The translations under genes and the position numbers were made by a program. A stretch of 64,000 nucleotides of DNA from assembly GCA_004764695.1 (NCBI GenBank), contig SMSO01000037.1:1286247-1350246 (forward strand), given 5' to 3'. This DNA comes from Schizochytrium sp. TIO01. Lineage: Eukaryota; Sar; Bigyra; Thraustochytrida; Thraustochytriidae. Below the pieces are notes generated by a model. That model was not told the DNA's origin. It saw only the letters and a program-made list of their open reading frames with translations, and searched no databases. How positions within the stretch are numbered: position 1 is the stretch's first letter; each line of letters begins with the position of its first letter. This document shows positions 1 to 64,000 of the stretch, one piece after another.

Positions 1-368
1 GCCCAGACCTGGTAGACAAATTTAACAATCGTTATGAAGACGTTGTAGTAGGGAAAACCATGTCTGCCAACTGTTTTTACAACAATCAAGGACGCCTTGA
101 CGGAGCATTTGTTGATTATACCTACGAAGACAAAATCAGCTTTTTGAAAAATCTTGATGCCCATGGTGTAAAGAATATCGAGATGGAAGGCGTGTGCTTC
201 TCAGCTCTTCTTCATCGTGCAGGCATTAAGCCGTGTATTGTTTGTATGCCCCTTGTCAATAGACTCGACGGTGAAGTGCCCGCTCAAGTAGACAACCCCA
301 ACCGTGGTATGGAGCTTGTTATAGAGTATCTTGCTGAGGAAATCAGTGCTAGAGGTCTTGCAAAATAG
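1..368 (+). CDS. Uridine phosphorylase, C-terminal part (5' end outside window)
   Basis: The reading frame is already open at base 3 and runs to the TAA ending at 368, so about 121 C-terminal residues are seen. The enzyme splits uridine with phosphate into uracil and ribose-1-phosphate in cytosolic pyrimidine salvage. Seen: VVGKTM, a short FY..QGRLDGAF..YT segment, the NIEMEG motif and a later LVNRLDGE segment. In the family the NIEME stretch contributes Glu/Met contacts to the ribose, and QGRLDGA is typical of animal-type (UPP1/UPP2) rather than short bacterial enzymes. The internal ATG at 60 is not the start, since conserved sequence continues upstream. The next gene downstream on the same strand is a nucleoside transporter. 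A related nucleoside phosphorylase is the only real alternative. Confidence 0.9.
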   Translation, partial: PDLVDKFNNRYEDVVVGKTMSANCFYNNQGRLDGAFVDYTYEDKISFLKNLDAHGVKNIEMEGVCFSALLHRAGIKPCIVCMPLVNRLDGEVPAQVDNPNRGMELVIEYLAEEISARGLAK

Positions 369-890
369 GTTATAACATCCTCTTACATAGAAGGTTGTTC
401 TCTGGAGCTTGATAGAAATAGAAAACGGCATGCAAGCTTAAAGCCACAGTGCATAAACACGTTGATACGACTCTTTTTAGTTTAAAAAATCATTTAGAGG
501 TACGGTTGCACGTATTGTCCTTTCATAAATTATGCCTTTTACCTGCATTGGGATGGAGAGATCGGCGTCTATTTAAGACACGCAATCCTCAGTTCCTGGT
601 GATTTTGTGAAACTATTATCAAATAGATCAAATCCCAAATATCTTTTTTCTCCCGAATTGCCGTCCCATCTTTAACGCTTGTGCGTCATGTTTGTATCCC
701 AGCAAGTCTCAGGGATAAAAAAATTATATTCTCTTGGAAAATTTTGGTTCTCTTTATGAGTACTTGTTTTGACTTAACTCCCAAGTAAAAGGTCAGTAGG
801 AGTAATACCAATCAGAGTGGGTTCTCTTCTTTCTTGCTCTCGAGTATTACTTGGTGCTTGCAAACCAGTTTCTCACTGTCGTTCTCCATC
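369..890. other. Intergenic: uridine phosphorylase 3' flank and transporter 5' flank
   Basis: No ORF of note. The sequence is AT-rich, and the last 40 bases before the transporter ATG are pyrimidine-rich. I see no RNA gene or repeat here. Confidence 0.5.
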
Positions 891-2153
891 ATGGGAGCAA
901 CAACGCGGGGTACTGGCACCATGCTGGTTGTGGGCATGGCAATGTTGCTTCCCTGGAACTCCTTCCTGAATGTGTTGGGACTGCTGAGTCCAGCCTTTGC
1001 CGCATCGAAGTGGTCATCAACTTTTGCGGGCGCCTTTTCAACCACCTTTCTGGTCTTCAACTTCATAGTGCTCGCAGTAGAGACCGTAAAAGAACGATAT
1101 GGATACGTCCTTGGTGATGCTACGTTTGGAACTCTTCTAGGAGCATCTCTCACTGCTTCTGTGACCTTTTGTCTTGGATTCGTCGTGGCTGCATTTTACG
1201 ACAAAACTGCGACTTTGTACTATCTCATCATATTTTGCATGTTTGCTCTCGGTTGCTTTACAGCATGGCTTCAAGGAAGTGCATTTCGCTATGCAGCTGC
1301 AAAAGACGACTCGGGTAAGCTGACACAAGCTATCATGGCTGGCCAGGCGGTGGCGGGAGTTGGATCTTCACTAGTCATGTTTGTTCTCGTTTCAGGCGCG
1401 TTTCAACCAGCACGAACAACACTGATTTACCTTATTATCACAGCTTGCTTTGTGGGAAGCTCTGTCGCTATCTTCGCATATAGTAACCGCAGCACTTCGC
1501 GGTATGGACAAGTTATACAAGAAGACACCCCAGTCGAGACTCCACGCGTTGAACAGCTAGAACCAGTCCAAACATCTATTGCTGATGCTACTGCACCTGA
1601 GCCCTTCGAGATTGATCAGATCAGCCTAGACATGCATACTCAAGATCAAGAGAACACAATCAAAGCGCACGCTTCATTCCGAAACGGCTTCTATTGTGCC
1701 GTCTCTGTGTTTCTGTGCTTCACTTGCAGTCTTGGCATCTTTCCTGGTTTAACAATTCATCTTCTGCCAAAGCACTTTTCTGCAAATTATTTCCAACCAA
1801 TGCTGGTCTTTGCCTTTAATGTAGGCGACCTTCTGGGAAGACTTTTGAAGCCGTCGAGATGTGTGCAAAACCCTTTTCTGCAGTGCATCTATGGTATGTC
1901 TCGTTTTCTTATTTTCCCGGTTATTTTAACTTGTGGAATGGATGACGCTTCTAAAATGCCTCACTTTTTTGTCGGCGATGGTTGGCCAATACTGTGGATT
2001 TTTCTCCTTGGCATAACTAACGGGCATTTGGCCACTGCATCAATGATGGTGGGATGTAAACTTTATTCTCCAACTGCGATGAGTCTTTGGCTTAACGCAG
2101 GCTTGGCAGCTGGCAGCATTCTCTCCACAGGGGTAGCTGCGCTTGTATTCTAA
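891..2153 (+). CDS. Equilibrative nucleoside transporter (SLC29/ENT family)
   Basis: A 420-residue multi-pass membrane protein expected to carry nucleosides (possibly nucleobases) down their gradient across the plasma or an organelle membrane. The start is taken at ATG 891 (MGATTRG); the frame is open upstream to a TTG at 834, but no earlier ATG is seen. Seen: LLPWNSF at residues 19-25, the ENT signature in TM1; about ten to eleven hydrophobic segments; a polar loop around residues 205-260 matching the large TM6-TM7 loop of the family; and near the end ITNGHLATASM, equivalent to the conserved NGY/NGH segment of late ENT helices. Length is slightly below the human members (~456). It lies 522 nt after the uridine phosphorylase on the same strand and converges on the ceramidase. 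Confidence 0.93.
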   Translation: MGATTRGTGTMLVVGMAMLLPWNSFLNVLGLLSPAFAASKWSSTFAGAFSTTFLVFNFIVLAVETVKERYGYVLGDATFGTLLGASLTASVTFCLGFVVAAFYDKTATLYYLIIFCMFALGCFTAWLQGSAFRYAAAKDDSGKLTQAIMAGQAVAGVGSSLVMFVLVSGAFQPARTTLIYLIITACFVGSSVAIFAYSNRSTSRYGQVIQEDTPVETPRVEQLEPVQTSIADATAPEPFEIDQISLDMHTQDQENTIKAHASFRNGFYCAVSVFLCFTCSLGIFPGLTIHLLPKHFSANYFQPMLVFAFNVGDLLGRLLKPSRCVQNPFLQCIYGMSRFLIFPVILTCGMDDASKMPHFFVGDGWPILWIFLLGITNGHLATASMMVGCKLYSPTAMSLWLNAGLAAGSILSTGVAALVF

Positions 2154-2496
2154 TTTCGGATATTTGAAAGTCCAATAACTGTGGTAGATAACCTGACCAA
2201 AACATGTTTGAATACTATATTAAGGAGTAAAACTAAGAGACCTAAAACTCGCCACCCACAACTTGAGCGTGTTGTGTCGGTGAAGTATTGTGATAGTGGA
2301 AGATAGATTGCAAAACGTGAAAAAAAAGTGCCCTTGGTTAGTTGATTAGAAAATCTTCTTTATACTTTGCATAAATGATCTTGATAATGTGTTGTGTGGC
2401 AATACACTCTATGATCCCATGAAATACTTTTCAACAGACAAGAAAAAATGAAAAAAAAAAAAGGTTGAGCTATTTCATGAGAAACAGTAAACATGC
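2154..2496. other. Convergent 3' flanks of transporter and ceramidase
   Basis: 343 nt between two stop codons. It contains a short poly(A) run near 2450-2462 that could belong to either 3' UTR. No ORF or structured element recognised. Confidence 0.45.
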
Positions 2497-4671
2497 TTAC
2501 TCAATCGCAGACTGCTCACCAGGAACAAAGAGTTCAAAAACTTGAGAGGTTCCTTCAAATGATGTCACACGACCAGTAAAATGCTTACGGTCACCAAAAT
2601 GCCGCAAACGGTAACTGCCTGAAATTACTTGCTTCAAACTTTGAGCCGGACGCCATTCAACCGTAGCCGTGTAGTGCAATGAAAACATAGAGGAGCGGTT
2701 ATGAATAAAGCGTGTTTCAAATTCGCTATCTGTAGCAATCACCTTCCATGAGCCATCCTTTTCAAGGCGTTCAACCGTCAGATACGTGCCACCGAGACGC
2801 ATATTGTTACGCGCATTTGCACTCCAGAATGTGGCAGAGATAACTAGATCGGGTGTGAGCGTGTACTTGGTATCGACATCTGATTTTACAGATCCAAAGG
2901 CAGTGCCAATAGGCGCGGTGTCAGGCAGAGGGTTAGGGAGAAGCGAGACCTGGTGCTGCATAAGGTTTGCCGGGTTGGGCCCCTGGTCAGGTTGTACACC
3001 ATTTGATAAAGCATCAGCAAGATGGACGGCTTCCTGAACATAACCAGCATGAGTGTAGGGTCCATATAAAGTAGAGGCTGCCTCGTAACGTTGGACCTGA
3101 TATTCTTCGTATGTAGTGACATAAGAGGAATACTCGTTGGCAAGTCCAGCAATCACAACAACGCCATTCTTGGGGTCAAAGCCGCCACCCTCGATCAACT
3201 TGGCTCGTACTGCGTTACGAAGGCGGCGCCCAGCCATGGTCGTAAACTCTGATGGCACATTGATGATAGCAAGTTGATAACCGATCTGAAAGATCGAGAT
3301 AGGCATGACGACGGGATGCCATGGGTACGGTTCATTCATCTCACCAGTGGGAAGAAGTACAGGCTTTGGGTGCTGGCAAGCCTTGAGGTCTTCACTTGGC
3401 TTACGAAGGAAATTGCGTAAAAATTCCCAGAAAGGGTTTGTGGTCTTCTCGGATTGGATAAAGTCAAAAGCGCCAGGGCCGTCAGTGGTACCCGCAGCAA
3501 ATGAGTAGCCAAGTGCAGGCTTGCAAGTCATTACAGTTGTGCCGTCATCTAAGTTGACCTTGAGTTTAGACATATCTCGATACACATGCGCAGATTTGAT
3601 AGGACCATCAACAGATGCTCGGACGATTGCAGCACCCTCCGCACGGTCAAAGAGCTTGCGAGCAAACTTTGCCTGGCGTTCTCCAAGGATGCGTGTAGAC
3701 TCAAAAGGGTCTTTGGAAGGACCCACGCCGTGACACTGTTCATTGTATCCGTGGCAAGTTGAATGTAACTCCTCGCATGGGTCGCCAGAGTCTGAGCAGA
3801 ACGTGCCGTTAATGTTGGGGGAGACATCACCGAGGTTGGTTGAGGCAAACGCTGACACGAATGAGCCATTTCCAGCAAGTGTGTCAGGCCCATTGTACCA
3901 AGCTTCAAAAAGTTGCGAGGCATAACCCTTATTGTCGCCACTAATGAGGTGGTTGTCATTAGGCATTGTCGTACCATGGACACTGAACCAGTTGAGCATA
4001 CCTACCGGCGTGCCGTCGGACTCCTCAATGCGAAGTACAGTGGAGTTAAGATCGGTGTTGTGCCCATAAAGATCCCGTTCCCACCTTGGGTTGTTCAGGT
4101 ATCCTGATGGGGATCGATTAATGTTTGCAACGCCCGGTGCCATTGCGGCCCTCGATATCTCCAGCTTACGGCCTGATTTCGCAGATTTGTGAGCCTTCAC
4201 AATTGCATGCACGATACCAGAGACAAAGCCTTCAAAAGATGAAGGTACGAAGCCCCATGACGGCACTTGAAAGAGAACATTTTGCAGAAACCCGGCAGGG
4301 GCACTGTGAGTGTGCGTGCCACTAATTGAAATGGTTTGAGCGGAGTAAACACCAGGAAGAATTTTGTCCAAACGATCAACAACTTCAGCAGTCACAGCTT
4401 GGGTTCCCATGCATGAATCCAGGCTGACAAAAGCAAGTTTTGTCGCATTTGGATCCTTTCCAGCACCATCATTACCAAATACAAATGCCCGGGCTCGAAG
4501 TCGGAAGTGGATGCCACCGGTTGTCTGCTCTGGCATGGCGTAGCCCATCATGTTTACATCAGATGCTGGACCAGTAACGTCGCCCATGCCAACTCCAGCC
4601 CAGTACGCATTACATTTATCGCTAAACACGAGCAATGCAAGCACCACGAACAAGGTGAATTCGACCCTCAT
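2497..4671 (-). CDS. Neutral ceramidase, secreted/lumenal
   Basis: A 724-residue N-acylsphingosine amidohydrolase that releases sphingosine and a fatty acid from ceramide. Residues 1-22 form a signal peptide (hydrophobic core at 5-16, then a small-residue cleavage site), and the mature N-terminus YWAGVGMGDVTGP matches the family start. Seen: GTHTHSAPAG with His120/His122 and NWFSVHG with His232 (zinc-site region); NINRSPSGY at 183-191; and TNLGDVSPN with Ser284 at the position of the catalytic Ser of Pseudomonas ceramidase. PSEFTTMAGRR and a Tyr-rich NEYSSYVTTYEEY stretch follow, where the family has its Glu and Tyr zinc ligands. The C-terminal third is the Ig-like domain. No frame break. There is no Ser/Thr-rich mucin box after the signal peptide, unlike the mammalian enzyme. 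Start ATG is at 4671. Confidence 0.97.
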   Translation of the reverse strand: MRVEFTLFVVLALLVFSDKCNAYWAGVGMGDVTGPASDVNMMGYAMPEQTTGGIHFRLRARAFVFGNDGAGKDPNATKLAFVSLDSCMGTQAVTAEVVDRLDKILPGVYSAQTISISGTHTHSAPAGFLQNVLFQVPSWGFVPSSFEGFVSGIVHAIVKAHKSAKSGRKLEISRAAMAPGVANINRSPSGYLNNPRWERDLYGHNTDLNSTVLRIEESDGTPVGMLNWFSVHGTTMPNDNHLISGDNKGYASQLFEAWYNGPDTLAGNGSFVSAFASTNLGDVSPNINGTFCSDSGDPCEELHSTCHGYNEQCHGVGPSKDPFESTRILGERQAKFARKLFDRAEGAAIVRASVDGPIKSAHVYRDMSKLKVNLDDGTTVMTCKPALGYSFAAGTTDGPGAFDFIQSEKTTNPFWEFLRNFLRKPSEDLKACQHPKPVLLPTGEMNEPYPWHPVVMPISIFQIGYQLAIINVPSEFTTMAGRRLRNAVRAKLIEGGGFDPKNGVVVIAGLANEYSSYVTTYEEYQVQRYEAASTLYGPYTHAGYVQEAVHLADALSNGVQPDQGPNPANLMQHQVSLLPNPLPDTAPIGTAFGSVKSDVDTKYTLTPDLVISATFWSANARNNMRLGGTYLTVERLEKDGSWKVIATDSEFETRFIHNRSSMFSLHYTATVEWRPAQSLKQVISGSYRLRHFGDRKHFTGRVTSFEGTSQVFELFVPGEQSAIE

Positions 4672-5974
4672 CGTGAAAGATCAATCAATTTCTTCCCAAG
4701 GAGGTGAATTTGCTATACGATTCTCAGCTACGTTGCGGAGCGTGTCCTAATCAGCAAAGGCTTGTCTAAGAACGACTCGGGGCCTTCGTCTGCGCTGATT
4801 AGCGCACTTTAACCAGTTAAATGTATTCCCCGCGGCAGACGGGAAGCTGCGCAGCGAAAGCCGAGGAAGGGCCCGCAGACGTCTCCGAGCTGATCGGAGG
4901 GACGTGGGATTCGGGTTTGATCACCTTTGTTGATTCTTTAAGAAAAGAAAAGATTTTTACTCAGAAAACGCAAATCCTTTTAGTCCCCAATGCTAGTCTC
5001 TCAGTTAGATATATGCCTACTAGTCTCTTCGATGTCCAAAGTCCTTTCCCCCCCAAATGCTTTTAGACAGGATTGAGTTCTTTCTCATAGTTGTACCTAA
5101 CCAGAGTCCTACCGTATTTTTACTTTCTGTTGAAAGAACTTGCAAGAGAGAAAGAACCTCAGGGAAGAACTCTTCTCGCCATCAAACTCTTCGCTCTCCA
5201 GGAATCAATCAACTTAAGTCGAGGTCCTTCCTCTAGATCCGAGCTGTCTCTGAGCTGACCCAAGGTGACGTTGTGGTCAATTTTGAGAGAAGAAGAATAT
5301 GCTTCGATTTGGTAGACTCGGAAATAATGAGAGTGGAGATTTATCAAGATATCTGGATGGAGAAGCAAAACCCTGTATACAGAATAACTGAAGGATTTAA
5401 GGGTCGACGAGCATGGCGCAAATAAATGATGACTCGTTAAAATGATAGAAGACGGAATATGGTTGACGATTCAAGTGTGACAAAGTGAGTTAGAAATGGT
5501 GAAGATCACTCGAAGGGTAGATACATATGCGAATAGGGAAAGAGTTATCGGAAATTGTGAACCCTAACGGGAATTTCCAAAGTGGCTGCTTTTAAAGGAC
5601 GAGATGAGGAGGTCGATAAAGCCTCCACAGTTCTTTGACGACACGAGAAAACAGAAGTGTCGTGCTCTAGGAATGAATAAAAGGCTATATGCGATATCTT
5701 TACTTATGATGATATCAAGAATCAAGAATTAAAGTTAGGTATGTTGTATCACATACCATTTCACAGACGCCGTGAGGCCTGCGAGCCTAGCAAAGTAGCA
5801 AGAGAGTTGTGAAAAGGAAGATACAATGATGTGAAGTTGAAATCTTTCTCTATCTATGATAGTTGTGGTATGTAATTTGACAAATAGCTCGTTTGATTGA
5901 CGCTTGTTTGATATTTTAGGGCAAGAGATATGTTAATACTCACGAATAAGATGGTTTTGTATTGCGTCTTATAA
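4672..5974. other. Intergenic: ceramidase 5' flank and GAF-gene 3' flank
   Basis: Only short, unconvincing ORFs. A 9-base inverted repeat (CTAATCAGC at 4747-4755, GCTGATTAG at 4794-4802) lies about 75 nt upstream of the ceramidase ATG and could be a regulatory dyad. The rest is AT-rich with no recognisable gene. Confidence 0.4.
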
Positions 5975-8900
5975 TTATTCTGACAGCAGTTGAGAAACTA
6001 AGCTACCCAAACGTTGCAAGGCGGCTAGGTCAATGTCGTTGAAGCAAGCAGATGCGTGTACAGCCGTTCCTGCATGTAGCCAAGACTGTGTATGTAGAAG
6101 GCTGTGATTTGCATCGGAATGTCGACGATTCACGAGCAACAGGATTGCTTGCAACTGGCCTGGGATACTATTAAAAATTGGCCATGCACAGGAACTGGTC
6201 ACTGAGACATCTTTAAGCCAGTCATTCATAGCAGAATAGTCGCCTGTGGTATCGATAATGGGGGATGTGGAATTTCCTTTCAACAGCTTATGTATAGCAA
6301 GATCAGAGTTTTCGTCCAAGAAAACATATCTACTTGCTGGAAGCTCATCGATTATAGGCTCATCTTGTATCGAAGCTTCATCAAAGTCGATCAAGACAAG
6401 CTCATCTCGATATCTTACCGAAACCAAGCTAATTACCCTTTCACAAGGTAAAATTTCTGAGATAAGACCAGAGAGCTTTTCTACACATTCTAAAAGCCTT
6501 ACCCACGCGCTTTCAAGAGGCAGAGAAAGATGATAAACTAAATCTGAAATACCACAATTCATCATTTTCACTTCATTTAAGCGAAGTGAAGTTTCTTCAA
6601 TGTGTAGGCATAAATCAACATCAAAAGCTACCGCACTTGTACAGCCCAAAATGAGTTGCTCGCATTCAGTTGTTACCACCGAACTATGATCAAAAGTATA
6701 CTGACAAACGCCGAAACAATGCCGCGTCTCAAGATGTTGCTGTCCCGATACAGTGCCCCATAATGGAACGGTTGCCACTGTTCGATCTCCATTTGGTGAA
6801 AAGTACCAGTGCATGGTTTGATTAGGCTTCAGATCGGTTTTCACTTGAAAAGCTTCTGCAAATAACACCGGATCAGACTCTGCAGCTATTCTGGAAGGCT
6901 TCCAAGCTTGATCACTGCTTCTTGTGGTAGAATATATACGTGTTAACAATTCTTCCTCGGCATTGCTAGAGGGGAATAAATGAATGTAAATGTCACTTGC
7001 TTCAAGAATAATCTTGGCATGCTCTATTATTCCAGAACAGGATGGATTCGTAACTCTTTGGCCATTCCGACATAAACTTGATTGAACACCAGAACTCTGT
7101 GCCGATGAGCCAAAGGGCAATCGATTTGTGGAGCCAGTGCTATAGAATGACCACGAGCGGAGACTTGTCGCTCTGTTGAGTGAATCCTCAGGTCCGTCGA
7201 GTTCATCTCGAGCACGTTGCAGCTGTTTCAAGGGACGACTCGGCAAGCCAGCTTTTTCTTCCGGCAGATCCTCCCGGGATGGTAGATTATGCCTTGAATA
7301 TAGTGTCCGCAAGTCTCCACATGCTAGAATGCCATATGGAATTCGGCGATCATAGTCAAGCTCATCCAGGAGCGTTGCTCGATCTACTAATCCATGTTGC
7401 TCAAGATAGCTTCGGAGATGGGTCATTGCAGAGTCAGAAAGTTCACCAAGAAACGAATCCTCCTGTAAATAACCATCCTTAACTTCCTGACGAAAGGTAT
7501 CCAACTCTCGAAGCTGATTCGACGCACAAATCAGCGTTTCCATCATTGTATTAATCCAGCGATTCAATTCAATATCTCCAAAGCTATTACTATATAGAAT
7601 ATCTTCAAGTTCCCATGAGCAAAGGTCGTCATCAAAGTACTCCTCGTTAACCACCAAAGCTTGTCGGAAGTACACAACGTCCATCTGTGCATCATTCTCT
7701 GTTGTTTGGATCATTTGAGATGCCGAGGGCCTACCTTGTAATGAAAATGCAAATTCGAATGCCCATGTTCCGCAAGATGCGTCATCTTTGCAATTCCTGT
7801 TGCGTCCACGCTTCCCAATCTAAAGTTTCCTCTTCTGATAATATATGGATCGTGCTCTGGAGATCATCAGTATCCCCACGACATGAACTCTTCTCAAGAG
7901 GCAATAAGCGACGTCGCTGTGATGGAATATGTACTAAAGATGCAAGAGCTAAGTTGCGAGTGTCTAATGATCTACCTAAAAGCTGCACAAGATGTGGTTG
8001 ATTCATTGTATATGAAATTCCACGGTCCAGACTTTCAGGCGTATATTTTCCTTTTCGTGACCGCGGTGCTACTTGTTCAATGTATTGGTCGTCACTAAAC
8101 ATGCTTGGGATAATCTCCTTTCGAGGTGCACCTGCGCCTTTGGATCTAGTACGTTCATTAGGATTTGCACCTCTGTTACTTGAAGGGAAAACCTTTTCTT
8201 TATCGATGTGCGACTCTGGCCAACTAGTGATATGCCCAGTTGACGAGGTAAAGGTTACACTGCGTGGTGAGCAAGCTGTTCTGGGGAGATTAAGTTTAGG
8301 TAGATCGGGTTGATTCTGGGTGTAAAGACCTGAGATAGATTCCGCAATAGGGATTTTATAATCTTCGCATTCAATTTCGGATGCCCATGCCGAGGGAGCG
8401 TACACAGCAAGCAGATTCTCATGAAACGATTTTGCGCATGGGCCTAACAGAGTTTCATCAGATAATTGCAATTCCTCTGCGCATAAATGTGGCTTTGACT
8501 CACTTGCCCACAGAAAAGTTGCCAGCTTTTTGCTGATAGTCTCGCAAAACGAGACTAATGAATCGACTTTTAAGATCTCGCGCAGTGCGTCAACCATGTG
8601 AGCTTGAATTGTGCAAGCTTGACCAAGAGTTGCGACTTCACCTTCCCACTCCTTCATTGTCGTGGCGCGCTTTTGGCGATCACCTGCATCACGTAGATAT
8701 TGAGACAAAGCATTTGCGATTATTGGCGCACATTCATCAGCAACCATTTTATCTCTCAGCGTAAATGGCTGTGCTTCTCGGAGATCTCTTTCGAGACGAA
8801 GTATACCCATATAGACTTCTTCATCTTCTCGAAGAGCAAAGTCAGAAACATAAAGAGGGATACAAAGTTCAGACTTATCATCTCCTGACCAAATAATGCT

Positions 8901-11143
8901 TTGGCGAGATTTCGCTCCAATCGCGAGCGGGTGAGAAGAAGAAATATTCCATGTCAGAGCAGTGTTTCCCCAAAGATTGCGTGGGTTGGTCTAACACTAG
9001 GGTTATCGCCAGGTACAACAACCAAAACCCAGGGGTTTGCCTCGAGTGTTCTATCCTCTTCCATGATTGTATCAATTAGGTCGCTTGTCTCCAGTAAACT
9101 TTTACGTCGAGACAAAGAACTACGACGACTTGCACCTCTTTCCAACCTTCTTTGAGTTGACGGATTGCGCTGCTTTTTACGCCTGGCAGGTGAGTTGATT
9201 CGATCCTTTGCTCTTTGCAAGGTTTTCAAACTTTTTGCTTCGAGATGCGAAGTTGTTGCTCGAAATGATTGCATTAATGCTTCGCGATTTTGTTCTTTGT
9301 TTTTAGCCGGGTCAAGAAGGCTATTTAGAATTCTTAGTTGAGAAGCTTCCATAGTGGAGCCATGTCCAAAGTATACAGCATGATTCTGCATATCGCGACA
9401 AACTAAGAGTGAAGCTCGTTGTGCTTCAAAAAATATTCCGCAATGATCCTGAACAGCCTTGACCAATTCAGCAAAGGATGTCGCGCCACATCCTACAACT
9501 TGTTGAGGCAAAAATGAAGCCCGCTGCTTGCACTCCGCCTCAAAGAGCTTTTCAGAGTCAATATCGGTCTGTATGTTAATTGAAGGCGCCTTCGCAGCAC
9601 CTAGATACGGTTGTTCAAGCGGAGTATGGTCAGAGGTTCCTCTTTTGATGTTGTAGCCAGAGTAGTATTCCGTATATTGTGATTCTATGTCCTGGGATCG
9701 ATTTGTTACACCTAGATCTTGCATATTATGCTTTATACAGCGTTCGGATGCTGGCTTAGTCGGAAATGACTCACATTCGTTTTGTGGTATAGTGCAATAA
9801 ATTTCAGCTAGCCATTGGGCTTGGTCAAGCTGTTGTGGCAGCCAAAGGCTAGAACTACGACCTACATACGTGCGAGCAATCAAAACTTTGAAAGCATGTT
9901 CTTGACGCTGTACAGGATCCTTGCTAGCTTCATGAGGGATGTGTACGAGAATTACACACAACATTGAAGACGTGCCAAATTCATCTTGTTTGTGGGTGTC
10001 CTTGCGCCAATCGAAAACCTGCACCGCTCTTCCATCTTCTTTGAAAGCTGCTAGGGCAATACGAGCAAGACTCGCAAGGGAACCTTGAGCTGTCTCCGGA
10101 TAAACAAGGTCAATTTGCTCTGCTTCAAGAACATTTGCTATGCGCCTAAGCCAATCATCCTTATACGAAGTCTGTTCAGCATTAGAAAAGGCGCATTTTT
10201 CTTCTAATTCGACTTCAGTTCGGAGGTGCTCAAAAAAGCCATCTGTTGCCAGTCCCAAGACACGTTCAATAAGCATTTCGTCTGAAGAAGATTCCGCGAT
10301 GCGGTCTAGCATGTCAGCAAAGTCACTACCATCCCCATGCATCAAAGCGCTAGCTAAAGCTTGATCTTGCTTGAGTTTAGCTTTTTGAGTTGCTTTGAGC
10401 TTATTGGGCGAGGTTTTAAGAACATGTTGAGCGTGCCAGGAATCTAAAAGCCCCCCTGTCTGCTTAGATGACTCTTCTGAATCAGGCAAAGATGCATTAA
10501 CAAATTTCGCAGACTGTTTCATTGCCCCACTAGATGTGTGTGTGACAGAAGCAGAACCTGATTCAAGAGAAGAGGATGCATAAGATTGGTGAATTGTTCG
10601 ATTTAGATGTTTAGCCTCATCAATAATTCTTTGCACCTCCTCCTGGTCTTCAGCAGTGTCTCTGATCCATTGTTCGCTAGGTTGGTTCAAAGGCTTAGTC
10701 AACTCCACAGCACGAAGTGCAGTAGCAAGACTGAGATGACCTGCCCCTGCTGAGCTGAGAATAGCATCGATGGTATCAAGATCCACACCTTCATTGCGAT
10801 TTAATAAATTCCATCGAAAATCCTTATCTAAATCGCGTGGACTAGTGACGAGCCGAGAGGTCCTGGATGATCTAGCTTGTATGAGTTGTAAAAGCTGAGG
10901 GTCATTATCGATCGTAGCAACGACAGCTCGTTCTGATGGACTTCGACGAATTAGCTCAGCTTGCACCGACGTACGTTTGGTTCGGGAAACCTCACTAGTA
11001 AGTTGCTGCAGATCCGGAAGTTCGAGCTGAAGTCCTAACTTTGAGCCAGGTTTGTTGTTATCGAATCCAACATTTTTTTTTGCCTTTGGTTGTTGTAGAT
11101 CCTGCGAGCTGGCATGCAATTCACCTGATTGCAACCTTTGCAT
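5975..11143 (-). CDS. Large GAF-like multidomain protein, reading frame broken twice
   Basis: Three long minus-strand frames abut and read as one ~1,700-residue protein: 11143-8954 (729 codons, ATG at 11143), about 8990-7782, and about 7810-5975. The frame changes at ~8961-8990 (equivalent to one missing base) and ~7782-7815 (one extra or two missing bases). Seen: a Ser/Gln-rich, probably disordered N-terminus; then segments with GAF-like strand patterns, such as ASLLVCRDMQNHAVYFG, ELCIPLYVSDF...VYMGILRL...PFTLRD and, at the end, CAWPIFNS..GQLQAILLLVNRR followed by DIDLAALQRLGSLVSQLL. The first break falls inside one GAF-like unit. There is no HD-phosphodiesterase, cyclase or kinase motif, so a catalytic role is not supported. 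GAF domains usually bind cyclic nucleotides or other small ligands; here the ligand is unknown. Short introns are possible, but no GTAAGT-type donor was found. Confidence 0.6.
7770..7815 (-). other. Frame change 2 in the GAF-like gene
   Basis: Upstream frame ends ...DWEAWTQQELQR then TGA. The next frame opens after a TAG and reads KDDASCGTWAFEFAFSLQG before the ATG at 7714, so that ATG is not the real start. An indel or an unrecognised intron would explain it. Confidence 0.5.
8961..8990 (-). other. Frame change 1 in the GAF-like gene
   Basis: Upstream frame ends ...THAIFGETLL then TGA. The downstream frame opens just after a TAG and reads NLWGNTALTWNISSSHPLA. A single base lost near the GGGG run would join them as ...THAIFGNTALTW. 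A 38-nt intron ending at the TTAG is formally in phase but unusually short. Confidence 0.5.
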
Positions 11144-11761
11144 GGCAAACCAGAGGATGAAACTACGTTTCCGCAGGTCTTAATTTCATTAAGATGCCTT
11201 TCCCCCTTTTCTCAAGACTGCATCTACACAATCTCCAACTTTCAAGATTTTACCTGGTCTTCCACGTCGACCAAACCAGATCTTAAGCCTGATTCGAACT
11301 GCGCTCCACTCGTCACTCCTTTCATGCAACATTACTTGGGACTACGACTTCTCCTTTCATCAACGTCTCTATGTGCAGCTTTGCCGCGGTCTGCGCAACC
11401 CATTTTAGTGTTCTCAACCTCGTCTACTCCCGTAGGGTCCCAGCTACGGATAACTATAGGCCTACCTTGAGACCTCATCTTGAGCAGGGATCTTGCTGCC
11501 TACCAACACGACTTTACCAAATTCGATTTCCATCTTATGAAGTTCAGTCCTGTCCGCTGAGACCTCGTGACTGACCCGCAGAGATAGCCTGCCACCGAAG
11601 CTCATGAGCTTCAGCGGGAACTCGGCAGTGGCGTGCGGCAGCGTTTTGTTTTCTTAAGAGCGGTTCTGACCGCCCAGACTGCTTATTTTCTACCCGCCAT
11701 CGTGAACTTCTTCGGCACCGTTGCGAATTGGAGCACGTTTTTGTCGACAGAGGCGCAGAAT

Positions 11762-11796
<35 letters not shown>

Positions 11797-12879
11797 CTGA
11801 TTGATCGATTGGCTGATTGATTCACCAACCCCAATGCCGACGGCCTCGAGTGCCGCAAAGCCTGCAACTCCGAACTGCTCTGTGGCTTCTGGGCTGCCGT
11901 GCATGCGAAAGCCCTGCCACGCGAACAGAGCTTTCACGGGATCGATCGAAGCGGTCGCTTCAGGGTTCTGTTGAACTGAGGCGGCGGCACGTGCTTCGGG
12001 GGGAGTGCTTTGCGGCAAGTGCTGCGAAGAAGCCATCACTGACACGGAAGTCAGTCGAGACTCGCGTTTGCGATCTTCAGTTCTTCATTCCACGCCGAGG
12101 GTCTCACAGCTGATGCGGGTTCCTGGGCAAAAGTCGCTCTGGAGGGGATGAATCACCGCGCAGATAACGCGGGTCTTGCTTGCTCGGGCTTTGTCGTGAG
12201 CAGGCAGTCCGTCCCGAGTTCCTAGCGCCGGAGATTCTCGCCCGGCTGTCCGTGTTGCTCGCACGACGAACGGCGACGGGATTCCGAATGGCGAGCGAGT
12301 CTCAGAGCCAAGTGAAGTGAGTTAATTGTAGCAAGGTTCGTCTTCGCAAAACGACTCTTACTTAACTCGCACGAAGGAGGACGACCCCTCCGCCGAACCT
12401 TGAACGGCCAAGGCTCCAAGCTGGTGGTCCTTCCGGTGGACCCTTCGGCCGGCTTGAGCGCGAGGTATTCTTCTTCATCGCCTTGAGCTCGTGCTGAGAA
12501 GCGAAGAAGTGCTCAACAGATTCTTTTACATCTTCAGCGAAGCTCAGTGAAAGAAAGACCATTGAAAGAACATTTTCCTTCAGTAATATGAATATCATTC
12601 AATCAATCAAACGAGCAAACCTTTGCTCCAACGAAAGTGTCGTGTCATCGTGCCGTGCGAGGGGACCATCTAACCGACATTTCTCCATAAAATCGCGACT
12701 ACAGACGCAGCCAGAATCAACGCCAACCAGGCATCCAAGAGCTCGAAACCCGTGAATTTTTATGGTTATTTATGTATGATATGTATTTATTTATTTTCTT
12801 CTGATTAAAGTTTCGACAATCTTTTTATATTTCTTTGAAGCCAATACCGATTCGACCGCTTTGTGCCTCTGCGCTAGCC
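11144..12879. other. Divergent promoter region (GAF-like gene / PI4K)
   Basis: About 1.7 kb between two divergent ATGs, with no supported gene. It holds an (ATTG)n-type array at 11762-11823, and its right end is T-rich. Small ORFs here owe their length to the repeat. Confidence 0.5.
11762..11823. repeat. Imperfect (GATT)n microsatellite
   Basis: Tandem GATT units, perfect in the first half and interrupted (GACT, GATC, GGCT) in the second. On the opposite strand it reads as an SINQ peptide repeat, which is a by-product and not a gene. Confidence 0.9.
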
Positions 12880-15605
12880 ATGTCGCACCTCGACGATGAG
12901 GCCTCCCAGCCGCTCCGTCCTGCTGCCGATGAGGATTTGCGAGACGGCTCGCACACCGCTGTCCCTCCGTCCGGTAGCACTGGATCTTCAAATGGCGACG
13001 GCTTGAGCGGCCATGGCGGCTCTCAGAGTGAAGCTAGGCGCGGGTTCATGCAGCGCAAGGGCTCCGCGGCGCAGGGATCGCTTGCAAACATGCTCCCGGT
13101 ACTTGAGGATAGTGACGCTAGTGAGGCGCTGCTTGCAGATGCCAGCCCAACTGCCGAGCCCAGCGAACCTGGCACGCCTAGGAGCCGCACAGCCTCGGAG
13201 ATGTCTTTCGATGTGGACTTCGACAGCGACTTTGAGGATGCCAGTACCTACAACTTCTTGCCTGGATCCAAAGGAAAGTCTCGCACGCCAGGAGACATTC
13301 GTACGGCAGTTCTGGAGTGGATGTACGAGGAAAAGGATCAAGAGCAGTGCAGCGATCTTTGCCTTGCGAATGCCAAAATCCTCGAGGACCTCATCTCAGT
13401 CTTCGTCAACGTAGTGCTGCACGGGAAGTCGGATGTGATCCGGTCGCAGGTTTGGAGGTTTTTAATCCAGGCATCGGTCTCTTCTTTACACTTTGCATTC
13501 CTTGTCATCTGTAGCTTGAATGCGAGCTGCCACCAAAACCCTGCAGTGGAAGAGGATGAGCTGAGTTCGGAGTTTAAAAAGAAGAGAGCTCAGAACCTTG
13601 CGGCGGTGGAGAAAATTATTGACACCATTAGCAAGGAGTCCCTGGCTGCCACGAACAAAGCAAGTAATCTCATAAAAGACGGCGAAGCTGACACGCGAAC
13701 GAAGTCTGCTGAAACCGCACTTGAGACTGTTCGCTCGTCACTTGACAAAGTACTTCAGCAGCTGGAGGACGTGCACGATAGCCAGGTGCTCAGTAACCTT
13801 GACATGAACTCCCGCGGACGCTCAGCGCGTCAAAATGTAGACATGCTTGTTCTTAAGGTTCGCAATGCTATGGTGCGGAACCACACTGCAGAAGGCGAGA
13901 AGGCTCAACGAGATCTCGACGGTAAAATTGGTTTCATCAAGGCCCTCACCGACCTTGATGACTGGCTTCGTGTATCAGTCGCGCGCGAAGATCGCTCAGA
14001 AATCCTAGAAAATAAACTATCCGCACTTGCACATGCTCTACCGTTTGGCGCGTAAGTTTTGCCTCTTTCTTTTTTTTTTTACAATCCAAGTAAACCTTTC
14101 AACCAAAGAAATTCTGAAGATGCCAAAATCATACTTCACATCTCACCAAATTTCAAAGAAGATGCAGGTTAGCTTTCTTGCGATTGTTTTTGGAAAGAGT
14201 GAACATAGAAAATTGTCGGTTGACATGTTTGATCTTAATTTTGTCTGGTAACCCAGATAGACTAACGGTGCTACTCCTACTTGCTTTGCTTTTCCGACAC
14301 ACGCCTTACTTTGGAGGAAATGCTTTGCTTTTTGCTTTTGGAAAACGAACACAGGTACTTGCCCACGGCTGTTGAACGCGCCTCTGAGAATCATCGGGTT
14401 TTGCGTCTCGTCCTGGAGGAAACTATTGTCTTTAATACTGCACGTAAATGCCCCTTCCTTCTTGTAGCTGAAGTCGAGGCACTTGGTGACAATACCGGGC
14501 CCGAAAGCCAGTCTGGCGCAACAAGGCAGATGCGCTCTCCTAGTAGACTCGCCAAAGATGCAATTGAGATGGTGAGCTCTCGTGAATTTTGGAAGAACCC
14601 GGTCAAACAGCTCAAAGAGCAACGCTTATCCACTGGACACAGTGGTATTACTGAAGTCAACTTGGACGACGAAGACGAGGAGTTTGGGATCGTTAGCGAG
14701 GCAGACCTCAGTAAGAATGGGCACACTGAAGGAGCAAAACAAAAGTTCTCTCAGGAGCGTTGGGAGGATATGCAGGAACGCGTGCGCCACTCCAGTCCTT
14801 ATGGAGATCGGCCCAATTGGCAGCTAGCTTCCATGTTTGTTAAGGCTGGTGATGACTTAAGACAGCAACAACTTGGTGTTCTCTTCGTATCTACATTCCA
14901 AAAAATCTTTCTTGAGGAACGAGTTCCTGTTTGGCTCTCACCTTACAAGGTTATTGCAACTGGTCGCACATGTGGACTTCTCGAGCCCGCACGGAACTCA
15001 GATTCAATTGCCCGCATTAAGGAGCGAGGGGGGTATGATGGAATTGATCAATACTTCCTCGAAAAGTTTGGCCCGAAAAACTCAAAGCGTTACAAGCGCG
15101 CGCAACGAAACTTTTTGCAGAGTTTGGCTGGCTACAGCATTGTATCCTACCTAATCAAACTGCATGATCGCCATAATGGTAATGTGCTTCTTGACTTGCA
15201 TGGACATCTTTTGCATATTGACTTTGGCTTCATGCTTGGATTTTCACACCGTCTTGAACGTTCACCCTTCAAGCTTACCGGCGATTTTATCCAAATTCTG
15301 GCGGTCCGTACTCAAAGACCTTCCAAAAATTTAGACGCCTCATGGAGAAGGCCTACATTGCCGCAAACAAGCACCACCGTGAGATCATTCTCCTTGCAGA
15401 ACTCATGAGCATGGGCGATTCTGCAAGCGAGTGCTTCGCTGGCGGTCGCCGTTGGGTCATTGATGAGTTACGCGACCGCTTTCGTCCCGGTGAGACGACT
15501 CGTAAGCTCAAGGTGCATATCAACGACATCATTGACTGGAGTATGGGCAACTACACCACTAGGTGCTATGATCGGTACCAACGATGCGTCAATGGAATCT
15601 GGTAA
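12880..15605 (+). CDS. PI4KB: Phosphatidylinositol 4-kinase beta (type III), one intron and one apparent missing base
   Basis: Makes PI4P from phosphatidylinositol, chiefly at the Golgi/TGN. Exons are 12880-14051 and 14355-15605; the GTAAGT...ACAG intron joins LPFGA to YLPTAVERASE in phase. ATG 12880 (MSHLDDE) is the first in-frame ATG. The acidic, Ser-rich N-terminus is followed by a helical region (about 145-240). The kinase domain has KAGDDLRQQQL, VIATGRTCGLLEP, the catalytic loop DRHNGN (Asp662) and HIDFGF (DFG Asp680). At 15300 the frame shifts: the open frame drifts off, while the other frame continues as GGPYSKTFQKFRR to the family-typical end YDRYQRCVNGIW. Adding one base gives 807 residues, close to human PI4KB (816). 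No GT...AG intron of reasonable size fits, so a single-base deletion or assembly error is favoured. The gene converges on the coiled-coil gene, 260 nt away. Confidence 0.95.
14052..14354 (+). other. Intron of the PI4K gene
   Basis: 303 nt, donor GC|GTAAGT, acceptor ACAG|GTAC. A poly(T) run lies near the donor. The phase is exact: the GC of exon 1 plus the G of exon 2 complete an Ala codon before YLP, a conserved PI4K segment. Confidence 0.92.
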
Positions 15606-15865
15606 AGAAGTGCAAAAATCCAAGTTGAACCAAGTCACCAAATTTCCTGTTCGTATAACTCAAATATCAAATAAGAAGTTAACTTTAGTTATCCTCCTCC
15701 AAGGTAGCATCAGGTAGATTTACAGAAGAAAATTATCATTTTCGTTTGCATTCTCTGCTATCACCCCATCCCTCCTCATGAATAATTCTCTCTAGGCCTA
15801 GCAAAAACAAATATGCAGGTAATGCAATATTACAATTAATAGTTTAAGGGCACTCTCAAGTGCTC

Positions 15866-18800
15866 CTAGATTCTCTTCATCGCTCCAATATCACGGAGGC
15901 CCTGTGAAATTCCAGAATTTCCTAATGCTTGTAAAGTATCATTCATATCTGAAGCAAGGGTTTCAAGCTCCTCACGCAATGCAAAATTATCAGAGATCGT
16001 AAGTCCAGACGCACTCAAATCTAATGAGTGGCTTGAAAGATTCTGTACTAGCTGCTCACTGTCTCTTTCTCCAAGATCGCGAAGCTGCAACTGTTGGCAG
16101 TGATGATGCTGGTTATGCAAGTGACGTCCTCGACGACGTTCAGCGAGAAGCCTCTCCTCCAATCGTGTCGCACGTTCGGACTCACGCGTGACAGCATTAA
16201 GAAGTGCTGCGCAGCGCTTGGCATCCCGCTCAGCTACAGTGCGCCAAGATATGACTTCTTCGTATAGCTCCTCCTCCCTCTGGGTCACTGAGCTTTGTTG
16301 ACTACGTGCCGCCGTCCCTTCAAGATCAAAAGAGCGCCTTTGTTCTTCTAACTCCTTAATCCTTGCATGTGCAGTTTCCAAGGCCGACTTCAATAGCTCA
16401 GTTTGGAATGACGTCTCGGCCTCCTGAGCCTTGAGGTTTGCAACTTGAGCATGAGATGCTTCAAGTACGGCCCTCGTTGTTTCAAGCTCATGCAGTGTTC
16501 CATCTGGGTATGGGTCATCTCGGAGTAGTAGACGATCATATTCACTAACAATTGCGTCATTGACTTCGACAGGGACGGTTTTCTGTTCAGTTTGCTGACC
16601 CTGTTCACGGCGCAAAGGAGGGGGTGGTGGGAGAATATCAGAGTCGCAAGCATGAGCTCGTAGGCGTTTCAGTTCTGCAGCCTGCTCCGCCACAACTTCC
16701 TCAAGCTGGTTTTTCTCATTATCAATTCGTTGCAGGTGAACCATTTGCTCAAGATTGAGCCGCTCACGCTCCTCCATGATTTCATCTTGTACCTTTGCTA
16801 AAAAGCACGCAAGCTCTTCTCTGTGAAGCAACCGCATACGTACAAGTTCTTCCTGCAGTTCTGTTCCTGTGGAATCATCAGTCTGGCAAGATTGGTCATG
16901 GCCCGATGATAAGTCCTCTGTTTGTGTTGAGGTTTGAATTTTTTTCTCGCAAGAGGCTTGTTCAGTCTGGATATGAGCATCGCTAAAATTCTTCGACTGT
17001 GCACTTCCACAGCATGTAGCATCCTCATTCGTCTGTGCTGAGGTCGAGAACATGGTTGGCGAAATTGTTTGGGTGGCCATGTTTGCTGTTGAAGTAGTAG
17101 ACTGTGAATTTTCGAAAGATGAAAGCAATTGTGCCTCGAGCTGCGCTCGCAAATTTGACTCGCGTTCAGTAGCTTCTAGAATTAAGCGTTGAGCCTCATC
17201 TGATTGGCTTTGCAGAGAGGAATTGAGAGACTCCACCTGAACAAGGCGCTCCTGCAGTGTGGTCTTTCCTTCATTCAACTCAGAGATCTCAGCATTTAAT
17301 TGGTGCAAACGCCCACGCAAGATCTCCACAGTTTCAGAAAGCTGTGTGCGATCGGCGCCAAGGGCCTCAAAATTGTTTCTTAACTCATCGAGTTCTTCAC
17401 TAAGAACCGCGTTTTTAGCACGAAAATCTTCCAGGTCCTTTTCCAGCTTGTCCGATAGATCAGCAGCATTGGCCGCTCCAATCTTCGTTTCTTTCAAAAG
17501 AGCTTGATCTTGTTGCCGCGCGTGACGAAGTTCCTCGAGCTGAGTAATCTGCACCTCCCTAACCTCATTTATGCGTTGTTCGTGAATCAATTTCAATTCG
17601 CCTGTGCGTTGCTCAAGTTCACGTGCATGGGCATTAGACATTGCAGTAAGTGAGTGTTCTGAACGATCGAGATTCTCTTTAGTTTCTGCCAATCTGATTC
17701 TAAGGTCTGCTAGCTCTTTGGACTGAGCCTCGTTTTGGCTTGCGTGGGCCCTACTACGTTCATCGAGATCGTCTTTCAATTTCTCCATACGCTTCAGAAG
17801 CTCTTGGCGGTCACTCTCATGATTTTCGCGCAAACGACGTAATTCATCAGATGATTTCGTCTCAATTTGCTGAGAGTATTTGGCAAGTTTTTCCTTTTCT
17901 TTTGTAAGGCTTTGCATATCAGACCTATATTTTGACTCCAATGATGCCCACGAAGCCTGTGATTTTTGCTTTGATACTCTGGCAAGCTCGACTTTATCTT
18001 CCAAATCCTCACAGTGAGCTCGCAGACGCACTAATTCTTGTTCACGCGCCTGTGCAAGTTCATCCCTACCTGCAACCGAAGTCTCAAGATCTTGCTGGGC
18101 CTTGAGAAGATTGGTTCGTGCTCGAGAAAGATCTTTCTCGAGTTGTTCAGTATGCTCAATTAATGACTGCTTTTCAAGTTGCAGCTCCTTTTCTTGCTCG
18201 GTGAGAGCGTGTACCTGGCGTCGAAGCTGGTCACACTCTTGCACGAGGGAATAAGCTCGTTCATCTGTATCAGCGATTAAGTTGTCCTTTGCATTAGTAA
18301 GCTCCGCTATCGTACTTTCAAGAGCACTTCGTTCGGATTCCCAAGACGCTTCTGCCTCAGCTTGTTCTTTCTCTGCACTTTGCAAACGTTTTTCTAGATT
18401 TGATATCCTTTTCTCCGCGCCTTGTAGATCAACTACCAGTTGGGATGATTTTTCTTGAAGTACTTCCTTTTCACGCGCTGAGTCAGATGCGCGACTGAGA
18501 ATTTGAGACTCTAGTGATGAACTTTTTGTTCGCTCCTCCTTGATGACCTCACGCAAGCGATCCCTCTCGGATCGAAGTTCCCCAAGCTCACGACGCAAGC
18601 TTCCTGCATCACTGGATGATTTTTGTGCTTCTTCCAAGAGGTCGCGCAGGCGGTTCAGCTGATTCTTCATGCGGTTTTCATTAGCTGTTACTTGGTTTTG
18701 AGAATCCTCTTGCGCATCTTGCAATGATTTCAAACGAGCCCCGAGTTTCGAGACTTGGACTTCTGCATCGTTAGAACGAATTTGTTCTTCCTCCAATTGA

Positions 18801-21800
18801 TGTCTCAAAGCCTGGGTATTTTTGTAGGTTTGCTCCTTGGCTTCGTTCAATTCCGCAATTCGATCCTTCAAAGCAGTTTGAGAATCCTCTAAAACCTTGT
18901 TTTCTCGTTCAAGTTTTCCCACCTTCCACTCAAGCTCTTCGACTTTATGAGTATGGTCCGCAGAAGTTTCGCTCGTTTGACCAACTATTATTTCATTCAT
19001 GCGCGCAACCTCAGCTTCGAGACGGACGACATTAAGTTTGGCATCTGCGCGAGTTCCTTCCATTGCATCTTCAAGTTCAGCATAGCGAGTGCGTAACTGT
19101 GATATAACGCCCTGCTGACTCTGAACACGCTTATCGGCAACCTGGAGCTCCTCTTTTTGAGACATCAGGGTTGCCTTTGCCATAGCGAGCTCACGACGTA
19201 GCCCAGCTTCAGAATCCGCGCTCTCTGATAACTTCTGACGAAGGTTGTCTAGTTCCGCATGCCGGTCCTTGGTTAATGTTTCAAAGGTATCTTGTTGAGA
19301 TGACACACGATTGTTGGCATGATTGAGAGCTGCTTGCATCATCTCAAGCCGACGTTTATAGCGCATAGATTGTTCTTCAGCACGACGCTTCGCAGATAGG
19401 AGTGAAGACTCCAACTCAGATGAGAATGTTTCGAAGATAGCAAGAGATTGCTCCCGGCAATGATTTTGCTGCATTTGGAGTCGGCTAATCATGCGTTGCA
19501 GCTCGGTAGCACGTTCATCTTGGCGACGAGATGCGTGCAGGGACTCCTTCTCCGCACGAGCAAAAGCTTGCCGAGCTTCAGACAAATCCTTTTCCAGAAT
19601 TTCGATTTGCTCATCTCGGGCACGCAGCTTTGCTTCTGCGTTTTCAGCCGCCCGAGTGGCAGCTTCTTCTATCTGATCTTTTAGCCTTTTCACGTGAGCA
19701 GTTCCAGCGGTGGCGCTCTCTACATCAGCTTGCAATTGTTCCTTCTCGCTCTGCAATTGAGTAATGTCATTTTCAAGACTGTAAGCTTCGCTGAACTTAT
19801 CTGCAAGGATAGTTTTTGTTTCTTGGAGCTCTGCTTGAACCCTTTCGAGCGACTCTGTAAGACGTTTTGCCGTATCATTCAGTTGGGCCTCTTTGGTACG
19901 CTGGGCCGCAAGGGACCCTTCGCGAGACTCGAGTTCTTGTTCCAAGTCAGCGACCTTTCTTCGAAGAGCAGAGCAAGACTTACGTTGTTCATTAAGGTCA
20001 GATTGAATCCTCTGAGCAACAGTTTGTTGCTCTGACTGGGCTCGCTGAAGACCAGAGCGGAGGCCTTCGGCTTCATCAAGTTTGACTCGAAAATTCTCTG
20101 CTGCGTCTTCTGCGGTTTGAGCCCGCGTCTCAGCAGCCTTCGTTCGGATCAAGATTTCCGAGCGCTCTACTTCCAATGTTGCAATTTTATCCTTTGTGTT
20201 TTGAAGATCATCACGTATGCCATGAAGATTGGAAATCTCTAGGCGAGCCTCGCGAAGGCTTTCCGAAATTGATTGCATCTCAGTAACAGCCTTTTGAGCC
20301 TTGTTTAAAGACGCTTCAGAATCGTTTTTGGCACGAAGGGCTTCATTGAGGCGTGTTGTGAGCTCGCTTATGCGAGTCCGCTCCGCTGCGAGTTCAGATC
20401 GAGACTCTAGTAGCTCGGCCGCAAGATTATCTCTATCTTCGGAAGAATGACTCAGCGCTTGGCGGTAAGAATCCTTTAGATCACTTAACTCTTGTTCTTT
20501 GCTGTTAAGCACCGTACGAAGCTTGCTGAGATCGGCTTCTCTTTGTGACACCAGCTTGTTCACCTTTGTTAGCTCGGTTTCAAAGTCTTGCTCAACTCTT
20601 GCTAAAACAGATTGAAACTTCTCACTGGCTTCTCCGGTAGCTTTTGATCTCATTTGATCGAGCTCACCATCTCGTTTTGCGAGTTGCTCAGATAGCGCGT
20701 GAATTTGCTCTCGAAGGATCTCGCAGGTTTCGTCTTGCTGCTGAATATGCGCTTGCGACGTTTCGAGTTGCCGCTGTAGTTTTTTAACAGAATCTTGCGC
20801 AGAGGTTTCATTCTTCATTTCTTCTTCTTGGGCTGCGTCCTTAGCATGTTTCAATTCTCGATATCTGGTCTCCAGTTCTGCGATTTGTGCAGCCTGAAGA
20901 TGACGCAGCTCTTCCATCTCCATCCGTGCCTGCGCACTGTCTGTTTTAGAGCGAGCAGCGCGGGACTCAACATCATGCAATTGCTGAAGTAAGGCCTCAT
21001 TCTCTTTCCGAGAATTTTCGCGTTCAGAATGAGCTTCTTTCAATTTATCCTTCGAATCCTTGATTAAGTGCTCCAACCGGTCGATTTCCCTGTGTGAGGA
21101 TTCAACCTTAGATTTCTCAGCGCTCAAGCTTTTATCAGCTTTGCTAAGCTGAAGCCCGAGTTGTTCAACTGTAGCCCGAAGTTGTCTCGCGTCACGTTGC
21201 CACAGTTCAAGTTCTTCGGATGATGACGCCCTTTCTTTATCTTGGACGGACATTCGCTTCTGCTCATTGATTTTATTTTTCTGTACAATTTGAGACAGGT
21301 TCTCAATTTCCTGGTCCTTTGCCGCAAGGTTCTCTTGTAAACGTACAACCTGGGATCGCAACGACTCTTCGCGAGCAAGCGCCGATTTAAATTTCTCGTC
21401 ATACTTGGAGTCAAGAGAGCTCGCTAGCTCCTGCATCTGTCCATAATGAATGTTTTTCTGCTCCTCTAGACGAAGTGCAATATCATTTGCGTGACTCTCT
21501 TTCAAGGCTATGATAGATTCCTGCTGCTTCTGTAACTGTTTTTCCTGCAGGGCAAAATCCTGCCGTGCTTTCTCGAGTGCTTTGTGCTCCTCTACGAGTC
21601 TTTTCTCAGAGGCCTCTAATGCATCCTCCATCACCTTGACCTTGTGCTCAAAGAACTGCTTCGCTGCAACAGCAGTGCGCAAATTCGATGTTGCTTGCAC
21701 CAGGCGTTCCCTATCGGTATCGTTTGTTTTCTGAGAGCCTACTGAGGCATCGTCTTCTGCAAGGAACCCATCCTTGCGTTCTTCATCGACAAGCCTTCTG

Positions 21801-22987
21801 TGCTCGGGATACCGCGACATTTTAGGGTCTTTGGATGATGCTGCTCCATGGAGGCCGGGTTCCCCTTCAAGCTGCTGTATAAGTTCACGTTGCATCTCAT
21901 TTTGCTGTACAAGGCGAAAGTTCTCCGCTTTCGTGTCGTGGAGGTTGCTTGCCACTCTGCTTGCTTCAGACATACGCCGTTGCAGTTTACAAGCAAGATT
22001 TTCCAGTAGCTGGCTGATGTCTTCGACACGAGCTCGTTTGACGGCGTCATCCTGACGGGAGTCTAGTCCATTATCGAATCCTCCAGGTTGCACTACTTCA
22101 GACTGTGCTGTTAATGGCAATTGAAGCAAGCTTGCAAGCTCGTCTTTGGAGTCCATGGCCTGCGCGAGATCTTGCAAGCTTTGCCAAATGGATTTCAAAC
22201 TAGAAAGGCCTGAAGAACGTCGCTTACGTCTCGATGTGTTTCCATCAGTTGATTTACTTCGTAGCTTGCGCGTGCCCACTGCTTTGGGACGAAGCCACGC
22301 AAGTTCAATTTTTCGTCCGCGGAGATCTTTCAGAATATCAAACACTACGGCGGATGCGAGGTCTTTCACATTTCGCCCATCCACCTCCAATAGAACAGAG
22401 TTTTCAGGAATCAGCACGGCATCCAAGCGCACGGAGTGACTAAGCCGAACCCCTACCGGTTGTCTTCGGTTTTCATCTGCAGGATACGCAGGAACTAGCT
22501 TTGCATCATAGGGTAGAATGGTTTGCACAGAGATTCGCCGATGGGATTGCTGATCACGTTTCTGCAATGGGGTATCTTGTGGGTCTGGAAGAATTAACGA
22601 TGACGTTCGTTTTTCACGAACTTGTAGAGGGGGCGGGAATCCTCGGCGTCTACCCCCGATGCTACGAATATTAGCTGGTCCATATCCAGGCTCACTATCC
22701 TCATCTTCCTCATTTTGATAGAACATATTTTCGCCCTGGTCATTTTGCTGATTGTATGATTGCAAAGTGAAAGCATCATCTGGAAGCTTATCCACAATTG
22801 ACATTGTTCGCGAGTCAATCATGCTTAGAGAGAACTCTGACTCATTGTCATCATTATTACAGCTTCTAAGCGATATGTCTTGTGAAGCAGCTTTTGCACG
22901 AGCTTGAAAGTTATTTGCAACTTTCGAATTTACCTCGTCCTCAACTGTCCCTCGCGCCTCCCGGAATGGAGACCATAGATTCTCCAT
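15866..22987 (-). CDS. Giant PDZ-like / coiled-coil protein with QT-motif array
   Basis: About 2,373 residues from ATG 22987 (MENLWSPF); the frame is open slightly further upstream but only to a TTG. No named orthologue recognised. Order: an acidic, disordered N-terminus; a PDZ-like unit at about residues 145-235 (PVGVRLSHSV, a carboxylate-loop-like segment, then ENSVLLEVDGRNVKDL); a basic Ser-rich linker; then about 1,700 residues of nearly uninterrupted Glu/Lys/Leu/Gln/Arg heptad sequence. A break near 1,970-2,060 is Ser/Thr-rich and carries repeated QT motifs (ATQT, AQT, IQT, IQTSTQT, CQT). More coiled coil and a C-terminal helix with LASDMNDTLQAL follow. The architecture suggests an elongated dimeric scaffold of Golgi, centrosome or basal body; that is inference. 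Coiled-coil similarity to myosin tails or golgins is compositional and not evidence of orthology. No intron or frame break in 7.1 kb. Confidence 0.85.
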   Translation of the reverse strand: MENLWSPFREARGTVEDEVNSKVANNFQARAKAASQDISLRSCNNDDNESEFSLSMIDSRTMSIVDKLPDDAFTLQSYNQQNDQGENMFYQNEEDEDSEPGYGPANIRSIGGRRRGFPPPLQVREKRTSSLILPDPQDTPLQKRDQQSHRRISVQTILPYDAKLVPAYPADENRRQPVGVRLSHSVRLDAVLIPENSVLLEVDGRNVKDLASAVVFDILKDLRGRKIELAWLRPKAVGTRKLRSKSTDGNTSRRKRRSSGLSSLKSIWQSLQDLAQAMDSKDELASLLQLPLTAQSEVVQPGGFDNGLDSRQDDAVKRARVEDISQLLENLACKLQRRMSEASRVASNLHDTKAENFRLVQQNEMQRELIQQLEGEPGLHGAASSKDPKMSRYPEHRRLVDEERKDGFLAEDDASVGSQKTNDTDRERLVQATSNLRTAVAAKQFFEHKVKVMEDALEASEKRLVEEHKALEKARQDFALQEKQLQKQQESIIALKESHANDIALRLEEQKNIHYGQMQELASSLDSKYDEKFKSALAREESLRSQVVRLQENLAAKDQEIENLSQIVQKNKINEQKRMSVQDKERASSSEELELWQRDARQLRATVEQLGLQLSKADKSLSAEKSKVESSHREIDRLEHLIKDSKDKLKEAHSERENSRKENEALLQQLHDVESRAARSKTDSAQARMEMEELRHLQAAQIAELETRYRELKHAKDAAQEEEMKNETSAQDSVKKLQRQLETSQAHIQQQDETCEILREQIHALSEQLAKRDGELDQMRSKATGEASEKFQSVLARVEQDFETELTKVNKLVSQREADLSKLRTVLNSKEQELSDLKDSYRQALSHSSEDRDNLAAELLESRSELAAERTRISELTTRLNEALRAKNDSEASLNKAQKAVTEMQSISESLREARLEISNLHGIRDDLQNTKDKIATLEVERSEILIRTKAAETRAQTAEDAAENFRVKLDEAEGLRSGLQRAQSEQQTVAQRIQSDLNEQRKSCSALRRKVADLEQELESREGSLAAQRTKEAQLNDTAKRLTESLERVQAELQETKTILADKFSEAYSLENDITQLQSEKEQLQADVESATAGTAHVKRLKDQIEEAATRAAENAEAKLRARDEQIEILEKDLSEARQAFARAEKESLHASRRQDERATELQRMISRLQMQQNHCREQSLAIFETFSSELESSLLSAKRRAEEQSMRYKRRLEMMQAALNHANNRVSSQQDTFETLTKDRHAELDNLRQKLSESADSEAGLRRELAMAKATLMSQKEELQVADKRVQSQQGVISQLRTRYAELEDAMEGTRADAKLNVVRLEAEVARMNEIIVGQTSETSADHTHKVEELEWKVGKLERENKVLEDSQTALKDRIAELNEAKEQTYKNTQALRHQLEEEQIRSNDAEVQVSKLGARLKSLQDAQEDSQNQVTANENRMKNQLNRLRDLLEEAQKSSSDAGSLRRELGELRSERDRLREVIKEERTKSSSLESQILSRASDSAREKEVLQEKSSQLVVDLQGAEKRISNLEKRLQSAEKEQAEAEASWESERSALESTIAELTNAKDNLIADTDERAYSLVQECDQLRRQVHALTEQEKELQLEKQSLIEHTEQLEKDLSRARTNLLKAQQDLETSVAGRDELAQAREQELVRLRAHCEDLEDKVELARVSKQKSQASWASLESKYRSDMQSLTKEKEKLAKYSQQIETKSSDELRRLRENHESDRQELLKRMEKLKDDLDERSRAHASQNEAQSKELADLRIRLAETKENLDRSEHSLTAMSNAHARELEQRTGELKLIHEQRINEVREVQITQLEELRHARQQDQALLKETKIGAANAADLSDKLEKDLEDFRAKNAVLSEELDELRNNFEALGADRTQLSETVEILRGRLHQLNAEISELNEGKTTLQERLVQVESLNSSLQSQSDEAQRLILEATERESNLRAQLEAQLLSSFENSQSTTSTANMATQTISPTMFSTSAQTNEDATCCGSAQSKNFSDAHIQTEQASCEKKIQTSTQTEDLSSGHDQSCQTDDSTGTELQEELVRMRLLHREELACFLAKVQDEIMEERERLNLEQMVHLQRIDNEKNQLEEVVAEQAAELKRLRAHACDSDILPPPPPLRREQGQQTEQKTVPVEVNDAIVSEYDRLLLRDDPYPDGTLHELETTRAVLEASHAQVANLKAQEAETSFQTELLKSALETAHARIKELEEQRRSFDLEGTAARSQQSSVTQREEELYEEVISWRTVAERDAKRCAALLNAVTRESERATRLEERLLAERRRGRHLHNQHHHCQQLQLRDLGERDSEQLVQNLSSHSLDLSASGLTISDNFALREELETLASDMNDTLQALGNSGISQGLRDIGAMKRI

Positions 22988-25900
22988 CTTCCCGCTTCGT
23001 GACGTATCTTCCCCAATATTTGCACCAAGCTTGACCTTACTTCGCAAAAAACTCGTCTTCGTTAGACTAGATTATATCGAATTGCAGGTACGTGTGGCAC
23101 ACGTCCGTTTCGGCAAGGTCAAGCCAAGACTCAAATAAACACAACTCAATATACTCCACAGTTACCAAGGCACTACTTGGGGACCTCCTCGCAAGCACGT
23201 TCGCCTCTGCGAGCCTTTCCAAGCACAGGTCTTTCGTTTTAGGATCCCACTTTCTCTTCTTCGCGGTCGTTGGGTATTTCGTGCGATTTTATTTTATCAG
23301 CATGCACGGGACCCCAAACCGATCTGCTCTGGTGCTTCGTCAGAGTCTAATCTTAATGGACCCACAGGCACGGTGTCTGAGGTCCTCCTAGGGGCAGTCC
23401 GAGGCCCTACCTGGCCTCGACCACGCCAACGCTTCCCTCGATGCCCGCCGCACCAGGGTTCACGTCTTGCGGACTGCGCCGCGATCGTAGTTATAATTCG
23501 ATTGCTCTTCCTTTTAAGACAAGCGCTCTCCAATAACGGACGGTATTTTATTCAAGTCAGTAATCGCCAATTACTATAACATCATCACATGTGTCGAAGT
23601 GGGAGGTAAGGAGTCACCTTCAGAAGCCTGAGATGCGGTTGAGCGCGTATTTACTGTTGGTTTGGTGCGCCTAGTACCATCAAACTAGTAGCTTGGTGAG
23701 TATTAAACGAGCGATGCTCGAAACCTTGGGAAACTATATTTGTCAGATCTAGCGAATCCAAGTTGCAATTTTCATGATGACATACATTTTGAGCGCAGTT
23801 CATCTGGCTTAACATATACCGGCCGCAAAGCGAGGCTAAAGATGAAAGGTTTACTATAATAAAGATAAATAGGGAACCATTAAAAGTAACCTCACAGCGC
23901 ACGATCGTTGAAATCGCTTGTTTTGATCAATGTTAGACACCGCTATTCTTCTTAGCATAGTTGAGGGACTTCATAATTAACTATGACCATTTTCGACTTG
24001 GTATGTCGCATAATTCAACTCTTCGAACACAATTCATACAAGCAAAATCCCCAACAGCTATAGTCTACCTCAGGGACTGCATCTTCTCATCATGGGTACC
24101 TTGCCACCCTCTATGGCCTGTCTACCTCAATCAATTCAAGATGTGGCGGTACGTGCATTCGTTAATGCCTCCGGAATTACATGATGTAAAAACCCAAACT
24201 TTTGGACGCCTCCTCTCCTTCAAGCATATTCATTTCCCCAGACCCAAGCGAGCAATCGCAACAAACCGCGAGCACAGCCCTTTCATATTGCACTTCTGCG
24301 TGGTTTTGTCAGAATTGTTCCGTTTCTACAAGCTTCGGGCCACTGTAACATCATGCGATTACAAGCATGCCGGCATTGCACTGCGTGGCATGTAACAGCT
24401 CCTCACAGCCGGTTTCCATCCGGGCTTTTGTGAGATGGTGTCCTTATGCCCTGCCGTTTTGTGAAGCTAGATTGTGTTCGCATGGCAGTGTTCTGTCTGT
24501 CCACGGCTTTAGTAGTTGCCAACGCTTGAGCCGGTGGTGCAAAACTCTGCTGAGGAGTGGGACAATATTGCTTTCTCCTCCCTCCTTAAAACCGAAACCT
24601 GCTCATTCCTTGCTTGCAATTTCGCTCGAGGACCTGACCACTCGCAGAGCTCAGCTCCGCCGCACTTCCATGGGCAGGTTCTGCTCTGAGCTGTCACTTG
24701 GAGCGAGATCTTCAAGTCTCGTTAGCTTTCATGTGCCTCTCATCGTGGACGGAGCACATGTATACTTCGATTGGCACGGGCAAAACATGCGTGAAACTAA
24801 CATATACAAGTTTCTACATCGATATATATATAATAACATATATATATAGAAACCAGTAGCGAACTTGTGACACTTTCCATGCAATGTGACGCCTTTAAGT
24901 TCTTTACTTTTTTACCTTTGAAATAAAAAATGTTCGTTTATCTCCCACTAATCAGAAGCATAAGACTAGTTACCCATAAAAACTTTAAAGTAAAAAAGAG
25001 AGAGAAAAGAGAAAAGTACTCAAGCTGATAAAATATAATTTTGTAAAAGTAAAGTTAAAAACATTTACGGAAGTGCTGAAAAAAGACTTTAATTACTTTA
25101 CTTTACTTTACTTGTCTTTTATGTAATATGATAATATTATTATGTATACATTAATTTATTATTTTAAAAATAAAAATAAAAAATTGACATGCGGCAACAA
25201 CAAAAAACTTCAGTTCGTAACAATATTTGTCGAACCGCAAAGCTCGGCTTCGATCTCCGCCTCGACAGGTAGAAGTAGGTATGTATGTTGTTCCCTCGCA
25301 CCATCAGCCGCATCGCGCCAAATCAACTCTTTCGTGAAGCTCCGCCCCCCCAGGTTTCACCACCCTCGCCTTCGTGCTCAGATGTCTGTCTTTGCAGTTG
25401 TTGTATGCACCAAAGATGGCGATGCACGAGTAGTTTCGACCTACTCGCAGTAGACGCGCATCTCGCGACTCAGCCTCCTCGCTCGCAAGGACACCGCTGC
25501 TGTCGCCGTGGATGGCACCAGTCGTGGAGTCGCCTCGAAAGAAAGAGTTCGCGAGTCTTCGCTTCAGGCGGCTCGCGGCTTCGATGGAGGAAGCGCAGAA
25601 CTCCATCTGCGAGAGGGTCAATAGTAACGCTCATGCAACAACAACTCCTCCTCAGGAGGACCCACAAGGGCTGAGCTGCTCTGAGCTGCCGTGCCTCGCG
25701 GTCTCGCAACACTCAAAACCACCCGAAGAAGAGGTCCCCTTGAAGGCGCGCTCTGTGTGAAAGCCGCAGCAGTGGCAGGTCGAGACTCGAGCGCAGCAGA
25801 TCTCGAGGTTGGCGAAGTCTGAGGATCAGTCGCTACGCACGAGGGGCTTCAGGAAAGCGGCACTTTTATGCATGCTCCCTGAACATGACATGACAGCTCT

Positions 25901-26795
25901 TGGCAGAAGCGGCGGCGGCGATGCCAAAGGCCCTCTCTCGGCGTCGACGAAGAGTTGATTGCCTGGCAGCCTTTGGAGTTCGCGAGGCCCTTTTCGTGCG
26001 TCTTTGCGAGGGAGTGCGTAGCGAATCTTTGGCCATCATAATTGTGGTGTCTCTTCACTGTTTATCAATCATCCCATCCATTTATTCACATGACTCCCTG
26101 ACCTCTTTATTTCTATCTTGTCCTCCTCTGAAGGATATCTATCTATCCATCTATCCGCGGGTGCTCTCTGGTTTAAAAGCTGCCCGTTTGTGCTCGAGCT
26201 ACCAACCACGCACGTGAGGGCTCTCTCCAATCCCTGTGATCGCAGAGGTCCATCGGCAAACTTGGACTCAACTTCAACTTGTGCTGTCTTCAGCGCAAGC
26301 TTTGCCTTGCGCAGTACTTAGTAAGTAAGTTAGTTATTTCGATGTGGTACACACTCTGATGATTCATTCAATTGCTCAACAGTCTTTTCTCCACTTCACT
26401 TCACTTCATTTCATGTCTTCTTTCATTTCGTTTTCGCTTTAACTTTACAATGAACAAATAAAAATAAACACATAACTAATCATAATTATAATCATAATTA
26501 TAATTACAACCAAAATTACTTGAATGCTGTAGATTTTTTGTTTTAAATATTTGTTTTTAGAGTTTACAATAAATCTATCCTTAAAGCAGAAATACTGCCA
26601 ATACTAATGGGGATTAGCAGCTTTTTAAAAAAAAAAATAATTAAAAACTAAATAGATGGGTAATTGGAAGAGAAATCAGCTTTTCGTTCTCCTCCTCGCG
26701 AAAGCATTTATCTCGACGCTTGACTGCACCTGGCTATCACGGTGTTCTCAAAATGGAGCTGATAATGTCCTCCTGCAGAAGACAGCCAAGTACCT

Positions 26796-26819
26796 ACCTA
26801 CCCAGGTGCTTGGGTAGGT
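26796..26819. repeat. 9-bp inverted repeat in the C2-gene upstream region
   Basis: ACCTACCCA and TGGGTAGGT separated by GGTGCT. Related TAGG-type units recur at 27380 and 48030-48064. Confidence 0.7.
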
Positions 26820-27114
26820 TTGTTCACAGTTATTATTTCGCGATTTGGTTCGTTTAACTTAAGAAGTTACATAGCCTTGAAAAGAATATGGCATACAAGC
26901 ACCCCAAATCGAGCGCAAGGAATTAATTGTAATTCTCAGAGGCGGGCAGCGAGTGACTGAAGAGGAGGTGGGTTCCGACAAACACCAGCTACAAAAGCAG
27001 CCGCCTGCCCATTTGTGGCGTACATCCATCGGCTGGCGGCAATGACAGTGCTGGTACGCATTTGCGGAGTTCATGGAAACAGCTTCTGTTTGGATTAACA
27101 ATCACATTTTGTTT

Positions 27115-27367
<253 letters not shown>

Positions 27368-27474
27368 AAATATTTTATGGGTAGGTAGGCAATTAATTAA
27401 TTAATTAATTATTGGCATTCTTCCTTTTGAAGTGCTAGTGGAAGGGTAGGTAGTGGTAGCGGTGCTGAACAAAA

Positions 27475-30400
27475 ATGAGGTTAGGCATTCCCTTTCTCGT
27501 TTCCAATTCCCGTTTGGCGCAACTCGTGCGGGAATGCGCGATGGAGGCCGAGATAGGGCACTCCGTGGAGGTCAAGTCGGAGAGCCCAAGGTCCTCGGGC
27601 GCGTCGTCTCCATTGACCTTTGGTGCTGCAATGGATAGTCTCGATGATGGCAACAAGACGGAGTGGCACGATGGCGAGGCTCATACCTCTCAGCGACAAG
27701 AGCTACAACAAGAGCATCTTCATCTTGATAAGAATGATGTGGCTGACCCGAGGGCGCAGGACGTGTCTGCACAGCTAGAGATCCTGGAACCGACACCTTT
27801 AGAGCTCAAGAGCGGAGTGTGGAAGATGGTGGTTCGTGTGATCGCGCTGCGAGGTCTGGCTAAAGACACTCTTGCCAAGCATGTCTTCTGCAAGCTCTCC
27901 TTGAACAACACAATGTATAAAACAGCGACAAGCAAAGTCGTTGAGGATGACCATGGTAAGTAAGAGTTAGGCCTCGATGGGGAAATACAAAGAAATTAAT
28001 CAACCAATACACACGACCAAAAGATCTGATCATCGATACGCTTACATCAAGGTGTGATTCTTCAGTGTTTCGTATGTGGATGCAAGTGCTTGTATATGAA
28101 GCGCCTTTCAGTCTGGTATTCACGTAAAATTGAGAATAATTCTTGCCCGGCCCAGCGCCGGCATCGATGGCATTGGATACGGGTCAATAGCTCGGTACAA
28201 CACCTTTTGGTAGAGTGAGAGAAACACTTTGGGATGGAAAATGGCAGATGATGACTAATGCAGAAGCTTGCGGTTTCTTTGTCTTATATACAATCTTGGT
28301 CGTTGAAAATTTTCGCAACTGTTTGAGGATTGACAGGTCTAGGCGTAGTTACCTTTATAGGTCAAACATACCGGGATTGGCCAATTTGCAGGCCCTCACA
28401 ACTCAGCTTTGATGACCTCTTGGTGGTTCGTGTCAAATTATTGGGCAGCTTCGGTCGGCCCACACCTGCTGGCGTCGTCACGATCTCAGTGCGCTCTGTT
28501 TCAGAGCTGGGAGTACCAGAAAGTCGCGCGTGGTTTCCACTTTCACCCTATGAAAAGATGAAAGAGGCACAAGGCGATATCTGTCTTGGAATCTATTGGA
28601 CAAAAGACCCCGTCGAGGAACTTATGTCTCCACAAGTTTATGAATCTAACTCTTCGCCCGGCGATATTTCCCCAAAACTACCCGTGAGCCCATCTGGACG
28701 ATCGCGAAAGTCTTCCCGGTCTAGCCGAAGTGGGATGGCGTTTCCTATTCCAAGCATGACTTCCCCACCTACTATTTCTAGACTTAAGCACGTGCTTGGC
28801 ATCACGCATAAAACACAAGAGGAGATCATTCGCTCGGGTGCGAGTTCTCAGGGGCTGACTCTCCAAGCAGAAGGTGTCCAAATCGAAGGTGAATGGAGGA
28901 ACGTACCACTGCGTGATATTGACATGGAGGAAGATAAGGCAAGGGACGTGATGGTTTATGAAACAACAGACACCGCCTTTGCAGCTAACAGAACCCGCAA
29001 CCTTGTTATTTCAACGAATGAGGAGGGTCTTGAACAAGATGAGCCCCAGAACAGTGATCACTTTATCCTTAAACCTCGTAGCATGGTTGGCTCAGATGTA
29101 ACCTCACGATCGTCTTTGGAGCTACGAGAAAATCTCGCTGTTCCACCACCGCAGATCGCGGAAAGTCGCCGTCCAGTGTTAATGTTGGAAATTATCGAGG
29201 GCCGGGGTCTCCTTGCAGCAGATGCGAATGGTCTCTCAGATCCTTATTGTATTATAAAGTTCAAGAATGCCAAAAGAAAAACAAAGATCATCTCGCGCAG
29301 CCTTACACCCCATTGGGGAGAGACAATAATCTTCGGTGGAGATGATCATCCGAAGGAGCTTGTATCTTTGGATGATCTTGTTACAATTATCGTTAAAGAT
29401 CATGATATTGTCGGGTTTGATGACGACCTCGGTCGCGTTGACCTCCCTTTGTGGGCAATTGTGTCACACCATCATGGAGAAGATGATGACGAAGATGAAC
29501 TAGATGAGGCTATGACCTATAAGTCTTCTCAGAAGTCAGTTTCACGTCAGCTGGGGACGGTCGAACAATCGGACTCGTCTGATGAAGAGAATAGCGACGA
29601 CGAGAGTCCATCATTGCCAAGCCCTCCCCACCTCGGGCCCAAGGGAAAGAGTGGGCTTAGACTATCGCGGGTGCCAAAGACGGGAAAACAGCCTCATGAA
29701 GACGGTGGCGTTAGCGACGAAGAACTCAGCGGTGATGAAGAAGAGGACAACGTTAGTGATGAGGAAGACATGGATGCTTTTGACACAGGTCGCTTTGATG
29801 TTACTGGCGAACCACTGCAATCGAGTGAGTTTAAACGACCAGAAAGCCCAAGATCTGTGTTATCATCAGGTTCAACAAAGTCCGAGAGGTCACTCGTCTC
29901 ACATCGCTCAACACGGTCTCTTTTCAACCTTAATCCGACGCGGAACAAGGTTGATATGAGTGACACAGGTTCCGCAACACCGCCACGACCGCCGCACGCG
30001 CGTTTTCGTAGGTTTCAATCCATTAATGCTCATGTTGTCAACACCAAACCCAAATGGTACTCATTGCACTGTAGCCCTGGAATGACGACTGTGCGTGGTG
30101 AAATTAAGGTGCGCATTTCCTATTTTGGCGGCACAGCTGATGGCGATACATTGAATGAATTTGCACGGATATCACGTCTTCCAACGCGTGACACCAATAT
30201 AAAGGGATCTGTAAAACACCTGCTTTCGCGGGATTCCCAGTTCGAAGAAAGCTTCGATCAGTGTAACAAGGAGAAACCCTCTCAATACTCCAGTGTCCAA
30301 ACCTTATTGCACATTCGTGTAATTCAGGCAAGAAATATACTTGCTGCTGATGCCAATGGAAAAAGTGACCCTTATGCAATTGTGTCAGTACGAGACTCAT

Positions 30401-33400
30401 CAAGGCGTACGCCTATCATGCGCCGTACCCTAAACCCGGTCTGGAATGTCCAATTCGAATTCGGAAAGAGCAGAGAGGTTCTTACAGAGCTGGACGAAAT
30501 TCGTATCAGTTTGAAAGATCATGATCGTATCACGCGAGACGATGATCTTGGTTTTCTCACAATTCCTATATGGAGTATCATAGGCAGTGAGAGTGGCGCA
30601 GTTTGGTACTCCCTCAAACATAAGAGCTGTATTCCGCGATACAACAAAGCAAATGATACAATTCAGATCAAAGTTAAAGACAAGGCACCACAAAACCTTG
30701 GAGAAATTCAATTGCAGATTTCTTATATTGTTACTAACCTTGCTGTAGAAAGGCCACTTGGAGTACCCGGACTGGACCCGAAAGGGATGCCTCTTCTGAC
30801 AGAGACAACTACCCGCGACGTACTTGATACAGTAGCGAGAGCGAAGCAAGCCCAGTATAAACTTTACAATGGAAAAATCTGGTTTTTTAAAATGAACGTT
30901 ACCGTGATTGGGGCTACAGACCTTCCGGTGACAGACGATCGGGGCACGAGCACAACTTTTGCAACCATCACTTGCGCGAAGGAGACCAAAAAGACTAAGA
31001 CAGTTAAGGGGACATCTAACCCAACCTATAAGGACCGTTTTGAGTTTTCGGAATCTAGCATTCCAGGGGCTTTGGGTGTAAGCCGACAAGATCGAATTCT
31101 TGTGACTATCCGGAGCCCGTCCAGTAGCTCATCTGCAGAAAAAGAACGATGCGCTGCTCAGGAAGGCGGCAAAGACAAAATTGGAGGTCAAATTATCGCC
31201 GTGACTACAATTGATGTTGGTTTCCTTATTGACAAAATGGGCTACATTGATAGAGATGGAATGCAGGTGCATGGTTCCTTTGACCTTGAAACACTTGATC
31301 ATGTTTCCATGGGACCTATGGAAGACATACGGCGGGTTTTAATAAAGGGGACAAGTTCAGAGACACCACAACAGAGCGAGACTAAAAAACCGCAGGGTAA
31401 ACCACGTGTAAGACTGGCTATCGAACTGCACCCTAAAGCAGAATCTCGTTTGATGTCTCAGGAAAAGCTTATCGTGCGTGTAAATCGTGCCAAAGGTTTG
31501 GATGAGTCCTCAAGACAGAAGACTCAGAGAAACATTTTCGTCCGTGCTGTGGTTGGCCCGAATCAACTTGAAACTAGCGTAAGTAAGATGATTCACGGAC
31601 ATGTGGTGGTTCATGAAGACCTTTACTTTAGTGATCTCGATGCCGAAGAGCTATGTGAAATGCTTCACATATTTGTTTGTCTGGAAGATACTGGAGAGCC
31701 TATCGCACACTTTAGTTATCCACTCGAGGAAGTTCGAAAAGAATCTGGAACCGCAATTCAGGGCTGGTTTATGTTGGATTTCATCTCGGACGAATATGTG
31801 AGTTCCATGCTTCAACGCCCGAAAGTCCATTCGGAGACTGGGGGTAGGGATAACTTTGCTCGCCTTAGTGTAGATCAAGCAGAAATACACTTGTCTGTTC
31901 GACTGGTGAATGTCATGGAGTTCATCAAACCAACTCTAGGTTACGTCGAAATGAATCTATTAAAACTGAAGATGGATACCAACGATTTCAACTACAATTT
32001 GCGTTGTGTTATCAAGCATAAAGGCAAGCAAATGTTGACGCAGACTTTTCCGGGCGTCGTAAACGTGATCTTTGATCCTGATGATTGTTACTTTCGTTTT
32101 CCTGTGCGAGACATGTTCGCGCCAATCACGATTGAAGTATGGAATGTCCCACTGCCAAGCTTGGGTCTTGGAGGTAAAACATTAAAGTTGATGGGCTCGG
32201 CTACTGTTGGCCTGAATGATCTGATTGAGTTAGAGGCTTGCACTGTATTCAATCATCCGCATTTAGGCGAGCCCGCAAGACTGGAACCAATTAAACTAGT
32301 GATCAAGGATTCTCGCGACAAGAAGCAAGGAAGCCTCCGTCTTGCTATGCACTTTCAGGAGAATCTCATGGGGGGATCCTTAGCTACTCATGCAAATCCT
32401 TCTCGGCATAAGGAGAAGCCGTTTTCTGTGTCTAATTTGCGGCACGAAGTGCAACGTACCATCGCATTGTTCAACAGTTTTACCAGCATTTTTGGGGCAA
32501 TCAACTTCGTATTGAATTGGAAGCACGCACCCACCAGTGCGATGTGCCTTATGATTCTTGTACTTGCGTGCGTTCTTGACTTTTGGACATCTCGTATTCT
32601 AGCGGTATTTCCATTTGTTGCGTTAGTCTTCATCATCCATAGACATACAGACCGGACATATGGACGTTTTGCGTCAAAGCTCTTACAAAAGTCCGGCGTT
32701 GGTGAGAAAGACACAAAGGCCAGGCTACTTGTTACCGTAATCGCGGGACGGAACCTCATTGCTATGGACGATAATGGCAAAAGCGATCCCTTGGTGAATA
32801 TTTCTGTAATGAAATCGGTGGCTGGGAAACCGATTGAGCGAAAGCTCGGACGAACACGCACAATATACAAAACCTTAAATCCAGATTGGGGAGCCTCTAT
32901 CATTGGTTTCAAAGCAAATGTAGGTAGTTCCTTAATCCAATGGCGTAGTTCTCGAGATGGAACTCGCGTCCCTGCAGTGGAAACTTTTATAAATCGTGAT
33001 GTTCTCCAACAACCCGAACTTGTCGTTCGTGTTGTAGGCACTCGTGGGATTGCTCGTGGTTATCTACCTGAACCACACTTCAGCGGTGACCGTAGCTTCC
33101 AAGTTACAATGCGAGTTGTGCCAATGTCTCTTCTGCAAGAACATCGTCAGAACATTCGCTCAAAGAGCCTCGAGTCGCCTACTTCACCTTTGAGCTTTGG
33201 GAATTATGGATGGCATCATCATCGCCAAAGGCGTCGCTCATCAATTTCTTCGGTGCGTAGTGAAGAGACAGACACCCAAGAATTCACTGACGACAATAAC
33301 GATATGATAGCAAATGTCCCTAGCCTGTACAGGCGAAGTAGTAGTTCCAGCACTGATGCAGCGAGTGGTGGGATGTCTATGAGCTCAGCATCCACAATGG

Positions 33401-35880
33401 GAGCTGCATACGACTTATACCGTAATGTCTCTATCGACGAGACTCCATCGAATGCAGATGTAGCCGAAAAGGGGTGGCTTCCAAACTACCAAAAGGAGAA
33501 TGAGCGAAGTGATGCAGAAATTCAACACGTCCTTAAAGAAACTGTGCTTACACCGTTGGAAAAGAAACTACTCCATGACATTATTGCCCACCAAGAAGGA
33601 AACTTATCTCGTGAATGTTCGACCAGTCCTGTGCGTGCTTTCTTAAACCCGAAATGGAATGAACGAATGCGAATTGGGCAGGAATTTGTGATTGATTGTG
33701 GCGATATTGCCGTCCTTACAGTAAAGACAAGTAGCGCCCCGGACCGTCCCAAAGCATCTGGGATGGAAGATGTTGCATATGCTTTTATTCCGCTGAAAGC
33801 ACTAGAAAATGCAGGTAATGACCTCAATCATTGGTTTAAGTTAGAGAATCTTGAAGACGATGAGATATCACACCATCAGCACGCTGAGCAGCAAAGCTTG
33901 CATGCTGATAGTGTAGGTGATATGGGCTTTGATCAGGGACAAGATAGTGCACTCACTCGATGGACGCATGTCGGCGATATACTGCTTTCTGTCTCTCTAC
34001 GAGGGGTTCAGCAAACACCTCGGGATCCCAAGCTTGGTACCGAAGGTCTCACAGGGAGTTGGTCTAAGCGTGCTGCTCCCTTTCCTGCTCAAAAGAAAGT
34101 TGTGCGTCGGGCATCGGAGAATGACGGTATTATAAAGGTGACGACTGGAACAGATCGTGTCTTCTCAGCTGAACCTTGGAGCGGCGTCCAAACAACATTA
34201 GTATTTGATGTGTTTGATGAAGACAATTACACTCATCGTGATTTTATTGGTAGAGCGCGAATCCCCCTCTCCTCTCTAGTTGCAGACGATAGCGCAAATG
34301 AGCAGCCGATTCTCGAAAAATGGGTTCCTTTGGGACTTCGCTTTGACAGCAGCAAGGCAGATCGTCAATTGTGGTCTTGCGCCCAAGGTCGACGCTATCC
34401 TACTTCATCTTCCACCACCTTTTCACGCGCTATAAAAGCTGGATCACGAGCTTCGTCACGAGTAAACCGAAGCTCCTTAACGTCAGGTCTTCTCAAGGCA
34501 CCTCTGACAAGGCTTCGAATGACACTAAATGCTCGAAAGGCTTCAGCGGATAGCGAGGATAGCGTCGAACGGGCGCGGATGAACTCGATGGAGTCCAATA
34601 CCTCTTTGACAGAAAGCGATGACGAGATATCACGTATTGATTCAGGCACTTCGGTAATCGAGAATCGTGAGCCTCAACGAATGACACGTGAAAACACTGA
34701 TTTGAATTTCCAATGGCAACAACGCGGAGCTCCTTTTGGGGAAATTCTTATTCGTGCTCAGCTCATGCTACCTGATCCTGGTGCAGAAGAAGCTTATCAA
34801 GCAGCAGAAGAAGCCAAAAAGGCCGATAAAGGTGGTATCATTGAACAATCACGGGTAGTGTTCAAGAATCTGCAGATTTTTCAAAATTACCTTTTCGGTA
34901 TTAACAATTCCCTTGAGCAATTCCGCAATCTCTTTAACTGGACACACCCCCGCAAAACTCATTTCCTCATGAAGTTGATGCTGGGCCTCTTCCTTTTGCT
35001 CGTTCTCGTACCGTCTCGGTTTATCATTTTGTTTCTTGGAATTTTTCTTTTTACGGAACGCTTTCGGCCGCTGGGAATCTTTGTCATTAAGTTCAAGCAC
35101 ATGGCGGCCCTCGTTCCAACAAATGATGATCTCGTTGAGTTGTACACCAAGGGCCCGTTATTAGGTGCTCTTGGGTATTCAAAGGGTGGCTCTGCAAATG
35201 ATTATCTTCCTGAGAATGAACGTTCTGAAAGCAGCGAGATTTCTAAAATTTCAGGAAGTCGATTCTACCAAGGGATGCGAGATCGTTACCTCGCGTTCGG
35301 TGGTCTACGGAATCAAGTCATGCAAACGAGATCACGTGAGGCGCAGGAAAGTAAGCTCATAATTTCAGAATCTGACTGCAAGGCGTATGGCCACTTACGT
35401 TTACTGCAGCGAGGACGTAGTAAACAGTGGCGCCGCTATTACTTTGCTATTGCTCACCACCAGCTCATGTTTTGGATAGACAAAGATGACATGCTAGTGC
35501 GGGTGGCACAAGGTGGCTTTGGGGAACTTCTCGAAGTATCTTCTGTCCTACCGAACTCTCGCGATGCCCAGTTCCTCGCGCGGAAGGGTATTGTTGGAGG
35601 AACTTTGGATTGTACATTTGTTATTGAGCACCCAGAGCGCTACAAGCTTCGTTCAGACGACTTACAAGATTCTAGTGCACAAGAGAGCAGCGAAGATGAC
35701 ATACTTTCTACCACAAGTAGAGCGCTTTCAGAACTCACCCAAAATCAACTTGGCAAGCGTATTCGAACGTATCTTGTCGCAAATAACATTGCTAAAAAGG
35801 AATACTGGATTCAAAATCTACAACGTTATTGTCTCCAGAACCCAAACATGACTAAATCTAAGATCGCTGGGATGTTATAA
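27475..35880 (+). CDS. Giant multi-C2 membrane tether with two membrane hairpins and PH-like C-terminus (MCTP-like)
   Basis: Exons 27475-27955 and 28337-35880 give 2,674 residues; ATG 27541 is an alternative start (2,652). C2 domains are visible near 27820-28600 (split by the intron), 29170-29460, 30300-30590, 30880-31230, 31460-31740 (degenerate), 31920-32240 (degenerate), 32720-32940 and a fragment at 34190-34340. Those at 29.2 and 30.3 kb keep the Ca2+ site (DANGLSDPY/DHDIVGFDDD; DANGKSDPY/DHDRITRDDD), and the one at 32.7 kb keeps DDNGKSDP; the others lack key Asp. Hydrophobic hairpins at about 32540-32640 and 34960-35070 are each preceded by a helix and NWKHAP or NWTHPRK, like the C-terminal region of MCTP proteins. 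The end (35370-35850) has a PH-like pattern (GHLRLLQRGRSKQWRRYYFA ... EYWIQNLQRYC). Probable role: Ca2+- and phosphoinositide-dependent ER membrane contact. There is no SMP, DysF or FerA motif, so it is not an extended synaptotagmin or ferlin. Confidence 0.9.
27956..28336 (+). other. Intron of the C2-protein gene
   Basis: 381 nt, donor CATG|GTAAGTAAG, acceptor TTGACAG|GTC. The phase is exact (G + GT makes Gly), and the total coding length becomes a multiple of three. A second acceptor candidate, TTGCAG near 28390, would be out of phase. Confidence 0.8.
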
Positions 35881-36065
35881 AGTACTACGTTCGCTTTCTT
35901 TAAATTCCTCCTGCAAATCTCGGTTCTGTGAAAATAATCGCCCAGGGTTTTTGTGATAAAGTAAGTGTATGTAAATGTAAATCATCTTTCAGAAGTATTC
36001 TTTAGCTATTACTCTAGGTTTCATCAGCACAAAGGCTCAAATTCTTCTAATTTAATATTCAACAA

Positions 36066-39000
36066 TCACTTGACTGTTGAAGTTGAAGCCGAATTTTTAA
36101 ATAAGGCTTGGTGAAGATTGGCAGCACTGTTTCGCAGATATGTTCGTTCCATATCCTCACCTCCCAGTTCACGGAGCTTCTCCAACATCATGAATTTGTC
36201 CATCTCCTGGTTTGCAAGAAGTAAGAGCAAACGAGCGTTATCTTCACGCAGCGCACGACTTGCGCTTTCAGATGTATCCTTGGCGACAATGTCTTCTAGA
36301 GATTTAGATTCGTGCGAACGACGTTTCAGAAGCTCTCGCTTTGATTCAAGTTCTGAATTTGAACTTAAGCTTTCATCAAGGATCTGAGCCGCCATCTCAT
36401 ACTCTGCAAAAGCTGCGGCAAGATCAGCAGCGGTGATAAGCCAATTTTCATAATCTACACCATGGACACCAATTGTTTGGGCTGCCTTGGCTAGCAGGGG
36501 TAAACTGGCGATCGCAGAGGAAGGTCCCTCATCACGTATTCCATCTAAAGCTCCTCGGAGAAATGAAATACCAACTCTATTTGTCACAATTGCATCAACG
36601 TCGCTCTCAATGACATGTTCAGGAGCTGACTTGAGTGCGCGTAGCTCTTCCTTCGCACTCTGCAGCTGTGCACGAAGTTCTTCATTTGATGAGTTGTTAT
36701 GGTCCACAACTTCAGCTTGAGCTTTGCTCAATTCATCAGAAATGACGTGCTGTTGTTGTTGTTGTTGCTGCTGCTGCTGCGTTTTCCGCGCATCCTCAAG
36801 CTCCTGGGACTGCTTAGCGCATTGATTGCGAAGCTGCTGCAGCTCATTTTGAAGGTTGTCCTTGTCTTGCTGTAGGTTGTCAATAGTTCTCTGCATATTT
36901 TTAATCTCTTGCGCATCAAGGACACCTTCGCCATTCGTGCCATCAAGGTTATGAGCTTTGACTACCTTGCGCAGCTGGCCAATTTCTTTATCTTGCATGC
37001 GAATTATTTCTTTGTACTGCTCCCCAACTCGAACTAGATTCTCGTACTTTTCATGCAATATAGTGGGGTCCTCTGGACTCATCGGTTGTGCGCTATTAGA
37101 ACTCCCGGAACCTGTTTTTGTATATAGATTTATGATAGTTTCTTGAATGAGTGAGGCATTACGCTGCACTTGGTCAAAGAATCGTTTATCGTAACGCGGG
37201 ATCTGCAGAAGATCAATTTCCGTAGCAGTAGGGTGATTATGCAATCGCTGTTCGTGTTGTTGCCTTTGCTTTCGAGCACGCTTCGATAAACCAGCAAGTT
37301 TAAGCTCAGGCGACCGTTCTAGCCTAGAGATTCTATCAGAAAAGACCTCAAAACCAATACGACCCGAAATGAGATTGAGTACATCACTCCGAATCTTCGT
37401 GTTTTCAACAGCACAAAGACTTAGGCCAACGCAGAGAGCGGCAAGCCCTTCAATATCAATATCTGCCTCCTTCTGCTTCCCATTTACAGCCGCACTTGAC
37501 CGAGACAACGAGCTACCAGCAACAGCATCAAAAAGAACAAGGCTCGTTGACGACCCAAGTAGCTTTTCGGCAACTATTGCGCATCCATCAATCCAAAGAG
37601 CAAAGAGACGAAACAGCGCCACAATGCATGTCTTCAATCTAGGCCTTTGCAATTGACCATACGAACGTAGAGACTGTGCTAGGTCTCGCACATACAAGTC
37701 GAAAAATTCGCCCTCTTCCAAATCGCACCCTGAGGTGTTGGAGATTTGATCTGTTCTTGACTGGGATGCGGCGGCTGCCATCAAAGGAGACAAGGTTCGC
37801 TTAAAGCCGGCTCGTGGAGCTCCTGCAGGAATACGAAGTGCAAGTTCTTGGCATGTTGAATTATCCCGAATCAGCGTTTCAAGTAAGCGTCCCGCTCGAC
37901 CGTGTACAACGCTGGCTTCAAACTCCTGGTTTTCCTTGTCTTGCAAATTGAGCGGGTCTGAATCACTCGAAGCAGCCTGCGCAGCAGTTGCTGAAGATAT
38001 TGTAAGCACTGTGGCATCCGAAAGGGTTTCAGCAAGAAGTCGCCCAGCCGGGGGTGCAATCAGAGATGTAAACCGTTCATCTGTGACCGACTCAGGCGGT
38101 GGAGTAAGCGCGTGACCAACAACACTGATTTGAACAGTTGGATTGTTATAAAGTAGGCATTCAAAAAAATAGCTAGCTGCAGCTTTTTCTTCAACAGTTG
38201 CAGCGTGGAGAGCTAAGAGAGTGGCTCCACAAGCCACAGTTGCCCGGGTTGTAAGACGTTCCTCTTTCGGGAACTCCTGCGTTTCATGATTTCTTGCAGC
38301 TTCGTGAAGTTGAAGCGCAATAGCGGCTGCTGATGATAAAGCGCTGTTGACTGGCGCAACGACCTGCATGTGTAATATTTGAGCAGCGACAGCCTCATTC
38401 TCGCAAACAATATCACCCAGAAGGTAAAATGCTTGCTGTCGAAGTTCGCCCCATGTAACCATAGAGTCTAAGTCGTCTATTGAGTCGCTCCCGAAACTAT
38501 TGTATCGTAGCCGTTCAGGTATGTCTGTCGGAAGACCAACTGCAATCTGAGCTAGCGCTTCAACAACTCCAAGGCAGCTGCCCACCGTCGCTTGCATGTC
38601 ACGAAGCTGAGCAACGTGCCTACGACGAATCTCATCCTCATCTGGTGGTGGTGGTTGACCTTTTTTAGTGTCACCAGAACCACCTTTGGTATTTTTCCCA
38701 GCACTATCCTGTTGTATTTGCTGTTGTTGACGGCGATGTCGCTGAAGTACAGATGCAAAAACGTCATCAGGCCTAGATGTAGGGAACACATAATCGCCGT
38801 CAGGGTCAAACCAAGGCTGGTCTAGAATAGGCTCGGGGCAAAGACCTGATACAAGGTTTGCAAGAAGCTCCATAGCCTGGCGCATATAGTGTAATCTTAC
38901 TGGACTACAATCCGTATTAATCTCGCCAGTACTGTGTGGCGTTGCAGGCTCATCCTCGGGCATGCCAAAGCCATTTGTCTCGCCATCAATGATGGCTTCA

Positions 39001-39911
39001 TGATCTGATGCGTGAGGGTTGCTCACCCTTGGCAGCGCGAGAACACCTTCCAGGCGCGAAACGAAACCACTTTGCGCGAACAGCTTTTGTGTCAAAGGAT
39101 TGCCTCGAAGAACCCAGTTCATGATTGTAAGGCAATCAACAACAATCATATCATTATCATACTGTTGCTCAATATCAATAATTTGGAACAGTTTCGCAAA
39201 GCCGTCCCTAAATGCGACGAAGTTCTGCAGTTGTTCATTATTCTCTGTCAGTGATCTCAGCAGTAGGAGCATTTCATTTCGCACAACCTCTTCACTCGCG
39301 TCCAGAACGTCAACTAATCTTTGCATTCCCGCAGGTGTTGTCTCTACTGCCTTCTCCATCTGTTGCGGGCGATTGTTTCTCAATGTCGTCAGCAGCTGAA
39401 TCGTCGCTAGCCGAGTCCACTGCTCTGGCACTACAAGGGCCTCCAAGAGGCTCTCAAACCATGCTTTGTTCTCCAAAATTCGGTCTGTATTTTCCAACGG
39501 CGCCTGCAACCATGTAAAATTTACAGCACCATTCCCGCTGAGTGTACCAGGTGTGTGTTCAGACCCTAAGATTGTATCTCCATCGGCTGGGGTCTGTGTT
39601 TCACAGGCCTCGTTGAGAACCTCCAAGATCGTTTGCTTGACCTCCTCCTCGAGACCGTCCTCCATAACGAGCTCGAAGAAAGCCTCGAAATTTGCTCCAA
39701 GAGCATCTTTACCGACCCCTTGGCTACCTCCAGAGGCTGAGGCGCTCAAGCTTGCTGTTGCAACTTGGCGGGACGGACCTCCGAAGGCCAAGTCCTTGAG
39801 AACATTTGCCGCGTCGATCTTTTCAGCTTCCGTCGTCGCGAGGCGAATGCTGCGTACTGCCGCGGCAACCTTGGCAGCGCCGTCTTCGGCCCTCACACCG
39901 AATAAATCCAT
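36066..39911 (-). CDS. USO1: p115/Uso1-type vesicle tethering protein
   Basis: About 1,281 residues from ATG 39911 (MDLFGVRAED); the frame continues upstream only to a TTG. p115/Uso1 tethers COPII/COPI vesicles to cis-Golgi membranes and assists SNARE assembly. The N-terminal ~800 residues form the armadillo-like head, with family-typical stretches such as RLATIQLLTTLRNNRP, RLVDVLDASEEVVRNEMLLL and VDCLTIMNWVLRGNPL. A coiled-coil segment of about 150 residues follows (MQRTIDNLQQDKDNLQNEL), then an interrupted tail. A run of about ten Gln (36750-36779) splits the coil. The C-terminus is Ser/Thr/Lys and lacks the acidic tail that in animal p115 binds GM130 and giantin. A proline-rich, KKGQPPPPDEDE-type loop sits inside the head. 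The gene converges on the C2-protein gene, 186 nt away. Confidence 0.93.
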   Translation of the reverse strand: MDLFGVRAEDGAAKVAAAVRSIRLATTEAEKIDAANVLKDLAFGGPSRQVATASLSASASGGSQGVGKDALGANFEAFFELVMEDGLEEEVKQTILEVLNEACETQTPADGDTILGSEHTPGTLSGNGAVNFTWLQAPLENTDRILENKAWFESLLEALVVPEQWTRLATIQLLTTLRNNRPQQMEKAVETTPAGMQRLVDVLDASEEVVRNEMLLLLRSLTENNEQLQNFVAFRDGFAKLFQIIDIEQQYDNDMIVVDCLTIMNWVLRGNPLTQKLFAQSGFVSRLEGVLALPRVSNPHASDHEAIIDGETNGFGMPEDEPATPHSTGEINTDCSPVRLHYMRQAMELLANLVSGLCPEPILDQPWFDPDGDYVFPTSRPDDVFASVLQRHRRQQQQIQQDSAGKNTKGGSGDTKKGQPPPPDEDEIRRRHVAQLRDMQATVGSCLGVVEALAQIAVGLPTDIPERLRYNSFGSDSIDDLDSMVTWGELRQQAFYLLGDIVCENEAVAAQILHMQVVAPVNSALSSAAAIALQLHEAARNHETQEFPKEERLTTRATVACGATLLALHAATVEEKAAASYFFECLLYNNPTVQISVVGHALTPPPESVTDERFTSLIAPPAGRLLAETLSDATVLTISSATAAQAASSDSDPLNLQDKENQEFEASVVHGRAGRLLETLIRDNSTCQELALRIPAGAPRAGFKRTLSPLMAAAASQSRTDQISNTSGCDLEEGEFFDLYVRDLAQSLRSYGQLQRPRLKTCIVALFRLFALWIDGCAIVAEKLLGSSTSLVLFDAVAGSSLSRSSAAVNGKQKEADIDIEGLAALCVGLSLCAVENTKIRSDVLNLISGRIGFEVFSDRISRLERSPELKLAGLSKRARKQRQQHEQRLHNHPTATEIDLLQIPRYDKRFFDQVQRNASLIQETIINLYTKTGSGSSNSAQPMSPEDPTILHEKYENLVRVGEQYKEIIRMQDKEIGQLRKVVKAHNLDGTNGEGVLDAQEIKNMQRTIDNLQQDKDNLQNELQQLRNQCAKQSQELEDARKTQQQQQQQQQQHVISDELSKAQAEVVDHNNSSNEELRAQLQSAKEELRALKSAPEHVIESDVDAIVTNRVGISFLRGALDGIRDEGPSSAIASLPLLAKAAQTIGVHGVDYENWLITAADLAAAFAEYEMAAQILDESLSSNSELESKRELLKRRSHESKSLEDIVAKDTSESASRALREDNARLLLLLANQEMDKFMMLEKLRELGGEDMERTYLRNSAANLHQALFKNSASTSTVK
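36750..36779 (-). repeat. In-frame CAG/CAA (polyGln) tract in p115 gene
   Basis: Ten consecutive Gln codons, mixed CAA and CAG, inside the coiled-coil part of the p115-like gene. Mixed codons suggest moderate stability. Confidence 0.9.
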
Positions 39912-40646
39912 AGCGACTGGAAAATTTGCAACTTGGTTTTCAGATTTGTGCAAAAAGTTGACTCCACACCGCAGATGCCCTCGTGGTAGTTATTGAAATC
40001 TTTCACATTGAACTACATTCACTTTGAAAAGAGGTATTAATACGCTGAGTTGTATTGAATAAAATGTATATTAATATGCTGACTATTCTGTGTAGGTTAG
40101 TATAGGAAGGGAAAATCTCTAGGCCATACATGGACATGGGCCGATTATGCGCAGGTTTTGATAGAAATTATAATGTCATTAAAAGATATTTGGCGAAACT
40201 ACGGATATGACTTGTATAGTAAGGCACTGAATTAGTCCAAACAAGTACCTAGCTTAAGGGTTGCAATAGTCTATCGCATTTGCAGAAAATCTGGCAATGT
40301 AAAGGAAAACATAGCGTCTCCAGTACGAAAAGTCTCCCATCTTGGTGATACTTATCAAAAGGAATCAATTTGGTCCTCATTCTTTAAGGCATGTCATTAC
40401 ATGTTAAATGAATCCTTGCATGTTACAAGTTTAAGGAAAAATCAGAAAATAAACAGAGTAACAATTAAGTTGGACAGTTACGAGCAGAACGACTTTGATT
40501 CTAGTATCGATAAATGAAATTGAGGAAGAATATCAGTCTGAGTGAAACCAGTAAAAATAAGAAAGAAGAATCACAAAGAGAAGTCGGTCAGGCAATCAAT
40601 ATTGAAGAGTTGCTTTGGTGAAAAGAATCTACATATAGCGCACTGC
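39912..40646. other. Intergenic, p115 5' flank and TrpRS 3' flank
   Basis: 735 nt of AT-rich sequence between two minus-strand genes. No ORF, RNA gene or repeat recognised. Confidence 0.45.
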
Positions 40647-41837
40647 TTAGTAGTTCTCAGGAAAACGGCCAATACCCAAGACCTGGTGAACGTCCTTCAT
40701 GGTATGTGAAGCCACCTCGGCGGCACGGTCGGCACCATCATCAAGAACCTTAAAGATGGCGGATTTGTCGTTCATGTGGCGCTTAATCTCATCTCCAATT
40801 GGGCAGATAACGTCAATGAGAGCCTCTGCGACGTCTGACTTGAGCTCAGAGCACAAACGACCGTGATAGTTCATTAGCTCGTCCTCAAGTGTTGTGCCGC
40901 GGACTCCGGCCAGGATAGTCAAGAGGTTAATCACAGCTGGGCGATCACTGCGACGGTCGTTGCGCGAAATAGATCCCATGTTATCGGTGACAGCACGGCG
41001 GATTTTGGTGGAAATCTCATCCTTAGTGTCAGTAAGATTGATGCGCGAGTTAGCCACAGGGTCAGATTTACTCATCTTCGACATGGGATTGCGGAGACTC
41101 ATGATGCGAGCAGCCCCACTCTCGGGATAGATGGCATCTGGGAGTCTAAAAAGTTGAAAGTCAGCGCGATCGTTAAGGCGAGCAGCCATGTCACGCGTGA
41201 ATTCGAGGTGCTGCATTTGGTCATCACCAACGGGTACGTGCGTAGGGTTGTACAGAAGAATGTCCGCTGCCATGAGAGATGGGTACGTGTACAGACCAGC
41301 CGATGCGGCATCGCGCTTGCTGCCAGCCTTCTCCTTGAACTGTGTCATACGGTTGAGCCTTCCAATGGATGAATAGCACTGCATGATCCAGCCCAGCTCG
41401 GAGTGAGCTGCGACGCGAGACTGCTGGAAGAGCACGCTCTTCTGGGGGTCAAGGCCACACGCAAGAAATGAAGCGGCCAATTCAAGAGATTTTTGCCTCA
41501 AAGTACCAGGCTCTTGAGGCACAGTCATTGCGTGCAAATCTGCAATCATGAAGAGCACCTGGCCGTCGGTCTTTGAAGCTCTTGCGGCATAGGAAAGCTC
41601 GCCATTAGGCTCCTGCATGACCTCGCGAAGACCATTCTCGTAGTCCTCAATGGCGTGGAGCTTATCCTCTTCATGAAGAGCATAACCATCGACAGAAAGC
41701 ACGCTGTCCACACGAGAGGAGCTCGTCACGGTCTTTTGGAGCCAAATCCAGCTCCTCAAAGCGCCCAAGTAGTTACCTAGTGTCGGCACGCCACTTGGTT
41801 GAATACCAGACAGCACCTGACGAACCACCGACGCCAT
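40647..41837 (-). CDS. Tryptophanyl-tRNA synthetase, bacterial/organellar type
   Basis: A 396-residue class I synthetase charging tRNA-Trp with tryptophan. Seen: LSGIQPSGVPTLGNYLGAL (residues 9-27, with the HIGH-equivalent PTLGNYLG), MIADLHAMTV, the Gly/Asp-rich VPVGDDQMQHLEFTRD and the KMSKSDP loop. This is the short bacterial/mitochondrial form, not the cytosolic eukaryotic one. Between the first helix (SWIWLQK) and the DGQVLFMIADLHA strand there are about 55 residues, where bacterial enzymes have roughly ten; this looks like a lineage insertion. ATG 41837 is preceded in frame by a TGA two codons upstream, so no cleavable presequence is visible unless an upstream exon exists. An organellar role is inferred from the type. 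Confidence 0.96.
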   Translation of the reverse strand: MASVVRQVLSGIQPSGVPTLGNYLGALRSWIWLQKTVTSSSRVDSVLSVDGYALHEEDKLHAIEDYENGLREVMQEPNGELSYAARASKTDGQVLFMIADLHAMTVPQEPGTLRQKSLELAASFLACGLDPQKSVLFQQSRVAAHSELGWIMQCYSSIGRLNRMTQFKEKAGSKRDAASAGLYTYPSLMAADILLYNPTHVPVGDDQMQHLEFTRDMAARLNDRADFQLFRLPDAIYPESGAARIMSLRNPMSKMSKSDPVANSRINLTDTKDEISTKIRRAVTDNMGSISRNDRRSDRPAVINLLTILAGVRGTTLEDELMNYHGRLCSELKSDVAEALIDVICPIGDEIKRHMNDKSAIFKVLDDGADRAAEVASHTMKDVHQVLGIGRFPENY

Positions 41838-42770
41838 AGTTCAAGACCCAAATCCTCGCAATCTAGTTCACAGGAAACTACAAATATGCACGCACGCTCT
41901 TCCCAAGCGTCTTAGCGTGGGCAAGCTTAATCTCCAAACGTCTAATACTCAATCCGTTTGTTTCTTTCTTTGCCGCTTTGTTGGCTTGGCAAATCGCTCG
42001 TTCTACAACCAAAGCAAAGCAAACATCTGCAACTACTAGCAGCAGTACCTTTTCACTACGATTACTATTTACAATTATTACTTTGCTTTCGCTTTTATTG
42101 TTCATATTCATAAGACTGGAACTACTATTCCGCTCCTACTGTCATCTACCGCATTCCCCAAGACCTGTTCTGCAGCCACAAACAACTCTAGTGACTATTA
42201 TGCACAAGCACAGCTGAAAGAATCAGCATAATAATATGCAAGGTTGAGGCAGACTTGCAGCTCCAACTTACGGGAGGCATGCATGCAGGAACGTTACGCG
42301 GACCTGAAGGTCGAATAAGCGGCGGTACAGACGAGTGTACGTGGACCATAGCTTTGGTTGCCAGGGTTGCTGCACTTCAACAATTTGAGGCAGACCAGTA
42401 GACGCATAAAAATGTGCTCCAGTTTCCCAAAATTACCGGAGAGCAAAGTCCGAAGTTCACATGTTCTGGGTTGTATGTTTGCTTGAGAATATCATCTGGA
42501 TTATGGAGGACTGAAGATCAGACGAACCCGGTGAGAGGCATGAGAGACTGGTTCAGCTCCTGACGCTCGGATCATTAATATAGGAGATGCGTGAAAACTG
42601 GTGTCGAAACTCTCAGTGTGATGGTACGCAGAAACTCGAAGATTTCACAAAAGAACTTGGGAATAAATTATTGGTGAAAGGATCATCGACAAAAGTTAAG
42701 ATCAGATTGAAATAAAATCTATGAGCAAAGTCTTACTTAAAAGTCAATGCACGAGGCCTATCTTTTGGGC
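41838..42770. other. Intergenic, TrpRS 5' flank and VPS26C 3' flank
   Basis: 933 nt, T-rich at 42000-42110. Short ORFs only; no recognisable element. Confidence 0.45.
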
Positions 42771-43772
42771 TCATGAAAGGTTCGGTCTATATAGATGAAG
42801 TGGAAAACTCTCGGTAAGAATGGTGTCGTCACCCAATGTAATGAGGAGATTCAACTCGAATTCAACTTGAAATTGCCCTGATTTTACCGAGGCACATGTA
42901 TAGTGTCGAGGTAAGAGCATATATAAAGGTATGGACAAGGCGTGGCACACATCTCCGTCTGCCACCTGAGTACTTTGAATTTCAGTTGCCTCTCGCGCAA
43001 GGCCTTCGGAATATTTGATACTCTCAATTCGAATGAGTTGCAGATCAATAGAACGGAGAGGTACTTCGGATTCTTCTACCAGAATCTCTCCCGTCAATGG
43101 CTGGTCAACAGGGCATACTAGTTGGTCAAGATGCCCAGTGATACGAAAGTGCGGAATGCGCGCGCGCTGAGCTGGGCTAATTTCTTCGAGAGTATCCGGG
43201 TTAATATTAAAGGGTGTGGGTTGTGGTTGCTGGCCTAGGGAGAGGTACTCAGCTTCTCCGGCACCTGGAATTTCTACAAATATTTCGGTATGGTCCGTAA
43301 GTGTGGATGAAAGAAGACCACGTGTCGCCTCCACCTTTAGCACATAAGCGGTTGTTATGTACACCCCGTGATAAGTCTCGTGCATTTCAAAAGTGCGTGA
43401 AGATGAAGAATGAGATAACAATGGTAGCACTTCAGGGCTTCCCAAGGGTGGATTCTGATGGCTTGGTAAAACAATTTCGAATGGGATGTCTGTGATACCT
43501 TGCTGTACACGTTTACCCTTTGCCAGAATGGTCTCCTTTTCAAGAAATACATGGGGCTTAATAGAGCTGTAGAATGCCTCTAATAGACTGATGCTCTGAG
43601 CACTGAGTTGGAGGTTGCTTGCTCCATGGAGCAGTATACGCACTGTGCTCAAATCTATACTTGTATGGTGTGTGCGAATACGAACAATACCTTTGACAGT
43701 ACTGCCTGGTACAAAGGTCTTGTCGCGCTTATCTAGAAGAAGCTCTGCTGAAGAATATGTAATGGGATCCAT
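42771..43772 (-). CDS. VPS26C: VPS26C (DSCR3), arrestin-fold subunit of Retriever
   Basis: 333 residues from ATG 43772 (MDPITYSS); the frame is open further upstream, but only to a TTG. With VPS35L and VPS29 this protein forms Retriever, which recycles cargo from endosomes with the CCC and WASH complexes. Two arrestin-like beta-sandwiches are visible. In the first, SNLQLSAQSISLLEAFYSSIKP, DIPFEIVLP and YETYHGV-like HETYHGVYITTAYVLKVEATRGLL. In the second, PHFRITGHLDQLVCPVDQPLTGEILVEESEVPLRSIDLQLIRIES, EIQSTQVADGDVC, IPLYMLLPR and FELNLLITL. These match DSCR3 rather than VPS26A/B, especially the ATEIQ..Q.ADGDVC stretch. Human DSCR3 has 297 residues; the extra length is a Ser-rich loop near residue 125 and a longer interdomain linker. 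Confidence 0.95.
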   Translation of the reverse strand: MDPITYSSAELLLDKRDKTFVPGSTVKGIVRIRTHHTSIDLSTVRILLHGASNLQLSAQSISLLEAFYSSIKPHVFLEKETILAKGKRVQQGITDIPFEIVLPSHQNPPLGSPEVLPLLSHSSSSRTFEMHETYHGVYITTAYVLKVEATRGLLSSTLTDHTEIFVEIPGAGEAEYLSLGQQPQPTPFNINPDTLEEISPAQRARIPHFRITGHLDQLVCPVDQPLTGEILVEESEVPLRSIDLQLIRIESIKYSEGLAREATEIQSTQVADGDVCHALSIPLYMLLPRHYTCASVKSGQFQVEFELNLLITLGDDTILTESFPLHLYRPNLS

Positions 43773-46700
43773 TTTGTGATGAGTAAACTTAAAACTAACG
43801 TGTGAAAATCCTTCACCCTGACTAACCAAATCTTGGAGGAAACCCCGCGTTGAACCAGGAAACCTCAAGTACTATTTTCCCTTGGCCATGCGTCTATTAC
43901 AAACTAAGATTGTACCAGTCAAGGCAGAGACAACTATGCCTCAGTAGTTCTGCTCTCTATTTTCGTTCTGAGCCAGGGTTTCGTCTGGCTGTGTGATTCA
44001 GGGGATCGAATCGTTGCTAACTTTCCTTGCCTAGATGCTCTTTGTCGAGCCCTACGAGACTACACTTGCTTCCTTATTTTACAAAGATGTATCTTTGGAC
44101 ACAAACCATTAGATTTCGCACGGTACGAAGTCCGCCTTCGTGCTTCTATGACACAGATTACTGGTTCAGCCGAAGGCCCGCAAACAAGAGAATCCTTCTT
44201 TGAAAACCTGTTTTGGCTTTGTGGACTTGTGTACCTACTGATATATTGGATAAAGTTAGGGTGACTGGTAGCGAATATACTAGAATCACATAATCATCAC
44301 TAAGGAGCAAATATATAGGAATCATATTACTTATGCAATGCAAAACTATGCATTATCAAAAAACTGAGTTAGTTTTTGTATATTGATGCCTTGCCTTAAT
44401 ATATGAGCCTTGGATTGTCTTGACTTGAAAAGTCTTAGATTTTTATTAAGGAAAAAATTGAACGGAATGTAGATCTGCTGTGGAAATTCATGAGAATTGA
44501 AGCATGCGCGCCAAAGCTAGCTATGACTATGACGAAGAGAAGCAGCCATTTCAAAGCGAGCTTAGATCATTATCATTTTGTATAGGGCATGCAGCTGATG
44601 TCCAAACTTTTACGAATGCCATTCTTTACGGGGTTGTAATATTTATAAATTTGAAGGTTAGAATCCTAGTGCGCTATGGCAATTCGAATGAAAAGAATCT
44701 ACGAGCATTTGTACGAGCTAAAAGCATTCACTTTTCGCGTATTCACAAATGAAATCGTCAAAATGATATACCATGATTCTATAAATTCCTGCAGGAGACT
44801 AGGTCAATCGGATACTTTTTAAACATGAAAAACTTCACTGTATGAAATATGGAGTCTTAGTAGTATTATACCGATGATGTTTCAAATTTTACAAAGGTAA
44901 AAATGTTTCTCTCGCCCAGAAGAGGCGCATCCGAGTTTTCAAGTTGCCTGCTTAACATGCAATCGTTTCAGAGGTCATTTTGAAAACTTGGTGCTTGGCC
45001 CGAGCTGCAGTCAGTGATAAAAAAAATTGAATCTGAGTTCATAGGATAGCAGTATGAATGGTTCGTGCATGAGGTGCAATTTTTTTTATTACAAAGGCAG
45101 ATCTCTTACAGATATTTTAGATGAAATCAAGAAACTCTAGTTGTGATAATTATCGAGAATCCTTAACCACATCTTGAGTCACACGGATGCCCGGTTATTG
45201 ACGAGCAGCAGGCGAGTTTTCGCAGTGAAAATGTTACTTTAAAGCTGAATTTATAAGCAGATTGTTCAAAGTCATTTAGATATTATAAGCCTTGGTCCAA
45301 CCGCTGACTCTTATTCATCGGTTACTAAAGCAGATCCCTGGCTCTGTAAGGCAATGTTTTCCTTCTCAACGGTGCCCAAGCAACGTTTATTTGCTAGCTG
45401 ATCTGTCTGCGGTTGACCTTTAGTGATCTGTATTTATTCAAACTAAGTATCAAACATTTCATTCATTTAAAGATAAGTATTATTAAATATATATTTGAGC
45501 TTTCGTCGTCTCATGATACGGGTCGCAGGGAGTCTTCGTGTCCAACAAGGTCAAAGCCGGCTATACACCCAGAATACTTCTTCTCGAGGCAGGACTTAGT
45601 ATTCGGCATTTCTGGGGAGCAAATCTGGAGTCTGGAGACCGTACCAAGCCATCTTGGCACCAATAAAGCGAGGGTTTCTCTCCTGATCATCCTCATTGCC
45701 GAGCATTGTTATTCAGTGGTAACATAGCTAGATTGAGTGCTGGGGCTGCTGTCCAACAAAGGTATCTGCATTTCCAGTGTTGTTGAATAATAATCGCTCA
45801 GCAATAATTGCTTATAGGCGAAGGTGAATTGTCTCTAATTTGGTCATTGCAGCACAGCATCATATCCTTCGAGGCTGGTTGATCGCTCTTTAATTTAATA
45901 ATTCGGGCTCTCTCTTTGGATTTGGACGAATCATTCATTAAGCTTCTATCGTAACGCTAGCTGTAGAAACAGCGCACTTCAATTGAGTTTCATTGAGTTC
46001 CTAACATAAAGCATGGCTTGGCCGGCGAGAAGTCGGGCGTCAGTATACTGCTTGCTATACAGACTGAGTGCAGAAAAGACTCTTCTCCTCACGCACGAGC
46101 TCGGCAGCGACAAACTTGAAACGCCCTGAAGTGCAATAAGGGAGCCTCCTAAGTCGTGAGCAAAGAAGAAAGTTCACGGCCAGTTGAAGTTGCAGAAATG
46201 ACAGCCAATCTTTTTTTGACAGGTTGATTTCAACTTGTTAGTTTTCTGTCGTCCAATATGACAAAGCGAAATTGGCGGCATAAGAGGGGAAAAACTATCA
46301 CGCACTAACGTTTACTAAGACCCCCCAATCCCAGGTCCCGTGAAATTCCACATTCAGCCTTCCGGACCAAACTATGCACGAGGGTGTATCTTGCGAAACC
46401 ATGCTTACTGTGGCAGAAGGTTGGCAGGACAGTGGAAACTTTGGCACAAGTGAGCTATCGTGCTTCTCCACAACTAGGTTATACAGAAAATAATGAACTA
46501 TACTCTGTACTCAAGTGGGGACAAAGCGAGGTGAGGATGGAAGAAAGAAAAGGAAACTAATTAGGTAACTTCGAGTTGGTAGTACCTCTACTCTTCTGCG
46601 TACACATACATACCTATATGCAAAGAATGTAAAACCATGGGAAAATAGCGAGTTTGACGCTAATTGGATTCTTGCGAATCGACAATTTCATCACGAAGAA

Positions 46701-47930
46701 AGACTTCTGCAACTTGAAATAGACCATACGCTCAGCTAGGGATGCAGTTTCAGATGTAGGTGCATCGCATAAACGGCATCGTTATGGTCCGCATCTCTAA
46801 CACTCCGCTCAGAAACTGAAACCAATGGCCTAGCGCTCACGTAAGCACTGGTACACCTTAAAATTTCCCATCACCACGGGAGAAAGGAATTCCATATTCT
46901 ATGAAATAAACACCTAATTTTATTAAATTAAAAAAACACACAGAAGAAGCCATCGAGACTCCAAGTTGCTACAGAAGCCAGGCGGCCGTGGCTGCAGGCT
47001 GTCTTCAATGGCCGGATAGGGACAAGCTAAAGGCGAGCTGCATTTATCTCCCACATATCTCGGCTGTTTCGCGACCCGATGCCAAGCTTAAGGCCATCCG
47101 AATCGATGGGCTCCTCCAGGTCCACTCAAAGAATGCCTTTCCTTTCTTTTCTCTTTGGTGAAAAGAGAAAAGAGAAAAGAAGAAGAATAAATAAGAACGA
47201 ACTTGAACAAAGGTGAACGAACTATTCATTGTGGTTTTTCTTACTTTGTAGAAAGAAAGTGCTGAGACGAATATTTATTGCCGCGCCAGTGCTACAGTAT
47301 TCGTTAGTCCCCCTTGGATAAAGGTGAGCTAAACCTCATTGGAACAGTGCGGAAACTTGCCAAGACCTCGAGTTCTCTTCAAGAGGCCCTCGAGGCCTGG
47401 CAGGCTTTCGCCAATGCCATAGCCTATACGCCTGGGGCCTGAGCCACCTGCTTCAGCTGCTCATTTGAGGCTGCCTCGCTTCTTTTCCTGCGGCCAAAAG
47501 CTGTCTTTGCTGGCCTGAGGATCCGGTTTCTTCTTCTTCTTCATCATCAGCACCTCAAGTCCTAGCGCCTATCTAACTACTTCTACAGCAAGAATGCCAT
47601 CAATTCTCCTCCTTTGTCTTCTTCACGTTTCTGCTACTTTTAATGAATTTGGTTGAATTAAAAACAATAATTAATTTAGAAAACAAATGAACAAATTGAA
47701 TGAATGATGAACGACGAATGACAGATCATAAGAACAGCGATAAGAGTCGAAAGTGATGGGAAAAAGGTCCACGCACCTCGTTTCAACTTTCCATGGGAAA
47801 CCAAAATAGGCTCTGCGTTCGTCCCTGATCGATCGAGGCCATGCTCAGGAGAGTGCCTTTGGGAGCCAAGGTGTCACGAGAACGAGGCATTGCAGAGGGT
47901 GGACGCCTAAGAGAGAGGGCGTCATCAAAT

Positions 47931-47996
47931 GTAATGTGATGTAATGTAATGTAATATAATGTAATGTAATGCAATGTAATGCGATGCGATGCAATA
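47931..47996. repeat. Degenerate (TGTAA)n pentanucleotide repeat
   Basis: About 13 units, starting as TGTAA and drifting to TGCAA and TGCGA at the right end. Confidence 0.9.
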
Positions 47997-48133
47997 ATAA
48001 CCAACTCGCTAATGCTGCCTTAGCAGGGGGTAGGTACTAGGCAGTAGGTAGGTAGGCAGGTAGGACTGCCGCTCACAGAGGACAATTAAGGTCGCTGAGC
48101 AGAGCAGTGAATAAGTGAGGGAGAAGAAAGATC

Positions 48134-48172
48134 AGAAGAAGAAGAAGAAGAAGAAGAAGAAGAAGAAGAAGA
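48134..48172. repeat. (GAA)n microsatellite
   Basis: About 13 perfect GAA units; reads as polyphenylalanine or polyleucine on the minus strand, which is not a gene. Confidence 0.95.
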
Positions 48173-48415
48173 GACCTCGAACAGCGCTCGAAGCAAAGCA
48201 CTCTGGGCCTCGCATGCGAAAGGTACCGGCGTACGCCTCTGCGTGCAAAAGAGGCGTCTGCGCAAGAGAAAGGCCCGATTGAAACGAAGACGACACCTTC
48301 ACGATCCGATTCTTTCTTTTCTCTATCGAAGCTTGGAGCGAACTTGAGAATCCATCCTTCATTCATGAGCTTTTCTTTCTTTTATGGCAGAAGAAAGAGA
48401 AAAGGAAAGAAAGAC

Positions 48416-48421
<6 letters not shown>

Positions 48422-48464
<43 letters not shown>
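48422..48464. repeat. (GA)n microsatellite
   Basis: About 21 perfect GA dinucleotides. Confidence 0.95.
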
Positions 48465-48467
<3 letters not shown>

Positions 48468-48936
48468 TGAACTAACCTGAACTAAGTAAATAAATGGCAC
48501 AGAGTTCTCGTTGACTTGATAACGCCGCGATGAGCTTGCCTTCGACGATACGATACGATTTGGTGATGCTCCAGCGATGATAAATATGGTCGGAGCGCCC
48601 CGGAGTTCTCGCTGCGTGGCCACTCACTTGGTCGGTCAGTCAGTCAGTCAGACATACTCACAGCTTTCGCTCGAAGACCCGCGGTCCCATCAAATGAGCT
48701 CTTCACGGTAGCAGAACTAAAATGGCATGTTTTCTGACGCTTCTTCTTCTTTGTACATTGAGCTCTCTCTCTCTCTCAAGTTCGTTCGTAGGATCGTATA
48801 GGAGAATCAACAAATTGTTTACTCTAAACTTTGTTTATTTTATCCTTGACATTGGCTTCTATGGTGCTACAGAGGCCCTAAGGAGTCCTACACTCATTCC
48901 CTGTTCAAAGAGGATTTCCGCGACACATACATTTTT

Positions 48937-48984
48937 GAAAGAAAGAAAGAAAGAAAGAGAGAAAGAAAGAAAGAAAGAAAGAAA
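48937..48984. repeat. (GAAA)n microsatellite
   Basis: About 12 units with one interruption (GAGA). Same motif class as the long array at 27.1 kb. Confidence 0.92.
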
Positions 48985-49516
48985 TGGCTATTGAACAGAA
49001 AGCACAATACCATAATTGCTAGCACCGAAAGAGCGGAGGAGCGCGGCGAGGAGGCATCCCTCGAGCCCTCCCTCCGCGGAGACGAGCGCCAGGGCCTGCG
49101 CAGTTGACACCGACCAGACCTCCCTCGAGAGCGAGGTCCACTCGGCCGTCTCCCTCGCGGTGCGGTCTCTTCGCGCATGCGCTCATTGGACTCCTTCCCT
49201 CCATAGAAAAAAAGAGAGAAAGCAAGTCCAAGAAAACTATTGAAAAGAGCTCTCTCTCTCTCTCTCTCATACTGATTAGTAAACCTATACATACGAAGGT
49301 CAATCAAATTCGAAGCCGAAGTCGAAGTCGAACTTGAGCTCAAGCTCAAACCCAAATTTGGACTGGAAGCTCGAGGTTCAAGTCAAAGCCAGACTCACAC
49401 TCGAGGTTGGACTTGGACCCACTGGACGCTCGCGTCGAACTCGCACGGGTGCTCTCGGCGGGGTCGTTTGGTTGGCGAGGGGCCCCGGATCCTCTCCCCT
49501 ATAGATCGAAGGCACA

Positions 49517-52444
49517 ATGGAGGCGACGTTTCAAGAGAAGTTCAAAGCCAGGTACCAGCGCAACAACAAGCGTAGCGGGCAGAAGAATATCAGATGCTTC
49601 CCTTCATGCACGCCTCGAGCGCACTCATCTAGTGGCTTTTGTGGACAGCAGGTGACTGTGACGGTGACAGGAGTGGACCCAAACTTGCCTTCATCGTGCA
49701 TCTACAGAGCATGGGGCGAGTTTGTGCAGTGTGGAGCGGATGTACCCATGCAACCTGGGCAGAAGATGCCTCTGAGGAATGCGGACATGAAAGAACGGAG
49801 CCGCGCAAACCCTTTAAGGGATTGGGTGCGCGGAGAGGTCTCCGAGGCAGGCCCAGACAAGATCACGGTCATGGTTAACAGGAGTCTGCTGGGGTGGCAC
49901 TACGGGTGGGTATCGAGCAAGCACACCTGTGATGCAATGCACTGCTTCAAGGTTCACCTGTTCGTGCTCGATCAACCCCGTGAAGAACTTTCATATGTAG
50001 GATCTGTGGAGTCACCAAGCTTTCAACTGTTTTCAAGACGTAGACAAGCCATGATGATGGAAGCTCGAGAGGCGGTGAAAACAGAGCCAAAAGCGAACTC
50101 GGAAAAGCGGGACGCTGATCGGGCAGCCCTTGGGTCTGTGATTCTACCACCGCCCAAGAAACGGCTCAACGTGGACTCCGCTATGCAAATTCGCATGCAG
50201 CGTAACCTCTGTCTTGACAGGCTGGTGCGGCTCATGTTGGTGCGAGGAGGATCCGGCACACGAAGCATGTATGATACAGAGATTGCGGGTGCCACTCTAT
50301 TCCATGCGGAGAACGGAATCGGAGGCACGAAGAATAGCATCAAGGCTGAAAGTGCGGGTGCATCAGCAAATAAGAAAACCGGCAATAAGCGGGGCACGAA
50401 CAGTAACACTAAAGCAACTGGAGAGAATGAAAAAAGCAACCCCAATATTGACAATGATTCTAGATCTTCTCTGCAGCAACAGCAGCAGCAGCAACAACAA
50501 CAACAACGCATGGTAGCACCTGTACCTCCAAGAACAGTCATGATTAAACAAGAGGAGCCACCTATCAAGAGCGAGCACCTCCTTGCAGTAGGCCCAAGCG
50601 CATCTTCTGCTCTGGCAACAACCACCTCAGTAATGAACCAGGAAGACCCTTTTGGCGTCGAGTGGTCGGATCTTGATTTTGCTCCTTTTGAATCCTCTAG
50701 TGGGTCCCCTTTCATGGGACTTGGTGGTGATATCCGCGTAGGAGGAAACACGATGCAGGAACAGGAGTTTGACCGCCTTATTGAAGAAGCTCTCTTTGAC
50801 CCACAGATGATGAATGAAGATGACCCCCAACAGGAGACTAAGGCGCGATCCAGGACTGAGTCCGAACCGTCATCCACTATTGATTTTGAGGAAAATGATG
50901 CTTCGTCAAGCAGAGCAAGATCACAACGAAACAAGTCTGATAATGCGGATGATGATGCATCGATGACAGGTAGTACGCCCAAAGCAGGCGTCTCCGGAGA
51001 AGACTCATCTGAGACGACCAAAAAAAGCGGTGTACCTGCTGAGCTTGCTCAAGCTGAATGGGATTCAGGATGCACCTTTACGCGCAAGTTGGAATTCATC
51101 GTCCGGACGCATGGTTCAGAAGCTACTCAACAAAAGGCAGATCATATTATTGACGTTCTGAAGAAGCTACCAGAACGAATGGTAGCTCATAGTACCAACC
51201 GCCCTGACTTTTTGGCCTTCTTTGCGCGCTGGCGCTCCCAGGAAGGTATTCGTCTCTTACGCGAAGAATTTTCGCGGGGAGAAAACGCTACAGCTAATGA
51301 AGAGGACAATATTATGACAAGCTTTGTTCGTGATGAGGACCTCACCGCACAAAACTCATCTTCGACCATTAGCCCGATGCGAAGTATTTATGCTGAAATG
51401 CGCATCATTTATCGACGTGTGATTCTTGATGCACTGACAAGTTTGGGCGGTGACCCTGACGACTTTGAGGAGACCATGGAGTTGTGTGCAAAATATGGTC
51501 TCTTGTTTGTTGACCCGTACTACCCGCCTTCAAAGCGCGTTGCCGCAATGACCCACCTGGAGCTATATAATTCGCTGGACAAGTTCCGTGATCAAGATTT
51601 CGGTAGCTGCGCGGGTGAATTTCGGAATGAGGAACAACGAAATGCCTGGGTGAATGCATATTGGACTGTACGTAAACGCTCATTTCGGCGTCATTTTGTG
51701 AAGGCTGTCTTGAACGAACACGTCGGCTCCAAGCTCCCAGTAGAGGGGCGCACTGTGCCTCCTGAATTTGACGTTTCTGGAACGTGGGTGCAGACTACCA
51801 CGCGTGATGATGCTCGTGAAGCTGCAGCTTGGGGATTACGTGTAGGTGTTGGTCTTGGTGAACTCTCTGCTCGCCTCTTTGAAAATATGTGGAAGCGTCT
51901 GACTTTAAGAATTAATACTGCAGGGCTCCACTTACAGGGTGAGCGTGTGCTTCTCGCTAACCCTGCAAAACTCTTTCTCCTCGATAAAGTTCCTCGCAAA
52001 TATACTGTTTCAAACCCGCTTCCAATGGCTACCTTTGCCGTGGAGCGTACCTATGTTGCATGGCTCGGCTATGAAGACTCTAATGCCTATTTATATCTTG
52101 TTTTCGGAGGTCGAACGCGCAACGCAAACTTTGAAGAGTACTCAAAGCAAGCCAGATTTATTAACGACGATGAAATTCGCCAAGAAGCGGAGCACGTTCC
52201 TAGATATACAGAAATGCGTATTACTAAACGGTTTCGCGTAGCTGAGGACCACGAAACCATGACCATGGATCACAAGATCCATCTCTTTGATGATGCATCT
52301 GCTCCTCATTGGGAGGATACAGACACGATTGCTAGTCTTTTCAAACCTGATCAAAAATCATGTGTCGTGTCTCTGTGTACCAAATATATCAAGGTTTCTG
52401 ATCAAGGTATTGAGGAGGTTCTTGAGCTTTTGGGAGGAAATTAG
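49517..52444 (+). CDS. Paralogue A of an unrecognised Cys/His-rich, regulator-like family
   Basis: 975 residues from ATG 49517; function not recognised. Residues 5-177 form a domain shared with paralogue B: a basic FK.RYQRNNK..GQKN.RC.P.C start, GFCG, FGEF/WGEF..CG, then GWHYGW...KH.CD..HCF and a closing YVGSV.SP.FQ..SRRRQ. Conserved Cys27, Cys31, Cys42, Cys72, Cys138, Cys143 with His136 and His142 could bind metal. The middle is disordered: PPPKKR (a possible nuclear signal), an 11-Gln run (50474-50506), and an acidic-aromatic stretch DPFGVEWSDLDFAPFE resembling activation domains. The C-terminal half shares DPYYPPS.R.AA..H..LY.SLD.F..QD.GS..G.F..E and a beta-rich GTW... domain with B. A transcription regulator is a reasonable inference, not a demonstrated one. 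Confidence 0.82.
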   Translation: MEATFQEKFKARYQRNNKRSGQKNIRCFPSCTPRAHSSSGFCGQQVTVTVTGVDPNLPSSCIYRAWGEFVQCGADVPMQPGQKMPLRNADMKERSRANPLRDWVRGEVSEAGPDKITVMVNRSLLGWHYGWVSSKHTCDAMHCFKVHLFVLDQPREELSYVGSVESPSFQLFSRRRQAMMMEAREAVKTEPKANSEKRDADRAALGSVILPPPKKRLNVDSAMQIRMQRNLCLDRLVRLMLVRGGSGTRSMYDTEIAGATLFHAENGIGGTKNSIKAESAGASANKKTGNKRGTNSNTKATGENEKSNPNIDNDSRSSLQQQQQQQQQQQRMVAPVPPRTVMIKQEEPPIKSEHLLAVGPSASSALATTTSVMNQEDPFGVEWSDLDFAPFESSSGSPFMGLGGDIRVGGNTMQEQEFDRLIEEALFDPQMMNEDDPQQETKARSRTESEPSSTIDFEENDASSSRARSQRNKSDNADDDASMTGSTPKAGVSGEDSSETTKKSGVPAELAQAEWDSGCTFTRKLEFIVRTHGSEATQQKADHIIDVLKKLPERMVAHSTNRPDFLAFFARWRSQEGIRLLREEFSRGENATANEEDNIMTSFVRDEDLTAQNSSSTISPMRSIYAEMRIIYRRVILDALTSLGGDPDDFEETMELCAKYGLLFVDPYYPPSKRVAAMTHLELYNSLDKFRDQDFGSCAGEFRNEEQRNAWVNAYWTVRKRSFRRHFVKAVLNEHVGSKLPVEGRTVPPEFDVSGTWVQTTTRDDAREAAAWGLRVGVGLGELSARLFENMWKRLTLRINTAGLHLQGERVLLANPAKLFLLDKVPRKYTVSNPLPMATFAVERTYVAWLGYEDSNAYLYLVFGGRTRNANFEEYSKQARFINDDEIRQEAEHVPRYTEMRITKRFRVAEDHETMTMDHKIHLFDDASAPHWEDTDTIASLFKPDQKSCVVSLCTKYIKVSDQGIEEVLELLGGN
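50474..50506 (+). repeat. In-frame CAG/CAA (polyGln) tract in paralogue A
   Basis: Eleven Gln codons, mixed CAG/CAA, in the disordered middle of the protein. Absent from paralogue B, which has an Asn/Ser-rich stretch at a similar place. Confidence 0.95.
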
Positions 52445-53033
52445 GTTAGGACTTTGTTGATATATATATGCATTCTGCTTGAGAAGTTTTTTTCGAGTTT
52501 ACTCGTGATGTTGGATAAATTCGTTCTGCCTTCATAGCTCCTACATTGGTACAAGCGTGTCAAGCACTACAGCAAGAATTGTGAAGCTAGCTTTTGCATA
52601 GCTTGTTTGTTTCCTAAAAGTCATATCTTCTTTTTTTAATTAAAATTTTATTTTTTGAAGGAAAAAAAACTTACCAATCCTTTTTTTTTATCAAAGGCTT
52701 TTGCATATGCAGAACAGGATTTAATTCTATTATGTCATGAGGTCTTTTTCTGTATTATTATATTCTTTTTAAGGGAAAAGGGGGGGAGTAAATGCGATTT
52801 CCTAGCTAGCTAGATTGGGTACCCTATTGATAAGTTTACAAGGTCCTAAATTGCTCTTGAATTTCGGCAGTTAGGGAGGTATTGAATACAGAAAAATGGA
52901 TAAGATACTATAAAATACGAAGCAAGTAATACTATCTTTTTTATTTTAAATAAAAAAGTACAATGAAATGAATTTCCTACTAAGCGACAATTGAAGGAAG
53001 CCACTCGAATGAGGAAATCTCTAGCCGGAAATA
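52445..53033. other. Convergent 3' flanks of paralogues A and B
   Basis: 589 nt, strongly AT-rich with poly(T) and poly(A) runs (52625-52700, 52925-52960). No gene. Confidence 0.5.
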
Positions 53034-55737
53034 TTATAATAGGTCCAAAATCATGTCAGTATCGGTTTGATTAAGGTAGCATCGCATAAACCGATGGCGA
53101 AGTTTCATACCAGTAAACTTCACGTCACATTCCTGATTGAGTGTTGCCAATTCAGTTGTATCGTTCATACGAGGGGTAACCGCGGCACGAGGGAAAATAT
53201 GATACCAATCTTCCATCGTCAAATGCTGACGACTGGGTGAAATTAAAAACTTTTTGTGCACGCGCACCTGTGGCACATCGCCAGGTTTCACATGCTTGCG
53301 GAAAAATAAGGAAAGCTTTTGGGCAGCTTCAGTATTGGGCTCTCCATCACGTCTACGAATAGTATCGCAGGCTAACTCTGAAACAGCATCAGAGAAAAGT
53401 GGACCACCAATTACCACATTGATGCAATGGGTGCCATCTGACTCTACCGAAAGCCATCCCACTATCATTTTATCTTGCGAAAGTGGTTGAACACCAGCAT
53501 ACCCAACAACCATTGGCATAGGGGGTCGCCAGCAGTGGGGCTTTCCTTTGAGGTTTGCGACTAAGCGTGGGTCAGCGAGAAGCATCTGTTGTCCTGAGGA
53601 CGTGAAAGTTTCATCAGTGATTGTAACTTCAATTTTGGAAAGCATTGTCGTGAAAACTCGGTTGTAGAAACCGCCCATATTTACACCTGAGCATACGGAG
53701 AGCAATGCACCAAGAGCCTCATTACCTTGTTTGCACATATCTTCCTCAATAGGACCTACGAGAATCCAGGTGCCGTTAATATCCCATCCGGGACTGACAG
53801 GTGCTTCCCGATCGCGCTCAGAAGAAAGGGCACGTGTACGTTGGTCTGTTACGATACGATCGCAAACGATGCGACGCATAATGCCTCGACGTACGACCAT
53901 GAGATCCTTTGCATACTGTCTTTGCTGCTCGTCATTGATAAACTTTCCCTGGCGCGATCCATAATCTTGCTTCTCAAAATTATCCAAAGACCCATAGAGC
54001 TGCATATGGATGAAAGCAGCTGCACGAGGCGAAGGCGGGTAGTATGGGTCTGGGGTTGCCACACCAAAACGTGCTGCGAGGTCCATAGGTTCAATAAAAG
54101 GAGAAAGGCGTTGGCCTGTTTTTGCAATTGCCGCACTCATGATACGACGAAACTGATGACGAAGCATTCCAAAAATACTTGTCTCATGGTCTGGATCGTT
54201 AAGCTTGGTCGGATCCCAAGTACGGTCCTCACGTTCCGGGGTCCAAGCGAAATTAATTTCACGCTCACGTTCAATCTGAGCTTTGAGTCGCTTCAAACCT
54301 TCGGGGCTTGAAAAGCCGCTAACAACACTGTTAAAAGCACTATTATTCTTAGAGAGACGAATTACACAGTCGGAGATCTTCTCAATACCTTCAAGGATCA
54401 TGTCGATACGTAAGGTGTGGTTTGCAAAACTTGACTCGCGCAAAAGGACCTCGCGCAAATGTTGCATGCCTTCACCAATATCTTTGGTCTTCTTGGCATT
54501 TGCAGATCTTGATGACCCTGACGCGCCACCATTAATGTTCTTATCACTCGAACCGGAATCACTTGCGTCAGCGTCAGTACTATTCCTTTGGTTCCCGTTG
54601 CTCATATTCATTGAGGAGGGCTCCTTATCCCACATATGAGGGTCTACAAAATCAGGTCCATTCAACGCTTCGCCGACGTCCATCTCTAGGCCAAGCATAC
54701 CTGAGTGACTTAGATCTTCGCTTGTAACATTTGACGTGCGATCCGAGTCGTCCCATGTTACATCCGACCCGCTAGTATACTGGAAAATAAAGTAGGTTAG
54801 GCGATCAAGAGTACGATTCTTCATGTACTCCGAAGTAAATGACTCCATCAAAGTATCAAGTACTTTTGAATCCATGGCAACAGAGGCAAGAGCTCGGAGA
54901 GGGACCGAGGTTGCATTATTATTACTGCTGCTAATTGCATTTGAACTATGTTCACTTGCGTTTGGGGCATCATGGGGTGTCGAGGAGCCCGAGTTTACGC
55001 CTGATCCTAACTTTGGAGGGCAAGGGGACATCTGGTTCTGGGCTACCAGCAACAGAACCAAAAGTGCTCATTGGGGTCATGCGAGCCTGCTTTGAGGCAA
55101 GCACAGGTGTGGGTGATTGAAGCCCGGCCTGAGTTACTGTTCGTTTCGAAGTAACGGATGCAGTGTCGCATTGCGAAGCCCCGTCCTTATTGACACCACG
55201 CTGCCGCCTTCGACTGTAAACCTGAAAGACAGGGGAAGATACCGAGCCAACGTAGATTAGTTGGTCGCTATCATTCTTGAGCTTAAAAATGTACGCGCGG
55301 AAGCAGTGGTAGCTATCGCAGGAATGCTTGTTTGCGCGCCAGCCATAATGCCAACCTCCAAGCTGCCGATTAAAGGAAACGGATACTTCAGTTCCATCTT
55401 GCAGGCGAACGTCACCGCTCAGCCATGGGAGCTTGGGCAATGAAGCAGTACGCTCCTTTGATTGTGCTTCCTCGAGAGGAATTGTACCGTTCGGCCTCAT
55501 GAGTTCCTTTGTACCACACACAATGAACTCTCCAAAAGACCGGTACTCCCAGCCGGCTTCCAAAGGTGGAAGATCATGAATGGTACATGTGAGCGCAGTA
55601 CCACAGAAGCCACTGTCGCGATGACCTCCTTTTGAACAAATTGGGTAGCATCGCAAGTTCTTTTGTCCGCCAAATTTGTTGTTGCGTTGGTAGCGCTCTT
55701 TAAATTGATCTTTATTATGCCATGTTGCGCGAAGCAT
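53034..55737 (-). CDS. Paralogue B of the same unrecognised family, with a frame change or short intron
   Basis: Begins at ATG 55737 (MLRATWHNKDQFKERYQRNNK) and ends at 53034. The first frame carries the Cys/His N-terminal domain (RCYPIC, GFCG, GWHYGW, KHSCDSYHCF, YVGSVSSPVFQVYSRRRQ). The second, from about 55031 on, carries an Asn/Ser-rich linker, a helical segment, DPYYPPSPRAAAFIHMQLYGSLD and the beta-rich C-terminal domain beginning WDINGTW. Two ways to join them: an intron from 55137 to 55032 (donor ACA|GTAACT, acceptor AACCAG|ATG, phase 0 on both sides, 106 nt), giving about 865 residues, or a one-base error between 54970 and 55070. B lacks the polyGln and acidic-aromatic region of A. 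The two genes are tail to tail and clearly diverged outside the shared domains. Confidence 0.8.
55032..55137 (-). other. Candidate short intron in paralogue B
   Basis: GTAACT...CCAG, 106 nt, phase 0 at both ends and connecting the two long frames. The donor is weaker than the GTAAGT of the two clear introns in this window, so an indel remains possible. Confidence 0.45.
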
Positions 55738-57670
55738 TCTGTTCTTTCTCTCTAGGCGACAAGAGTCGCTTCAACCCACCGGTGAACAAAATTATGCCTA
55801 TTTGAAGTTGAGTGTCCTTAACGACAACGCGCTCTTCGAGCTGTTGGAGACTTAAGTGGAGCGTCTGTCACTCGCCTACGCTCTGCCGACTGCACACAAG
55901 TCCACTCCAATGGCTTGGCCCTAGCTTCGATCTCTACCCACCTTTGCGCGAGCTAATATCAATCAAATATGACGATAAAAATCGGAGGAATCGAATCCTT
56001 CAAGCCCGCACTTGCAATCTATCGCCTTGCGTGAGGTCACTTTATGCAAAAACCTTTCAGAGGCAGCCTGGAGATTTTCACAGAAATTCCTGCGTCTCTT
56101 CTCGTCGGCCAGCTCTCCCCACGTACACGTGATCCTCCAAACCAAGCGAGGCAGCAGGTCTCCTCGCTCCCAAGCAGAGCCGTCGTCGCTTGTCTCAAGT
56201 AGTTTCGGGTCTGCTGGCGGCCCGACCTTTCCTCACCATGGCCTCTGTCCGCCCTATAAATTGATGGTCCGGCAGAGGGGACTGCTTGGAAAGGTTGGAG
56301 GGGCTATTTTGCAGTGATCGGCACAGGCGAAGAAGGACTCCAGAAGTAGTAAGTGTTTACTGTAGTACTACATGTTACTATTATTAGGACTACTCGTGAG
56401 ATGTTTTCTTTTATAAACTGTTTCGAGGGAATTTCCCTTTCTATAAACTCCACTCTTTTACCTTTGCTTAGCTTTCCTTTTCTTTTCTTTTTCAAGGTCA
56501 AAGAACTACTACGTACGACATACGACTATTACCCATAGTTTAGGGATGGCAATGAATGATGTAAACTTCTTTTTTTAAAATTTCAAACAACGATAAGAAG
56601 AAAACAATGGAAGAAAGGAATTGAAAGGAAACGAAAAGAAAGGAGGAAAGAGGAAGGTAGGGTGCCTAGCCTTGACACGTTCTTTACTTTTACTTTTCCT
56701 GCTTTTCAAAGAAAATTGTCTTTCTTATTATTTTTCTTATTGGAAGAGAAACTTTATCTCTTCTGGCTGAGAACATTCGAATTGCTTAGTCATTTTGTTT
56801 TCAAACACGAAGCACATATGTACATTCATTTTTGCAAATAGAAATCAAAGTGGAGCAGCCTTCCATGGTAATGATCATGTTCAATGATATCATATACGTA
56901 AACGCATATAGCGAAGATATATCATAGTTCAATCAAAAGCGAAACGCAATGTCATGACTGAACTTATTAAAGGTTGCTCAAAAGTATAGTTATTCGAGTA
57001 GCACATAAGTATGCGATTAAACACGTCTTTGGCATGATAAGGCTTTATTGTTAGCATTTTTGATTTTATAACCTAATTTTTATGCTGCCCGAGACACAGA
57101 AATGCTTGCATCAAATGTTACTAAACAGGCCATCATTGTTTCGTTCCAAAGAAAGGCTGATGTTTCTTCTCTATAGCACATCTTCAACGACCGAAAACCG
57201 AAAAAAAGAAAAAGGAAAAGGGGGCTCAAATTTTAATAAGCCACACGTTCTTTGTACATTGCGAATTCCAAGAGTTTCAAGAGATAATTTTAAGCAAATA
57301 GTGCGTCACATATAGACAAGACGAAGAAAAAAATCGCCGTATCGAAGACAGAGTTGATTTTTAACATCAGAGCTGCAGAGGTAATGTTGCTATCAATTAA
57401 CTGTCCAGCTTCAAATCGGACATGAAATGTAGAAGGTATATAATACAATTTTAAAATACAATTCTACTAACTACATATTTGCATCGCCACTCTCCTAAAG
57501 AAGTGATAGATGCAAAAACTATTCAAGTTTGGGTCTCTCTGTAGCTTACACGTATGCACAATAGAGCAGGTATTTTTATACTTGCAACGGAACGAAGATC
57601 AACCAATAATTTCAAATGATCTCTCTCCATCATCCTCTAAACTTGAAAGTGGATCGCTAGGCTTCTTCCC

Positions 57671-57696
57671 AACAAACCACCGGGAAGTGGTTTGTT
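57671..57696. repeat. Perfect 10-bp inverted repeat with 6-nt loop
   Basis: AACAAACCAC and GTGGTTTGTT flank CGGGAA. It could fold as a hairpin in RNA from either strand; no gene nearby explains it. Confidence 0.8.
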
Positions 57697-60600
57697 TCTA
57701 TTCTCTGCATTGCTTGTGATGATAGATTAATTGAAAACCTCTTAATTTTATTGGTGACTACTGGTAAAGTAAAAAAATAATTTTAAAATTTTTTATAAAA
57801 CTAAAACTAAAACTAAAGTAGCTTCTTTTTCTTTCTCTTTAAAAAAAATGAACTTGAACATCTCTTTAATGAGAAAAAGGAAAGGAAATACAGAGGAAAG
57901 TCATTAGCGGGAAAGAATAGTGATTCCTCGGAACGACAAATAACATTCTCTCTGTCCTTGGTAAATTTGGTGTGCGTATTTTCTCAAGTTGGCCGCGTCA
58001 AAGACTCAAAGTTCGATGATGGCCAATGTTACGTAAAGAATGAGTACTACGTCTGCAAGTTGGATCTGAAGCTTTGTGTCGTCATAGCTATACACTTTCT
58101 TCTTCTAGGTCGCACCGAGTATCTCGCAGAATATTTGTGGCGTGGCAGAAGAAAAGGGCACCAGGCACCAAGATACTAGCAGCTTCGAAGCTTCGAAGCC
58201 CGTTTCTCACCAGTGATTCTGGGGAACCTGAACCCGAATGTTTCACACGATGATTTGGATAACAGTCACGACAAGACTTGCTATGCATAGTTAATGGAGG
58301 AAGAACCGGCCTACGTTTTCAGATGATTGATGCAGTTGTCATGCAGGAATTGGACACCTTGACCCTCCCTTTTTCCCGTGCTAAGCAAGTGTAACGATTT
58401 CGAATACTTCATTGGAATGTAGATAGGGTGTTTTTTATAGCTAGCTCTGTTAATCCTATTCATTTTATCTTATCCACTGGTGCTCTTGCCATATTAGAAA
58501 GTTTGACCCTTTTCTCATAAACAGAACAGCTTGGCCTTGATTTCGTAAGAGCACACGAAGCCTATGCCAGGATAAAAGCAAATCGTGAAGACCAAATGCG
58601 CATAAACTATTCAAATTTGCGACGCATACGTGTGTCTGCATTGGGCCTTTATGTCATGATATTACCCTCCGTCTATTCTTTGTTTCTTGCTCCTTTTTTC
58701 TTTTTTCTTTCCAAAACCGATGGTTTTTTCTATCTTTAATCTCCCCTTGCAAGTACGCAGACATACACTCAATATGTCTCATTCTTTCATTGGGATACAA
58801 TATGCTGATTGCCTATCTTCAATGTTTTTTCAACCGTGAGTTTGATGCGAAATATGGACCTGCTTGGCGATTACTTGCTAACTTTCGGTAAGCGTCATCG
58901 TAATTAATTGGTCAAAACCTAGTCTTCTTTATCCACCCTACAAGATAATTGGGTTTTAAAGCCTTAGGTTGACTGGTTTTGAAGTTCTTCTGGTGATCGA
59001 TAGTTGTGGGGAACTAGTAACTAACCAAAGAGAGTAGGTAGGTACTAGTTTAAAGGTAGCATATCCCAATTTATGGTTAATTGTGCGGTCGTGACTAAAA
59101 GTGTTGTACCGATGTAGATATTCAAACGCCAAACCATTCATCAAGTGTATTGAAGTAGAAAAGCCTTGAAGTATTTGTATTTCAATATTTATTAATATTC
59201 ATTGCACTGGCAGTTGTGGTACACAATACAAGGCTTAGTAATGATGGATTCTAATCCTGATCTAGCTACTGAATAGTCCATATCATCTCAAGAGGACATG
59301 ACAATGCTGTTCTAATTGATTTCTTACCACCATCCTGCCGTTGAATGTAAATTGGATAGTACGAGAGCTCATGTTGACTATTCACTCATTTGATAATATT
59401 CATTTCCGCCGGAACAACCATCTATCTTCCATGAAAAGCTGAGAGCAAACAATCGCCGTTTTTACATTTTTTAAAATAAAAATTAAATATAAAATATAAA
59501 GGCTTTTAAAATAAAAAGTTTTAAAGAGAACGCTACTTACTTTACTAGTAGATTTTGTAAAGAAAAAAAAATCAAACGTAAAGGTCGAAGAAAGCAGACA
59601 AAGATGCTGTGGTTCGTGGAGGGATATACCTCGCAACCCAGGAAAACAACGTTGGACATTTTCAAATTCCAGTGTAAATAGAGAACATTTGGCTGAAACG
59701 GAAGACATATCCAATGAAATCTTGCATCCGCCGGTTTCCTCACAGATTTTGAGCAAATAAAATAAAAAGAGCTTTTTTTTTTCGAAAAGCCCACATTATG
59801 AACCTGAGAAAAAGGCCACCACACACATCTCATAATTTTACTTTGATTCTCAGACAAAGCAGAACCGACGCAAGCCTTAGGCCCTTCTGATCCCCAGCCC
59901 TGCTCAATTCCCCTTCCGAGCTTAGGGTCTTGCAACGGGCACTAACCTCGCAGCAATCCAATTCGGAGTTCAAGAGTGCCAAGTTCGCCTTACGCTGGGC
60001 TCTTCCCAGATTTATCAGGCTGCCCTGAGTCCGCCCCACCATCCGTGAGAATCTTTCATGTAATCTTCGCATGAGCTGACGCCCCGCACTGAATGCTCCT
60101 GGAGGCGGGTAGTACGGGACCACGAGCACTCTTGGCGTCTATGTTGATTATATTTGCGTGGCACAGCAGAGCAGAATCATGGCAGAGCTGCGCTTTGGAG
60201 CAGGGCAGTGCCTTAATCATAGCTGACAGTGGCAGCGTCCTAGTCGGCGCTACTTCGGTTTGAGCGGAAGGAATTGAATTGGAATCTGCACCTATGATCT
60301 TGCACATTGTGATGCGATCTTGCACTAGCGTTTGTTTGCACAGCCGTGCTTAGTGCTGACCAAAGTTTTCCAATCGCCAATCTACGAGAATCTATATTCA
60401 CAATGGAAAGTAAAATAGCGAGACTTTGGAAACGAGCTTGAAGAGGCAGGCGTACCAATGCTGCATCTCACGCTTCAGTTTGTTCCTCGATACCTTCTGG
60501 GTGGCTTCAAGTGGCTTTGCTACGAAGGTGGTAAGCTTCTTGGTCCTTTTTCGATATGCCTTGTTTGCTGAGCAAATCCCAAGAAAGGCTGCTTTCAGAA

Positions 60601-61593
60601 TACCTTTTCGATATCTTCCTGTCCTTTCTTGAATGCTGAGCGAAGACTTAGAACTCCTGCAGCCCACCGAGCGAAGCCTCGTGGAACTCCTTTGCAACGC
60701 CAGGAGCGAGGCGGCCACGCAATCTTCAACCTGGCCGTGGCGTCGCAGAACGAGGGCAAGTAATACGGGCACGCCCCAAGTGGTCTCAAGCAGAGAGAAC
60801 GGGGAAGCTTTCCTGCTAACGTTTGCTAACGGAGATGAGAAGATGTGTTGAGGCCCGTCTAACGCTGCGTGGTGAGTTATATTTAAGTAGGTACCTATGA
60901 GCAACAGAACTTTAAGTAAGTAACAGCTCAGAACCGGCAATGTAAAGAGTAAGTGACTCTCGGTAGTTCTGCTGTAGATCGTCGTTGCTTTATCGAGTTG
61001 GGTAAAACTCAAGTCAAATGTAAGTGCCGCTGAGTGTATGTATGTATAGTAGACGCCTCTGCAGTTGGGTGAGTGCCCTTTTCTGCGCAACGCAACGAAT
61101 GGTGAGAACATGTCGAACCTGACACCTAGCCTAGAGTTTTTCTTTCTTTGCATCTTGAGAGAAAGAGCACAGAGTAGCCGTAGCTGTTTGAGAGAAACTT
61201 GGTCACCTTGCCCATGACCTACCTGCCTGCAAATGTTCTTAGGTTGCAGTCAAAATAGAAATACAAAGTTAGCAACCAAAGTAAGTGCCTCTGGGACTCT
61301 GGACACTGGCTTGAATGCTCACTCTTAAGTCTAAACCTCTTGTCAATGAGTATGTTTCCACTGTTATCTGGCATAGATATATCTTATGCACGAAAACGAG
61401 CATCATCGACTAGTCAGTGAGAACCTGCGATGGCGCAAAGCCCCTAGTTCCAATTGGAAAAAGATCAAGGTATAGTGCACAAGCAGAAATGTGTGTCTTG
61501 GGGCTACACTCCTGAAATGCAACTTCGAGCATTCTAGCTATGCTAAGGCTGTGGGAAGGTTGCGTGGCAATAAATGGTAAATATGATAAACAC

Positions 61594-61615
61594 ACCCGAA
61601 GTTATGCCTTCGGGT
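61594..61615. repeat. Perfect 8-bp inverted repeat with 6-nt loop
   Basis: ACCCGAAG and CTTCGGGT flank TTATGC, giving a GC-rich hairpin in an otherwise AT-rich, gene-free stretch. Confidence 0.75.
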
Positions 61616-64000
61616 CTAAGTGTTATACAAGATTCTTTTGAGATGATAAATTGTTCAAGTTCTTTCTTCTTTCTTTCTTTTTTAAAAGTTCATCGTTCGT
61701 TGGTTCTTTTGTTTTATTGGCGAAAAGTAATCCCGAAAGAACTATTCCACGCAGCGGTCTAGTTCTTTGCGCTTGCTGCAGAAATCCGGGTTCACGGCTC
61801 TTTTCCAAGCAGAATGCGGTGGTGAGATGTTTGCAGGGAATCTGTTGTTTGTTCCAGTGTCTGAGTGATTCTTAACATGGTTCCCATAGTGAAGACGCAG
61901 TAGGTGCGGTAGTCACTCCGCAACTTGTAAATAATTATAGATTTTCACCGAAATCAGATTGAAAAAGACTTGGGTATGAAAAAAAACATTTCAGAAGCAA
62001 CGTTTGCCGAAAAAATTGTCAACAATCTTATTCTAAACGATCAAGATTGAGTTTAGAGCAATGAACCAGCGTAGCAGTTCTGTGAAATGGTAGATTGTAC
62101 ACGGGGCAACCGCCAAACAGCTTTTGATTGCGCAGATCTTACTACTTTCAACTTGCTTACTTTAAGTTGCAAAGAGCAACAATCTCTTCCTTTTAGCTTG
62201 TGCCCGTCCCGATGGAAAGTTTTCGGAAACAAGAGCCCAACTAACCGCCTTTCAATCTACCTGTCAAATACGTTGCATACTGTTTTGAACAGGCTACAAA
62301 ATGAATTTAACGTTCTCCCTATAATCGTTATGCAGATATTTAAATTCAGTGTTCACATTCTAATAATGAAAGTCATCACAAGTCCTCCTCATAACTAGTT
62401 TCGAGGTTGTAAACGTTTTTGTTGTGCACAGATAACGTATAGATCGCGTGGTGCGCAATGTTACTTTCGGTTCTGGCGATGGAAGCATCTATTTGACGAC
62501 ACATGTTGATACTTGCTCTCGCTTCTCCAACCAAGGTTTCATCTTTACTGAACTCTTATACTTCAGAGCGAAGAACTTCCCCTATCACTTAACAGCAGTA
62601 CCTATCTAGAGTCACCTAAGATGTATAGATGAATCTCATCTTAAATTTCTAAATGCAGGCAATCCGACAACTCTGAAGGACAACCAAAGGTGCTACCTGA
62701 GTATGCAGAATCCAATTCTAGATTGCTTGATCATCACAAATGGTTTATGGAATTTGACAGTTGTGTGCAAAACGTCGGCAGACTCCAGCTTGCACAAAGA
62801 CTGATTACGTCTCATCAAGATAGTTTATCATGTATGTTGTCGCTTCAGAAACAGACTATAGCAGCGTGGTTATGCTACGTCATTTAACCGTTTAAGGATG
62901 GTAAAAGCATAGATCCCAATCGAAGGTTTGAGTGCACGTGCAGAGAACTGTGTATACAGTAGCTTCAGTCTATCTGGATTGCCAACAAGGCATCGTCCTT
63001 TTTCGTTTAAGTATGAGAATTCGAAGCTTAAATTCCAGTGCACGAAACAATAGTATTCATGTTGTACCGAGACTACCAATCGGAGGGTTATATGGACAAG
63101 ATAAAGCTAGAGTTCTGAGCGTATCATTATAGGCTCTAAACTATTCTGTATTGTAAATTGACTGCCAAATACAAAGATATGTGGCCAAGGAATTTCAAGA
63201 GTATGAGTGCATTACTTTCTCAATCGAATATGTAAGGGCGAACCTGAATTAGTGGTTGAGGAAACAAGTGGATGCAACCCGTTCAATTCCATACAATACA
63301 GATGAAGTCTGTCTTAGTCTCAAATTTAGAATATGAACCAGCTCACCTTGGGGTTTGTATCCAATGTCAGAAGATCGCTAACTCCATGAACCTTAGAACA
63401 AAATATTTTCTTCAGTCTCATCATGTGTGCTAAGCTAATTGCATCTATCTCCCCATTCACCTTCTGGCTGATCAAAAATCAGCTTTCAGTACGCCAGACT
63501 CTAAGTAGCATTAATTCAAAAGCATACTTTCCAATGGACCCCTACAACGTCTATTAGTTGATCTTCAACTTTCTGATCCGTTGCCTATAGCAAATATAGC
63601 TCCTTTTGAGCAAGCTATTCGCATATAATAAATAAAGATCTGAACTTCCCTACGAATGTAGTTACTTCAGCCATTGAGTACGTCTAATGAATAGTAAGGT
63701 TGCTGAGATGTGAGTGCTGAAAGGTGATACTGATTAGCGTGAGGTTGACTGTAAAGATGAAGGCAAGAAGCTTGATGAAGGTTATAAGAAGGTTGATTTA
63801 AGTGTTAGCGAACTGCTGTCCTGAGGAATGAATTCCAGGACAGATGGATTCATGTAGTAATTAGGGAGATTAAGACATCCTTGAATGTGGTTAGAGATAA
63901 TCGATGGGGTTAGGTTATCCAACCTTCTCCAACCATCGATCCAAGCTAAACCAAGCTTGGGTGTCGGTGATGTGTATTCACATTTCTAGTTCTTGGCTTC

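Follow-up and report, generated by a model that had tools for sequence, protein, structure and literature searches.

The window analysed here is a 64,000-nt stretch (G000:C36:1286247-1350246) of a genome of 64.06 Mb in 37 contigs. It has a GC content of about 45% and long, intron-poor frames. Two genes, A and B, face each other in it, and their features are collected in Table 1 together with those of five other ORFs of the window. The longest glutamine run in the poly-Q of gene A is 11 residues. Pfam scanning of 10 other window ORFs gave matches for 5 and none for the remaining 5, and we saw no link between the five matched ORFs and A or B.

Table 1. Features of the window (positions are those of the 64,000-nt window).
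Feature	Position	Strand	Description or basis
Alkaline ceramidase	2497-4671		Pfam
Multi-C2-domain protein, 2516 aa	28330-35880		Pfam
Uso1/p115-like	36066-39953		Pfam
Class I tRNA synthetase (W/Y)	40647-41837		Pfam
Vps26	42771-43868		Pfam
Gene A ORF	49517..52444	+	975 aa; N domain, then a low-complexity linker containing poly-Q, a helical region and the GTW domain at the C-terminus
A N domain (A residues 6-183)	49532..50065	+	predicted p53-like beta sandwich; homology, model and fold comparison
A putative metal loop C27-x3-C31-x4-H36-x5-C42; fifth candidate H142	49595..49642	+	invariant or near-invariant columns
A region common to B and L041	51077..51748	+	holds DPYYPPS...LY.SLD block; helical in low-confidence model
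A DPYYPPS...LYNSLD block	51512..51580	+	translation, alignment
A C-terminal GTW domain	51749..52441	+	profile HMM and alignment
Intergenic stretch between facing stop codons of A and B	52445..53033	.	589 bp
B downstream ORF, 675 aa	53034..55061	-	linker, helical region, C-terminal GTW domain
B C-terminal GTW domain	53037..53804	-	profile HMM and alignment
B DPYYPPS...LYGSLD block	53982..54050	-	translation, alignment
B upstream ORF, 255 aa, with N domain	54970..55737	-	BLASTP to A
B N domain	55183..55713	-	predicted p53-like beta sandwich and basic C-terminal helix
B putative metal loop C30-x3-C34-x4-H39-x5-C45; fifth candidate H144	55603..55650	-	conserved columns

Using BLASTP, we found that the N domains of A and B are 43% identical over 209 aa (E 7e-55) and their C halves 27% identical over 515 aa (E 2e-42), values that rule out chance similarity. 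The two frames of B match A in matching order, N domain and then C half. This confirms the original prediction of a tail-to-tail paralogue pair, since A and B are convergent, with stop codons 589 bp apart, and homologous in both halves. The motifs quoted in it (RC.P.C, GFCG, GWHYGW, KH.CD..HCF, SRRRQ, DPYYPPS, LY.SLD and GTW) are all present in both proteins. Its statement that the middle regions differ fully did not hold, since residues ~520-745 of A align with B; the low-complexity linker (A residues ~190-520) is without a clear counterpart there.

Gene B occupies two minus-strand frames that share 92 bases of overlap, so that an intron or a frameshift is needed near 55.05-54.86 kb (55061-54863). 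A splice-pair scan (donors 55190-54966, introns of 30-399 nt, GT or GC to AG) returned 182 donor/acceptor pairs that could join the frames stop-free, none of them proven. The break may reflect a true frameshift, a brief intron or a fault in the assembly.

When the N domain of B was searched against its own genome (E up to 10), 25 matches were obtained, 24 of them inside 19 ORFs; the 25th (C31:1766730) had an E of 0.38 and was dropped. Three further members used as queries (E up to 1) gave 19, 24 and 15 matches, and 58/58 fell within those 19 frames; at the sensitivity used, the family therefore appears complete. An iterated family HMM also found the N domain in all 19 ORFs. A and B are paralogues, as had been proposed, but they are not merely a pair: they are 2 of 19 members. 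The 19 copies are scattered over ten contigs, and the most similar two are 45% identical. One member, L041 (L041:2956-5847; C36:1359455-1362346), is situated outside the window, some 17.5 kb downstream of B. It is a third close paralogue, with N domain, helical region and GTW domain as in A and B, and the three genes form a local cluster within 27 kb. A tree of 18 members unites them with support of 89/90, which is under the mark of the tool, and with long branches. L047, which has a long insert in its N domain, was left out of the tree, the 18-member alignment and the column counts.

We then considered relatives outside this genome. Searches of viral contigs with the 18-member alignment and with the L043 domain gave 5 and 3 stretches, and a search of prokaryote contigs with the A domain gave 123; none was confirmed as a relative. 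The GWHYGW DNA pattern matched at least 120 viral stretches, and the 120 scanned with the family HMM yielded a single match (L103, E 0.086), which was taken as chance. The strings KNLRCFP, GWHYGW, YQRNNK and RCFPSC did not occur in the open-access literature searched. No Pfam model recognised A, B, the N domains or other parts of the family. Pfam, PDB-sequence and profile searches matched no named family for either domain, in agreement with the earlier view that no named family has this domain order, and they gave no strong HMM match to a known non-regulatory family. Matches that were single-member, below cut-off or both were not used: Macoilin (E 8.9), DUF899 (E 0.0076), CIA30, Glyco_transf_9, NAP, MCR_alpha (E 0.006), DUF3150 and BART in Pfam, and NikD, echovirus VP2, TFB2 and S7 in the PDB (E 0.9 or worse). 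The fold class of the family is probably a known one, even if the family itself is not.

We counted conserved columns over the 18 aligned members, numbering them by the B domain. Y8, R10, K18, R21, C22, P24, C26, C37, W121, Y123 and H136 are invariant (18/18), and H31 is kept in 16/18, its position shifting by a single residue in the remaining 2. C132 is kept in 10/18, H130 in 11/18 and C137 in 6/18. These counts make C22, C26, H31 and C37 the probable metal set, with H136 as a fifth candidate, rather than the whole KH.CD..HCF motif. Thus, of the metal-ligand-like Cys/His set originally proposed, C22, C26, C37 and H136 stood and the variable C132, H130 and C137 did not. At the sequence level the domain has the four candidate Cys/His ligands expected of a zinc-bound domain; the Cys/His loop of the B model has a pLDDT below 50. 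At the basic end three arginines are kept in 12, 15 and 16 of the 18 members. Downstream of the N domain, a K[KR]x[KR] nuclear-signal-like motif is found in 9/19 members, A and B not among them, compared with a mean of 1.3 in shuffled sequences (0/1000 shuffles reached 9); the stretch scanned was only 70 aa in the first ORF of B and only 19 aa in L052.

Structural models of the N domain were obtained with B and with A as query. Model 1 (B domain; pLDDT 67.4, pTM 0.66) has seven main and two short strands and helices at 80-85 and, C-terminally, at 168-176. Model 2 (A) has its elements in the same order, with a pLDDT of 62-87 in ten-residue blocks except in 11-40 and 121-140. For model 1, the 50 VIA structural neighbours listed include 10 from velvet, NFAT or LSF. 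Among the 28 neighbours listed for the N domain of model 2, 20 are by their titles T-box, velvet or probable STAT, with alignments that span 104-139 residues; two of these entries we take to be STAT. T-box accounts for 15 of the VIA rows listed, and the longest N-domain alignments are to the DNA-binding domains of T-box, NFAT, LSF and velvet. Sequence identity in the structural alignments with the T-box/Rel/NFAT/LSF/STAT class is 5-15%. In Foldseek, model 2 ranked the LSF DNA-binding domain first (E 0.024), and a BFVD search gave no match with E below 0.001. Runt, CSL, p53 and Ndt80 are absent from the VIA rows listed, an absence that does not exclude them. In both models, then, the N domain looks like the DNA-gripping p53-type fold in a weak but repeated way, and we have moderate confidence in the prediction of a p53-like (immunoglobulin-type) beta sandwich.

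As predicted, the domain would resemble that of the velvet regulators (VosA, VelB, VeA; PF11754) in its ~170-residue beta sandwich, which would have an internal helix and a second helix at the C-terminus. The last strand and the basic end (F-x-V-Y/S...K/R) are similar too, and velvet is among the structural neighbours of both models. It differs in its invariant C-x3-C...H...C loop, its WxY and the C-terminal GTW domain of the family. The text of PMC3876986 describes VosA as a DNA binder with a seven-stranded sandwich, a helix between strands 2 and 3 and another C-terminal helix. Velvet has been reported from a few species outside fungi; the section of PMC10845976 on these names no stramenopile, and the word stramenopile was not found in its main text. 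At E up to 10, where the HMMER filters discard most matches above ~0.1, PF11754 did not match A, B or the 18 N domains; a genome-wide PF11754 search gave no match either, but its controls were equally silent. The velvet block RxCG..DRRPxDPPPxxxL near the N-terminus, which VelB and VeA carry and of which VosA has a variant, is absent from the 18 aligned domains, which have RCFPxC...H...GFCG instead. Profile-profile comparison with three velvet chains gave a Prob of 0.9% and an E of 0.059, a score reached by 5/200 column shuffles; the reversed profile scored lower, and a velvet profile with one row more gave a Prob of 0.6% and an E of 0.097. The best alignment placed SPVFQVYSRRRQRG of the family on SERFTVSPPKSFPG of velvet and brought the two final strands and the basic end into register. 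This is a hint of sequence kinship with velvet, no more.

By prediction, the family would share its fold class with the DNA-binding domains of T-box, Rel/NFAT, LSF/Grainyhead and STAT, of which T-box, NFAT and LSF are structural neighbours, but it has no Pfam match to any of them. PF00907 (T-box), the Rel homology (Rel/NFAT) models and PF05224 (NDT80/PhoG) did not match A, B or the 18 domains, the first two at E up to 10. Genome-wide PF00907 and PF05224 searches were empty, and their controls were silent too. Pfam scans found no ankyrin, SH2 or other usual partner domain in the family. Comparison of the family profile with PDB chains retrieved no p53-like factor; the one match was ribosomal S7 (E 0.9). 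Since no library model matches and the domains lack the velvet DRRPxDPPP block, the family does not appear, by the tests done, to be velvet, T-box, Rel or Ndt80. In the p53 core, three Cys and one His bind a single zinc next to the DNA-binding loops, and a basic helix at the end inserts into the groove. The N domain may have this same arrangement of zinc and basic helix. The ligand spacing in p53 differs from that of the family loop, and p53 is not among the structural rows listed and has no sequence match to the family.

At the C-terminal end, A, B and L041 can be aligned over their C halves. An HMM of the GTW domain found L048 (E 1.6e-9) and L043 (E 0.0015) in round one, and iteration added L051, L045 and L044, giving 8/19 members in all with A, B and L041; later-round E-values are inflated because new members join the model. 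L049 and L057 appeared GTW-like by eye and were included in the GTW alignment (A7), and the domain was not found in nine of the 19. The C-terminal parts of L051 and L045 as genome queries gave 5 and 5 matches, all in genes with the N domain, which indicates that the two ends travel together; these searches found no C domain elsewhere in the genome. Searching with the 675-aa frame of B placed 5/6 matches in the family, the sixth (E 4.3) lying outside it. The C domain had no library match and no PDB match. For A it was modelled solely as part of the full-length protein, where the pLDDT is mostly <60 and confidence therefore low, and its description as beta-rich is not established. A likeness to CapZ-alpha/Ups1 (22 of the 50 VIA rows listed for model 2, and Foldseek too) was discarded because it rests on this low-confidence part of the model, and a lipid-binding reading of the GTW domain would be a guess. 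Before the GTW domain lie matches to BART (E 0.05, L048:4225-4443) and DUF3150 (E 5e-4, L041:4426-4734), both under cut-offs; such weak matches suggest that a helical bundle in mid-protein is plausible. Several members without a GTW domain have Q/S/N-rich tails instead. L042, L052, L054 and L055 contain 10.7-14.5% Q and 13.5-18.7% S outside the N domain and no recognisable C-terminal domain.

The 19 genes form a family with conserved columns and a two-ended architecture, in which a conserved N domain, basic at its ends and furnished with a Cys/His loop, precedes variable linkers and variable tails. We favour, with moderate confidence, the reading that A and B belong to a 19-member family of transcription regulators whose N domain grips DNA as a p53-like sandwich. 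The suggestion of DNA binding and transcription control is thus supported in part: both models have p53-like structural neighbours, while binding of DNA and of metal is what we infer from them and from the conserved columns. The ~170-residue domain would contact DNA through the invariant basic residues before its first strands (YxR...K..R) and the RRR-Q segment of its C-terminal helix. One structural zinc, bound by the C-x3-C...H...C loop together with the late invariant His, would order the N-terminal DNA-contact loop. A low-complexity linker would join the N domain to the helical region and the GTW domain, and the latter might, more tentatively, dimerise, bind a partner or bind a ligand and so set when the regulator acts.

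An unlikely alternative, although the best placed of those considered, would make the N domain a protein- or lipid-binding sandwich of Ig-like or C2-like type, with a structural metal loop and no bound DNA, and A and B cytosolic adaptors or signalling scaffolds. The longest N-domain alignments, to T-box, NFAT, LSF and velvet DNA-binding domains, argue against this, as do the invariant or near-invariant basic residues at both domain ends; the nuclear-signal-like motifs (9/19) and Q/S-rich stretches suit regulators better. We regard it as distinctly improbable that the C-x3-C...H...C segment is a small zinc module binding RNA or a chromatin component, which would make the proteins RNA-processing or chromatin factors that are not promoter-specific. 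The most conserved segment is indeed a basic stretch followed by the Cys/His loop, the type of segment found in zinc-knuckle RNA binders, but conservation continues through the remainder of the domain to the late invariant WxY and H, the model shows it as one sandwich, and Pfam matched no zinc-finger, zinc-knuckle or RNA-binding family for A, B or any of the 18 domains. A domesticated mobile-element or viral family, spread through the genome with no common regulatory role, would fit the scattered copies and the local trio but is very improbable given how divergent the copies are (45% identity in the closest pair), their long open frames, the lack of a transposase, integrase or viral family match in any member, and the viral and prokaryote scans, which confirmed no relative and left one borderline E of 0.086 among at least 120 viral stretches.

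If the N domain is p53-like and binds DNA, the family would be a new group of transcription regulators: 19 genes of a eukaryotic microbe missing from domain libraries, with a defining domain that has no Pfam model. Animals, fungi and amoebae are the best-known sources of p53-like DNA-binding folds (T-box, Rel, p53, STAT, velvet, Ndt80), and a separate, expanded thraustochytrid branch would point to a wider recruitment or retention of the fold. The family would also offer concrete targets for the study of gene regulation in a group grown for oils, and would be more novel still should its C-terminal domain turn out to act as a sensor.

A bolder form of this regulator reading, which we consider doubtful, is that the lineage has its own large p53-like branch outside the seven usual families, built as a zinc-ordered sandwich, a linker and a GTW sensor, with a membrane anchor in L050. 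Were it true, the proteins would be ligand- or membrane-gated gene switches, comparable in layout to animal nuclear receptors or tethered factors. L050 (L050:2872-6429; C30:4611871-4615428), one of the nine members in which no GTW domain was found, has a strongly hydrophobic, membrane-like segment close to its C-terminus, LAIAFGIVMTFMFIGSALV, at residues 961-979 with a Kyte-Doolittle value of 2.36; the next-highest value downstream of the first Met is 1.67, in L041, inside the GTW domain. Judged from its sequence, L050 is possibly a membrane-tethered regulator. A second, weaker hydrophobic segment was visible by eye in the same protein.
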